In this document: positions 1 through 43,427 of the stretch, piece after piece
Layout of the letters: every line of letters begins with the position of its first letter
How positions within the stretch are numbered: the first letter of the stretch is position 1
Virus record (IMG/VR): IMGVR_UViG_3300035138_000007
Location: 1 to 43,427 of that record
Length of the DNA: 43,427 nucleotides
Strand: one strand, 5' to 3'
Source of the DNA: a virus
The notes under the pieces: model-generated
Database searches by the model: none
The model's input: the letters and a program-made list of their open reading frames with translations, nothing else
What the model was told of the DNA's origin: nothing
Position numbers and translations under genes: made by a program

Positions 1-127
1 TTCAGATACTGGAGTAGCTGGAGTTGTAAACAGTGTAGTAGTATACATAAATGTACCTTACCAGGCTTGGGGAGCTACTGTTTATTGTGCTGCTGAGATT
101 AATGGTAGTTTATATAGTTATGCAGTT
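1..127. repeat. Terminal direct repeat, left copy (circular overlap)
   Basis: Bases 1-127 are identical to 43301-43427. The reading frame that opens at 43143 continues without interruption when 43300 is joined to base 1, so the repeat marks a circularly closed contig rather than two separate elements. A length of exactly 127 equals a common assembler k-mer size, so it is most likely an assembly overlap and not a biological terminal redundancy. Confidence 0.95.
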
Positions 128-817
128 GGTGGTGGGTCTGGGAACATGGGATGGATATTAACTACAAATCCAGATACTGGGCTAGCATGGACTATGGAGG
201 ATATCAATAGTGCAGAGTTTGGGACTAGAATATACGCTGGTACTGGTGTTCCTAGTGGTGCATCTGTAGATAAAGTTTGGGCGGTTGTAGATTATGACTC
301 ATACCCTTCATATCCAGACTCCTCATATAGAGTTACTAAGCTACGTCATGTCTATAGGCCAGGTAGTTATCGTCTAGAGATGGGATTTGGAGATGTTAGT
401 ACTGACATGGAAGTACCAAAAGCTGATGTAGTACTTCCCTCTGCTGATACACAGCCTGCTACTACTCAGGATGCTACTAAAGTATCTGTTGAAACTCCTA
501 AGATATCTGTATCAGTACCAAAACAAACTGCTGCAGACTTGATGAAGGCTATTAGAGATGAGCTTAATATTCCAGAAAATATGCCACAAGGTATGTTGGA
601 CTGGGAGAGTAAGTATTACTACAAGGAGTATGAGAAGTCTCTCACTAACAAGTATAGGCAGAGACTGAACATGGCCGGTGCTCAGGGTATGCTAGACTGG
701 GAGATGACAACCCCTGCCAAAGACTATAGAGGTAGACTTAGTACAAGAGAATCTGAGCCTAAATCTGACAATATTATAGTAAGTACGTTCAAACGAATAC
801 TGGGGATGTTTAGATGA
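2..817 (+). CDS. Tail/fibre protein, C-terminal part of a gene crossing the circular join
   Basis: This frame is open from the left edge and is the continuation of the gene that starts at 43143. On the circle the gene is 975 nt (324 residues). The first half is beta-rich (many Val, Thr, Gly, Tyr), as in tail or fibre domains. The second half is charged and holds two copies of QGMLDWE (587-607 and 683-703), each followed by a Tyr/Arg-rich segment, and it ends in a basic amphipathic stretch. The stop overlaps the next start as ATGA at 814. An internal ATG at 146 exists but is not needed once the circle is closed. It lies between the hub-like gene and further tail genes, so a tail role is inferred from position. 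No family was recognised. Confidence 0.75.
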   Translation, partial: SDTGVAGVVNSVVVYINVPYQAWGATVYCAAEINGSLYSYAVGGGSGNMGWILTTNPDTGLAWTMEDINSAEFGTRIYAGTGVPSGASVDKVWAVVDYDSYPSYPDSSYRVTKLRHVYRPGSYRLEMGFGDVSTDMEVPKADVVLPSADTQPATTQDATKVSVETPKISVSVPKQTAADLMKAIRDELNIPENMPQGMLDWESKYYYKEYEKSLTNKYRQRLNMAGAQGMLDWEMTTPAKDYRGRLSTRESEPKSDNIIVSTFKRILGMFR

Positions 818-1068
818 AAGATAAGACTGGTAGACCAGAAAGAAAACTAGCTCAGCTTAACAACTACTATGACTTAGAAAAGAGAGGTATATATATACCT
901 AATAACTTCATAACTTCTCGTATGGTAAGTCCGTCAGTTTTAGTTCCAGAAAATGGAACTGCTGTAGGCCGTTATGGTATTACTAAGTATGGTAGATGTG
1001 TATATGGGCCTGCTGGACCTATAGGAATCTATGGAACTGACACTTATGGAAACTGTGTATATGGATAG
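814..1068 (+). CDS. Small Gly/Tyr-repeat protein of the tail module
   Basis: 84 residues. The N-terminal half is mixed and charged. The C-terminal half is a short repeat built on the unit YG-x-x-x-YG, seen as KYGRCVYG and then TYGNCVYG with a GIYGTD copy between. Such Gly-Tyr repeats suggest an extended or structural element on the virion. Its ATG overlaps the previous stop (ATGA) and only nine bases separate its stop from the next start, so it is translationally coupled within the tail cluster. No family was recognised, and the virion role is inferred from position. Confidence 0.7.
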   Translation: MKDKTGRPERKLAQLNNYYDLEKRGIYIPNNFITSRMVSPSVLVPENGTAVGRYGITKYGRCVYGPAGPIGIYGTDTYGNCVYG

Positions 1069-1077
1069 GAGGACAAA

Positions 1078-1623
1078 ATGGGAACTGGAAGTGCTGTATC
1101 AACTGATGAGGTAATCACTGCTGCGAAGATGAACTTGAAGCTAGAGAGTGTAGCAGCTAGTGAGATAGACGCTGGTGTTGCTAACTCCATTACCTTCCAT
1201 GTCAATGCCTTTCAATATCCTAATCCTGGTACTGATTGGACACCACAACTGGAGGGAGCATATCTAGGAGCTAGCCTAACTGCCAAGAAATGCTGGCTAC
1301 CACTTAACTTTCTAAAGGTCGGAGACATTATTACCACCTATAACCTTGTCGGAGATGTAGTAGAAGCAGCCACTGCTACCCTTGACTGTAAGCTAGTAAG
1401 GATAAACAAGGCTGACCCAATAACTACCACAGACGTAACTAACGGTGGGATAACACAAGTAGATGCAGACGGTAACTTCGACTCCACAGCTAACTGTGAT
1501 GATGAGACTGTGGCCACTGATAAACAGTATGTCCTTGAAATTCAGGGTACTACTGGAGTTGGTGACTCTATCATAGTCATGGGCGCTGAAGTCACTATTA
1601 CTCGAATTTTAAAGTCTGCATAA
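1078..1623 (+). CDS. Putative virion/tail protein, beta-rich
   Basis: 181 residues preceded by AGGAGG seven bases before the ATG. The sequence is rich in Thr, Ala, Val, Asp and Gly with no membrane segment. The C-terminal third (EIQGTTGVGDSIIVMGAEV) looks like a beta-sandwich. Composition and size would suit a tail-tube, decoration or fibre-attachment protein. It sits between the Gly-Tyr repeat protein and the adaptor-like protein in the same operon. No specific family was recognised. Confidence 0.7.
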   Translation: MGTGSAVSTDEVITAAKMNLKLESVAASEIDAGVANSITFHVNAFQYPNPGTDWTPQLEGAYLGASLTAKKCWLPLNFLKVGDIITTYNLVGDVVEAATATLDCKLVRINKADPITTTDVTNGGITQVDADGNFDSTANCDDETVATDKQYVLEIQGTTGVGDSIIVMGAEVTITRILKSA

Positions 1624-1634
1624 GGAGGTAAACT

Positions 1635-3470
1635 ATGGGCAAACGAACTGCCATTCAAATGAGAGTGGATATGAGGCTAGACCTTAAGGACTCCGGTAGT
1701 CTCTGGTCTGATACAGAACTAACTCGTTGCATCCGTATGATGGTAGCAGACTTGAGTCGGTACTCCCCACTGCCTAGAGTCTTCGAGGAGTATATAGAGT
1801 TTGATGTCACTGGAGAGTCTGTCACTTTCCCTGCAGATACAGATGCTGACCGGATAGTAGATGGTGCTGACATATCCTCAACTGCTGATGGAGATACACT
1901 AACAATAGCTGCTCAACCTGACGTACCAAGGAATCTAACCATGACTGTCACTGATGCTAGCGGCAACATAACTAACATGTCGGTCATTGTAAGAGGTACT
2001 GATAAGGATGGTATGGCACTGGAGGAAACTCTCCACTATGCTAAAGGTCAAGGAGTCATCACAGGCAAGGAGTACTTCAAGACTGTCAATCAAGTTGAGG
2101 TTGACCAGATAGACGGCAACACATCTGGAGAGACTCTGGATATAGGTATAGGTGCTTACACTGACGTCTGGGTGTACTTAGCTGAACATCCGGTAGCACA
2201 TGAGACTGAGTCTGCAACTGATGATGCAAGTGCTGCTATAACTCGTGGTACTGACTACTCGATAGACTACCTCAATGGTAGAGTCAAGGCTATCAGCGGT
2301 GGGGATATATCTGCTGAGGAGGTATGCACCTTCGCCTATGACAAGATATACATAGGTGTAAACATATCCGAAGTAGCTGACCTTATCAGAGTAGACCGAG
2401 TTGAATACCCAGTCGGTAGAGTACCTCAAGAATTCGTACCAAGTGATAATTGGGGAGTGGCTGAGCATATAGTCTTCGTCACAGGTGAAGGGGAGTATGA
2501 GTCTCAGTCCTACCTTCGTGAAGGTCAGACTATCAGAGTATACTACGATGCAGAACATATACCTCCTAATGACTTCGCACCTGGTACTGTTCCATCATTT
2601 CTTGAGGATGTGGTAATCCGAGGCGCGGGAGCTTATGCACTACTCATGTATGCACTGAAGAGAGAGCATCAGGTAGTAACTGACATTGCCTCCATGAGGA
2701 CAAGTCTTACGGCTGCGAACACGGCTCATACAGCACTTGGCACTGCTCTCACTAATGTCAAGAAGTACTTAGATAACAACACTAGTGCTGATGCGGCTGG
2801 TATACTAGCATCTATAACAACTGATGCCGCTGCTCTTAGAACTGCCATATCTACTGCTCTTGATGCTGCTAATACGTATCTAGATTTAGTAGCTACTACA
2901 GACTTCGTTAATGCAGACAATCTAGTAAATAGCTATATGGGCACTACTAACTACGCTAATAAAGCATCGTTACCTAGTATCCTTCAATACCTTGCTGACG
3001 GAGATGACTTGATTAATACTATAACTGAGGGAGGGGAGAATGAGAAGACTCCTGAAACTTATGCCGTTTATGCCCAGATGACTAAGAGCATCATTGACTC
3101 ATTTAGCGAGTTAAGGAACTCATACTTTGATACTGGACGAATCAGGACTAACGCTGCTCTCGGCTACACTCAGGAGGCAGCTCAGAGACTCTCTAACCTC
3201 AGGAGCTATATCGAACAGTCAACAGGATATGCTAACATAGCTAACACATTTGCTCGGGAAGCTGAGGCTAGGATAGCTGAGATTCAGTCATACCTGCAGC
3301 AGGCTAGTGCGTATGGAGAGGCTGCTAGCGGAGAGTTAGTCTTAGCAGATAGATTCAGAGCTGATGCTCTTGACAGAAGAAATGAAGTGCTATCAATACT
3401 TGGAGATAGAACTCAGTACATAGGAGACTTCACTATGGGTTCTGTCCGACAAGTACCAACTGGAGATTAG
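1635..3470 (+). CDS. Adaptor-like / coiled-coil tail protein
   Basis: 611 residues with an AAGGAGG site. Residues 1-50 (VDMRLDLKDSGSLWSDTELT and onward) resemble the N-terminal helical part of phage head-to-tail adaptors. Residues about 50-230 form a beta-rich insertion with many Thr, Asp and Gly. From about residue 340 the sequence is helical and Ala-rich (SLTAANTAHTALGTAL, AREAEARIAEIQSYLQQ), consistent with a long coiled coil. The combination looks like an adaptor fused to a rod. It is the last long gene of the plus-strand arm, followed by a 34-residue peptide and a terminator. The adaptor call rests on N-terminal similarity only. Confidence 0.65.
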   Translation: MGKRTAIQMRVDMRLDLKDSGSLWSDTELTRCIRMMVADLSRYSPLPRVFEEYIEFDVTGESVTFPADTDADRIVDGADISSTADGDTLTIAAQPDVPRNLTMTVTDASGNITNMSVIVRGTDKDGMALEETLHYAKGQGVITGKEYFKTVNQVEVDQIDGNTSGETLDIGIGAYTDVWVYLAEHPVAHETESATDDASAAITRGTDYSIDYLNGRVKAISGGDISAEEVCTFAYDKIYIGVNISEVADLIRVDRVEYPVGRVPQEFVPSDNWGVAEHIVFVTGEGEYESQSYLREGQTIRVYYDAEHIPPNDFAPGTVPSFLEDVVIRGAGAYALLMYALKREHQVVTDIASMRTSLTAANTAHTALGTALTNVKKYLDNNTSADAAGILASITTDAAALRTAISTALDAANTYLDLVATTDFVNADNLVNSYMGTTNYANKASLPSILQYLADGDDLINTITEGGENEKTPETYAVYAQMTKSIIDSFSELRNSYFDTGRIRTNAALGYTQEAAQRLSNLRSYIEQSTGYANIANTFAREAEARIAEIQSYLQQASAYGEAASGELVLADRFRADALDRRNEVLSILGDRTQYIGDFTMGSVRQVPTGD

Positions 3471-3483
3471 AAGGAGGTGTACC

Positions 3484-3588
3484 ATGAGTTTCACTTGGAA
3501 GGTCTGGATATTTACTCTTACTATCCACTTAGTAGACATAGACCCAACTGATAAAGTCTTGGGTATCGGTATCACCATCGGTTGGTAA
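3484..3588 (+). CDS. 34-residue terminal peptide of the virion operon
   Basis: A strong AAGGAGGTG site lies six bases before this ATG, directly after the adaptor-like gene. The product is 34 residues, hydrophobic and aromatic at its start (MSFTWKVWIFTLTIHLVD), with a short Gly/Ile tail ending in GW. The N-terminal half could enter a membrane, but it is too short for a firm call. It is the last gene before the intrinsic terminator at 3650. Function unknown. Confidence 0.5.
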   Translation: MSFTWKVWIFTLTIHLVDIDPTDKVLGIGITIGW

Positions 3589-3649
3589 AATGATATGATG
3601 GTATGAACGTGGATGATACGCCACACGATTGAAATTTGGGCGATTAATT

Positions 3650-3684
3650 AGCCGATGGGTATATTAACATTCATCGGCTTTTTA
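3650..3684 (+). terminator. Rho-independent terminator ending the virion operon
   Basis: A perfect 8-bp stem, AGCCGATG (3650-3657) with CATCGGCT (3672-3679), encloses a 14-base AT-rich loop and runs into five T residues (3679-3683). It lies 60 bases after the last plus-strand gene and before the converging minus-strand genes. Read on the minus strand, the hairpin is followed by AATTAATCG rather than a U tract, so it mainly serves the plus strand. Confidence 0.85.
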
Positions 3685-3710
3685 ATGCCCGTAGATTTGA
3701 CTGCATAACC

Positions 3711-3893
3711 TTACGATAGAGTGTATAATTTCCATAATATTCTTCCATCCTTTTCATATTGCAGGAGTATCTGGTTTTCCTTTAGTAAATCAGATGTAAA
3801 GAATGGTATACCAAGATGGAATATATCAGGTATGGTTTCTTCCTTAACTCTTTCCGCTATAATAGGATTGCAGAATACTTTACTGATGTTCAA
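3711..3893 (-). CDS. Small hypothetical protein at the end of the minus-strand arm
   Basis: A 60-residue frame starting at a TTG (3893) with AAAGGA about nine bases upstream. The frame is open farther upstream but would overlap the preceding membrane-protein gene deeply, so the TTG start after that gene's stop is preferred. The product is mixed charged/hydrophobic (VFCNPIIAERVKEETIPDIF) with no membrane helix. No family was recognised. It is the last minus-strand gene before the convergent terminator region. Confidence 0.4.
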   Translation of the reverse strand: MNISKVFCNPIIAERVKEETIPDIFHLGIPFFTSDLLKENQILLQYEKDGRILWKLYTLS

Positions 3894-3898
3894 TTCAC

Positions 3899-4138
3899 TT
3901 AATCCTTTCTGAATCTTTGCCAGGCAAGGATATACCAGGCCGCGGCTGTAAGTGCAGTAGATATGAAAGCTAACCAAAAGTGCATGGTAGCATAAACGAT
4001 GAGGTAAGCAGTAAGAACGAAGGCAGTCGGTAGACTTGTTCTTAATGGTGCTTTATTATCCTTGGATATAATAGAGAATAATAGTGCTGGTGCAAATATA
4101 AAGCCCCCTATCATAAATACTAAATCTTGCCAAATCAT
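3899..4138 (-). CDS. Small membrane protein, holin candidate
   Basis: 79 residues with three hydrophobic segments, at about residues 5-22, 36-54 and 56-72, and a basic tail ending in RFRKD. Its ATG overlaps the stop of the phosphoesterase gene (TAATG). Size, three membrane spans and a charged C-terminus match small phage holins, but the gene lies at the far end of the replication arm and no endolysin is adjacent. Holin is therefore only one possibility, and another membrane-acting role is equally allowed. Confidence 0.6.
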   Translation of the reverse strand: MIWQDLVFMIGGFIFAPALLFSIISKDNKAPLRTSLPTAFVLTAYLIVYATMHFWLAFISTALTAAAWYILAWQRFRKD

Positions 4139-5298
4139 TAATAGTCTCCTTCCTTTATTCTATCATTCATCACTATGAACTTTACATCTACTGACGACAA
4201 CAGGTTATCCTCATTCAGGTACACTTCAGCAATAGCACAGCCTACCGTAGGCATCATGTTCTTATGCTGTTGCATGAATGGAGTCTGAGCCTGGAAACAG
4301 GGCATAGTGATTATGTCAACTCCCATATAGTCTGGAATGTGTAGTGCCTTATGCCAGTGACCTAAGATTAGAAACACTGGCTTAGATGCTGACGGAATAG
4401 TATTGATATATCCCATCATGTTCTCTACTATCTTCTGCGGAGCATACGACATAGCATAGGCTATACCTCCGCCTGGGTGGTCTAGTCTTATAGGTAATCC
4501 CTTAACATCGAACTCAGCAGAGAAGAATCCACGATAGATGAAGTCATCTCTATGCTCAGCAATGTGCTCTACGATATCATAGCCCTTATCCCTATAGAAA
4601 CTCCTGTCATGATTCCCGCCTATGATGTAAGTCTTAAGTCCTTCCTTCTTAGGTCTAGGATACACTTCCTCCACATACTCCCTCTGCTCCTCTGCCGTAT
4701 GCTTGTGTAACTCCTGCCTATGCCCTCGGTACATGTCTATCCCATCGACTAAGTCTCCAGCATGGAGTATGAAGTCTACATCAGCATCATCAAATAGATT
4801 GTAGGCGTCATGAAGGAGAGTTAGCTGCTGGTACTTGCTACCTAACTGAGTATCTGCAACTATTCCGAATCGGTAGAAGTGTCGATAGTAGTCGAAGTCG
4901 GTAGGTCCAAACTCTTTCCTAGGCTCAACAGGAATCTCCACTAGTCTACTAATATTGTCAAGGTTAACATTATAGTGCTTGTGCCTAAGGCTATCGAGAG
5001 TCTTAATAACAGTCTCCGAGCTTCGGTCTATCTGTCTACTTATCTCCCCAACAGATGAAGATCTCTTACGAACTATGGATAGAACCTTTGATTCTAGTTC
5101 GGTTAGCTCTTTGCTTATAAACTCCGTCTTGCGGATTCTCTCTACCCCAAGCTTTTTCATTGCTCTAGCTAGTGAATCTATGCCACTGTATCCTAGGTCT
5201 TTAGCTAACTCGTGTATATCTTGGTCGTCTCCGTTGATATACCTATCCTTAAACTCCTCAAATCCTTCCATGTCTGGGTGTAACTTTGCTTTTGCCAT
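4138..5298 (-). CDS. Calcineurin-like metallophosphoesterase with N-terminal helical domain
   Basis: 386 residues. Residues 1-120 form an N-terminal charged, HTH-like region (EISRQIDRSSETVIKTLDSL resembles a winged helix). The catalytic domain starts at about 145: ADTQ (D149, with Q151 where His is usual), GDLVDG (D182), GGNHD (N229, H230, D231), a conserved DHPGGG (about 273) and GHWHKA (313-318). These are the metal-binding motifs of the calcineurin-like/SbcD-Mre11 superfamily. In phage genomes such enzymes are often nucleases or nucleotide phosphodiesterases. The gene follows the DNA polymerase with a 13-base gap and an AAAGGAG site, so a DNA-processing role fits, but the substrate is unknown. 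Confidence 0.85.
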   Translation of the reverse strand: MAKAKLHPDMEGFEEFKDRYINGDDQDIHELAKDLGYSGIDSLARAMKKLGVERIRKTEFISKELTELESKVLSIVRKRSSSVGEISRQIDRSSETVIKTLDSLRHKHYNVNLDNISRLVEIPVEPRKEFGPTDFDYYRHFYRFGIVADTQLGSKYQQLTLLHDAYNLFDDADVDFILHAGDLVDGIDMYRGHRQELHKHTAEEQREYVEEVYPRPKKEGLKTYIIGGNHDRSFYRDKGYDIVEHIAEHRDDFIYRGFFSAEFDVKGLPIRLDHPGGGIAYAMSYAPQKIVENMMGYINTIPSASKPVFLILGHWHKALHIPDYMGVDIITMPCFQAQTPFMQQHKNMMPTVGCAIAEVYLNEDNLLSSVDVKFIVMNDRIKEGDY

Positions 5299-5311
5299 AT
5301 TAGTCTCCTTT

Positions 5312-6973
5312 CTATTCCCATCTAAAAGTTTGTTTTATATCAAATGGTATTCTGAATCCTGGTATGTGCTCTAGTTCCTCCACTGGTATCTGTCTCTTTA
5401 CATCTCCGTCCCAAGTTATAGAGTCGTGAACGAATATAGCCATGTACTCAGGGCCTAGTCCACGCTTGTTACTTAGCACTACTGCCCGTTTAAATACCTC
5501 TCCATCTGAGCCAAGGATAGGATAGTTAACAGCCTTCCTCTTCTTACCATCAAGGGACTCATCAGGTAGCTTTATTCTCCTGCCGAATAGTGTTGGTACT
5601 GCCCAGCCGGACCTAACCCCTTCTTCCTGTACTTGCTGAATCCAGTCATAAGCACCTCGGTAGACTTTAAACCAGCTGTCTATTAGCTTCTGGCATCTGT
5701 CTATATCTCTTATCTTTGCCTGCTCAGACACAGTCTTAGCCGTAGCTCCATACACAACTGCGAAGTTAAGAGTCTTCGCTAATGACCTTGGCACACTCAT
5801 ACGGTCAGCAGTATATTGATGTAAGTCTGTCTTCCTTGGGTCTGGGTCATACAGAACTTTCAGTAAGTCTCTATCCTGACTCTTATTAGCTAAAATATAT
5901 AGATGCTCTCTGCTATAATCACCAGTTGTAAATATACCTCTGTTAGGTAGAATAACATACCTTGCATCTTCAGGCCAGTTCTGTATATTTCTATTCCGGC
6001 TGTTAAGTCTACCAACTCCGGTATCAAAATAGTATTCGGTAAAGAACCTATTCTCTCCTAATAGTGGTCTAAGGTATGTAGATGAGAACTTACTCTTCTT
6101 ACGCCAAGTTAACACAGCCTCAGCTAGCGGGTCATCGAGGAACTCTAGTGCAGACTTGTCAGTTATTAAACTCTTAGTCTTCCAGTTCTGCGGTAGGAAG
6201 TTTCCTCTCTCCGATAGCTTATATGCTACTTGATATGGACTACCAGGCTTCTCAATTCCGAACGACTGGACATGTTTAGTGAGAGCATCGACTTCCATCT
6301 CATATCTATCAGTTAGCCTCTCCAACTCAGTCTCATCTATCAACAGTCCCTTCATAGATACATCTAGGATAATAGGAAGTGCCTGCATCTCTATGTTAAA
6401 ATATTCTCCATACTTCTCATTTATCTCGTCCTTCCACTTCAGGTATAGTGCATAGGTAGCTCTTACATCAGCCTGGCAGTGCTCGGCTAGAGCCATAGGA
6501 GCTTTCTCCATAAGCTGGATATTATCCTTGACTCCATACTTCTTAAGAATATCTCCCATACCTATGGTGACTACTCCAGTCTGTTCACACAAGATAGGAA
6601 GAGATGTCTCTAGATTGCCCAGTAGTCTAGCAGCTACATTAGTGTCCCAGATGTTAGTTCTCTTGAGAGACTCTCCAACTACAGGAATGAGAGGAAATAC
6701 TCCAAGGTCAAACATGAGGTTATGGCCTAGCTTAACTATCCTTATATCCTCTAACCACTTCTTAACATACTCTAACTCTGGTGGAGTATCATCGTAGAGG
6801 TCAAAGTAAAATGCTTCATAAGGAGAGAATGCTATACCGAAACCTAGAGGTCGTCTATTCTCTAGACTCACAGTCTCAACGTCGAGAGATATAGCCTGAG
6901 GACGATTCTCCTGCCAGTATCGGAAGCGCTCTGTTGGACTAGCGTTCTCAAATCCGTAGTAGTATAATGACAT
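5312..6973 (-). CDS. DNA polymerase, family A, with 3'-5' exonuclease domain
   Basis: 553 residues. The exonuclease motifs are present: DVET (D31, E33), GHNLMFD (N85, D89) and HCQAD (D169). Polymerase motif A is GDYSREHLYILA (D352). Motif B has the family A spacing R396-x3-K400-x3-F404-x3-Y408. Motif C reads VHDS (515-518), with Ser where VHDE is usual. There is no 5'-nuclease domain. This is the replicative polymerase of the phage. Its ATG overlaps the HD gene stop (TAATG), and it is probably transcribed from the promoter at 7587-7615 together with the HD and phosphoesterase genes. Confidence 0.95.
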   Translation of the reverse strand: MSLYYYGFENASPTERFRYWQENRPQAISLDVETVSLENRRPLGFGIAFSPYEAFYFDLYDDTPPELEYVKKWLEDIRIVKLGHNLMFDLGVFPLIPVVGESLKRTNIWDTNVAARLLGNLETSLPILCEQTGVVTIGMGDILKKYGVKDNIQLMEKAPMALAEHCQADVRATYALYLKWKDEINEKYGEYFNIEMQALPIILDVSMKGLLIDETELERLTDRYEMEVDALTKHVQSFGIEKPGSPYQVAYKLSERGNFLPQNWKTKSLITDKSALEFLDDPLAEAVLTWRKKSKFSSTYLRPLLGENRFFTEYYFDTGVGRLNSRNRNIQNWPEDARYVILPNRGIFTTGDYSREHLYILANKSQDRDLLKVLYDPDPRKTDLHQYTADRMSVPRSLAKTLNFAVVYGATAKTVSEQAKIRDIDRCQKLIDSWFKVYRGAYDWIQQVQEEGVRSGWAVPTLFGRRIKLPDESLDGKKRKAVNYPILGSDGEVFKRAVVLSNKRGLGPEYMAIFVHDSITWDGDVKRQIPVEELEHIPGFRIPFDIKQTFRWE

Positions 6974-7566
6974 TATATCCCTAACTTTTCTTTCAACCAG
7001 TAGAATCTACTTAAGAACTGAGCCTCAGCTTCTTTCGGAAACATAAGTCTAAACTTATAATTTAAAGGAATAGGCAGTCCGCTCCATCCTTTTCCTTGAG
7101 TAATCATAAGTTGGTCAGCTTCAGTGGACAATGCTAACTCATCAGCCTCATGTATATTAGACCACTCAGGCCCAACTATATTGAAGTGCTTGACTATGAC
7201 TCCCTGAATCTTATTCTCAATCTCTTTCAGTCCTTTGATGGAGTACTTAGTAGGTCTAGGAATATCCGGTAGATATGCTTCAGATGCATCGTGGAGGAGA
7301 GCAGCATACACGGTCATGTACTGTGACCTATCACTAGAGTACTTATAATCTACCTCAACTATATTACTAACGAATAGTGAGTGATCTGCCACTGAGTAGA
7401 ACTCTCTAACATGCCCGTTGAATCTACACTGGAGAGATAGAGAGTGAGCTATGTCCTTTATATCTATCATGTCTTCAGTAAAGTTGATAGCCGATACTAC
7501 CTTACCAGTGTACGTGTCAAATACTGATGGGTCTTCTGGGTGAAGTCCTAAAGGTTTATTGCTCAT
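6973..7566 (-). CDS. HD-domain phosphohydrolase (YfbR-like)
   Basis: 197 residues with the HD signature: H62 in SVADHS, H92-D93 in LLHDASEAY, E97 and D101, followed by the helix LKEIENKIQGVIVKHFN and later HEADELALSTEAD. This pattern matches YfbR/5'-deoxynucleotidase-like HD enzymes, which act on deoxynucleoside monophosphates. In a phage the enzyme could adjust nucleotide pools during replication. It is the first gene of the HD-polymerase-phosphoesterase operon, has a GGAGG site nine bases upstream and is preceded by a strong promoter. The substrate is inferred, not visible. Confidence 0.85.
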   Translation of the reverse strand: MSNKPLGLHPEDPSVFDTYTGKVVSAINFTEDMIDIKDIAHSLSLQCRFNGHVREFYSVADHSLFVSNIVEVDYKYSSDRSQYMTVYAALLHDASEAYLPDIPRPTKYSIKGLKEIENKIQGVIVKHFNIVGPEWSNIHEADELALSTEADQLMITQGKGWSGLPIPLNYKFRLMFPKEAEAQFLSRFYWLKEKLGI

Positions 7567-7586
7567 CGGTTTAATCCTCCTATATA

Positions 7587-7615
7587 ATTATATCACCTAG
7601 TTCCTTAGTTGTCAA
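7587..7615 (-). promoter_or_regulatory. Sigma-70-type promoter of the HD/polymerase operon
   Basis: Reading on the minus strand, TTGACA (7615-7610) is separated by 17 bases from TATAAT (7592-7587), a full consensus match. The predicted start point, about 7580, coincides with the GGAGGA ribosome-binding site (7580-7575) of the HD gene at 7566, so the leader would be only about 14 nt. Confidence 0.9.
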
Positions 7616-7619
7616 TCTG

Positions 7620-7718
7620 TTACATTCCGCAGGCCGGATAGCCTGAGCCAAATATGAAAGTAAATAGTATGAATACTCCAACTATCACGGTGAACTTAAC
7701 GATAGACCACTTGTTCAT
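7620..7718 (-). CDS. 32-residue membrane peptide
   Basis: An AAGGAGG site lies six bases before the ATG, which overlaps the methyltransferase stop as ATGA. The product begins MNKWSIVKF, has one hydrophobic segment (about residues 7-23, TVIVGVFILFTFIFG) and ends in a short polar tail with one Cys (YPACGM). It is a single-pass membrane peptide of unknown function. The gene ends just upstream of the HD/polymerase promoter and was too short for ordinary gene calling. Confidence 0.6.
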   Translation of the reverse strand: MNKWSIVKFTVIVGVFILFTFIFGSGYPACGM

Positions 7719-8515
7719 GTAGGCCTCCTTACTATTACTATATCCTCGTCGTCTACAACCTCCCAGCCTCTTGACCTATATATATTAGTGAATACAGACC
7801 CTGGTGCCTTCCACTTAAACCAAGCGTAACTCTCGAAGCCAACTTGCAGACAGGCGTCTAGTGCAGCTTGAGACAGCATAACACGTTGCCGGTCTTTCAT
7901 ATGGTCTTTGACTATTAGTGACATAGTACCTCCTGGTTTAAGAGACTGAAAACCTTTCTGATAAATCTTCTTCATCTCCTGAGCCCATAGCCAGTCGTTC
8001 ATCTGCCCGAGATTCATAGGGCTAGTAAAAGAATACTCTGCAGTGTTCATACCTTTCTCACTCGTTAGCTTATCAGTACCCTTAGACTTCATTATACTAG
8101 CATATGGAGGTGAAGTGATTATATGGTCTACCCAGTTAGGTATAGGCATCACCTTCTGACATGGGAGGTTGATGAGACTAATCCGGCTAGATACTCCAGG
8201 TGCTATGGTCTCTAACTTATCCACTGCTTGTCGTTGGAGTCCATGAAAGACAGGACTAATCTCGATACATATAGAGTTTCGGCCTATCATCGAGCCTACC
8301 ATTAGAGTACCAGTACCTGACATTGGGTCAAGGATAGTCTGGTCATACTCAGACACATACTCAATGATGGCCTGGACTAGGTATACGTTAGCCTTAGCTG
8401 GATGTTGGTTGACCTCGGGTGGAAACATTTCTTTTCTGTAGTCATCATCTCGAGGAAACAGTACCCAGTCGTGTTCATCTCGGTCATATTCTGGCGCGAA
8501 TAGCTTAGTTTTCAT
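7715..8515 (-). CDS. DNA methyltransferase (N4-cytosine/N6-adenine type)
   Basis: 266 residues. The AdoMet-binding motif I (LDPMSGTGT, residues 62-70) precedes catalytic motif IV (TSPPY, 134-138), the order found in the alpha/gamma classes of amino-methyltransferases. A conserved HPAK (38-41) precedes motif I. No restriction endonuclease gene adjoins it, so it is a solitary phage methylase, plausibly modifying the phage's own DNA against host restriction. Its ATG overlaps the upstream stop (ATGA). Target sequence and base cannot be read from the sequence. A downstream 32-residue membrane peptide is coupled to it. Confidence 0.88.
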   Translation of the reverse strand: MKTKLFAPEYDRDEHDWVLFPRDDDYRKEMFPPEVNQHPAKANVYLVQAIIEYVSEYDQTILDPMSGTGTLMVGSMIGRNSICIEISPVFHGLQRQAVDKLETIAPGVSSRISLINLPCQKVMPIPNWVDHIITSPPYASIMKSKGTDKLTSEKGMNTAEYSFTSPMNLGQMNDWLWAQEMKKIYQKGFQSLKPGGTMSLIVKDHMKDRQRVMLSQAALDACLQVGFESYAWFKWKAPGSVFTNIYRSRGWEVVDDEDIVIVRRPT

Positions 8516-8705
8516 CAGTTTCCTCCCACGCGTCTAGCACTATTTCATTTTCGGTGAACTCAACACTGGCTACTCTTCCAGTCGGAGTTAGCCACGTTGA
8601 TATATAGGAATTTCCTGTAGGATTTTTCTTAAATTCGATTGAAAACCAATCATGAATCCTTGCCCAGACTAGGAACTCGTTGTACTTTCCCTGTTGCTCT
8701 TGCAT
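8505..8705 (-). CDS. Small hypothetical protein
   Basis: 66 residues, rich in Trp, Glu and Asn, with a beta-like centre (SIEFKKNPTGNSYISTWL). An AAGGAG site lies eight bases before the ATG. It overlaps the methyltransferase start by 11 bases, so the two are probably translationally coupled. No family was recognised. Confidence 0.6.
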   Translation of the reverse strand: MQEQQGKYNEFLVWARIHDWFSIEFKKNPTGNSYISTWLTPTGRVASVEFTENEIVLDAWEETDEN

Positions 8706-8709
8706 ACTA

Positions 8710-9087
8710 TTATCTCCTTATCTTCACACCTTTGATAACTTCATTCATTCGTACTTGCTGTCGCTGGAGTCCATCTATAATAAACTCCTCAACAGTCATA
8801 TCCTTCATATTGTTAGTCAACTTTCGAAGTTTACGAAATGCTACTAGTGACTGAGTTACCACGTCTTGTAACTCAGTGATAGAGTTGGCAGCTTCAGAAG
8901 CTAACTCATCTTCAGGCATGAGCTTCTTATTAGCAGTAAATACGTAGCCTCTAGCTACTGAACCTAACTCATACATGATAATGATTAGATTCTCTCCAAC
9001 TCCGTCAAACGCTGACAGTAGTCTATCCGGTAGTGCTTCCCTCTCAGCTGCTATACTTTTACCCAGTTCTCTCTCTATAAGATTCAT
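8710..9087 (-). CDS. Helical hypothetical protein
   Basis: 125 residues, almost entirely predicted helix, with an acidic/basic heptad-like pattern (SITELQDVVTQSLVAFRKLR) and a basic C-terminus. The GGGAGG site is suitably placed, and the start overlaps the end of the ERCC4-like gene by four bases (ATGA type). It lies between DNA-repair and methylation genes. No family was recognised. It may act as an oligomeric accessory protein. Confidence 0.6.
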   Translation of the reverse strand: MNLIERELGKSIAAEREALPDRLLSAFDGVGENLIIIMYELGSVARGYVFTANKKLMPEDELASEAANSITELQDVVTQSLVAFRKLRKLTNNMKDMTVEEFIIDGLQRQQVRMNEVIKGVKIRR

Positions 9088-9863
9088 ATTGTCCTCCCTA
9101 ATGCTTTTAATATTTTTTCTGCTGTCTTAGCCCCTATACCTTCTATCTCAGTAATCTCGTCAACGCTAGCTAAGACTAAATCCATGATGTTTACGAACTT
9201 GTTAGCTATCAGTACTGCTGTCTTCTCACCAACATTTAACTTATATGCTGAGGATAGAAACATTAGAGCCTTAACAAACGGGTCTTGCTTCTTTATCCTT
9301 ATCTTAGGCTTGATTATTCTCTGAAGTGTTGAGTGCTCGTCTTGAGGCTTCTGCTCATTATGATAAGCAGCGAGGATGAATCTGACAGTCTCGTGCCAGT
9401 TGGTCACCCAGTACGTGGTGATGCCTGCTCTATCTAGCCTATGTTCCCACGCGTAGAGGAGAGACAGAGTATGGATGGTATTGAACTCATAACCTTGCGG
9501 AGGCTGGTTAGGTGGGAAGTGGTATGCATAGACTGTAGGCTGAGGGCGAGTGGACGCTCCTCCTACATACTTCCTATCCTTTATCGGTATACCTGTAATA
9601 GGATAAGGAGACACCATACCTTCGACTATCTGATAATTCACGTCAGCCTTATCGTAGTAGTCTCTTAGCTGGTCTTCAGCCTCGTCTAAGTCTCCTAGTA
9701 ACTCAGCTGCCTGCTTTCGGCTAAACTGAAACCTCTGCCCCTCTGCGTTGCCGAAGAAGTAATCAGACATATGAAGTTGATTGAGTGGGGAGACTACTAC
9801 AGGTACAGACTTCTTGAGTAGCTCTACCATATCAGTAGGCTCATTGTTGTCTACCAGTATCAT
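9084..9863 (-). CDS. ERCC4/XPF-like protein with helix-hairpin-helix domain
   Basis: 259 residues. The N-terminal part follows the ERCC4 nuclease pattern: an initial acidic residue (VDNNEP), then SDYFFG (D34) and FSRKQAAELL (48-57), corresponding to the GDx(n)ERKx3D core. In this protein the motif glutamate is Ser48 and the last Asp is replaced, so the active site is only partly conserved. The C-terminus (about 200-257) is a tandem helix-hairpin-helix (IEGIGAKTAEKILKAL), a sequence-independent DNA-binding domain. It probably binds branched DNA in repair or recombination. Whether it still cuts is open. It neighbours a helical protein and an acidic coiled-coil protein. Confidence 0.8.
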   Translation of the reverse strand: MILVDNNEPTDMVELLKKSVPVVVSPLNQLHMSDYFFGNAEGQRFQFSRKQAAELLGDLDEAEDQLRDYYDKADVNYQIVEGMVSPYPITGIPIKDRKYVGGASTRPQPTVYAYHFPPNQPPQGYEFNTIHTLSLLYAWEHRLDRAGITTYWVTNWHETVRFILAAYHNEQKPQDEHSTLQRIIKPKIRIKKQDPFVKALMFLSSAYKLNVGEKTAVLIANKFVNIMDLVLASVDEITEIEGIGAKTAEKILKALGRTI

Positions 9864-9864
9864 G

Positions 9865-10524
9865 TTAGTCCTCCACTACTGGATTACCGTCTGCATCTCG
9901 GCTGATGTTCTTCTCATAGGGAACTTCAGATTCATCCTCACCAAGGTCATCACCTATCATCAGGTCTTTCTTGATAAGAGAATCAGCCCGAGCATCTCTC
10001 GACTGCATACCATCAGGACTCCCAACTGCTGGGTGATCTGGAAGCTTAGGTGTTCGTCCTTCCTTCATTGGAGGTAGAGAGTTGATATCAAAGTTTGGAT
10101 TACCAATAGTAGATTCAGTTTCAATATCCTCTATCTCTGGTATGTTTACTGAGTTCTTAGCAATCTCAAACATGTCTGGTCTCTCCTGCAACTCCTTCTC
10201 CAACTCCTCTATCTTATCAGTTAGAGCCTTAATTCTATCTTCTTCTTCATCTGCCTTGGCAATCACTTCCTCAGTTGCTTCAGGAATCTCAGCTCCATCT
10301 TGAGAGATATCCTTAGCTCTCTCTGACTCCAACTCTACATATATAACAGGTATAGTCTCTGCTGGATTGAGTGGATTAGGAACTGACCTAAACATAGGCC
10401 AGATGATAGCCTTAGGTAACTCATTCTTCTGGTAGTACATATAGGCTCGGACATATGCAGGCAAGATGTAGTTAAAGTCTCTTGCCTCCATGTCCATAGT
10501 TTCGTCTTTGTCGTTGATTCTCAC
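9865..10524 (-). CDS. Acidic coiled-coil hypothetical protein
   Basis: 219 residues starting at a GTG (10524) that overlaps the preceding TGA stop, with an AGGAGG site nine bases upstream. Residues 20-70 are mixed beta (AYVRAYMYYQKNELPKAI). Residues about 75-115 form an acidic coiled coil (KIEELEKELQE). The C-terminal third is acidic and disordered-looking. It sits directly upstream of the ERCC4-like gene in the operon. No family was recognised. An accessory role in replication or recombination is a guess from position. Confidence 0.65.
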   Translation of the reverse strand: MRINDKDETMDMEARDFNYILPAYVRAYMYYQKNELPKAIIWPMFRSVPNPLNPAETIPVIYVELESERAKDISQDGAEIPEATEEVIAKADEEEDRIKALTDKIEELEKELQERPDMFEIAKNSVNIPEIEDIETESTIGNPNFDINSLPPMKEGRTPKLPDHPAVGSPDGMQSRDARADSLIKKDLMIGDDLGEDESEVPYEKNISRDADGNPVVED

Positions 10525-10805
10525 TTGGTCTTTCCTCCTACTAATAAGTCTACCATCTTAGTATTATTATGAACTAAGTCTACTAGTCCGGCGATAAATA
10601 GTTTCCATTGTTTTCTTTTTCTTCTGTTAAAGTAGTCATCCTTCTTGTCACTAAAATCTACGTCTGCCAGTGGCTCTAGCTGAGTGTAGCATCTAGGGCA
10701 CTCAGTGTTAGTTGGGAGTTCATTAAATATATAATCTACTAACTCCTCTTCTTCCTCAGTTAAGGGAGTATCTTCCCAGCCAGATTCTCTTTCTTTGAGA
10801 CCCAT
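10521..10805 (-). CDS. Small acidic/basic protein with a CxxC
   Basis: 94 residues. The first third is strongly acidic (TEEEEELVDYIFNELP), followed by one CPRC pair and a basic stretch (NRRKRKQWK). A GGAGGTAAG site lies before the ATG. The start lies inside the end of the RNase H-like gene (46-base overlap). A single CxxC would need a partner to bind zinc. Function unknown. Confidence 0.65.
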   Translation of the reverse strand: MGLKERESGWEDTPLTEEEEELVDYIFNELPTNTECPRCYTQLEPLADVDFSDKKDDYFNRRKRKQWKLFIAGLVDLVHNNTKMVDLLVGGKTK

Positions 10806-11224
10806 TGAAATCTTACCTCCACATTCTTAGTCATGTTCCATATTTGAGTAGCCAGTTTGTGTAGGTTCTGGCCAACAACTTTCTGCTGTCCCGACAACTG
10901 CCTAACTACAGCCTCATTACCTGTGTATACAATAACTGGTGGTGGTAGTGGTCTTTCCGTGCACTGCTCTGGAGTAGCTACCTTAGCGAATACAGGCTCC
11001 CCAGTTGCCTTAGACTTCTCAACGTCCATGTCTTCCTGCCGAGCATCTAACTCCCTGTTCCAAGCTAGATAGTACTGATTCAGTCCATACATGATGGCTA
11101 TGTACTCAGCCTCAACATCAATAACATGGCCTGGCATAGGCTCGTAGCCTTGCTCGGAGATGTTATCTCCATCTAGAATATAGGTCATGTATGAGAAGTT
11201 AGTATCAATGAATAGTCTAGCCAT
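10760..11224 (-). CDS. RNase H-like fold protein with decayed active site
   Basis: 154 residues that follow RNase HI order: first strand LFIDTN (D7), helix EAEYIAIMYGL (E38/E40), strand and helix VIVYTGNEAVVRQL (98-110), and terminal VSKKENLAGK (142-151). In an active RNase HI the third motif begins with Asp and the fourth is N-x-x-A-D. Here these read TGN and N-L-A-G, so two of four metal carboxylates are missing. It may be a catalytically dead RNase H-fold protein, or the fold call may be wrong. It lies among recombination genes. Confidence 0.6.
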   Translation of the reverse strand: MARLFIDTNFSYMTYILDGDNISEQGYEPMPGHVIDVEAEYIAIMYGLNQYYLAWNRELDARQEDMDVEKSKATGEPVFAKVATPEQCTERPLPPPVIVYTGNEAVVRQLSGQQKVVGQNLHKLATQIWNMTKNVEVRFQWVSKKENLAGKILP

Positions 11225-11408
11225 GTTTCCTAACCTCCAGTACTATGTACTCGGCCTCCTTGTATGTATGAGGTCCAGCGTTTGGGTCATCTGTCTGCAT
11301 AGCATCGTAGTCTCCTGCAAACAGTTGTATGTTCCCACCACCATCTCTCACGAAAGATATATTGTCACCTTTCTCAATAGCGTACTGACTATCACTTATC
11401 TTGTACAT
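11217..11408 (-). CDS. Small hypothetical protein
   Basis: 63 residues with a beta-rich, SH3-like appearance (KGDNISFVRDGGGNIQLFAG) and no cysteines. Its ATG overlaps the stop of the Sak4-like ATPase gene (TAATG), and its stop overlaps the next start by eight bases, so it is coupled on both sides. No family was recognised. Confidence 0.6.
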   Translation of the reverse strand: MYKISDSQYAIEKGDNISFVRDGGGNIQLFAGDYDAMQTDDPNAGPHTYKEAEYIVLEVRKHG

Positions 11409-12343
11409 TAGGAACCTCCATTCATCATTCTCTTTAGTCCCATGAAGTGGTCATAGGATGCGACGAACTCCTGCCCGACTGCATTGAGTCCCATGCCACT
11501 GATACCACACTTAGTTATCTTAGCAGATACGTAACGGCTGGTCTTACCACCTGATGTCTGTTCCTTAAGCGACAGCCAGAAGATGAGGTCGGACATCTTA
11601 GCAGTCTCACTGAACCCATCCATCTTTTTCTTTCCAGTTCTACCCTGCTCAGTCTGTCCATCCTTATTGACTATAGCTCCGTACTCGTCAGTTATGTAGT
11701 GGGTGAGGACTAAGTTCTTTCTATAGGCTTTGACAGTATGGAATACCTGCCTCATTCTATCATTAGGAGTACCGTATTCCTTCTCAGTAAGCCTCTCTCT
11801 ATAGCTATTATCATCCCAAGGTCTACCTTTATTATCCTTATCGTTCATAAACTTTAGATACTGCTTCTCCTGCAATTCTTGTAAGTACCCACTATGGTCT
11901 ATCTTCCATAGCATAGTGGCTGAGTCTACCATGACAGTTCGTAGGGTAGGCAGCTGAACAGCAAACACAAAGTCAATAACAAATGTCTGCCATAACTCCT
12001 TCATCCCGACTACCTTCTTGGGGATAAGAACTTTCCTTGTTGATATGTCTCCAGTTAGTCCCATCATCTTATCGAATTGGATAGGCTGAGGATAAGGCTT
12101 AGTAACTATGTCATAGCTATCCCAGTCTATCTTAGCTATATCCTCGTCAGGCTCTGCTCGGTAGATTCTAATACCTGGATTATCCTTCTCTACTTTCCAG
12201 GCTGCTCTCTCGAACCCTCCGATATCAGTCTCCATGTGGAACAAAGGCTTAGGCCATGTTAGTCCGGCTGATGACTTACCTAGTCCTTCATCTGCTACAA
12301 TGGAGGTGACACCGAGGAGTTGGTTATCCGGTTGCTGATTCAT
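11408..12343 (-). CDS. RecA-fold ATPase, Sak4-like recombinase
   Basis: 311 residues. The Walker A motif is ADEGLGKSS (A17-S25, K23). Walker B is RTVMVDSAT (D140). A polar strand (NLVLTHYITDEYG, about 210) corresponds to the sensor region. The layout matches the phage AAA_24/Sak4 family of small RecA-like ATPases, which act in phage single-strand annealing or strand exchange. It has a GGGAGG site overlapping the upstream reading frame. Neighbouring Cas4-like nuclease and ERCC4-like genes support a recombination module. Confidence 0.8.
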   Translation of the reverse strand: MNQQPDNQLLGVTSIVADEGLGKSSAGLTWPKPLFHMETDIGGFERAAWKVEKDNPGIRIYRAEPDEDIAKIDWDSYDIVTKPYPQPIQFDKMMGLTGDISTRKVLIPKKVVGMKELWQTFVIDFVFAVQLPTLRTVMVDSATMLWKIDHSGYLQELQEKQYLKFMNDKDNKGRPWDDNSYRERLTEKEYGTPNDRMRQVFHTVKAYRKNLVLTHYITDEYGAIVNKDGQTEQGRTGKKKMDGFSETAKMSDLIFWLSLKEQTSGGKTSRYVSAKITKCGISGMGLNAVGQEFVASYDHFMGLKRMMNGGS

Positions 12344-12650
12344 CTATTCCTCCCAACTTATTTTCTGCGTCTGATAGAGATTGTCTCGCTAAATTTAGGT
12401 TACCTTCTGTAAGCATTATATGGCGTTTGGTTCTAGCTATGAAGTTTTCTAGAGCCTCTCTCTTGGAAGGGTACGCAAACCTTTTCCTTGAGTACATACT
12501 GACTAACTTTCTTTCACCCATATAGTCTATCCATACGCATCTTTTAGTATGGCCTATTACTTTAAATGTAAGTACGTATACTCTACCACCCGATTGTCTG
12601 TACCGATATAATACTTCCTGTTCATTATTTATCAGTGCTATTACTCCCAT
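12324..12650 (-). CDS. Hypothetical protein, basic
   Basis: 108 residues. The N-terminal half is beta-rich (QSGGRVYVLTFKVIGHTKR) and the C-terminal half is a basic helix (EALENFIARTKRHIMLTEGNL) ending acidic. It overlaps the Cas4-like gene by ten bases and the Sak4-like gene by 20 bases. Its position between two recombination enzymes suggests an accessory or DNA-binding part. No family was recognised. Confidence 0.65.
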   Translation of the reverse strand: MGVIALINNEQEVLYRYRQSGGRVYVLTFKVIGHTKRCVWIDYMGERKLVSMYSRKRFAYPSKREALENFIARTKRHIMLTEGNLNLARQSLSDAENKLGGIDESATG

Positions 12651-13330
12651 AGTTTCTGTATCTCCTGCATATTTAAAGTATCACATACCATCTTGTATCG
12701 GCAGTAATTGCACTCCCAGTCATGCCTGTGCTGAAATGGAGTTGGTATCTTCTGAGACTTCAATGCACTGTCAAGTACAGCCTTCCTGCTCATTATGGTA
12801 TCCCAGTTTTCCGATATCTCTTTATCATCAAAGAAGAAAGTATCTGAATAAATTTGCGGAAAAGGTGGAGCATAGTTTCCCATCATGTAGAGGACTACGA
12901 GGTCATACCGATTAGTGTCCTGAATGTAGCATCCACCTTTCATATACTCTAGCCAGGTGATAGCTAACTCCTCGTCTATAAAGTGCTTCTTAGCAGACTT
13001 CCGAGTAGTCTTAAGCTCAGTTAATATCATAGACTCCTGGTCTGTAGCCTTGAATACCATGTCAGGTCTGTATATGACTCCATGCTTCTCAATGACTGGA
13101 GCACTAGCATCCTTTGGAGTCAACACGTCCTGTAGTCCATAGCCGAGAGAGAACATCATGACTTCCTGTTCAGTAGGTTCAATAACTCCAGTCTGTTCGA
13201 AGAAGCCTTTGGTTCTGCAGTAGACGTAGGTGGATAGATGGTTAGGCTCTCGGACTTCTTTAATACGGTACTGGTCTGAGAGATGCTTAAGTATAATCTG
13301 TTTTAGTTCTGGGTTTTCAACTCGTCTCAT
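12641..13330 (-). CDS. Cas4-like PD-(D/E)XK exonuclease with Fe-S cysteines
   Basis: 229 residues from the ATG at 13330, which overlaps the preceding stop (TAATG) and has an AAGGAAG site. An upstream in-frame ATG at 13417 would overlap the previous gene by 87 bases and is rejected. The nuclease core is RPDMVF (D90) and ELKTT (E105, K107). Four cysteines, C38, C207, C210 and C216 (CNYCRYKMVC), match the Cas4/AddB-type 4Fe-4S layout. There is no CRISPR array in the window, so a phage end-resection role with the adjacent Sak4-like ATPase is the likely use. Confidence 0.85.
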   Translation of the reverse strand: MRRVENPELKQIILKHLSDQYRIKEVREPNHLSTYVYCRTKGFFEQTGVIEPTEQEVMMFSLGYGLQDVLTPKDASAPVIEKHGVIYRPDMVFKATDQESMILTELKTTRKSAKKHFIDEELAITWLEYMKGGCYIQDTNRYDLVVLYMMGNYAPPFPQIYSDTFFFDDKEISENWDTIMSRKAVLDSALKSQKIPTPFQHRHDWECNYCRYKMVCDTLNMQEIQKLWE

Positions 13331-13557
13331 TAGTGCTTCCTTCCTATAAGGATTACATGCATAGGCTCTGCCATACTTTCGATAATATCCTCTGGGTCTC
13401 CGTAGTCTCCACACCAAGGTTCACCACCAGCTTTATCTACAAACTTCATATTGATATTATCTATTTCTATAGGGTCAGTACCTCCCTCGTATCCTTCCAC
13501 AACTACTTCTATATTTGGAAACTGGTTCAAAATATTTACTAGTTCTGCTCGTCTCAT
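13330..13557 (-). CDS. Small acidic hypothetical protein
   Basis: 75 residues, acidic, with a beta-alpha pattern (ILNQFPNIEVVVEGYEGGTD) and C-terminal VILIGRKH. The ATG overlaps the preceding stop, and its stop overlaps the Cas4-like start (TAATG). Similar small acidic proteins are common in phage early operons. No family was recognised. Confidence 0.65.
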   Translation of the reverse strand: MRRAELVNILNQFPNIEVVVEGYEGGTDPIEIDNINMKFVDKAGGEPWCGDYGDPEDIIESMAEPMHVILIGRKH

Positions 13558-13742
13558 TATATATCACCTTCATATGATACCTTAAACTCACCAACTTCCC
13601 ATGCTTGATTACGGTAATTCTGCTTAGACCTTACCTGAATCTTAACATCACTAGACTTGAAATTATCCCCAATCCTTCTTACTAGTTCACCAAGTATTAA
13701 GCTTTTAACTTCGTCGTTGCTGAGTTCTACTTTTATTCTCAT
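13557..13742 (-). CDS. Small hypothetical protein after a structured RNA
   Basis: 61 residues with an alpha/beta pattern (MRIKVELSNDEVKSLILGEL, then a basic strand). The ribosome-binding site is weak (TGGAA), unlike most genes here, and a folded RNA element at 13759-13817 lies immediately upstream of the start. Translation may therefore be regulated. The stop abuts the next ATG. No family was recognised. Confidence 0.65.
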   Translation of the reverse strand: MRIKVELSNDEVKSLILGELVRRIGDNFKSSDVKIQVRSKQNYRNQAWEVGEFKVSYEGDI

Positions 13743-13758
13743 AATAGTTCCAGAGGAA

Positions 13759-13817
13759 GCCTGCTAGTCTCAGGTAATCCTGAGTTTAAGACTGGTCATT
13801 ACAAGTCGCTAACAGGC
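13759..13817 (-). other. Predicted three-way-junction RNA fold
   Basis: On the minus-strand RNA a 9-bp outer stem (13817-13809 with 13767-13759, including one U-G pair) encloses two hairpins: GACU/AGUC (13807-13804 with 13793-13790) and a perfect CUCAGG/CCUGAG hairpin with AUUA loop (13784-13779 with 13774-13769). On the plus strand the U-G pair would be an A-C mismatch, so the fold favours the transcribed strand. It fills the gap between two minus-strand genes and lies just before a weak ribosome-binding site. No anticodon-like loop or known riboswitch was recognised. Confidence 0.55.
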
Positions 13818-13834
13818 TGTCCTATCTGGCCTCC

Positions 13835-14623
13835 TTATCCTCCAGTCCTATGATATACTCCGGCTTCATCAACCGTGAACTCACCTGACTGTACCATAGT
13901 AGTCACGAACGAGGTGGGTGCACTGGCAGGCAGTGATATGGAGCTGAGAAGTAATCCATCGCTCTTCACTACATCATCAGAGAGTACGGCAGTGTTAAAG
14001 TCAGTCTGGTTCTTTCCGTCCAGAAGTTGCTTGGCCTTCTCCATTGGGGTAACTCCGCCAGTTCCTGCAGCTCCTATTCCCTCAATAGAGTAGACTGTCC
14101 AGGTTGGCTTCGGAACGTCTCCACCTTGGCCATCGTTAGCTCTTCCATCGTAGAGAGGAGGAGCAAATGGCCTTCCAGTTGGGGTATCAGGCATGCTATC
14201 TGCCATGACCATACCGATTCTTTTGCCGAAGGAGTCTTTTAAGTCCATCCTGTCCTTCGGCATGATATAGTCTGCAGAGCCTGGAGTTAACTGAGACTCA
14301 GAGTACTGCATATCAGCAATATTATTAAAGCCGATATCTCTGTCTCCAGGCTGTCCGTCTGAGAAGAATCCCCACTGAGACTTTCTCCGGTTGGACTTGT
14401 TCATTGTGATGGTGTAAGTTGCGAAGTTGTAAGGCTCAACCTGCTCAAGAATATCTATGTCTTTGAAGTTGAGGCTAATTACCGTATACTTGCGAGCCTT
14501 AGGGTCTCCCTCTTCTCCCCATGTTTTCTCTTCCTCTGGAGCTGAGTCCAGAATTCCCGTAAATTTTCTTAGAGGCCCTATGTCAGTATCAATTAGACCT
14601 CTAGTACTTGGGTTATCTCCCAT
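13835..14623 (-). CDS. Hypothetical protein, possible OB-fold single-strand DNA-binding protein
   Basis: 262 residues from the ATG at 14623, placed ten bases after GGAGGA. A GTG six codons upstream overlaps that site and is rejected. The N-terminal half is beta-rich (RKYTVISLNFKDIDILEQV, then YNFATYTITMNKSNRRKSQW) with aromatic and basic residues, as in OB-fold ssDNA-binding proteins. The middle is Gly/Pro-rich, and the C-terminal 80 residues are mixed (a helical segment AKQLLDGKNQTDFNTAVLSD, then beta-like). No SSB was otherwise found in this arm, and this gene sits between replication and recombination genes. The assignment is an inference from composition and context. Confidence 0.55.
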   Translation of the reverse strand: MGDNPSTRGLIDTDIGPLRKFTGILDSAPEEEKTWGEEGDPKARKYTVISLNFKDIDILEQVEPYNFATYTITMNKSNRRKSQWGFFSDGQPGDRDIGFNNIADMQYSESQLTPGSADYIMPKDRMDLKDSFGKRIGMVMADSMPDTPTGRPFAPPLYDGRANDGQGGDVPKPTWTVYSIEGIGAAGTGGVTPMEKAKQLLDGKNQTDFNTAVLSDDVVKSDGLLLSSISLPASAPTSFVTTMVQSGEFTVDEAGVYHRTGG

Positions 14624-14714
14624 AATGTTTTCTTCCTCCACTTAGAATTTTGATAATGATTACTGGTACAACTATGCTTAACACTATTATACCTACTATG
14701 ATTATGTTCTCTAC
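14613..14714 (-). CDS. 33-residue membrane peptide with apparent GTA start
   Basis: After the preceding gene's GCG TAG stop, a frame shifted by -1 reads GTA GAG AAC followed by a run of Ile, Val and Leu (IIIVGIIVLSIVVPVIIIK) and a basic tail (GGRKHYGR). This is a convincing single-pass membrane peptide. There is no ATG, GTG or TTG at its head. The GTA (14714-14712) overlaps the stop and lies six bases after AGGAGGTGA; AUA three codons on is the other candidate. It overlaps the next gene's start by 11 bases. Confidence 0.45.
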   Translation of the reverse strand, partial: VENIIIVGIIVLSIVVPVIIIKILSGGRKHYGR

Positions 14715-15076
14715 GCCTCACCTCCTTTTATATCAGGCTCTTCAACTATGAACTCAATTACCGTGACATCGGAGTCAAGGGTAAACTCATAAGGGTAAGC
14801 AGTGAGCATAGCATAAGCTAGTCCCTGCGGAGTTTTATCGGTCATGCTTGATAGGTTTTCAAGGTCATATAAGGTAACGTCCTTGAAACTGCACAGCCTG
14901 ATATCCTCGACATACCCTTCTGCTATTGGTGCCTGCCCATCTGGGTCTCCTGTTTTGTAGATGAGTAACCTGTCACCCACCTCAGCTCTGGTGTGCCACT
15001 TGTCTCCGAGTCGGACTGTTACGTTAGTTCCAAACCTGATGCTTGGATTTAGAAAGTTTAATCTATGTGTGTGCAT
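14711..15076 (-). CDS. Hypothetical protein, beta-rich (ASCH/PUA-like possibility)
   Basis: 121 residues from the ATG at 15076, seven bases after GGGAGG. The longer frame from a GTG at 15142 is disfavoured because a promoter lies inside it. The protein has the pattern RLGDKWHTRAEVGDRLLIYK, then an acidic region and EFTLDSDVTVIEFIVEEPD. The RLGDKW and VGDRL parts resemble small beta-barrel ASCH/PUA-like domains that bind RNA or nucleotides, but this is tentative. It is first in an operon with a membrane peptide and the OB-like protein. Confidence 0.6.
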   Translation of the reverse strand: MHTHRLNFLNPSIRFGTNVTVRLGDKWHTRAEVGDRLLIYKTGDPDGQAPIAEGYVEDIRLCSFKDVTLYDLENLSSMTDKTPQGLAYAMLTAYPYEFTLDSDVTVIEFIVEEPDIKGGEA

Positions 15077-15093
15077 TTGTAATCCTCCCTTTA

Positions 15094-15123
15094 ATTGTAA
15101 TATATAGTTACGCAAGTTGTCAA
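15094..15123 (-). promoter_or_regulatory. Sigma-70-type promoter for the 15076 gene
   Basis: On the minus strand, TTGACA (15123-15118) and TACAAT (15099-15094) are 18 bases apart. The predicted start point, about 15087, falls on the GGGAGG site (15090-15084) of the gene starting at 15076. The next 70 bases upstream are very AT-rich. Confidence 0.65.
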
Positions 15124-15215
15124 CACCGTATTTCTTTTTCACTTCATTTCATGTTCCTCCTATATTTACTTGGTATAAATAATTATACGTAATACATTAA
15201 TATGATATTATTAAT

Positions 15216-15377
15216 TTATTTATCGTTCTTGCGTACCTTAGAGAAGTCCACGTCTTTAAATGGACAGTCACCTGCCTCTAGGTCACAGTCAACAGATAGC
15301 TCGTTGTCTATTCTGGGAAACTCAACCCATCGCATAGGTACTGGACAATAATCATCACAAAATTCTTCCTGTTCCAT
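15216..15377 (-). CDS. Small cysteine-rich acidic protein
   Basis: 53 residues starting at an ATG with TAGGAGA eight bases upstream. It has five cysteines (EEFCDDYCPVP near the N-terminus, then VDCDL and GDCPF), an acidic surface and a basic C-terminal KVRKNDK. The arrangement suggests a small zinc-binding fold. The start lies next to the stop of the following upstream gene. Function unknown. Confidence 0.55.
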   Translation of the reverse strand: MEQEEFCDDYCPVPMRWVEFPRIDNELSVDCDLEAGDCPFKDVDFSKVRKNDK

Positions 15378-15378
15378 T

Positions 15379-15627
15379 TTATTCTCCTATAGCATTAATA
15401 TTCTTGAATTGGTCATACTGACCGTGCTTTATCCTTTTAGCAATATTTGTAAGTACTTCGTACAAGTCGGGACCTTTCTCAGTGTACTCCTTTGGGTTAT
15501 CAATATAGCCAGACCTATCATAGTGTCTAACTAATACCTCCCACTCAGGCACTATATCGTCAGTGTATAACATTACTATACTTACCTTAAACCATGTAGA
15601 CGTAATTTTGTCTATTAACTCTTTCAT
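15379..15627 (-). CDS. Small hypothetical protein
   Basis: 82 residues from the ATG at 15627, five bases after AAAGGAG. An upstream ATG at 15651 has no such site. The product is alpha/beta (FKVSIVMLYTDDIVPEWEVL) with a charged C-terminal helix. It lies downstream of the helicase-like ATPase gene in the same direction. No family was recognised. Confidence 0.6.
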   Translation of the reverse strand: MKELIDKITSTWFKVSIVMLYTDDIVPEWEVLVRHYDRSGYIDNPKEYTEKGPDLYEVLTNIAKRIKHGQYDQFKNINAIGE

Positions 15628-15654
15628 AGCTTCTCCTTTAATGTAATTCATTGT

Positions 15655-16614
15655 TTACTCTAGTTCAGCCAACTCAGAACCACGAAACTCTCGGAAAGCA
15701 TCAGGACGACGAGGCCTATGGATAGCCTGGATGAAAGGATGATAAGTATTTCTATCCCAGAAGATGGTAAACTTAGGTGGAGTGTACCTAGCACGGCGGT
15801 GCTTAGTGAATGTAGCGAAGATGGTAGATTGAGTCTCATCATCTGGGTCTAGGTCTAGCTTAAGTATAGTATCATGCCACCACTTGAGATGACCTGAGCC
15901 GAACATATCCATAGAACGAGGTGATGGCATAGCGTTGCCTTCCTTATCCATCTGTATCTTACGAGTGTGATGGACTACTATAGACGCCATGCCTGGGTGG
16001 TGAGTCCAGAGTTCTTTGTCCTTCAATAACCTATCAATGTTACGAGTATACATCTTAATGTCATCTTCCTTTACCAAGTCATACCGAAACATCTTGAATA
16101 GCGGGTCAGTAACGAGAACAATAGGACGAAGTGGCAGCTCAGTTATCATTAGCTTAAGCTCATTACGTATGAACTGATAGCCGTTCTCAGTATCTATGTT
16201 CAAGTCCTCTGATACTCGCTCGATGATTAGGTTATCAGGCTTGGCGTACTGGTTAGCCATGTCGTCCTTGTTAGGGATAGGTAAGTCCTTAGCTAGAAAG
16301 ATAGCGCGGCTACCATCTTGATACTGTTCCATGCGCTCCTTGCTTTGAGATAAGTCCATCTCAGCCTGGATATAAAGGATGTTGGACTGAGTGGTAGAGA
16401 ATGTTAACCACTTAGAGCCACGAGCAAGGGAGTAAGCGGCGTGAGTAGCGAGTGCAGACTTGAATGTTCCCTCGTCTCCAAAGATAACAGCACGAGAGCC
16501 GACAGTGAGAATACCGGAGTGTATTAGTGGTACGACTGGTGGAGGAGAATAAGATTGGAGGTCATTGAGGGTAAGTAGACGTCCTTTACTTTGGGAGTAT
16601 ATGCTACTGGACAT
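15655..16614 (-). CDS. RepA/DnaB-fold ATPase, putative replicative helicase
   Basis: 319 residues from the ATG at 16614, which follows GGAGG by five bases. A longer frame from 16677 would cover the promoter. Walker A is GDEGTFKSA (46-54), with Phe where the last Gly is usual. Walker B is IVLVTDPL (D170). VVHHTRK (213-219) and FGSGHLKWWHDT (238-249) match the H3/H4 region of RepA-like helicases. The family forms ring ATPases that unwind DNA at forks. With the family A polymerase it gives a minimal replisome. No primase was recognised. Confidence 0.82.
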   Translation of the reverse strand: MSSSIYSQSKGRLLTLNDLQSYSPPPVVPLIHSGILTVGSRAVIFGDEGTFKSALATHAAYSLARGSKWLTFSTTQSNILYIQAEMDLSQSKERMEQYQDGSRAIFLAKDLPIPNKDDMANQYAKPDNLIIERVSEDLNIDTENGYQFIRNELKLMITELPLRPIVLVTDPLFKMFRYDLVKEDDIKMYTRNIDRLLKDKELWTHHPGMASIVVHHTRKIQMDKEGNAMPSPRSMDMFGSGHLKWWHDTILKLDLDPDDETQSTIFATFTKHRRARYTPPKFTIFWDRNTYHPFIQAIHRPRRPDAFREFRGSELAELE

Positions 16615-16647
16615 TAAACCTCCGTGATGATTGAGTGTGTCAGTTAT

Positions 16648-16677
16648 ATTATAATACGGAAGTGGATAAGTTGTCAA
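16648..16677 (-). promoter_or_regulatory. Sigma-70-type promoter of the helicase-like gene
   Basis: On the minus strand, TTGACA (16677-16672) and TATAAT (16653-16648) are separated by 18 bases, both full consensus. The start point would be near 16641, giving a leader of about 27 nt before the ATG at 16614. Confidence 0.88.
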
Positions 16678-16715
16678 CCACCACGGAACTGTTTAATGTT
16701 TAGGGAGTACCTGGA

Positions 16716-16934
16716 TTATTCAGGCTGGTCATCATACACTATGTTTAGTCTATATAGCGGCTTATCAAGTTCATATTCTTCCGGAGTTTTATTTAGTACC
16801 AGTCTGACTGATATATTAGCCAAGTATAAGTCAGTATCTTCCTCTGGCACATTGACTATAGGACCTGGTAATACCAGGTCTCCAGGCTTAACGTCTGCAA
16901 CTGTTATCTTTTCGTATTTTATTTTAGTTATCAT
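16716..16934 (-). CDS. Small beta-rich hypothetical protein
   Basis: 72 residues from the ATG at 16934, which overlaps the preceding stop (TAATG) with GGGAG eight bases upstream. The sequence YEKITVADVKPGDLVLPGPI suggests an SH3/KOW-like or head-to-tail beta fold. The C-terminus is acidic. No family was recognised. Confidence 0.62.
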   Translation of the reverse strand: MITKIKYEKITVADVKPGDLVLPGPIVNVPEEDTDLYLANISVRLVLNKTPEEYELDKPLYRLNIVYDDQPE

Positions 16935-17200
16935 TAATGCTCTCCCTTCATATGCTTTGATATTGCTTTTCTCCACTTGGATATAGTACTCCGATTAACT
17001 TCTCCACCAAAGGTACTGACTGATTCGTTAAGAGTCTGGGAGAGAATGATGGTGATGGGTACTCGGTACTTCTCCTCCAGAAGTTTCATTCGGTCAGTGA
17101 GAGGGAAGGAAGTAGTGTTGGAGATCTGATGCTTGGTATGAGGAGCTAGTTCCTTCCCATTCAGTACTCGACGGCGTAGTTCAGATGATGGTGTATTCAT
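16934..17200 (-). CDS. Putative helix-turn-helix protein
   Basis: 88 residues. The segment STFGGEVNRSTISKWRKAIS (about 62-81) has the spacing of a helix-turn-helix in which RSTISKWRK would be the recognition helix. The rest is basic. Such proteins act as small phage regulators or as replication adaptors. The ATG overlaps the preceding gene's stop, so it is coupled. The DNA-binding role is inferred from the motif. Confidence 0.62.
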   Translation of the reverse strand: MNTPSSELRRRVLNGKELAPHTKHQISNTTSFPLTDRMKLLEEKYRVPITIILSQTLNESVSTFGGEVNRSTISKWRKAISKHMKGEH

Positions 17201-17535
17201 TTTGCCTTCTTTCTGAGCTTACGGTACTCAGCCTGGATAGCTAAGATAAACTCTATTCCACCTTCTAAGTCGTATACATGGTAGTTATCATCATGCTCTA
17301 CACATTGCACTCCAGTTACTACATATATAGGACAGTCACCGCAATCAGTATATCTGTCTACAGCCTCGCATAAGAAACATGAGTAGCCGGTGTGAGTTAG
17401 GCCGTGATTTGACTCTACCATATACTTAGCTATTCTCCTAGTTAGTGGCTTACCAGTTTCTAAATGATGGTCACGCATCAGTTGTCTGGATTCAACTGTG
17501 AGGTCAAGAGCCTTAGATATTGATAATCTTTTCAT
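17197..17535 (-). CDS. Cysteine-rich hypothetical protein
   Basis: 112 residues. The centre holds CFLCEAVDRYTDCGDCP (about 54-70) followed by a further Cys-Val-Glu-His (about 83), giving five cysteines and a His in 33 residues, a likely zinc or metal centre. The N-terminus is a basic helix (SISKALDLTVESRQLMRDH). The C-terminus is lysine-rich. Suitable AGGAGG upstream. Similar small cysteine proteins are found across phage early operons. Function unknown. Confidence 0.65.
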   Translation of the reverse strand: MKRLSISKALDLTVESRQLMRDHHLETGKPLTRRIAKYMVESNHGLTHTGYSCFLCEAVDRYTDCGDCPIYVVTGVQCVEHDDNYHVYDLEGGIEFILAIQAEYRKLRKKAK

Positions 17536-17768
17536 AAGTCCTCCTCTATAAATTGTTTGTAGTCCATAGCCTGGTCAAGGGTGAATGGGATGCGGCAGTT
17601 GAAGCATAGGTTCCATTCCTGCCGTACCCACCTGGTGTTTCGGCTACCACAGATAGGACACTCGTGGCGAATAGCAAGGGATGGGTTGTCATGGTCTATT
17701 TCTTCCCAAGCATCTATCTCCTCGTCTGTTGGGTAGCCAGTGCACAGTCCGACTATTAGCTTAGTCAC
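17532..17768 (-). CDS. Zinc-ribbon protein, GTG start
   Basis: 78 residues from a GTG at 17768 which overlaps the preceding gene by eight bases and has GGAGG eleven bases upstream. Residues about 36-60 contain CPICGSRNT and CFNC, a classical C-x2-C ... C-x2-C zinc ribbon. The N-terminal part is acidic. The ribbon could bind nucleic acid or a protein partner. The stop is next to the following gene's start. Confidence 0.7.
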   Translation of the reverse strand: MTKLIVGLCTGYPTDEEIDAWEEIDHDNPSLAIRHECPICGSRNTRWVRQEWNLCFNCRIPFTLDQAMDYKQFIEEDL

Positions 17769-18210
17769 GAGGGTCAAGGCCTCCAAAGAGTATACGCCAT
17801 TGCTCAGGTAGTGTAATCTTGGGCCAGGGCTGTCCGGTCTTGCCTATCACGTAGCCCATAGAAGCCACTATCATTAGAGTTTGGAACTGTATGTCCAAAG
17901 GGTTAATTGTTCCGCTATGTATGAAGTATGCTTTGAGTACATGGAGGAATTCTCCGGATAGGAGTTTAGCAATTCCACTTAAAACCTCTGACTCTTCAAT
18001 TTCTCTTTCGTCTCCAAAGTACCTGGCGCTGAGTTCTATGGGACAGTGAGTAGATAGTTCACACTCGTTACATCTATGTTCACCAAAGGAAGGTATGCTA
18101 TGAGATACCTCCTTGGGCTTGTCTTCGTCGGATATTTTGCCTATGAGTTCCATCAGTTCATCTAACGAGTTTACGTTATGAATCTGTCCTTCAAATTCTT
18201 CACTTGTCAT
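17761..18210 (-). CDS. Hypothetical protein with Cys cluster
   Basis: 149 residues. HRCNECELSTHCP (about 46-58) gives a three-cysteine plus His cluster. The C-terminal part is alpha-helical and partly hydrophobic (DIQFQTLMIVASMGYVIGKT). It has an AGGAGG site and overlaps the start of the next gene. No family was recognised. Metal binding is likely from the cluster. Confidence 0.65.
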   Translation of the reverse strand: MTSEEFEGQIHNVNSLDELMELIGKISDEDKPKEVSHSIPSFGEHRCNECELSTHCPIELSARYFGDEREIEESEVLSGIAKLLSGEFLHVLKAYFIHSGTINPLDIQFQTLMIVASMGYVIGKTGQPWPKITLPEQWRILFGGLDPRD

Positions 18211-18212
18211 TG

Positions 18213-18431
18213 TTACTTTTCCTCCTCATCAAGGTATTTCAGTGACTTTTCAGGTATAATCCAAGGCATATCAGGGCTGCCTGCCCTGTCGTTATCAGCC
18301 ATAAACCATACATCTCCGTCTAAGTAAGGTAGAGATACCACAGTGCCAGTGTCTCCTTTACGTACATTTGCTCCTATGCGTCTGGCTGGTCTTGAGTTTA
18401 CAATTACTGCTTTTCGACTTACTTTATTCAT
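18213..18431 (-). CDS. Small SH3/KOW-like hypothetical protein
   Basis: 72 residues. The segment RIGANVRKGDTGTVVSLPYL is a typical KOW/SH3-like beta pattern (GxTGxV), followed by DVWFMADNDRAG and a Pro/Ile-rich end. AAAGGAAC lies seven bases before the ATG. Such domains bind RNA or ribosome-associated factors. The call is by pattern only. Confidence 0.6.
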   Translation of the reverse strand: MNKVSRKAVIVNSRPARRIGANVRKGDTGTVVSLPYLDGDVWFMADNDRAGSPDMPWIIPEKSLKYLDEEEK

Positions 18432-18453
18432 GTTACTTGTTCCTTTCTTTATT

Positions 18454-18639
18454 TTATTTCCAGAAGAATGCGTACTGCCACCAGTGACGTCGAGGCTTGT
18501 ATCCGTGAGCAGTAACTAAGTGACGTTCAAGGTAGTTGCCCACGAAACTAGCAGACCTTCGAGACATGAAGGCATGGAGACAGGTGGAGCAGTATGGGTT
18601 ACGCCTTGCTTCCTTTATCATCCGGTCATAGTTGGACAA
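18454..18639 (-). CDS. C2H2-like zinc-finger protein, TTG start
   Basis: 61 residues from a TTG at 18639, six bases after AAAGGAGGT. The in-frame ATG six codons upstream lies within that site. CSTC (about 17-20) and HLVTAH (about 39-44) make a C-x2-C-x(18)-H-x4-H spacing, like a long-linker C2H2 finger. The rest is basic and aromatic (RRHWWQYAFFWK at the end). A nucleic-acid-binding role is likely. Confidence 0.62.
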   Translation of the reverse strand: MSNYDRMIKEARRNPYCSTCLHAFMSRRSASFVGNYLERHLVTAHGYKPRRHWWQYAFFWK

Positions 18640-18675
18640 GGTATCACCTCCTTTCATAAGTTACTAAGTATTTAG

Positions 18676-18870
18676 CTAATGAATGTTTCTTTTTAGTAAC
18701 CAGTCATTGTTGTTCAGTAAATCAGAGTCATGACTTCCATTATAAAGTGTTTTATACTCAAGGTACTTACGATAATTGTATCCTGCTATAAATGCTTGAC
18801 GGTATGAGAATGTAGTTGGTAATATAAGTTCCTTTAGCTTCTTAACTGCTGCTTCATCTAGTTCAGACAT
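18676..18870 (-). CDS. Small hypothetical protein
   Basis: 64 residues with an N-terminal helix (EAAVKKLKELIL) and a Tyr-rich centre (AFIAGYNYRKYLEYKTLYNG). The ATG overlaps the end of the preceding 67-residue gene by eight bases. No cysteines. No family was recognised. Confidence 0.6.
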   Translation of the reverse strand: MSELDEAAVKKLKELILPTTFSYRQAFIAGYNYRKYLEYKTLYNGSHDSDLLNNNDWLLKRNIH

Positions 18871-19066
18871 GTAAGTTTCTCCTTCGTGCTAGGATTCGTT
18901 TCTTCTTCTGACTCCGGTGATGGATAAGCTGAGGGTTGTAGTCGTAGGATTCTCTCCAGTCTATCCGGAGTTGGTCTGCCTTACGCTTAGCCTCAGCTGC
19001 TGGTTTCTCTCTAAGATGGAGATAGAGAGAGGCTAGTTGGTCTCGAAGACCTTTCATAGTAGCCAT
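18863..19066 (-). CDS. Small highly basic helical protein
   Basis: 67 residues, strongly basic (REKPAAEAKRKADQLRIDW and SQKKKRILARRRNLHV). The N-terminal helix LRDQLASLYLHLREKPA may dimerise. Small basic peptides of this kind often bind nucleic acid. It overlaps the following gene by eight bases. The start is the first ATG, after a TAGGAGG site. No family was recognised. Confidence 0.62.
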   Translation of the reverse strand: MATMKGLRDQLASLYLHLREKPAAEAKRKADQLRIDWRESYDYNPQLIHHRSQKKKRILARRRNLHV

Positions 19067-19068
19067 GA

Positions 19069-19350
19069 TTAACCTCCTAATTTAGATGTGATTACTTCAG
19101 GTACCTCTCGACCTTTATCATTAGTAACGTACTTAATGTAAGGTACGTAACCTGAGAAGACCTTGCCTCGATGGTCAATGTAGGTGTTGCATATGCTGGA
19201 GACAGAGTAGAACTCCACTCGCTTAACACCTTGTTCCTTTACCACTCTAACTCTCAGGTGGTGGATAGGTCTGGTGCATAGATAGATACTATTTCCATCT
19301 AAGCCAGTAACGTGATGGTTAGATATACCTCCACAGTTTGGACATCTCAT
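19069..19350 (-). CDS. Zinc-ribbon hypothetical protein
   Basis: 93 residues beginning MRCPNCGGISNHH, with a later Cys at about 29 (IYLCTRP) and two Cys-free basic strands (HLRVRVVKEQGVKRVEFYS). The first CxxC and the following His/Cys look like a zinc ribbon. An AAAGGAGG site lies upstream. Probably nucleic-acid binding. No specific family. Confidence 0.67.
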   Translation of the reverse strand: MRCPNCGGISNHHVTGLDGNSIYLCTRPIHHLRVRVVKEQGVKRVEFYSVSSICNTYIDHRGKVFSGYVPYIKYVTNDKGREVPEVITSKLGG

Positions 19351-19363
19351 TGGTTCTCCTCCT

Positions 19364-20176
19364 TTATATTAAGAATCCTCCTGTTACTAAACCTTGTTCA
19401 GCAAGTACTTCCCTCGCCATGAATAAGTGGACTTGTGCTTTGGATACTACATGTAACCTAACCAGTGGGTAGTGACTGCGGATAGATTCGTAGAGACCTG
19501 AGGCTGACTCGACCTGGTCTGTATCGCTGTCTATAGTGTAGAGTAAAGTCAGCATCTTAGCCACCTCAGCACGGCAGACACCGTCTCCATGTTCCTCTAT
19601 GTGGCCTAGAAGTTCTATGAATCCTACCATACGTTTGTTATAGTTATGTAGGAGTAACTCTGGAGTCAGACGGCGGGCGTATAGACCGTTCAGATTATGC
19701 TCATTAGGTACTTGGTTAGCATAGGTTATATGACTCCACTCGAAGCCTCGCTGGCCTATGAATAGTGGTTGCATCTTACCAGCATCCTTTATCTCCCATT
19801 CACGGAAGGCAAGGATACCTCGGATAGCCCTCCGGTCTATAGGTGGAGGTAGAGGAGCAGTTAATGTGTTATCAAATCGAGTATATTTTCTACGTCTTTC
19901 CTTTAGCTTATGTACGAGGTTAGTAAGTTCCTGCTCTACTCCAGTGTGTACTGATAAGGACCTGATAGTATCGAGAGATCCCTCCACTGATGCAATCTTG
20001 TTACTGAATATGATGACAGCACTTGGTGGCATTGAGGGCATAGGAGACCTGATGTCTATCTCCGGAGGAGGCATGGTAACTTTGACAGGTATGTCCTCAA
20101 CTGCAATAGGCTTAGGCATAGGTGGAGCTATGTTATAGTTAGGTACTACATCTGTATCAAAGTCAAAGCTGTCCAT
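19364..20176 (-). CDS. Hypothetical protein, phage type
   Basis: 270 residues. The N-terminal 70 residues are Pro-rich and acidic (PNYNIAPPMPKPIAVEDIPV). The middle (ILAFREWEIKDAGKMQPLF ... PNEHNLNGLYARRL) is reminiscent of a widespread phage protein with a G-x-RAW ... CGIYA pattern, though the usual cysteines are absent. The C-terminus is helical. An upstream 54-residue gene overlaps its start by 14 bases. Function unknown. Confidence 0.6.
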   Translation of the reverse strand: MDSFDFDTDVVPNYNIAPPMPKPIAVEDIPVKVTMPPPEIDIRSPMPSMPPSAVIIFSNKIASVEGSLDTIRSLSVHTGVEQELTNLVHKLKERRRKYTRFDNTLTAPLPPPIDRRAIRGILAFREWEIKDAGKMQPLFIGQRGFEWSHITYANQVPNEHNLNGLYARRLTPELLLHNYNKRMVGFIELLGHIEEHGDGVCRAEVAKMLTLLYTIDSDTDQVESASGLYESIRSHYPLVRLHVVSKAQVHLFMAREVLAEQGLVTGGFLI

Positions 20177-20327
20177 TTACTTTCACCTTATCTGGTACAT
20201 GCTGAGGTACCGGAACTCCTGGAGTTACATACTTATCTGGGTCTGGAGCTGGTAGATACATAGGTTTCTTAGGCCTCTCAACTATATCTATATCATGTTC
20301 CTTTGTCTTAGGTGCTGATGTTCCCAT
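20163..20327 (-). CDS. Small proline/lysine-rich protein
   Basis: 54 residues from the ATG at 20327 after GGAGGTTAACT. The sequence is Pro-, Lys- and Asp-rich (ERPKKPMYLPAPDPDKYV) and probably lacks a fixed fold. The stop lies 14 bases inside the next gene, so the two are coupled. It was too short for ordinary calling. No family was recognised. Confidence 0.55.
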   Translation of the reverse strand: MGTSAPKTKEHDIDIVERPKKPMYLPAPDPDKYVTPGVPVPQHVPDKVKVNGQL

Positions 20328-20329
20328 AG

Positions 20330-20626
20330 TTAACCTCCATACTTTTTATACTTAGGACTATCTTCCTTATTACGGTAGTGCTGGGAGTAGCGTATAGTAT
20401 AGTGGGTGTAGCAATAAGGGCAGTAGTGAATAGTCACTCCATCAATAGTGTACACGTGCTGACCTATATCACCACAGTGAGGGTCAGGACAGAGTTCTCT
20501 TGGTAACCAGTGGAGATTACTATCCGGCATGTACTCCTGCTTGATAAATATGTAGTCGTAGGTAGCTATGTAACTACGCCAATGATAGTCAATGGATTCA
20601 GTTGATATTATATCTCCTTCATTCAT
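20330..20626 (-). CDS. Zinc-ribbon hypothetical protein
   Basis: 98 residues from the ATG at 20626; GTGs just upstream (20638, 20635) remain possible starts. The centre holds CPDPHCGDIGQH and HYCPYCYTHY, two CxxC-like pairs that make a zinc ribbon. The N-terminus is acidic and aromatic. It follows a 38-residue basic protein whose stop (20629) nearly touches this start. Probably nucleic-acid or protein binding. Confidence 0.67.
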   Translation of the reverse strand: MNEGDIISTESIDYHWRSYIATYDYIFIKQEYMPDSNLHWLPRELCPDPHCGDIGQHVYTIDGVTIHYCPYCYTHYTIRYSQHYRNKEDSPKYKKYGG

Positions 20627-20628
20627 AG

Positions 20629-20745
20629 CTACCACCACTCTCCGCTAGGTAGTCGATGATACTTCTTAATGTACCTAGCATATAAGTACAATCCGTACCA
20701 GTCGAGGTCTCTGATTAATAACCTTAATAGTATTAACCTTTTCAT
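20629..20745 (-). CDS. 38-residue basic amphipathic peptide
   Basis: The ATG lies five bases after GAGGTGA. The product (MKRLILLRLLIRDLDWYGLY and onward) is basic, Leu- and Tyr-rich and ends in GEWW. It looks like a membrane-active or surface-binding amphipathic helix, but a protein-interaction role is equally possible. It is part of a run of coupled mini-genes between 20626 and 21200. No family was recognised. Confidence 0.5.
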   Translation of the reverse strand: MKRLILLRLLIRDLDWYGLYLYARYIKKYHRLPSGEWW

Positions 20746-20754
20746 TACTTCACC

Positions 20755-20889
20755 TCAGAATTTAATCATTAGAACTATACAACTAGAGGCAAGCCAGCCA
20801 GACTTGGTTAGAGCTTCACGGGTACTGACTGCTTTCCCTTCCCATCTACTATGGTGAGGCAGATGTATGACTCGATAAGTATGAATCAC
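20755..20889 (-). CDS. 44-residue mini-protein with GTG start
   Basis: A GTG start (20889) overlaps the preceding TGA stop, with GGAGG four bases upstream. The product is His- and Ser-rich in its first half (MIHTYRVIHLPHHSRWEGKA) and hydrophobic near the end (SCIVLMIKF). Coupled to both neighbours. No family was recognised. Confidence 0.5.
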   Translation of the reverse strand: MIHTYRVIHLPHHSRWEGKAVSTREALTKSGWLASSCIVLMIKF

Positions 20890-21032
20890 TTTACCTCCAC
20901 TGTTCCGTCAGGTTTAATGATAGTAACTGGATGATACTTACCATCTGTTAGCCTACTCATAGGACGTTTAGTCTTGGCATGTAGGTTAATTCTACCAGCC
21001 ACTATGTAGAGTTTTGTGTCTTTAACTTCCAT
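20886..21032 (-). CDS. 48-residue mini-protein
   Basis: The ATG at 21032 follows GGAG by seven bases and lies four bases after the preceding stop. The product is beta-rich and basic (LYIVAGRINLHAKTKRPMSR, then TIIKPDGTVEVK). It may be a small nucleic-acid binder. No family was recognised. Confidence 0.5.
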   Translation of the reverse strand: MEVKDTKLYIVAGRINLHAKTKRPMSRLTDGKYHPVTIIKPDGTVEVK

Positions 21033-21035
21033 CAC

Positions 21036-21200
21036 TCACTCCATGTATTTTACGTTATGTCCATAGCCAAGTGTTTCTTGAATGCTATCCTTTGCCCCCT
21101 CCTCAAAATCGTCACAACCTATTGGTGACGCATAATCGGAGAGCTGCCAAGGCTCACAGTTTATTGAGTGTTTACATTTATGACATTTTACTTCCATCAT
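21036..21200 (-). CDS. 54-residue Cys-rich mini-protein
   Basis: Two adjacent ATGs (21200 and 21197) follow AGAGAGG. The sequence begins MMEVKCHKCKHSINCEPW, giving three cysteines in ten residues, and has another Cys at about 29 (IGCDD). It is acidic in the C-terminal half. A zinc-binding fold is likely. It overlaps the DenV-like gene by 23 bases. Confidence 0.55.
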   Translation of the reverse strand: MMEVKCHKCKHSINCEPWQLSDYASPIGCDDFEEGAKDSIQETLGYGHNVKYME

Positions 21201-21594
21201 TTACCTCTCTATCTGCCATGTAATCATCTACCCTACAGCCACAACCCTTAGCTTTTAGTAATTCCACCTGCTGTTCGACTGGCTGCCAGGGCTTAGGCAT
21301 AGGTATCGGCTCTGTACCATGTAACCAAGTATGGATGATAGCTGAGTAATCGCGGTCGTTATGCTTCATACCTCTGTGTTTCATCTCAGCTACTGCTTCA
21401 TCGTGTATCTTGACTAGTGATAGTGTCTTAACCTTATTATTATACCATCGTAGTACTTCAGGATGGTTAGCAAAGCCCACCTTCTGTCGATGGTACTTCT
21501 TATCCACTATAGTAGCAATACAATGTATCTCGTGGTGCTGTGCCACTAAGTGCTTATTACATAGGTACTTCACTGGTATGTCCCATACTCTCAT
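21178..21594 (-). CDS. denV-like: Pyrimidine-dimer DNA glycosylase, DenV-like
   Basis: 138 residues. The N-terminal 70 residues (MRVWDIPVKYLCNKHLVAQH, then HEIHCIATIV, HPEVLRWYN and HDEAVAEMKHRGMKHN) match the Pyr_excise family, whose founder is T4 endonuclease V. The expected catalytic glutamate is E22 in HHEIH. The T4 N-terminal Thr is replaced by Arg2, as in other members that start MR-x-WDI. The C-terminal 50 residues are an extra basic region with CGC. It would repair UV-damaged phage DNA. It has its own strong promoter at 21625-21654. Confidence 0.85.
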   Translation of the reverse strand: MRVWDIPVKYLCNKHLVAQHHEIHCIATIVDKKYHRQKVGFANHPEVLRWYNNKVKTLSLVKIHDEAVAEMKHRGMKHNDRDYSAIIHTWLHGTEPIPMPKPWQPVEQQVELLKAKGCGCRVDDYMADREVNDGSKMS

Positions 21595-21624
21595 AGACTA
21601 TCCTCCATTACATCTATATGCCGT

Positions 21625-21654
21625 ATTATACCACCTTGTTGTTGCCGTTGTCAA
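21625..21654 (-). promoter_or_regulatory. Sigma-70-type promoter of the DenV-like gene
   Basis: On the minus strand, TTGACA (21654-21649) and TATAAT (21630-21625) are separated by 18 bases, a full consensus match to both boxes. The start point would be near 21618, giving a 24-nt leader before the ATG at 21594. The element follows directly after an intrinsic terminator, so it opens a new unit. Confidence 0.9.
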
Positions 21655-21735
21655 CCCCCAGTACGACTCCATTACAAGCACGTAACAACTCCTCACCTCC
21701 CTTTGTTTACATTTTTGAACTTAATTTTACGCAAT

Positions 21736-21766
21736 AAAAAAGGGCCTGGTGGCAACTTCCAGACCC
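21736..21766 (-). terminator. Rho-independent terminator after the 170-residue protein gene
   Basis: On the minus strand, GGGTCTGG (21766-21759) pairs with CCAGGCCC (21749-21742), including one U-G pair, with a 9-base loop, followed directly by six T residues (21741-21736). It lies 22 bases after the gene that ends at 21788 and just before the DenV-like promoter, separating two units. Confidence 0.9.
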
Positions 21767-21787
21767 TCCTTGGTGGTCTACCTTGGC

Positions 21788-22300
21788 CTACTTTGCTATT
21801 CCGGCTTTCTTGAGAAGTGACTCCCTTATTGCAAACCTCTTGTTTTTGTCTCCTTCTCCCGAATCCCAAGCCTGCTGGTAGGTCTGCCCATCTTTGTATT
21901 CTTCATTGCCGAATTTTTCTAGCAGTTCTGCCGACGATTCGGAGTACTTTTTACCGCCTCCACCACCTCCGCCAGTTCTTTTGGATACAGACCCTTTGAT
22001 TAATTTGCAGGTTGAGGCAGTATCTCCGAAGTCATATGAGAACCATACCCCATCCGCTTGGTCTAATTTGCCCTCGGCCTTGAGTTTCTCAATAAATTTG
22101 TCAATCTGACCTTTGACTGTGATTGTCAATTCTTCAACGGCCTTTTGTTTGGCCTCGAGTTCCAGCTTGGCCTTATCTTTTTCCATTTTCGCCAATTGTT
22201 CACTGGCCTTGATAAGTTCGGCGATATTGTTCTCTTGTCCGTATTTGGTGATTAGTGCGACCAGTTCCTCTCTGGTCATGGTTGTTTCTGCATCAGCCAT
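21788..22300 (-). CDS. Helical protein with poly-Gly linker, own transcription unit
   Basis: 170 residues from the ATG at 22300, ten bases after GGAGGT. An earlier in-frame ATG overlaps that site and is rejected. Residues 10-80 form a charged coiled coil (ELIKASEQLAKMEKDKAKL). A middle beta segment WFSYDFGDTASTCKLIKG is followed by seven consecutive glycines (about 110-116) and a C-terminal module (SSAELLEKFGNEEYKDGQTY ... KNKRFAIRESLLKKAG) that looks like a small helical domain. It has its own promoter and terminator, so it is likely made in quantity. A DNA-organising role is possible, but no family was recognised. Confidence 0.7.
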   Translation of the reverse strand: MADAETTMTREELVALITKYGQENNIAELIKASEQLAKMEKDKAKLELEAKQKAVEELTITVKGQIDKFIEKLKAEGKLDQADGVWFSYDFGDTASTCKLIKGSVSKRTGGGGGGGKKYSESSAELLEKFGNEEYKDGQTYQQAWDSGEGDKNKRFAIRESLLKKAGIAK

Positions 22301-22379
22301 AATGTCTGACACCTCCATAATATTAATTTGTTAACGTGCTGGGTGGCCGTTACCACTGCCATACCACCACTATACCCAT

Positions 22380-22409
22380 ATTGTACACCTTTGTGATGGC
22401 AGAATGCAA
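22380..22409 (-). promoter_or_regulatory. Promoter of the 170-residue protein gene
   Basis: On the minus strand, TTGCAT (22409-22404) and TACAAT (22385-22380) are 18 bases apart. The -35 is weaker (four of six) and the -10 matches five of six. The predicted leader of about 73 nt contains the short hairpin GTGG/CCAC. A perfect 10-bp palindrome (22429-22438, GTACTAGTAC) lies centred about 25 bases upstream of the -35 and could be an activator or repressor site. Confidence 0.65.
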
Positions 22410-22613
22410 GGGGTGTGAACTTACTTAGGTACTAGTACTATAGTCCTACCCGCCGGATGGTTGCACTTCGGCAAGGTGAAAAAGTTTTTTAGCTGCCCCT
22501 AACAAAGGCATGGGGGTATACCTAACAACTGAAACTTCTGGGGGTACGGTCTGGCAAGTTTGCAATACACTTTTTATACTTACTACTCCAGTGAGATTTC
22601 TTGGATGAAAAAG
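22410..22613 (-). other. Non-coding stretch upstream of the 22300 gene
   Basis: About 204 bases between the end of the zinc-finger gene at 22614 and the promoter box at 22409. No supported gene. It contains the palindrome GTACTAGTAC (22429-22438) and two TGGGGGTA direct repeats (near 22511 and 22549). A 21-codon frame (MPLLGAAKK...) is present but has a weak ribosome-binding site. It is probably a regulatory region. Confidence 0.5.
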
Positions 22614-22847
22614 TTATTTACTGGTTCTTCTAGATTCCAGGAACTTCTGCTTTTCTTCCAGTATGACAACCTGGCGATACTCGTCGACTCTTTGACGGAT
22701 AGTAGTCTGCATATCCATCCAGGCCTTCTCACATCCGGCGCACCTAATAGGTTCTCCAGATATATAGAACTCATCGTACCATCTCTTTGCTTGAGTAGAC
22801 TGCGGGAGCATCTCATCTCCACACCAGTCACAAGTTATCTTTATCAT
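22614..22847 (-). CDS. Zinc-finger hypothetical protein
   Basis: 77 residues. The N-terminus is MIKITCDWCGDEM, then IRCAGCEKAW at about 34-43, giving C-x2-C ... C-x2-C, a classical zinc ribbon. The C-terminal half is a charged helix (RQRVDEYRQVVILEEKQKF) suitable for dimerisation. The start overlaps the preceding gene by 20 bases with GGAGAAG upstream. Probably a small DNA- or RNA-binding regulator. Confidence 0.72.
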   Translation of the reverse strand: MIKITCDWCGDEMLPQSTQAKRWYDEFYISGEPIRCAGCEKAWMDMQTTIRQRVDEYRQVVILEEKQKFLESRRTSK

Positions 22848-23229
22848 TTGTCTTCTCCTTTTTTGGTATATTAGGAAATATCCCCATATACTTTTCTATC
22901 TTGCCAGATAGATTCTGTTGAACTGCTATAATATCAATGTCATTCCAAGGTAAATCATATATAGATTTGGGGTACTGACTTTCAGGTATAGGTGCTGACT
23001 CGTAACATGCTTTAATAAAACAATCTTTAATATCCCTCATTGTTAGTCCCTTAACTTCTTGCCTACCTCTGATGCCATCATCAGTCCAAGGTTGACCATC
23101 ATAAGGCCTATTCCTATCAAGTGTATAGAGTATATCTGTGGAGAATTCTGATTCAATAAACTCCTCCAGATGCTCCATATCAGTTATCGGAATTTCATGA
23201 CCATCAATCTTATATGTTCTTTTTTTCAT
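22828..23229 (-). CDS. Hypothetical protein
   Basis: 133 residues, acidic N-terminal half (MEHLEEFIESEFSTDILYTL) and Lys-rich C-terminus. The segment RPYDGQPWTDDGIRGRQEVK and a helix TMRDIKDCFIKACYESAP have no recognised match. The ATG follows AAAGGAGCAGT. It sits between a zinc-finger gene and the tRNA gene. Function unknown. Confidence 0.62.
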   Translation of the reverse strand: MKKRTYKIDGHEIPITDMEHLEEFIESEFSTDILYTLDRNRPYDGQPWTDDGIRGRQEVKGLTMRDIKDCFIKACYESAPIPESQYPKSIYDLPWNDIDIIAVQQNLSGKIEKYMGIFPNIPKKEKTNDKDNL

Positions 23230-23272
23230 ACTGCTCCTTTATATTTAATAGTTCTTACTTCCACCACAACCT

Positions 23273-23349
23273 TGGTACGGCAGGCAGGACTCGAACCTGC
23301 GGCCTGGACGTTATAAGCATCCTGCTCTAACCAACTGAGCTACTGCCGC
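23273..23349 (-). tRNA. tRNA-Ile, anticodon UAU
   Basis: A full cloverleaf of 77 nt on the minus strand: acceptor stem GCGGCAG with CTGCCGT (one G-U), D-arm GCTC/GAGC, anticodon stem GGATG/CGTCC with loop CTTATAA, T-arm GCAGG TTCGAGT CCTGC, discriminator A and an encoded CCA. The anticodon (23315-23313) is TAT, reading AUA. Bacteria usually read AUA with a lysidine-modified CAU tRNA, so UAU is uncommon. The tRNA lies between genes of the leftward operon and would help decode AUA isoleucine codons, which are frequent in many genes of this arm. Confidence 0.95.
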
Positions 23350-23359
23350 GTAGTATTAT

Positions 23360-23557
23360 TTATAACTGGGGATAGTTTCTACATACTCGATTAGCTTCCT
23401 GTAGCAGCTTCATCTGGTTTTCGTTAGTATACTCAGGACACTTGGCAGTCGAATGATGGTGGCAGTGAAGTCCAGCTCGTTTGTCTGAAGAGTAACGGCA
23501 CTTCGGACGGAAGGTAGGATATCCGGTAGTTTCATAGTAATAACATAATTCAATCAT
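23360..23557 (-). CDS. Cys/His-rich small protein
   Basis: 65 residues, with PKCRYSSDK, LHCHHHSTAKCPEY and VCRNYP. Four to five cysteines and four histidines in 45 residues suggest a zinc or other metal site. It sits directly after the tRNA in the operon direction, and its start overlaps the preceding 95-residue gene by eight bases. Function unknown. Confidence 0.6.
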   Translation of the reverse strand: MIELCYYYETTGYPTFRPKCRYSSDKRAGLHCHHHSTAKCPEYTNENQMKLLQEANRVCRNYPQL

Positions 23558-23837
23558 CTTCTATTCCCTCCATTGGATTCTCTTTAAATAAGACTTCACC
23601 TAGAATATCTATGATAGACTCAGCTATCTCCTCAATATCTTCCCGAGATATGAAAGTCTGGAGGTAAGCCCCAAGAACTTCATGAGTTGCTGAGACAGCC
23701 TGACGCCTTAGTGATAGTGAAGAGTCCACATAGATGTTTACAGAAGTAGTGCGGTATGCTCCTCCAGTATCATGTTCGGACAAGTTTTCTGTGTGCACAG
23801 TTATATTACTTATCAGTTGCTCTACCATATACCTCAT
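23550..23837 (-). CDS. Small hypothetical protein
   Basis: 95 residues. The N-terminus has a beta pattern (ISNITVHTENLSEHD). The segment SLSLRRQAVSATHEVLGAYL is a predicted helix, and the C-terminus is acidic (VLFKENPMEGIEDD). It overlaps the end of the preceding zinc-type gene by 32 bases. No family was recognised. Confidence 0.6.
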   Translation of the reverse strand: MRYMVEQLISNITVHTENLSEHDTGGAYRTTSVNIYVDSSLSLRRQAVSATHEVLGAYLQTFISREDIEEIAESIIDILGEVLFKENPMEGIEDD

Positions 23838-24159
23838 CCTTTCTCATGATATCAGCTACCTTGGCAAACTCCTCAGGGCCTAGCACTCCGGCAAGTAACC
23901 GGATATTCTCCAGTTTAGCTAGTGCAATTTTAGCCCTAGGATGCTGGTCAAGAATCATCTGGTAGCCTTCAGTATATCCGTATTTGTGCATGAGTTCTTT
24001 TAACTCAACTGCGGTAGTAAATGTAGCAGGCAGCCACTTAGCCTGATAACAGTACTTGCACACGAACATAGTACCTCTGTCGATAGAGAAGCTGCTCTCC
24101 CAGTGATGTACATGGGGAGCCGAGGGCCTGGTAGGACACCTATGGTCTATCCACTCTAT
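23806..24159 (-). CDS. Zinc-binding hypothetical protein with apparent ATA start
   Basis: 117 residues if started at ATA (24159-24157), which overlaps the preceding TAG as ATAG. CTG at 24165 (ten bases after GGAG) is the alternative; there is no ATG, GTG or TTG in the expected place. Cysteines and histidines are C8 in HRCP, H16/H18/H19 in APHVHHW, and C34/C37 in FVCKYC, a metal-site pattern. The C-terminus is an acidic helix with basic ends (MRKDEVYGRATDK). The frame remains open far upstream, but that part overlaps a better-supported gene in another frame. Confidence 0.6.
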   Translation of the reverse strand: MEWIDHRCPTRPSAPHVHHWESSFSIDRGTMFVCKYCYQAKWLPATFTTAVELKELMHKYGYTEGYQMILDQHPRAKIALAKLENIRLLAGVLGPEEFAKVADIMRKDEVYGRATDK

Positions 24160-24611
24160 TCCCAGCTCTTCGGCACTCCGCCAAGGTGAGATATCTCCTC
24201 CCGAAGGTTTTCCAGCCTTTCGCCCAGATGGATTAGAGTATCTATGTCTCTTTCCTCTGGACTTTTCTCTGCCTCTACTTTTAGCTGCTGCACTACCTTG
24301 GCTCTCTTTCTTAGCACGGCTAGCCGCTGGTCTCTCTGTTCCTTTGGTAAGAGTATTTTCTTCCTTCCTCTCTTCTCCACATAACGCCTCTTGTTGAACT
24401 CCTCCATCCCCTGCTCCAGCCAGCAGCACTGCCCGTCTGACTTCCTCTTTGCGTGCCAGTGAAATGTCCTTGTCCATGTCCTCGACTCACCTCCTTCCGA
24501 GTTGAACTTACGCCAGAGTTTACCGAAGACCTCAGGTTCGCCAACTGAGATATTTTCGTGGCAGTATTGACACTCGGCAGACCTGTTGCATCGGCTTAAC
24601 CAGATATCTAT
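24156..24611 (-). CDS. Zinc-finger protein with apparent ATA start
   Basis: 151 residues if started at ATA (24611-24609), overlapping the previous TAG as ATAG; GAGGTG lies five bases upstream. The likely metal ligands are C8, C14, C17 (AECQYCHENISVGE), H51/H53 in FHWHA and C62/C63 in QCCWLEQG. The C-terminal 80 residues are a charged helix (KEQRDQRLAVLRKRAKVVQQ). From the start to the first in-frame ATG (24407) there are 68 codons with no ATG, GTG or TTG, yet all the cysteines lie there. A non-standard start or a frameshift from the upstream gene is therefore implied. Function unknown. Confidence 0.65.
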   Translation of the reverse strand: MDIWLSRCNRSAECQYCHENISVGEPEVFGKLWRKFNSEGGESRTWTRTFHWHAKRKSDGQCCWLEQGMEEFNKRRYVEKRGRKKILLPKEQRDQRLAVLRKRAKVVQQLKVEAEKSPEERDIDTLIHLGERLENLREEISHLGGVPKSWE

Positions 24612-24817
24612 TGTTGCACCTCATCTAACTTTACTATATTAACACCATGACCGCCTGTGCAATACTTTTCGTGGCAGTCATCACACGCAAATAAATAACC
24701 AGTTACATAGTTATCCTTCCTAAAAGCTACTTGGTGTAGTCTATTTTTAGTACCGCAGAATTGGCAAGATGTAATAGCATCTTCATACCTATTCTTAATT
24801 TCATCCCGATTATTCAT
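24608..24817 (-). CDS. Zinc-ribbon small protein, first gene of the leftward arm
   Basis: 69 residues. CQFCGTKNRLH (about 19-29) and CDDCHEKYCTGG (about 46-57) give a C-x2-C ... C-x2-C zinc ribbon. AGGAG lies 10-11 bases before the ATG at 24817. It is the first gene read from the leftward promoter, so it could act early, for example on host transcription. The role is not shown by the sequence. Its stop overlaps the next frame's ATA. Confidence 0.7.
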   Translation of the reverse strand: MNNRDEIKNRYEDAITSCQFCGTKNRLHQVAFRKDNYVTGYLFACDDCHEKYCTGGHGVNIVKLDEVQQ

Positions 24818-24840
24818 ATGGTCTTCACTCCTTTTATTTT

Positions 24841-24870
24841 ATTTTAACACTAAGTGCATCCAGTTGTCAA
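24841..24870 (-). promoter_or_regulatory. Leftward sigma-70-type promoter
   Basis: On the minus strand, TTGACA (24870-24865) and TAAAAT (24846-24841) are 18 bases apart. The predicted start point, about 24834, is just before the AGGAG site (24832-24828) of the first leftward gene. The -35 overlaps a rightward -35 on the opposite strand. Confidence 0.75.
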
Positions 24871-24893
24871 TAGCTCAGTCCACTCGGTATAAT
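24864..24893 (+). promoter_or_regulatory. Rightward promoter, first of two
   Basis: TTGTCA (24864-24869) and TATAAT (24888-24893) are 18 bases apart. The -35 matches five of six positions. It overlaps the leftward -35, so polymerase binding at the two should exclude each other. Confidence 0.6.
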
Positions 24894-24930
24894 AAATTAC
24901 CCACAATTAGCCACTACATTTAAAATATAC

Positions 24931-24959
24931 TTGACACATGTCCAAATTGGTGTTATACT
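24931..24959 (+). promoter_or_regulatory. Rightward main promoter of the virion arm
   Basis: TTGACA (24931-24936) and TATACT (24954-24959) are separated by 17 bases. The predicted start point is about 24966, at the start of AGGAGGG (24966-24972) for the small terminase ATG at 24976. The leader is thus about 10 nt. Confidence 0.88.
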
Positions 24960-24975
24960 AGCAATAGGAGGGATT

Positions 24976-25623
24976 ATGGAAGAGTTGCAGTATGAAGGTG
25001 AAGTCGTCAGAGACAAAGGCAACGAGGCCTTGTCAATAGCCAGTACAGTTATCCCATACGATAGAGAGGATTCAGAAGCTCAGTATCTATTCAATAGAGC
25101 TTGTGGTCTGTCAGTTAGAGAGACTCTAGAGGTTATAGATAGGACAAAAGGCTGGCTGTCTAACATCCGAGCAAGAGATCCGCAGTTTGTAGAACTGGAA
25201 AAGCAGATACCAGAATTCCGTAAGACCTTATCTAAAGACTTCCTAAAGATAGAATGGATGAGGAACTTCCGGCTAGCTATGGCTAAGGATAGGAAGATAC
25301 TCAAAAGAAGCCTCGGTATGGAGAGAGATGGCAGCGGTGAGGTAGTCACTATGACTAACTTCGACCAGCAGTATCTTCTCAAGATGCGAACTCACTATTC
25401 CCCACAGCAACTACAGGTACTCCAAGCTATCGGTACTGAGGGAGACGGTGGAATTAACTTCGGTCAGTGGGTACTGCAGAATTCCAACATAGTCCAAAAT
25501 GTTCAGAACATATATGGTGAGGTTAAAGATGGCCAGAAGAGTAACAGCCAAAGTCCGTCAAGCAGCCCGCAGGAATATCCGCAGAGCCCAGTTAAGCAGA
25601 TACCGAGTCAAGGAACCACGTAG
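24976..25623 (+). CDS. terS: Terminase small subunit
   Basis: 215 residues from the ATG at 24976, with AGGAGGG four bases upstream. An in-frame ATG at 24931 overlaps the promoter and is rejected. The N-terminal segment ACGLSVRETLEVIDRTKGWL is a helix-turn-helix with the spacing of TerS DNA-binding domains, followed by a long helical core. The last 28 residues are Ser/Gln/Pro-rich. The role is to recognise the packaging site and regulate the large subunit, inferred from the position just before the large terminase. Another gene overlaps its C-terminus in a different frame. Confidence 0.78.
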   Translation: MEELQYEGEVVRDKGNEALSIASTVIPYDREDSEAQYLFNRACGLSVRETLEVIDRTKGWLSNIRARDPQFVELEKQIPEFRKTLSKDFLKIEWMRNFRLAMAKDRKILKRSLGMERDGSGEVVTMTNFDQQYLLKMRTHYSPQQLQVLQAIGTEGDGGINFGQWVLQNSNIVQNVQNIYGEVKDGQKSNSQSPSSSPQEYPQSPVKQIPSQGTT

Positions 25624-25660
25624 CGTGGGCAGGATTAGGCAGGTAAGGAGGACTAGATGA
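25529..25660 (+). CDS. Arginine-rich 43-residue peptide overlapping terS
   Basis: A second frame within the terS tail: ATG at 25529 with GAGGTTA upstream. The product (MARRVTAKVRQAARRNIRRA and onward to VRRTR) has about 18 Arg/Lys in 43 residues. Its stop overlaps the next ATG (25657) as ATGA, the genome's usual coupling. The overlap of 95 bases forces the Ser/Gln/Pro-rich composition of the terS end. A DNA- or RNA-binding or charge-neutralising role is plausible. This is an overprinted gene candidate. Confidence 0.6.
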   Translation: MARRVTAKVRQAARRNIRRAQLSRYRVKEPRSVGRIRQVRRTR

Positions 25661-25839
25661 ACCAGTTTGATAAGGATAGGCTTGATAGACTAGAGGGTAA
25701 GGTTGATGACATTAAAGATAACCATCTGTCTCATATCTATGATGCTATTGGTAATCTTAACGGAAAGCTCTGGGTGCTAATTCCTATAGTTCTTTCTCTC
25801 GTGGGACTGATAATAGGTCTTTATGTTAAGGGAGGTTAG
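25657..25839 (+). CDS. Small coiled-coil membrane protein, holin-like
   Basis: 60 residues with AAGGAGG before the ATG. Residues 1-30 are a short coiled coil (RLDRLEGKVDDIKDNHL). Residues 36-56 are one hydrophobic segment (LWVLIPIVLSLVGLIIGLYV). The layout resembles XhlA-type haemolysin/holin-associated proteins with N-terminal helix and one membrane span. It lies between terS and the large terminase. The lysis role is inferred; a membrane anchor is another reading. Confidence 0.7.
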   Translation: MNQFDKDRLDRLEGKVDDIKDNHLSHIYDAIGNLNGKLWVLIPIVLSLVGLIIGLYVKGG

Positions 25840-27549
25840 ATGCAGACAGTTACTCAAGACCAAGCTATGGCACAGCTGTTCTCTAACCGTCAGATGACCA
25901 TAGAGACTCTACTAGAGATAGAGAACAAAGATAGAGAACTCGTACCTATGAAGTTCAATAGTATCCAGGAGAGAATGATTAGTGATTCTACTGGCCGAGA
26001 TATCTATGTTAAGCCTGGACAAGTCGGGGCAACTTCAGTCCACGTAGCTGACTTCTACATAGACAATATAACTATCAACGGAACAGTATCGGTCATTGTC
26101 TCTTACGATGAGTTCTCTGCCAAGAGACTTATCATGAAGGCCAAGAAGTATCACAACAACCTGGCTCGTCGTTGGCCTACTATCCCTAAGCTAGACCATA
26201 AAGGTGCGGAGGAGCTGACATGGGAGATTAAGGACGACAAGGGTAGGACGGTGTTCTACTCCGTCATGTATATATTCTCGGCTAGGAGTTATACCATAGG
26301 CCGAGGCGAGACTATCCACAACTTACTGTTGGATGAGTACGCATTTTGGCCTGAGGGAACTCACGAGTCTGTATTTGCATCCGCAGTTCAGAGAGTCCCG
26401 CTAAAGAAAGGAACTAAGATTCGTATCCAGTCAACTGCTAACGGTGAGGAAGACTTCTATGAAATGTACAAGGCTGCAGTTGAGGGAGTGAACATAGGTA
26501 CTGGTAGAATTAAGTCTGTCTACAAGCCTCACTTTTACCCCTGGTTTGACCATGAGGAGTACCGGATGAAACCAGACGACCCGTTTGTTCTTGACGGAGA
26601 CGATGTGGATGAGTTACTAAATCTTCAACCTGAGGAGGAGAACTTGCTCACTAAGCTAATTGCAGACTTCGGCTTCAACTATGATGGAGCTATGGATGCT
26701 CTCAGATGGAGAAGGTACAAGAAGGCTGAGATGGCCTCCCAACGACGCTCTGGGGACACTATGTTGCTGTTTGAGCAGGAGTATCCTGAAGACGACGAGA
26801 CATGCTTTATTATTGCAGGTAACTTAGCCTACTCCTCAGATATAGTTAATAGTAAGATAAGTCTCTCATATCCAGCTCCGAAACATATTAGTGTTACTAA
26901 CAAGAAAACTGGCGTATCTATCGAGGTAGACATCTGGTTTGATAGAGAAGATGGGCTAGGGTACTTACTCTCCATTGACCCTGGGAAGGGTAAAGTATCT
27001 GAGTCAGTTGCTCACGTCTGGCACTTTGAGGACGGATATAAAGATAAGGATGGGAATGAGGTTCCACCAGTATTGAGGCACTGTGCCACTATGTCCGGCT
27101 GGTACGACGAGTATGAGTTCGCAGAGTACTGTAAGGAGCTCGGATACTACTACAACGGTGCAGTAATTTGTCCTGAGGACAACTTGGACATAGTCTCGCA
27201 TCTTAGAGGCTACGCTAACCTCTACTATAGAGAAGACGTAAGGTCTGGCAAAATGATTCGGGCAATAGGTTGGCAGACTAATACTTCTACCAAGCCTTAC
27301 ATGCTCACTGAGTTAAATAAGTATCTAGAAGACATAGAGTGTTATGACCGGAGATTCTGGTCTCAATTAAAGAATATACGTAGAGACCCAACTGTCAAGT
27401 ACGGTATCTCAGTCATTGGTGCTGATGACCACCATGATGCTGGAGCTATTGCAGTAGTTTGCAAGGACGCTCAGATGCAAGTGGTAGGTCATGTCTGGAG
27501 CACCTCTGACCCAGAGGCTGGCGGCTGGTCTGACGATTGGGGGAGATAA
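25840..27549 (+). CDS. terL: Terminase large subunit
   Basis: 569 residues. Walker A-like segment VKPGQVGATS (57-66), with the lysine at the start as in many terminases. Walker B LLLDEYAF (162-169; D165, E166). Motif III IQSTANG follows. The nuclease part has LLSIDPGKG (about 374-382), VICPEDNLDI and a C-terminal DDHHDAGA (about 528). This is the ATP-driven packaging motor and headful or site-specific nuclease. The stop overlaps the portal start (TAATG). Confidence 0.93.
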   Translation: MQTVTQDQAMAQLFSNRQMTIETLLEIENKDRELVPMKFNSIQERMISDSTGRDIYVKPGQVGATSVHVADFYIDNITINGTVSVIVSYDEFSAKRLIMKAKKYHNNLARRWPTIPKLDHKGAEELTWEIKDDKGRTVFYSVMYIFSARSYTIGRGETIHNLLLDEYAFWPEGTHESVFASAVQRVPLKKGTKIRIQSTANGEEDFYEMYKAAVEGVNIGTGRIKSVYKPHFYPWFDHEEYRMKPDDPFVLDGDDVDELLNLQPEEENLLTKLIADFGFNYDGAMDALRWRRYKKAEMASQRRSGDTMLLFEQEYPEDDETCFIIAGNLAYSSDIVNSKISLSYPAPKHISVTNKKTGVSIEVDIWFDREDGLGYLLSIDPGKGKVSESVAHVWHFEDGYKDKDGNEVPPVLRHCATMSGWYDEYEFAEYCKELGYYYNGAVICPEDNLDIVSHLRGYANLYYREDVRSGKMIRAIGWQTNTSTKPYMLTELNKYLEDIECYDRRFWSQLKNIRRDPTVKYGISVIGADDHHDAGAIAVVCKDAQMQVVGHVWSTSDPEAGGWSDDWGR

Positions 27550-29288
27550 TGATAGCACAAACTGCTGAGGCTGTGAGAACTAGAGTTAGAGAGTTGGAGA
27601 CTTACTGGCAGCCACGTAAGGATAAGGCCAAGAAGTGGTATAGACTTATCCAGATGGTAGATGAGTTAAGGACAGATAAAATGGAGTCCTTCGTAGGCAA
27701 CGACCCAAAGAGTACATATAATCTAGTCCTCCATATGCTTGACTCTAAGATTCCCCACAGGATTTCTGAGGAAGACTTAAACGAGCCTGAGATGGCTGGA
27801 GTCAATGAATCAGTTGGTAAGTTCCTAGCCAAAGTCTGGGAAGAAAATCGTCAGAGGATTCGTAGGTCTAGTCCTATTCAGTCTCTAAGCAGAAATATCC
27901 TAGGGTTCTTACTCTCAACTGGCTGGATAGCTTCTATGGCTATGCTCTACGACAGTGGGGAGAAAGTTCTTATCCAACCTCTAAACCCTGTGGAAGTGTT
28001 CCCTATGTGGGATTTCTCTATGGGACTAGTTGAAGTCGGGCGGCACTATAGGCTAGATGCTAAGTCAGTCAGAGACATGGGAAATAACTACGGCTGGGAC
28101 ACTGGATGGATAGGTAAAGCTATTAAAACTGATGTATATGACTACTGGTGGGTGGATAACGATGTCTTCGGAGACCCAATGGTCTGGAATGCAATAGTAA
28201 TAGGCAACTCTCCTAACGGCCTTATGAAGTTCTCTCCGACTCTATTCCGTAGGATTCCTATTTATACTGCCCCAGCTGGTGGTCTTCCTGACATGGGAAC
28301 TCTATCTGAAGGAACTGAACTTAGCGTAAGCAGTTATAATGCAGGTGCTCAAGTAACTGGAGACAGATGGAAGGAAGAGATAGGTCAGTCAGTCATAGCC
28401 ACTAACGAGAACATATATAAGGCTTGGAATAAAATCTGGACGTTTAGTCTACAGCTATTGAGAGATACTGCTCAGCCTCGTATATTTGAAAGAAGTCGGA
28501 CTGGAAAGAAGATAGTCACTCCAGAGAACATCTTTCGTCGAGGTGCAGTCTTCCGTGGAGGCCCTGAGGACTCAGTGGATTATATGGCTACTCCTCCTAT
28601 ACCTCTAGAACTCCGGTCGACTCAACTTGACATGGAAGCTATGATGCAAAGAGGAGGCCCTTCCTGGGCACTACACGGTGCTGTATCTGGTCAGCTAACT
28701 TCCTACGTAATGAGCCAGATAGCTGCCAGTGCTAACCAGATACTCCGTCCGTATCATGATGCTTATATAGACATGATAGAGGATATAGATAACGATATCA
28801 TCCAGGCTATTAGAGATAGAGGTGCTAAGCCTTACGGCTGGTCTGTGCCTAGAGAGTTTAAGGAAGACATGAGGGTAACTGCCAGGTATGAGGTGGAAGT
28901 CCCTGGTGACCTAGTCCATAGAGCTACTGTTGCCCGTATGCTTGACCCAGACTTTCGACTTAGCTACTCCTACGTCATGAGCAAGCTCTTCCCAGATGTC
29001 CGTAATCCTATGATGGAGAGAGCAAGGGTAAGAACAGACCAGGTGGAAAGGAATCCCGAGAATGCTCTAATAGCAGCTGTAGTCTACTATCGAAAACAAG
29101 CTGCATACCTGTCTAAGATTGGGGACAATGAGTCATCTAAGTTATATGAACTGGCTGCTGATGCAACTGAGGCTCAGCTAAAAGGAGCAGCTCAGACGGC
29201 TCAGCAGAATGAACCTATGAGAAGAACTGTTGGTAATAGAGAGGAAGCTATGCCTAGGATGGAACAACCACAGTTGCCATCAGTCTAA
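27549..29288 (+). CDS. Portal protein
   Basis: 579 residues from the ATG at 27549, which overlaps the terminase stop and has GGGGGAG upstream; a TTG four codons earlier is inside the terminase. The N-terminus (RVRELETYWQPRKDKAKKWY), a central beta part (PLNPVEVFPMWD), YDYWW and a long C-terminal helical section (RARVRTDQVERNPEN, then AAVVYYRKQAAYL) fit podovirus/siphovirus portals. It lies directly after terL and before capsid genes. Twelve copies would form the DNA entry channel. The family call rests on size, position and these parts. Confidence 0.8.
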   Translation: MIAQTAEAVRTRVRELETYWQPRKDKAKKWYRLIQMVDELRTDKMESFVGNDPKSTYNLVLHMLDSKIPHRISEEDLNEPEMAGVNESVGKFLAKVWEENRQRIRRSSPIQSLSRNILGFLLSTGWIASMAMLYDSGEKVLIQPLNPVEVFPMWDFSMGLVEVGRHYRLDAKSVRDMGNNYGWDTGWIGKAIKTDVYDYWWVDNDVFGDPMVWNAIVIGNSPNGLMKFSPTLFRRIPIYTAPAGGLPDMGTLSEGTELSVSSYNAGAQVTGDRWKEEIGQSVIATNENIYKAWNKIWTFSLQLLRDTAQPRIFERSRTGKKIVTPENIFRRGAVFRGGPEDSVDYMATPPIPLELRSTQLDMEAMMQRGGPSWALHGAVSGQLTSYVMSQIAASANQILRPYHDAYIDMIEDIDNDIIQAIRDRGAKPYGWSVPREFKEDMRVTARYEVEVPGDLVHRATVARMLDPDFRLSYSYVMSKLFPDVRNPMMERARVRTDQVERNPENALIAAVVYYRKQAAYLSKIGDNESSKLYELAADATEAQLKGAAQTAQQNEPMRRTVGNREEAMPRMEQPQLPSV

Positions 29289-29297
29289 GGAGATACT

Positions 29298-32200
29298 ATG
29301 CCGTTAGAAGGATTTAAACTGCCAAGTCCTAGAGATATTCTAGCAGGGCCTGGACAGGAAGAAGAGAAGAAACAAACTCAGCCTGTACCTCCAGTAGAAC
29401 CTCCAGAATATTTTGAGGGGTATCAGAAGATGCTGGGTAGTATGACTGAGCTCTCTAAAGGAGCTATGGAGAGGCAGAAGGCTGCTCAGCAAAACCTGAA
29501 GGAGTATGAGCGTGCTCCATTCATAGCTTATACTGCAACTCTTGGACTAGCCTCAGTTGGTAGATGGAGACGTAACTATGAGGCTCAGCTGGAAGTAGCT
29601 AAGCAGGAACTAGACTTTGCCACTCAGGAGTTCAGCAGATTCAGCTGGAGAAGTAATGTACTAGTTGCTCTTCCCTACATGATGGCAGACCCTGATACTC
29701 CTATGGACTCAGTAGAAGATGTCTACAGTCAGTTTCCTAACGAATTGTTACTAGATGCGGATAGAAACTGGCTTCAGTCTGTATTCGATAGATTGAGCTA
29801 TATGAGGCCAGGCCAGCTACCAAAAGAGTTCACAGGAGATGTTAGCGAGGTAAGAACTAACCTATTAGATACAATATTAACTGAGCCTCCTGAAGGTCTA
29901 AGGGCAGTCCATAATCTAACAGTAGAGGAGTTGCAGAAGTCCTTCCAACCTATTAGTGCGGAATTGCCGTCTGGATTAACTGCAGAAGATGTAAGGAATA
30001 TTCTGACCGACCTTGAGTTCGATGAGCAGACTCAGGAAGAGATAGATAGTATCCAGAACGTAGTGTCTGAGTTGCGGAAAGACTGGATTGAGCAGTCAGC
30101 ATATGTGACTCTTGTTAGAGATGGAGTACTTAATGCTGAGGCTCCAGATTTAACTAACTGGGAATTTACCAAGATGCTATTTACTCAGCCTGCTATGGCT
30201 ACTATGGAACTATTAGATAAGTACTTTAATATGCTTCCTAGACCTCTAGCTGCCCAGGCTATCATGGCTTTTCCTAGCCTAACAGAAGACTCAGCTGGTG
30301 CTAGGCTAGAGGCTAACTACAATAAGCTAAGAGCTGAAGGCATGGGTGCTTGGGAAGCTGCTTCTGAGGCCTTCCAAACTTGGGATGCTAACCAGTGGCT
30401 GAAGTTTTACGTAGAGGGAGCCTTTGACCCTACGTCTTACGTTGGATTCGGGATGGCTACTAAGGTAGGCACAACTGTTGATAAAGTTATCCTAAGAGCT
30501 TTACAGAGAGGAGCTGAGTCAAAAGCTCTCTCTGCTCTAGAGAAAACGTCTAAGTTCTGGACTACTGTTCCTACTAAAGGTCCTTATCTAGGTAGGTTTG
30601 CTGGAGCTATCGAATCAGGCTGGAACGAGATGTGGGAGGTACCTTTTAGAGGACTTAGGAGAGCTATAACTTCGATTCCTCAGACTCCAACTCAGAAGGC
30701 TATTAGCTACGGTAGACAGGCCTTCATGGATACTCGAGCATACCTTAGAAGATTCACTGGTGTGGAGATGAAAGGTATGACAATCCCTCAAATGCGAGAT
30801 GCTATTGACAACGCTATCCAGCAAGCTATGGCTAGGCCTAAGGAAACCGGAGACTTGTCAGTAAGAGTCGGTAGGTATTTCACTGACTACGACTTCATAA
30901 CTCAAGATATATCTAGAGACTGGATTAGAGTCGTTGGAGGTGAAGGAGCTAACATTACTCCTCAAGTAACTCATAACATAAATATGGACTTTGACCTATT
31001 TCATAGAGGGTCTATGAGTAGCTCCGAGGCTGCTACTAATATGCTGGCCTCAATGGGAGTTGAAGCCGCTGAGAAGAATGTAGGAAAGTTAGCTAATACT
31101 ATTGATAGGTATAGTAAAAAGATAGTAGAAGATGGCCTAGGATTAGTCAAAGGCGATTCAGCACATGATGTTCTGTCTGGACTTATACATCATGTAGAGG
31201 ATATGCAGATAAGGAAGACTCTCAGTGCTGAATATAAGTTTGCGCAGCAGGTTGGTAGGTCTACATCCTGGACATCAAGGATAGGTCAGGCTATTGACTC
31301 ATTAACTCGTAATAGTATCTTAACTAAGATTGACCAGATAGTAACTGCTCCTATGGCTAATCAGTACCTACTGTTCACCAACTACGGTCCTTTCAATATC
31401 CTTGAGAGTGCAATGAGGAGTTTTCTAGGCGGTGGAGAGCTGCTCTATCCGAAAGCTGCCAGTCCAGTTGATGAACTAGTCAGAGCTGGCGAAGGCTTAA
31501 CTAACCTTCCATATGAGTTCATAACAGCTCAGAGAGACTTGGGTAGACTTGAAATTGCAGTTATTGACCCTAAGACTAACAAGACTCAAGTATTCAATAA
31601 AGGTAAGATTCCTGGGATAACTAAGGACTTACCAATAGGTGCCAAGATAAACATCGGTGGGCATGAATATCCTATACGCTCTTGGCAGAACTGGAATGAC
31701 ATGTTCGGAGATATTGGTACTAAGCAGAGAGCTAACTACCTCCTGACTAAGTACAAGCAGTACCTAACTGAACTCGGCGGAGACCAAGTCGCAGCTATCA
31801 GCCAAGTGTTTGAGAAGCACCAGCACTTCCTAGACGGTATCACTAGTATATCTAAAGGAGATAAGGATGGACTGATTAGGTCTATGATGATGGATGCTAC
31901 TGTAGGCCCTGACATGGTTCTGAAGCACATGATACCTCTATCCCAGTTGGAGAGAAGGAAAGCCCTTAGAACTATCAATAAAGTGTTGGATAAATGCACT
32001 GATGTATATAGTCCTCACAAGCAGGCTATCCGAGATGCTATCCTTGATGGAACTGCATGGGGGAATGTAGATAACTTCATGGACGGAATTAAGGAGTCAG
32101 TCAGGGAGTTTAACATCATTAGCCTGCAACAGGAAGCTAGAGCTCTAGACAATCTAGTGACTAGTTTCAAAGACTTCGCTCCACTAGACGGAGACGAACT

Positions 32201-35200
32201 GATGCGGGAGTTAGGCTTCATCTCCGACATGGTAGATGGGATTAGTGAGAGAGTCTCAGATGTCAGACAGATAACTAGAGCACGAGCAGGTAAGCTGACA
32301 CCAAAGGAGACAGATGATTTTTATAGAGCATCAAGTCAACTGTTAGGGGATTTCCTTGGAAAGTCTGGAGACGACATTGGTCAGATACTCGATGGCATTA
32401 AGGCTGGGGTGAGAAGAGAGAGAACACTACTGGATGATTTAGTTAATGATATATCACTTGAAGAGAATTTAGGTGCTATTCTACCTACTGAGGATATTAT
32501 GCTTGAGGGTAGAAAAGTAGGCTCTTTAGCTGTCAGAGAGTCAGATATACTTGACGCATATGTAGTAGATGCTTTAGAGGTAACTGAAAAGGGTTTGGTT
32601 AATAAACAGTTACTTAGAGATATAGAACTATTGGTGCATGATAAGGCTGCAAGCTTAGGTCACAATAAAGTTGCTATTATTGCTAAACCTGAACATACTG
32701 CTATGTACAAAGGCCAAGGATATACGCTCAGACCTGGAGACCAGCCTGGATATCAAGTGTTTATCAAGGATGCTAAGAAGCCCAAATCTTCTATCAAGCT
32801 AACCGAACAGCAGCTCCAACAACTTGACACCCTCACCGAGTCTATCCGCATCCGTCATGCTAATGCAGTTGCTACTAGAGACTTAGACCGCAAGATTATC
32901 AATGAGGCCGTCGATGCTACTCCTAAGAAAAAGAGAACTAAGGAATGGTGGAACTGGCTAGAGAATAAGAGAAGTCAGGAAGCCTGGGAGCCTTACTGGA
33001 AACTAGAGGAAGACCTCTTCGGCCAAGTTGAAGATGCCAAGTTAGGTATGATGAACAGTATGGGAGTAGATGTATCTATCCCTCCAGTTCCTACTATCTC
33101 AGACAAGCTAGCTCCCGCCCACGTAGCCTACCTCATGGGAGTAACTGGTGACGACATGTACAAGGCCTTGACCAAGATGGGAGCTATGACTACTATTAGA
33201 CCCAAGAACCGCTTTGTCGCTTGGGTATACAGAAGAGCTAACAAAGCTGGCCAGAAGTTTGGTAAGACTGCAGAAGAGGTAGGTTTCGACAAAGAGGCTA
33301 TTGGGGATGTCTATGACCAACTATTCCGTAACGTAGGCATTGACCCGAACTTTGCTGTCAAGGAACCTATGACTCCTACTATGCTACAGCTAGAAGATGT
33401 TAGGCAGGAGTTGATAAGAGCAGAAGGTACGAAGAAGATTACTGATATGGACTATGTGAAGTATCAGGAGTACATCCGTAACGTGGCTAAGGACTTGGAA
33501 GATAGCGGAATTCATAATACTGAATGGACTGACATTAGAGAACAAGCCATGATGAAGGCCCGTGAGCAGTACGAGATGGACTTCACCGACTACTCCCACA
33601 GAAACATGGTTGATGCTGCTATGAGAATGATATACCCATTCTGGACTTACGAATGGCAAAGGTGGTTCTGGCTACCTCGTGCTATGGTCAAGACTCCAGG
33701 AGTAGCAACTGGATTAGGCAGATACCAAGAGTACTCCGACAGTGGTTATATCCCTATCCCTGGCACTGACATCCAGTTCAACCCACTCCGTGGCACTGTC
33801 TTCATGGGTGGGTTTAGAAGGCTAATGCTTCGTGACTATCCTGAATACTACGATGCTTTCCCTGGCATGGAGGCTATCGACTTCATATCTCGTGTAGGTT
33901 TCTACCCTGGCACTCACATTATGCTACCTATCATCATAACTGGTGCTGCTACTGGTAAGCCTGAGTGGACTGAGCTACTTCCAGGCTGGGCTAAGACTGG
34001 CCTAGATGCTGCTAGAGCTGTAGCTCCAGAGGCTGCTGGTAAAGTTATCGACCACGTGTTTCCTGACAGGTTTAGAGACTATCTTACCATGCTGACTCTA
34101 GGCAGCTGGGGCTATGATGCTGATGAAATCTGGAGAAAGAGAAAGCAAGATATGAAGCTCACTCCAGAGGAAGAGAAGTTATGGCTGAAGGCAGAAGCAT
34201 CGGCTACTGGACTTATGGGCATCCTCTTTGAACAGACCGGCTCATTCCGCCTAAGACCTCCTGAGTACACTCAGTATATGGAAGATAGCAAGAAGCTAAT
34301 AGAGGAGATGACTGGAGTTCCTGCTGACGTACAAGACGTTATCCAGAGACGCTACCCAGTGACTGGTAAGAGACTTCAGGACTACTATAGTCTAGATGCT
34401 CTTCAGCAGAAGGTCATATATGAACGCGAGCAGTATAAGCGTTGGCAGGGTATAACGACTCCAATGTACCCATCTTCTTGGCAGGAGGAGGATATTCGAG
34501 TCAGAGAGTTTTACGAACGAGTCGAACAACTGTACGATGACTATAGAAGTAATGGTATCTTTAACGAGCAAGGAGATCAGCTATCTCTCAGCGTTGACGA
34601 GATGACTCGTCAGTTCATCTCAGGTCAGATTGGTCCTGACCAGTGGACATCTTCGACAGGAGACTTAAAGACTCAAGCCTCCGCAGCTGCTCGTGAGATG
34701 GGCATGAGAGACTATCCTGACGTTCCTAAGACTCTTGACGAGAGAGAAGAGAGGTATAAGGAAAGAGGTTTACCAGCTCCTACATACTCTCCAGACCAAG
34801 AGATGCTCTATTTATACTATGACCTCAAGCCTGAGCTAGCTTACAACTGGGAATCAGATAGAATGGAGTATGACTATGATACCTACTTTGCTAAAATCGA
34901 CGCGATTCTTGATACACTCGAAGGAGAATATAAACAACGTCTCCTCGACCGTATTCAGTACAACTGGAATGGGATGGAAAAGCTCTACTGGGGAGTCTCC
35001 CGCGAGTTCCTTCGTCCATACAGGCTGGTCAAGGGACTTGTCCTCGAGCAGTATTCAGATGAACAAGTTCAAGCACTACGGAGATATGAAGTTGCCAGAG
35101 GTGCTGAGAGAGAAGAACTGAAGAACTTACCAGGGCCTGAGGGACAGAAGTTAATCTCAGGCTTTCAGTCCAAGGTCAGAGAGGCCAGACAGAAGCTAAG

Positions 35201-35330
35201 ATACTTAGACCCTGAACTTGACGCCTGGTTATACTTCTTCGGCATAACCGATAGCTTCATAACTAAAGCTGGGGAGGAGAGATGGAATGAGATAAAGAAA
35301 GAGTACATGAAATCTGAACTAGCCGACTAG
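29298..35330 (+). CDS. Giant 2010-residue virion protein (polyvalent-type, likely injected)
   Basis: 2010 residues with AAGGAG upstream. The first 1000 residues are mainly helical. About 1067-1165 (GRKVGSLAVRESDILDAYVV ... AAIL-type helices ... MYKGQGYTLRPGD) has the alpha/beta order and terminal Tyr-x-x-x-Gly-Tyr of a GNAT acetyltransferase-like domain, though the acetyl-CoA loop is not clearly canonical. Around 1440-1500 (MIYPFWTYEWQRWFWLPRAM and onward) resembles conserved parts of large polyvalent or internal virion proteins. Position between portal and scaffold, and size, suggest a protein carried in the capsid and ejected with DNA. The C-terminus is charged and helical. Function not shown. 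Confidence 0.7.
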   Translation: MPLEGFKLPSPRDILAGPGQEEEKKQTQPVPPVEPPEYFEGYQKMLGSMTELSKGAMERQKAAQQNLKEYERAPFIAYTATLGLASVGRWRRNYEAQLEVAKQELDFATQEFSRFSWRSNVLVALPYMMADPDTPMDSVEDVYSQFPNELLLDADRNWLQSVFDRLSYMRPGQLPKEFTGDVSEVRTNLLDTILTEPPEGLRAVHNLTVEELQKSFQPISAELPSGLTAEDVRNILTDLEFDEQTQEEIDSIQNVVSELRKDWIEQSAYVTLVRDGVLNAEAPDLTNWEFTKMLFTQPAMATMELLDKYFNMLPRPLAAQAIMAFPSLTEDSAGARLEANYNKLRAEGMGAWEAASEAFQTWDANQWLKFYVEGAFDPTSYVGFGMATKVGTTVDKVILRALQRGAESKALSALEKTSKFWTTVPTKGPYLGRFAGAIESGWNEMWEVPFRGLRRAITSIPQTPTQKAISYGRQAFMDTRAYLRRFTGVEMKGMTIPQMRDAIDNAIQQAMARPKETGDLSVRVGRYFTDYDFITQDISRDWIRVVGGEGANITPQVTHNINMDFDLFHRGSMSSSEAATNMLASMGVEAAEKNVGKLANTIDRYSKKIVEDGLGLVKGDSAHDVLSGLIHHVEDMQIRKTLSAEYKFAQQVGRSTSWTSRIGQAIDSLTRNSILTKIDQIVTAPMANQYLLFTNYGPFNILESAMRSFLGGGELLYPKAASPVDELVRAGEGLTNLPYEFITAQRDLGRLEIAVIDPKTNKTQVFNKGKIPGITKDLPIGAKINIGGHEYPIRSWQNWNDMFGDIGTKQRANYLLTKYKQYLTELGGDQVAAISQVFEKHQHFLDGITSISKGDKDGLIRSMMMDATVGPDMVLKHMIPLSQLERRKALRTINKVLDKCTDVYSPHKQAIRDAILDGTAWGNVDNFMDGIKESVREFNIISLQQEARALDNLVTSFKDFAPLDGDELMRELGFISDMVDGISERVSDVRQITRARAGKLTPKETDDFYRASSQLLGDFLGKSGDDIGQILDGIKAGVRRERTLLDDLVNDISLEENLGAILPTEDIMLEGRKVGSLAVRESDILDAYVVDALEVTEKGLVNKQLLRDIELLVHDKAASLGHNKVAIIAKPEHTAMYKGQGYTLRPGDQPGYQVFIKDAKKPKSSIKLTEQQLQQLDTLTESIRIRHANAVATRDLDRKIINEAVDATPKKKRTKEWWNWLENKRSQEAWEPYWKLEEDLFGQVEDAKLGMMNSMGVDVSIPPVPTISDKLAPAHVAYLMGVTGDDMYKALTKMGAMTTIRPKNRFVAWVYRRANKAGQKFGKTAEEVGFDKEAIGDVYDQLFRNVGIDPNFAVKEPMTPTMLQLEDVRQELIRAEGTKKITDMDYVKYQEYIRNVAKDLEDSGIHNTEWTDIREQAMMKAREQYEMDFTDYSHRNMVDAAMRMIYPFWTYEWQRWFWLPRAMVKTPGVATGLGRYQEYSDSGYIPIPGTDIQFNPLRGTVFMGGFRRLMLRDYPEYYDAFPGMEAIDFISRVGFYPGTHIMLPIIITGAATGKPEWTELLPGWAKTGLDAARAVAPEAAGKVIDHVFPDRFRDYLTMLTLGSWGYDADEIWRKRKQDMKLTPEEEKLWLKAEASATGLMGILFEQTGSFRLRPPEYTQYMEDSKKLIEEMTGVPADVQDVIQRRYPVTGKRLQDYYSLDALQQKVIYEREQYKRWQGITTPMYPSSWQEEDIRVREFYERVEQLYDDYRSNGIFNEQGDQLSLSVDEMTRQFISGQIGPDQWTSSTGDLKTQASAAAREMGMRDYPDVPKTLDEREERYKERGLPAPTYSPDQEMLYLYYDLKPELAYNWESDRMEYDYDTYFAKIDAILDTLEGEYKQRLLDRIQYNWNGMEKLYWGVSREFLRPYRLVKGLVLEQYSDEQVQALRRYEVARGAEREELKNLPGPEGQKLISGFQSKVREARQKLRYLDPELDAWLYFFGITDSFITKAGEERWNEIKKEYMKSELAD

Positions 35331-35378
35331 GTATAATAAATTATAGCTATACATTATATATAGTTTTATTATTTATCC

Positions 35379-35407
35379 TTGACACAACAATAACGGTATG
35401 GTAGACT
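35379..35407 (+). promoter_or_regulatory. Internal promoter before the scaffold/capsid genes
   Basis: TTGACA (35379-35384) and TAGACT (35402-35407) are separated by 17 bases. The -10 matches four of six. The predicted start point, about 35414, coincides with the GGAGG site (35414-35418) for the ATG at 35428. The 45 bases upstream are AT-rich, with an imperfect TAATAAA/TTTATTA hairpin, and could act as an UP element. This promoter would raise capsid expression. Confidence 0.75.
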
Positions 35408-35427
35408 AATAATGGAGGTAATGAATC

Positions 35428-36078
35428 ATGACAGACGAAAGTCCCAATGATGCTTCTCAGCAACTAGATACGAATCAGGTACCGACTCCTCCTACCGAAA
35501 ACCAGACTCCTAAGTTCGAGCTCAAAGACGGCTCGATGGTAGTTGATGGTAGGAAGGTAGTCTACGAATCTGACCTAATAGCTGCTAAGAAGAGTTTGCA
35601 AGAACAGTTAGAGTCAGCTCAGTCAGTACACAATGAGGCTTTTGATAAAGCTAAGTTGAACCTGTCAGAGGCTCAGACTCAATTAGCTGCTGCAAACGCA
35701 AGAGTAAAACAGATGGAAGAAACTGCCCAGAAGGGTGCGGTATCTGAAGAGGATGCTGCGAGGCAGAAGCAAGAAATCGAAGCTGCCAAGAGCAGAGCGG
35801 ACACAGCAGAAACGCGAGTCCTTGAACTACGAAGGGATAACCTGTTAGCTAAATTTCCTAACAGGATTAAACCTGAACAGTTAGAAAATAAAACAGAAGC
35901 CGAGCTTGCTGCCTTGGAAGAAGCACTGAAGGTTGTCAGTGCAAACTCAGGACCTGGTGAATATCTTATACCTGGAGGTGGTAATGGCGGAGGCTCTTTA
36001 TCTGATATGGACAGAGCAAGAGCCATTATCAATAATACTCCTTTCCGAGGTGTTCGAGAGGTTCCTGCACAAAACTAA
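35428..36078 (+). CDS. Scaffold-like coiled-coil protein
   Basis: 216 residues. The N-terminal 50 residues are acidic and flexible. Residues about 50-135 are a heptad-rich coiled coil (LQEQLESAQSVHNEAF, then LAAANARVKQMEETA). A C-terminal Gly-rich linker (PGGGNGGGS) leads to a short tail. It stands directly before the major capsid gene, the usual place of scaffolding proteins. GGAGG lies upstream. The assignment is from position and coiled-coil character. Confidence 0.75.
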   Translation: MTDESPNDASQQLDTNQVPTPPTENQTPKFELKDGSMVVDGRKVVYESDLIAAKKSLQEQLESAQSVHNEAFDKAKLNLSEAQTQLAAANARVKQMEETAQKGAVSEEDAARQKQEIEAAKSRADTAETRVLELRRDNLLAKFPNRIKPEQLENKTEAELAALEEALKVVSANSGPGEYLIPGGGNGGGSLSDMDRARAIINNTPFRGVREVPAQN

Positions 36079-36094
36079 TAAGGAGGTAAGCTAA

Positions 36095-37180
36095 ATGGCT
36101 GATTCTGGTGGACATTGGAAAAACTTAGCTGAAGCTCAGAAACTTACTCAGTCGATGAAAGTCCCTGGTGTCTATGAAGAGGATATCAAGAGGATGAATC
36201 TTCTAGACCGAGTACCTGTTTATCAGGCTGCTCACTCCGGTCTCAAAATTGAGTGGCTGAGGGAAAGCACAACTACCGAAGATGCTGTGAACGACATAAC
36301 TATTGGAGACCAGCTCTCATGGTCTGATGACATCGAGTATGAAGAGAAAGAAATGACTCTTCGCACTTGCTACATTCAGCGGAAGATGGATAAGTATGTC
36401 GAAGGTATCTACGGAACCTATAACAACTACGAGGCTCGGAAGCTTCTGGAGGCTGAGAAAGGGCTTAAGCGCCGACTTGGTGCAAGGTTCATCTATGCTG
36501 ATAATACCTATACCAGTACCAAACAGTTCGATGGCCTTCACGCCCTAGCTGCTGAGCACGGTGCTCCCTATACTGCCGGCTCCACTAACGATGCCAAGAA
36601 CATTGACGGCGGTGAGGCTGGACTGAGTCTTGGTCTCTTAAGAGTCCTCGTTGACGAGATGAAGTACGGTGTGGATGAACTCTGGATGCCTTATGAGATA
36701 GTACGTCGAATGGATGCTGCTTATCAGGAAAAAGGATTTGCAGGTCTAGCGACTGCTACTGCCGGTACTATGGCCTTCATGTCTCTCGGTTATAATGAGG
36801 CTGGTAAGAGGGTGCTGTACTGGGATGGTATTCCTATAATCCGAACAGACTACCTGGTAGGTGAGGAGCAGAATACTGGTACTGGCTCTAGCTCAGACGC
36901 CCGAGGACTATACTCTTCCGATAAAGGCTACTCAATCTTCGCAGTAAAACTCGGTTCCGGCGCTATGGACGGCAGTAATCCTGGACTAACCTATGCCTAC
37001 GCTAACTTAGCTGGTATGGGAGGTCAGGCCGGTGACATGTATAAACTCGTTCGGTTCCCTGAGTTGGAAGACTATGACGCTGGCGGTATCCGTCTGGTGA
37101 ACTACAGCGCTCTAATCCTTCCCAGCTCTCATGGTCTAGGCCGTATCTTCGATATAGAAGATGTGGCAATTACGGTCTAA
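36095..37180 (+). CDS. Major capsid protein, HK97-like
   Basis: 361 residues with AAGGAGG upstream. Features: an N-terminal helix, the segment IEWLRESTTTEDAVNDITIG, a helical spine region (EARKLLEAEKGLKRRLGARF), KQFDGLHALAAEHG, an A-domain-like section with WDGIPIIRTDYLVG, and a C-terminal YKLVRFPELEDYDAGGIR. This pattern, including K/TQFDGL, is that of HK97-fold major capsid proteins of tailed phages. No long prohead delta-domain was seen in the gene itself; the scaffold is the gene before it. High expression is expected. Confidence 0.85.
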   Translation: MADSGGHWKNLAEAQKLTQSMKVPGVYEEDIKRMNLLDRVPVYQAAHSGLKIEWLRESTTTEDAVNDITIGDQLSWSDDIEYEEKEMTLRTCYIQRKMDKYVEGIYGTYNNYEARKLLEAEKGLKRRLGARFIYADNTYTSTKQFDGLHALAAEHGAPYTAGSTNDAKNIDGGEAGLSLGLLRVLVDEMKYGVDELWMPYEIVRRMDAAYQEKGFAGLATATAGTMAFMSLGYNEAGKRVLYWDGIPIIRTDYLVGEEQNTGTGSSSDARGLYSSDKGYSIFAVKLGSGAMDGSNPGLTYAYANLAGMGGQAGDMYKLVRFPELEDYDAGGIRLVNYSALILPSSHGLGRIFDIEDVAITV

Positions 37181-37225
37181 ATTAGAGTTTGGCTGTATCT
37201 CAAAAACAGTTAGGAGGAAAATAAT

Positions 37226-38044
37226 ATGTCAGATGGAATTGCAGAATATACGAGGAAAGTAATCAATAGGTCTGGATATGTCCTGATGTTCCCTAATGTG
37301 GAGGCAGTGTCTGAACTGCTCTCCACTCCTGTCGTGAATCCTTATGCTGAGTCTAGCACTCAGCAGTTCCCATTGGGGACTAGAGCTATTCAAGGTGAGA
37401 GGGAGTTCGTATACTGCCTCAATGGAGCGAGTGCTCTTAGCACCCTCGGTACGCCAATTCAGTCTGCTGCTCGTATCCATGCTGAAATGGACGATGACAT
37501 AGTTGTGGGAGCAGCTGCTGCTATCGGGGACTACAGCGTGGAGTTAACATCTACAGCTAATCTTGCTGCTGCTCCTCTCAGTACTGCCAATGGTATCGCC
37601 GAGGGGTACCTGATAGTTAACGATGCTGCTGGTGAAGGCCAGATGTATAAAATCAAGAGTCATGATGCATTCTCCGGTACGTCTGATGCTACCATCACTC
37701 TCTACGACCCGTTGACTGTAGCTCTGACTACTAGTTCCCAGTGCGGTCTGATTCAGAATCCGTTCTCTAAAGTAATCGCTACAACTGCCCCTCTTACTGG
37801 TACATTTGTTGGAGTGAACTTGATAGCAGTAACTGCAAGTTACTACTTCTGGGCGCAGTACCGTGGACCTGCCCCTGTGAATGCTCACGAGGCTATCAGT
37901 GTTGGTCAGCCTGCTACAGTTGGTCTAACTGCTGCAAAGGTAGATGCATACGATGTTACTTCTACTATACTTTACGTAATTGGCGTGTGCCAGACTCCTG
38001 GCGTTGCTGATACAGAGAAGTGCATTGTATTCCTTAGAGGTTAA
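37226..38044 (+). CDS. Putative head/decoration protein
   Basis: 272 residues with AGGAGG before the ATG. It is Ala/Thr/Val/Gly-rich, beta-type (AAAIGDYSVELTSTANLAAA, then GSVNL-like strands, then QPATVGLTAAKVDAYDV). No cysteine-rich or membrane segments. The location just after the major capsid gene fits a decoration or head-stabilising protein. A hairpin lies directly after it (38054-38082). No family was recognised. Confidence 0.7.
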   Translation: MSDGIAEYTRKVINRSGYVLMFPNVEAVSELLSTPVVNPYAESSTQQFPLGTRAIQGEREFVYCLNGASALSTLGTPIQSAARIHAEMDDDIVVGAAAAIGDYSVELTSTANLAAAPLSTANGIAEGYLIVNDAAGEGQMYKIKSHDAFSGTSDATITLYDPLTVALTTSSQCGLIQNPFSKVIATTAPLTGTFVGVNLIAVTASYYFWAQYRGPAPVNAHEAISVGQPATVGLTAAKVDAYDVTSTILYVIGVCQTPGVADTEKCIVFLRG

Positions 38045-38053
38045 GCTAATATA

Positions 38054-38082
38054 GGGGAGGTCAAAAAGGTTATGGCCTCCCC
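38054..38082 (+). other. Strong hairpin after the capsid/decoration genes
   Basis: GGGGAGG (38054-38060) pairs perfectly with CCTCCCC (38076-38082); a further U-G and C-G pair extend the stem to nine, and the loop is 11 bases. No U tract follows, so it is not a standard terminator. It may protect the 3' end of capsid transcripts or cause pausing. An AAGGAG site for the next gene begins three bases after the stem. Confidence 0.6.
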
Positions 38083-38094
38083 TCAAGGAGTAAT

Positions 38095-38616
38095 ATGGAT
38101 GACGAGGTTATGCAGGCGGTTAGAGAAGGCAGGACTAGCATAGAACTAAATCCTGCTAAGAGGAACGTGGCTCATACTATCTTGGGCTTTCCATTCCGGC
38201 ATTATTTTATTAGAGTAAAGGAAGAGTTAATGTTAGGAATAATTAACTCCTCTAAGAAATATCCAAAGTCAACTAAATATAATACAGACGATATGGTAAC
38301 TCATGCAATACTAGATGCAGGTGAATCTATTTTATCAAGAGCCAAGGTAAGGAAAAACCTAATAGAAGCGGCAATTAGAATAGGAGCTGGCGAAACTGCT
38401 CACGATAGATTCTATAGAGGACTATTCCAAGTGTTTCTTGAGGAAATGGTTAAGAAACTGCTAGATGGGAAGTTAGATACAAGAGAACTTGGTGAGCCAT
38501 CTAAAGAATTCTGGTATGAGGAAATGCCTTATGGCGGAGAACATTCAATACTGTACCAGATTATGGACAGGAGAGAAGAAATTAAGGAGTTGTTAAGGAG
38601 ACCAAAGGATGAGTGA
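38095..38616 (+). CDS. Helical hypothetical protein of head module
   Basis: 173 residues. Mainly helical and basic (RVKEELMLGIINSSKKYPKS, then RKNLIEAAIRIGAGE, FQVFLEEMVKKLLDGK). AAGGAG lies four bases before the ATG. It follows the decoration gene and overlaps a small zinc-ribbon gene by eight bases. It could be a head completion or adaptor protein by position. No family was recognised. Confidence 0.65.
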   Translation: MDDEVMQAVREGRTSIELNPAKRNVAHTILGFPFRHYFIRVKEELMLGIINSSKKYPKSTKYNTDDMVTHAILDAGESILSRAKVRKNLIEAAIRIGAGETAHDRFYRGLFQVFLEEMVKKLLDGKLDTRELGEPSKEFWYEEMPYGGEHSILYQIMDRREEIKELLRRPKDE

Positions 38617-38779
38617 ACAGGTGCTAGAGCCAGGTCAGAAATGTCCTGCATGTGGTGGAGAAATAGACCTCATGTATCGAGATGTGCAGGAACTTATATG
38701 GCATAGTAAGTGTTTCGTATGTGGGACTCGTTATACAGTTCCAGACAGTAAACATACGTGGAAGTTTGCCCACGTTTAG
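38609..38779 (+). CDS. Zinc-ribbon protein in head module
   Basis: 56 residues with AAGGAG eight bases before the ATG. Two cysteine pairs, CPAC (12-15) and CFVC (35-38), form a zinc ribbon; a Trp/His-containing linker joins them. It is the only zinc ribbon found in the rightward arm. It overlaps the end of the preceding gene. Function unknown; a structural or regulatory role is possible. Confidence 0.65.
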   Translation: MSEQVLEPGQKCPACGGEIDLMYRDVQELIWHSKCFVCGTRYTVPDSKHTWKFAHV

Positions 38780-38787
38780 GAGGAATC

Positions 38788-39495
38788 ATGTCTAGCATGA
38801 TAAGAGAAATCGATAACTTCAAAGCTGAGATAGTATCTGGCGGCCAAGTCGGCATAGAGACCACAGTAAGGATTTCGGCTGATATCAAAGTTGAGTCGAT
38901 AGGAGATGAGATAAGCAGGCACGACTGGGCTGTGTCTCAAGCATATATTAAATACTGGCTTATAAGTGATACTTGGGCTATCCTTGACCAAGGTAAGGAA
39001 GAGAGGCATACAACAGACTATAGTAGGGAACCTGGCTCGTACGCTCTACTTGACTGGCATGTCGAGATGGAAACCACTTGGATACCAGAAACAGTTGGAA
39101 CTTATTACATATCAGCTAGAGCTATCATGTTTAGTAACATAACTGTTGGTGACTTCTGGCCTCCACAATGGAACTATGAATACAGTGTAGAGCAGCTATA
39201 TGCACCAATAGATATTACTGCTCCTAGTCCTCAGTCACTGGATGAGGGAAGTTTTCTTGTTACTGTTGGGGATAATATAGACTGGTATGACTTCGATGGG
39301 TTAGTCATATCTGAGGAAGTCAACCAAACAGGAACCATAGACGGACATGAAGTGAGGATATTCATTCCTGCCAATACTCTTGTACTCGGAACTTACGAGA
39401 TAGAGGTAGTCTTAGATGGACTCGTAGCCAGCATCATCCCACAGGCTTTATTCAATAATGTTCCTGAACTCTACGTAGACGGTATTAAACAGTAG
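38788..39495 (+). CDS. Beta-rich (Ig-like) virion protein
   Basis: 235 residues from the ATG at 38788, five bases after AGGAGG. An upstream in-frame ATG lies inside the zinc-ribbon gene. The sequence alternates hydrophobic and polar residues with Tyr/Trp, as in Ig-like or fibre domains (TTVRISADIKVESIGDEISR, then IPETVGTYYISARAI). Ends in a short VPELYVDGIKQ. Likely a decoration, fibre or tail protein by position. No specific family. Confidence 0.65.
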   Translation: MSSMIREIDNFKAEIVSGGQVGIETTVRISADIKVESIGDEISRHDWAVSQAYIKYWLISDTWAILDQGKEERHTTDYSREPGSYALLDWHVEMETTWIPETVGTYYISARAIMFSNITVGDFWPPQWNYEYSVEQLYAPIDITAPSPQSLDEGSFLVTVGDNIDWYDFDGLVISEEVNQTGTIDGHEVRIFIPANTLVLGTYEIEVVLDGLVASIIPQALFNNVPELYVDGIKQ

Positions 39496-39504
39496 GAGGT
39501 TAAC

Positions 39505-39684
39505 ATGCCACTTCCAGTAGACTCAATAAATAGTGAAATGAAGTTGCCAAAGGTAAGGCAGCTCGTTAATGAAACTATCCAAATGCTAATTCATAAAGAG
39601 AATAAAGACCCAAAGGAAGCTGCAGGCCAGGCTTACGGTATGGCAGCTGAGAAGTGGGGAAAGAAAATTCCAAAGGGAGGATAA
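39505..39684 (+). CDS. Small helical basic protein
   Basis: 59 residues with AGGAGG before the ATG at 39505. It is a basic helix-rich peptide (PKVRQLVNETIQMLIHKENK, then AAGQAYGMAAEKWGKKIP). It ends one base before the next ATG. Conserved-looking small head/tail-module peptide; no family was recognised. Confidence 0.6.
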   Translation: MPLPVDSINSEMKLPKVRQLVNETIQMLIHKENKDPKEAAGQAYGMAAEKWGKKIPKGG

Positions 39685-39685
39685 C

Positions 39686-40015
39686 ATGTCGGAGAATTTT
39701 GTATCTTATCCTAACATAGGCTACACGACTTTAACAGTTAGCTCATCTGTAGTTACCTTTACTGATTGTGGAGTCACATCATTAATAACTCAGCCAGGAC
39801 TAAGGAAAGTTATATTTCAGGTAGATCCTGCTGGTGGAAACTGCCGATATACTTTAGATGGTTCTACAGACCCAGTTGGGGCTAGTGCTGGTATACGTGC
39901 TGATGCTGGAGATATTGTAGAACTAGACCCAGTTGAGGCCAAGAATTTTAAGGCATTATACGATGATGGTGCTACGGACGCTACTCTTCAGTGCCACTTC
40001 TACTATACAGACTAG
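39686..40015 (+). CDS. Putative decoration or tail protein
   Basis: 109 residues with GGGAGG. A compact beta-sandwich-like sequence (YTTLTVSSSVVTFTDCGVTS, then CRYTLDGSTDPVGASAGIR). Three cysteines. Size and strands fit small decoration or tail proteins. It lies between a basic peptide and a helix-plus-beta protein. No family was recognised. Confidence 0.62.
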   Translation: MSENFVSYPNIGYTTLTVSSSVVTFTDCGVTSLITQPGLRKVIFQVDPAGGNCRYTLDGSTDPVGASAGIRADAGDIVELDPVEAKNFKALYDDGATDATLQCHFYYTD

Positions 40016-40024
40016 GAGGAAAAT

Positions 40025-40633
40025 ATGAGAGTACTTAAATCATCCTTAAAAGCAACACTGGGCACTGTTGAGGGATATACTGATGAAGTAGAGAGTCTGC
40101 TTAAGAATGCTACTTATGGCCTTTCAGCATTAGAGACTTTAGTAGATGATGTTGAAGATAATCAAGCCGCTATGAGAGGTGGAGCTGAAACTCTTGAGTC
40201 ACTAGCTGAGAGACTTGATACCCACCTTGACTTTGCCCGTATTCAGACTATAGCTAGCCCAGTAACTTTGACCGGCTCTGCCCAGTATGTGTATAGTAGG
40301 TCAGGAAGTGCTAGACCTTTCTTCTTTGGCGGTGGAACTATGAGTTGGAACGCGGGGGCATGGGCAGGTGGCGAGGATGTGACTATTACAGTACAGCTTA
40401 CTACCGACGGCTCAAACTGGGAGACAATGTGGAGTTTAAACTTAACAGCAGCAGCCAGCCCATTAACTGTAGCTATCCCAAGTGGATACAGCGAAGATTC
40501 AACCTTAAACATACCTATGGGATTTTGGGTAGGTTCAAATTGCGGGGTAAGAGTTGGGATAGTGCAAGATGTAGAAGGCGCGGGTTACCACGCTGTAAGC
40601 CACAACTTTGTAGACGGAGTACCAGGAGGATAA
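40025..40633 (+). CDS. Putative tail or virion protein, helix plus beta
   Basis: 202 residues with AGGAGG. The N-terminal 70 residues are helical (LKATLGTVEGYTDEVESLLK, then TLESLAERLDTHLDF). The rest is beta-rich and Gly/Thr-rich (AWAGGEDVTITVQLTTDGSN and later VGIVQDVEGAG). The plan resembles a fibre-like protein with an oligomerising stalk and a beta head. No family was recognised. Confidence 0.62.
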   Translation: MRVLKSSLKATLGTVEGYTDEVESLLKNATYGLSALETLVDDVEDNQAAMRGGAETLESLAERLDTHLDFARIQTIASPVTLTGSAQYVYSRSGSARPFFFGGGTMSWNAGAWAGGEDVTITVQLTTDGSNWETMWSLNLTAAASPLTVAIPSGYSEDSTLNIPMGFWVGSNCGVRVGIVQDVEGAGYHAVSHNFVDGVPGG

Positions 40634-40635
40634 TA

Positions 40636-40818
40636 ATGGATAATGAAGTTAGAACGTATATTCACAATGTAGTTATTCCTCATATGATTAATCAGTGGAA
40701 GAATATGAAAACGGAACGGGATGAAGCTATGGATAAAGCAACAAGCTTAAACAACCAGATGACTGCTCTAAAGGCAATCTATGACCAGATGTTGGTAGAC
40801 GTTCCTGAACCAGACTAG
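40636..40818 (+). CDS. Small coiled-coil protein
   Basis: 60 residues from the ATG at 40636, overlapping the preceding GGAGG/stop region by spacing only two bases. A helical region (INQWKNMKTERDEAMDKATS) with heptad character and an acidic tail VDVPEPD. It looks like a small assembly or chaperone-like protein. A longer frame through the preceding gene is a shadow. No family was recognised. Confidence 0.6.
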   Translation: MDNEVRTYIHNVVIPHMINQWKNMKTERDEAMDKATSLNNQMTALKAIYDQMLVDVPEPD

Positions 40819-40827
40819 GAGGGATAA

Positions 40828-41394
40828 ATGAGAAGCACAGGACTAATTCTGAATGTAGCCTCTCAAGTAGGTGGCGCAGAACCGAGCACGACTACACTTA
40901 TAGATGCTAGCCGTATGGGTAATAATGGTACTTTTAAAGGTACTGATGAACCATCATGGGGTCAACTATCCTCTGGTCTATGGTACTTAGACTTTGATGG
41001 TTCTGACGATAAGGTTACTGTCGGAGATACAAATGAGGATATCAAGACATTTGCTTGCTGGATAAGTGCCGATGATATCACGACAAGGGCATTGATTGAC
41101 TTTGACAGTGGCACTCATTCTGTGGAGATAAATGGTAGTTCAACCATAACTGCCACTGGATGGTCAAGTCCAACGATTTACGTGGATGGGCAGTCTGCAA
41201 GTGCCATAGTAACAACAGGTTGGCATTTCGTGGTAGTAACTACTGCGAATGCTTTTAAGGCATCATCATTAGTATTAGGAAATGAAGCAAGTTTCTACGA
41301 CGGTAAGATGTGTAAGATAAGGTGCTGGCAACATGCTCTAGACTCTGCCCAGATAAAACGACTCTACACGGCTGAACGGAGGTTGTTCTCATGA
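40828..41394 (+). CDS. LamG/concanavalin-A-like protein, first copy
   Basis: 188 residues with AGGAGGG. A jelly-roll pattern with NNGTFKGTDEPSWGQ, WYLDFDGSDDKVTVGD, GWHFVVVTT and FYDGKMCKIRCWQHALDSAQ. This matches the LamG/concanavalin-A-like fold that binds carbohydrates in phage tail fibres. It overlaps the next gene as ATGA, and the two share the same core motifs, so they are a tandem duplication. Likely receptor or glycan binding. Confidence 0.75.
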   Translation: MRSTGLILNVASQVGGAEPSTTTLIDASRMGNNGTFKGTDEPSWGQLSSGLWYLDFDGSDDKVTVGDTNEDIKTFACWISADDITTRALIDFDSGTHSVEINGSSTITATGWSSPTIYVDGQSASAIVTTGWHFVVVTTANAFKASSLVLGNEASFYDGKMCKIRCWQHALDSAQIKRLYTAERRLFS

Positions 41395-42077
41395 GAAGTT
41401 CCGGCGTATTATTTGATTGTGGTTTATGGACAGACCCTCAGATAGAACCTCATGCCACCATTCTCTATGACCAGAGCCGGTACGGCAATGACGGAACTTT
41501 TAAAGCTGACGGTGAACCTAACTGGGTGTGGGATGGTAAGTGTTGGGTTATGGACTTTGATGGATCTGATGATAAAGTTACTATTGCTGCCCATCGTTCG
41601 TTGCAGACAGTACATGAACTAACTATAGCTTTTTGGCTCAGACTAGATACTGCGTATGATTCTACTAATTTAGGCTTTGCCTCTCATGGTTCATACTCAC
41701 ATCCTTGGAATATAGCTACTAATGGAGATGCAAGGGTGTGGTCACAGTTCAGGGATTCGGGGGGGACATCTAGGAATGGTACATTAACTAACACTTATGT
41801 AGCATCTACTACCGGAGCGTGGTGGCACTTAGTGTTTACACTTGATTCTGGTTGGTGTGGCGCATACGTTAATGGGCAATTAGAGAACTTAGAGAACCAA
41901 TCTGCCTATTTTACAGAACTAAATGTATACAATGAAAATATGTATATTGGATGTTACGAAGGGCCAAATCTTACGTTTGACGGACAGGTGGCTAACTTTA
42001 AATACTACAACTATGCCCTCAATCTCGATGAAATAAACAAAATCTACGGGTCTGAACGATACCTACTTGGAGTATAG
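41391..42077 (+). CDS. LamG/concanavalin-A-like protein, second copy
   Basis: 228 residues, GGAGG eight bases before the ATG. It repeats the first copy's order: YGNDGTFKADGEPNW, VMDFDGSDDKVTIAAH, a longer central part, AWWHLVFTLDSGWC, then FDGQVANFKYYNYALNLDEI. It is about 40 residues longer in the loop region. The paralogue is probably also a receptor or glycan-binding tail protein, diverged after tandem duplication. Confidence 0.75.
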   Translation: MRSSGVLFDCGLWTDPQIEPHATILYDQSRYGNDGTFKADGEPNWVWDGKCWVMDFDGSDDKVTIAAHRSLQTVHELTIAFWLRLDTAYDSTNLGFASHGSYSHPWNIATNGDARVWSQFRDSGGTSRNGTLTNTYVASTTGAWWHLVFTLDSGWCGAYVNGQLENLENQSAYFTELNVYNENMYIGCYEGPNLTFDGQVANFKYYNYALNLDEINKIYGSERYLLGV

Positions 42078-42078
42078 C

Positions 42079-43143
42079 ATGAGAACCATTACTGACACTC
42101 TGCTATCAGCTCAAACTTCCAATAGCCGTACTCCTTACTTCCATATGGTTTTCACTAACTACGCCGGTACTGATACTGAAGACCTCAGCACAGATGGAAC
42201 ATACGGAGATAGGATACTACTTATAGACCACACCGAAGAGCCTTATAATGAGTATGCAACTATTGTGCTGAAAAACTACGATAGAGGACTGCCAACAGAC
42301 TTAACAGGCTACTGGACTGAAATCGGCTATGGTGATGGGAGTGAGTACTGTGGGGATGGTAGCAACGGAGGAGCAGACGCCACTGCTAGACTCTGGGTAA
42401 AGCACCACAATGTAATATCTGCTGGAGGCAAGTTATTCACTATCTTAGAGCTAGAAGGCATGTGGGTGAAGTTAAGAGAGACTCTCATGAGAGTAGGTAC
42501 ACCTCCGTATTATATAGCCACTGAGTCTGACTTTGGTGGAGCCTCAACTCCTTATGATATTATAGACTATATCCTTACCAATGAGATAGACCCTGCCATG
42601 AGTCTTGATGCACTAGCTGAAGACGACGGCATCATGGATACCTTGGAGCCTACCTTCAGTGTCAACGAGATGCAACCTTTCGAGGATGCAGGTACTATCA
42701 TTTACGAACTTATCAAGATGACTAAGAGTTACCTGAGGGCTAAGGCTGGTATGGCCTTTGAAGTCAAGTACCCTCAGGATGGAGACTCAGTCGATATTAC
42801 CTATTATAACAATACTGCTCCTAAGTTCTACGAGGCATCATTCAGGCATAATCTGGTAATCCCTAACCAAGTTCTACTTTTTGCCAATGCTGGTGACGAT
42901 GGACTTTGGACGGATATTATAACTGGTCAAGCAGATGACAGTACCAGTCAGGCTGACTACGGTATAGTTCCTTATATCGCTACTGCTCCTTATGTAACAT
43001 CTCAGGCAGATGCTACGGCTAGAGCAGAAGCTATCCTGGCTCGTATCCAGATGGAGATTGACGGTGGGTATACAATAGTAATGCATGACTGCCAGATAGA
43101 GCTATATGATAAGGTGCAAATATCTGACTCGAGAGGATTATAA
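42079..43143 (+). CDS. Putative tail hub / baseplate-type protein
   Basis: 354 residues from the ATG at 42079, eight bases after GGAG. An ATG four codons upstream lies within the previous gene. The sequence is beta-rich at the start (LLSAQTSNSRTPYFHMVFTN), then has a helical middle with acidic loops and a C-terminal strand/helix IEMDGGYTIVMHDCQIEL-like region. It resembles hub or tail-initiation proteins of tailed phages in layout. It precedes the tail protein that spans the circular join. No firm family. Confidence 0.6.
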   Translation: MRTITDTLLSAQTSNSRTPYFHMVFTNYAGTDTEDLSTDGTYGDRILLIDHTEEPYNEYATIVLKNYDRGLPTDLTGYWTEIGYGDGSEYCGDGSNGGADATARLWVKHHNVISAGGKLFTILELEGMWVKLRETLMRVGTPPYYIATESDFGGASTPYDIIDYILTNEIDPAMSLDALAEDDGIMDTLEPTFSVNEMQPFEDAGTIIYELIKMTKSYLRAKAGMAFEVKYPQDGDSVDITYYNNTAPKFYEASFRHNLVIPNQVLLFANAGDDGLWTDIITGQADDSTSQADYGIVPYIATAPYVTSQADATARAEAILARIQMEIDGGYTIVMHDCQIELYDKVQISDSRGL

Positions 43144-43427
43144 TGGCTACTGTGACTTTGAGTCCAACTGCTAACGGTTCGTGGCATCAACTCACTCATA
43201 CTCCTGGTTATGACCACTGGGAATGCGCGCTTACTCAAGGGGATGCAAAAATACTAACTAATCCGTATCCTAATCCACTGTATACAGATACATTTGTATT
43301 TTCAGATACTGGAGTAGCTGGAGTTGTAAACAGTGTAGTAGTATACATAAATGTACCTTACCAGGCTTGGGGAGCTACTGTTTATTGTGCTGCTGAGATT
43401 AATGGTAGTTTATATAGTTATGCAGTT
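43143..43427 (+). CDS. Tail/fibre protein, N-terminal part of gene crossing the circular join
   Basis: An ATG overlaps the preceding TAA (TAATG), opening a frame of 95 codons to the window's end; bases after 43300 repeat bases 1-127, and the frame continues to 817. The 324-residue product begins MATVTLSPTANGSWHQLTHT, a beta-type N-terminus with two Cys (WECA and VYCAA). Together with the part annotated at the window start it is one gene. Confidence 0.8.
   Translation, partial: MATVTLSPTANGSWHQLTHTPGYDHWECALTQGDAKILTNPYPNPLYTDTFVFSDTGVAGVVNSVVVYINVPYQAWGATVYCAAEINGSLYSYAV
43301..43427. repeat. Terminal direct repeat, right copy
   Basis: Identical over all 127 bases to positions 1-127. See the left copy; it indicates circular closure of the contig and gives a unique length of 43,300 bp. 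Confidence 0.95.

Follow-up and report, generated by a model that had tools for sequence, protein, structure and literature searches.

Only a few bacterial genes are on record as starting at AUA or AUU; one of them is the infC gene of E. coli, with AUU. In S. aureus, infC and ccpN start at AUA and cvfC1 at AUU, with extended Shine-Dalgarno (SD) sequences and an output of about 10% of that obtained from AUG, and citZ is also among the genes with non-canonical AUA/AUU starts (PMC13009471). IF3 inhibits non-canonical starts, as well as initiation on leaderless mRNAs and SD-less reinitiation (PMC2268962). In the literature on AUA/AUU starts of phages we found no case obviously of the kind described here.

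The gene considered in this study lies on the minus strand of a virus record of 43,427 bases, the whole of which was analyzed and is hereafter termed the window, opposite to the terminase genes. The initial annotation had noted that its frame contains no ATG, GTG or TTG before the ATG at 24407 (residue 69), that the ATA at 24611-24609 overlaps the TAG stop codon (24610-24608) of a 69-residue ORF, and that a GAGGTG motif at 24622-24617 lies five bases upstream of the ATA; this description of the DNA proved correct throughout. Going upstream, the frame holds only a TGA stop followed by GGT GCA ACA ATA. All other frames of at least 100 codons in the window have a canonical start among their first 40 codons, apart from two exceptions, one of which runs off the left end while the other is antisense to a gene. 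The features of this locus, along with those from related contigs that are discussed below, are collected in Table 1.

Table 1. Coordinates of the features discussed in the text (SD values are anti-SD duplex energies)
Feature	Sequence	Position	Strand	Remarks
Zinc-finger CDS	Window	24156..24611	-	151 codons counted from AUA; homologues in 24 other phage loci
AUA start codon	Window	24609..24611	-	Homologous start column; no alternative start between in-frame stop and AUA
Shine-Dalgarno GAGGTG	Window	24617..24622	-	5-nt spacer to AUA; anti-SD duplex -6.9 kcal/mol
Met69, first in-frame ATG, rejected as start	Window	24405..24407	-	L or I at that residue in all 22 other aligned members
Downstream gene, probable CUG start at 24165-24163	Window	23806..24165	-	Overlaps end of zinc-finger CDS; no canonical start at the right place
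Zinc-ribbon-like 69-aa ORF	Window	24608..24817	-	ATG start, SD -8.2; TAG overlaps AUA (ATAG)
Promoter-like TTGACA-18-TAAAAT before 69-aa ORF	Window	24841..24870	-	Read from sequence; hexamer architecture as in relatives' promoters
tRNA-Ile, anticodon UAU	Window	23273-23349	-	CCA encoded; Rfam tRNA 69.9 bits; G1.U72 pair
Small protein	G023	25598-25874	-	ATA at homologous start; SD -8.9
Conserved protein	G027	30861-31692	-	ATT at homologous start column
Large terminase (L097)	G004	6428-8122		ATA in place of the homologues' ATG/GTG/TTG; a TTG within the conserved part is the first canonical codon

Searches of viral contigs, named phages, Pfam and PHROGs with the single protein sequence returned no match. 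Relatives were instead reached by way of the terminase, which led to related contigs, from these to homologues with 42-54% identity, and through alignment searches to 24 non-redundant loci of other phages, whose products share 35-54% identity with the window protein over nearly its whole length. The conservation across these homologues begins exactly at the ATA codon of the window; taken with the near-unique lack of a canonical start, this indicates that the frame did not arise by chance. The start column is occupied by ATG in 18 of the 24 loci, by GTG and TTG in one each, by ATA in two diverged relatives (L036 and L051) and by ATT in two more (L048 and L058). None of the latter four has an ATG, GTG or TTG between the in-frame stop and the start column: in L036, L048 and L058, as in the window, the stop lies 3-5 codons before the ATA or ATT, and in L051 the ATA is preceded by 16 codons that include none of the three. 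These members are scattered on the family tree, which has many weak forks and on which about three changes are needed. Conservation restricted to the part downstream of the ATG at 24407 was looked for in the homologues and is not seen, as it starts at the AUA. Initiation at AUA, which the initial annotation had proposed, is thus well supported by homologues that start at this column and by the recurrence of ATA/ATT in four other lineages.

The metal site put forward at first comprised C8, C14, C17, H51/H53 and C62/C63. Across 23 aligned members C14, C17, H53 and C63 are invariant and C8 nearly so, whereas conservation does not extend to H51 and some of the members lack C62. The invariant residues form a PARP-type CCHC site, which is followed by a helical C-terminal part, and an AlphaFold2 model of the protein (mean pLDDT 89) places the first strand at residues 2-7. 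The alignment of the homologues from the AUA onward, this first strand, the invariant zinc ligands and a Met69 found only in the window together make it very likely, as far as comparison of the sequences can tell, that the AUA is the real start. A fold search of the PDB ranked the zinc fingers of PARP-1 first, with a weak match (E 0.13, probability 0.82), and no solved structure matching by sequence was found. The Pfam profile zf-PARP (PF00645) matched 4 of the 23 members (best E 5.5e-5) and DUF7667 (PF24704) matched 7 of them (best E 4.3e-5), but the window protein matched neither, and hence we term it PARP-like without filing it under zf-PARP. It shares with the zinc fingers of PARP and DNA ligase III the ligand order CxxC ... 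WH ... C, and differs from them in the helical C-terminal part, which has no known counterpart. Our best guess is a PARP-like zinc finger that binds DNA and carries a helical tail, and the protein may serve as a DNA-binding regulator or accessory factor. No family members were found in the genome_contigs collection, where the sole terminase relative is 22% identical and comes from Caloramator, nor among 398 genomes from the phylum to which that Caloramator genome (G034) belongs, in a search run without a positive control.

We also considered whether AUA might be read as methionine throughout. Where AUA occurs inside genes, the homologues have Ile, Val or Leu at the aligned position, and Met in only 6% of cases vs 45% for AUG, so the genetic code is the normal one. 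In most of the 19 contigs Ile is encoded most often by AUA (35-57% of Ile codons; 42% in the window). The window encodes a tRNA-Ile with the anticodon UAU, which was rejected as an AUA initiator since it has an elongator-type anticodon stem (GGAUG/CGUCC) without the three G-C pairs of initiators; none of the 18 related contigs, not even those with ATA starts, carries a tRNA gene.

The SD sequences provide a further distinction within the family. All five AUA/AUU members, the window included, have strong ones (-6.9 to -9.1 kcal/mol), whereas those of the canonical-start members are mostly weak by comparison (p = 8e-4) and also weaker than those of the phages' other genes (median -2.8 vs -8.6, p = 3e-5), although these p-values are optimistic given that the family members are related and the homologues are not independent. 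Some other gene families of the early region of these phages have weak SDs too, and weak initiation is therefore not unique to the zinc-finger family. Five AUG members, namely L037, L039, L040, L047 and L052 (near position 3000), carry a TTGACA-17/18-TATAAT (or TAGAAT) promoter that ends 5-9 nt before the ATG and probably gives rise to leaderless transcripts, while many other AUG members abut an upstream stop and have no SD. In L036 and L051, a perfect sigma-70 promoter (TTGACA-18-TATAAT) lies 31-32 nt before the ATA and there is no upstream ORF of at least 30 codons, which implies that de novo, SD-driven initiation suffices.

We consider it highly probable that the gene is translated by SD-driven initiation at a near-cognate AUA which holds the 151-residue zinc-finger protein at a low level, coupling to the upstream gene being optional in the window. 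Ordinary initiator fMet-tRNA would start at the AUA, held there by the strong SD, and produce a protein whose N-terminal part is a PARP-type zinc finger; termination of the overlapping 69-residue gene would probably bring extra ribosomes in the window, but would not be required in the relatives. As AUA and AUU are near-cognate and discriminated against by IF3, they would most likely serve to limit the protein to a low level, which may be sensitive to IF3. The sequences show where the start lies by homology, that AUA/AUU recurs and how strong the SD is; the low output and the IF3 dependence, like initiation at the AUA itself, we infer. Relatives seem to attain equally weak initiation in other ways, through an AUG that lacks an SD and is either leaderless or abuts an upstream stop, and we suggest with moderate confidence that the family as a whole is kept at low initiation.

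AUA and AUU might also have no regulatory meaning, and reflect neutral drift tolerated by a strong SD or a permissive host. Conserved genes of 19 related contigs were compared with their homologues for N-termini that lie well upstream of any canonical start. By a strict criterion this was seen in 5 of 18 members of the zinc-finger family vs 3 of the roughly 310 conserved genes outside it (Fisher p ~1e-5, optimistic for the reason given above), the homologous start codon being ATA or ATT in each of the 8. A loose criterion gave 34 anomalies, mostly conserved SD regions ahead of a normal ATG, and hence only the strict count was used. The three genes outside the family, which code for a small protein, a conserved protein and a terminase large subunit, fit drift, as do the scatter of AUA/AUU on the family tree and the gene downstream, which seems to use CUG. 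The concentration in one family and the inverse relation of start codon and SD strength, however, speak against it, and we regard drift as a tentative alternative that nonetheless deserves more credence than any other.

The start column of the downstream gene is an NTG that overlaps a conserved Trp codon of the zinc-finger gene, with ATG or TTG in most relatives and CTG in the window, L043, L048, L051, L057 (shifted), L059 and L061. An ATAG at 24159-24156 was considered as a second AUA start, and is less likely than the CUG two codons upstream, as the homologous column is NTG; judging by this column, the gene probably starts at CUG. Out-of-frame ATGs far upstream of it cause mechanical ORF lists to make it over-long (24477).

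Somewhat less favored than drift, and in our view doubtful, is the proposal that ribosomes terminating at the UAG move back by one base to begin anew at the AUA, such that the start depends on coupling. The initial annotation suggested this termination-reinitiation by analogy with ATGA junctions, and in the window it is indeed possible, the 69-residue ORF ending at +1 with an SD just upstream of the ATAG overlap (24611-24608); at least 10 AUG relatives likewise abut an upstream stop. It is, however, not needed by L036 and L051, which have the ATA behind a promoter and nothing to couple to, and L048 and L058 have no ORF of at least 30 codons ending at the start. The start-stop overlap is seen in the window only and is not conserved with the unusual start in these four loci, and no relatives of the 69-residue ORF were found in the fetched loci. 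Coupling is thus a possible local aid in the window and not a general mechanism. Small cysteine-rich ORFs occur just before the zinc-finger gene in L043, L057, L062 and the window, those of the relatives being mostly unlike the 69-residue ORF.

The range of starts in the family also allows a more far-reaching reading, which we hold to be unlikely: that all members are under IF3-disfavored initiation, be it at AUA/AUU with an SD, at the AUG of a leaderless transcript or at an AUG that abuts an upstream stop and lacks an SD, and that the protein reads the IF3-to-ribosome ratio of the host. If so, the zinc-finger protein would be switched by the translation state of the host.

It is very improbable that a true ATG was read as ATA through a sequencing or assembly error. 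The ATA of the window does rest on a single contig, and no near-identical contig was found when one was looked for; but four more lineages have ATA or ATT, two of them each in a pair of separately named contigs, and the agreement within these pairs (L036 is identical to L050 over 6,447 bases, and around the start L048 matches L049 over 3,000 bases) argues against random error. Even less credible is a start at the ATG at 24407 with the upstream frame untranslated, for although this is the first canonical start in the frame, residues 2-68 are conserved with all zinc ligands, no other aligned member has Met69, and the truncated protein would be left with neither the zinc site nor any strand of the predicted fold. 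A -1 frameshift fusing the 69-residue zinc-ribbon protein to the zinc finger, which had also been suggested, merits as little belief: a -1 shift at the junction would indeed lead from one frame to the other, but GTG CAA CAA TAG holds no slippery heptamer of the X XXY YYZ type, the 69-residue gene was found in no relative, L036 and L051 have no upstream gene to shift from, and homologues carry Met exactly at the start column.

Gene finders that admit only ATG, GTG and TTG would miss this gene or truncate it, with loss of the whole zinc finger. A family in which AUG, AUA and AUU replace each other while the SD changes in the opposite direction provides a natural experiment on the evolution of weak initiation, which also bears on what selection keeps, low output or IF3 sensitivity. 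We place this phage gene in the known class of genes with near-cognate starts. With S. aureus infC, ccpN, citZ and cvfC1 it shares an AUA or AUU, a strong and well-spaced SD and conservation across relatives, and cvfC1 is alike also in that it encodes a small putative zinc-finger protein and heads an operon (PMC13009471). Unlike the S. aureus set, the genes described here belong to phages and switch between ATG, ATA and ATT inside one family.
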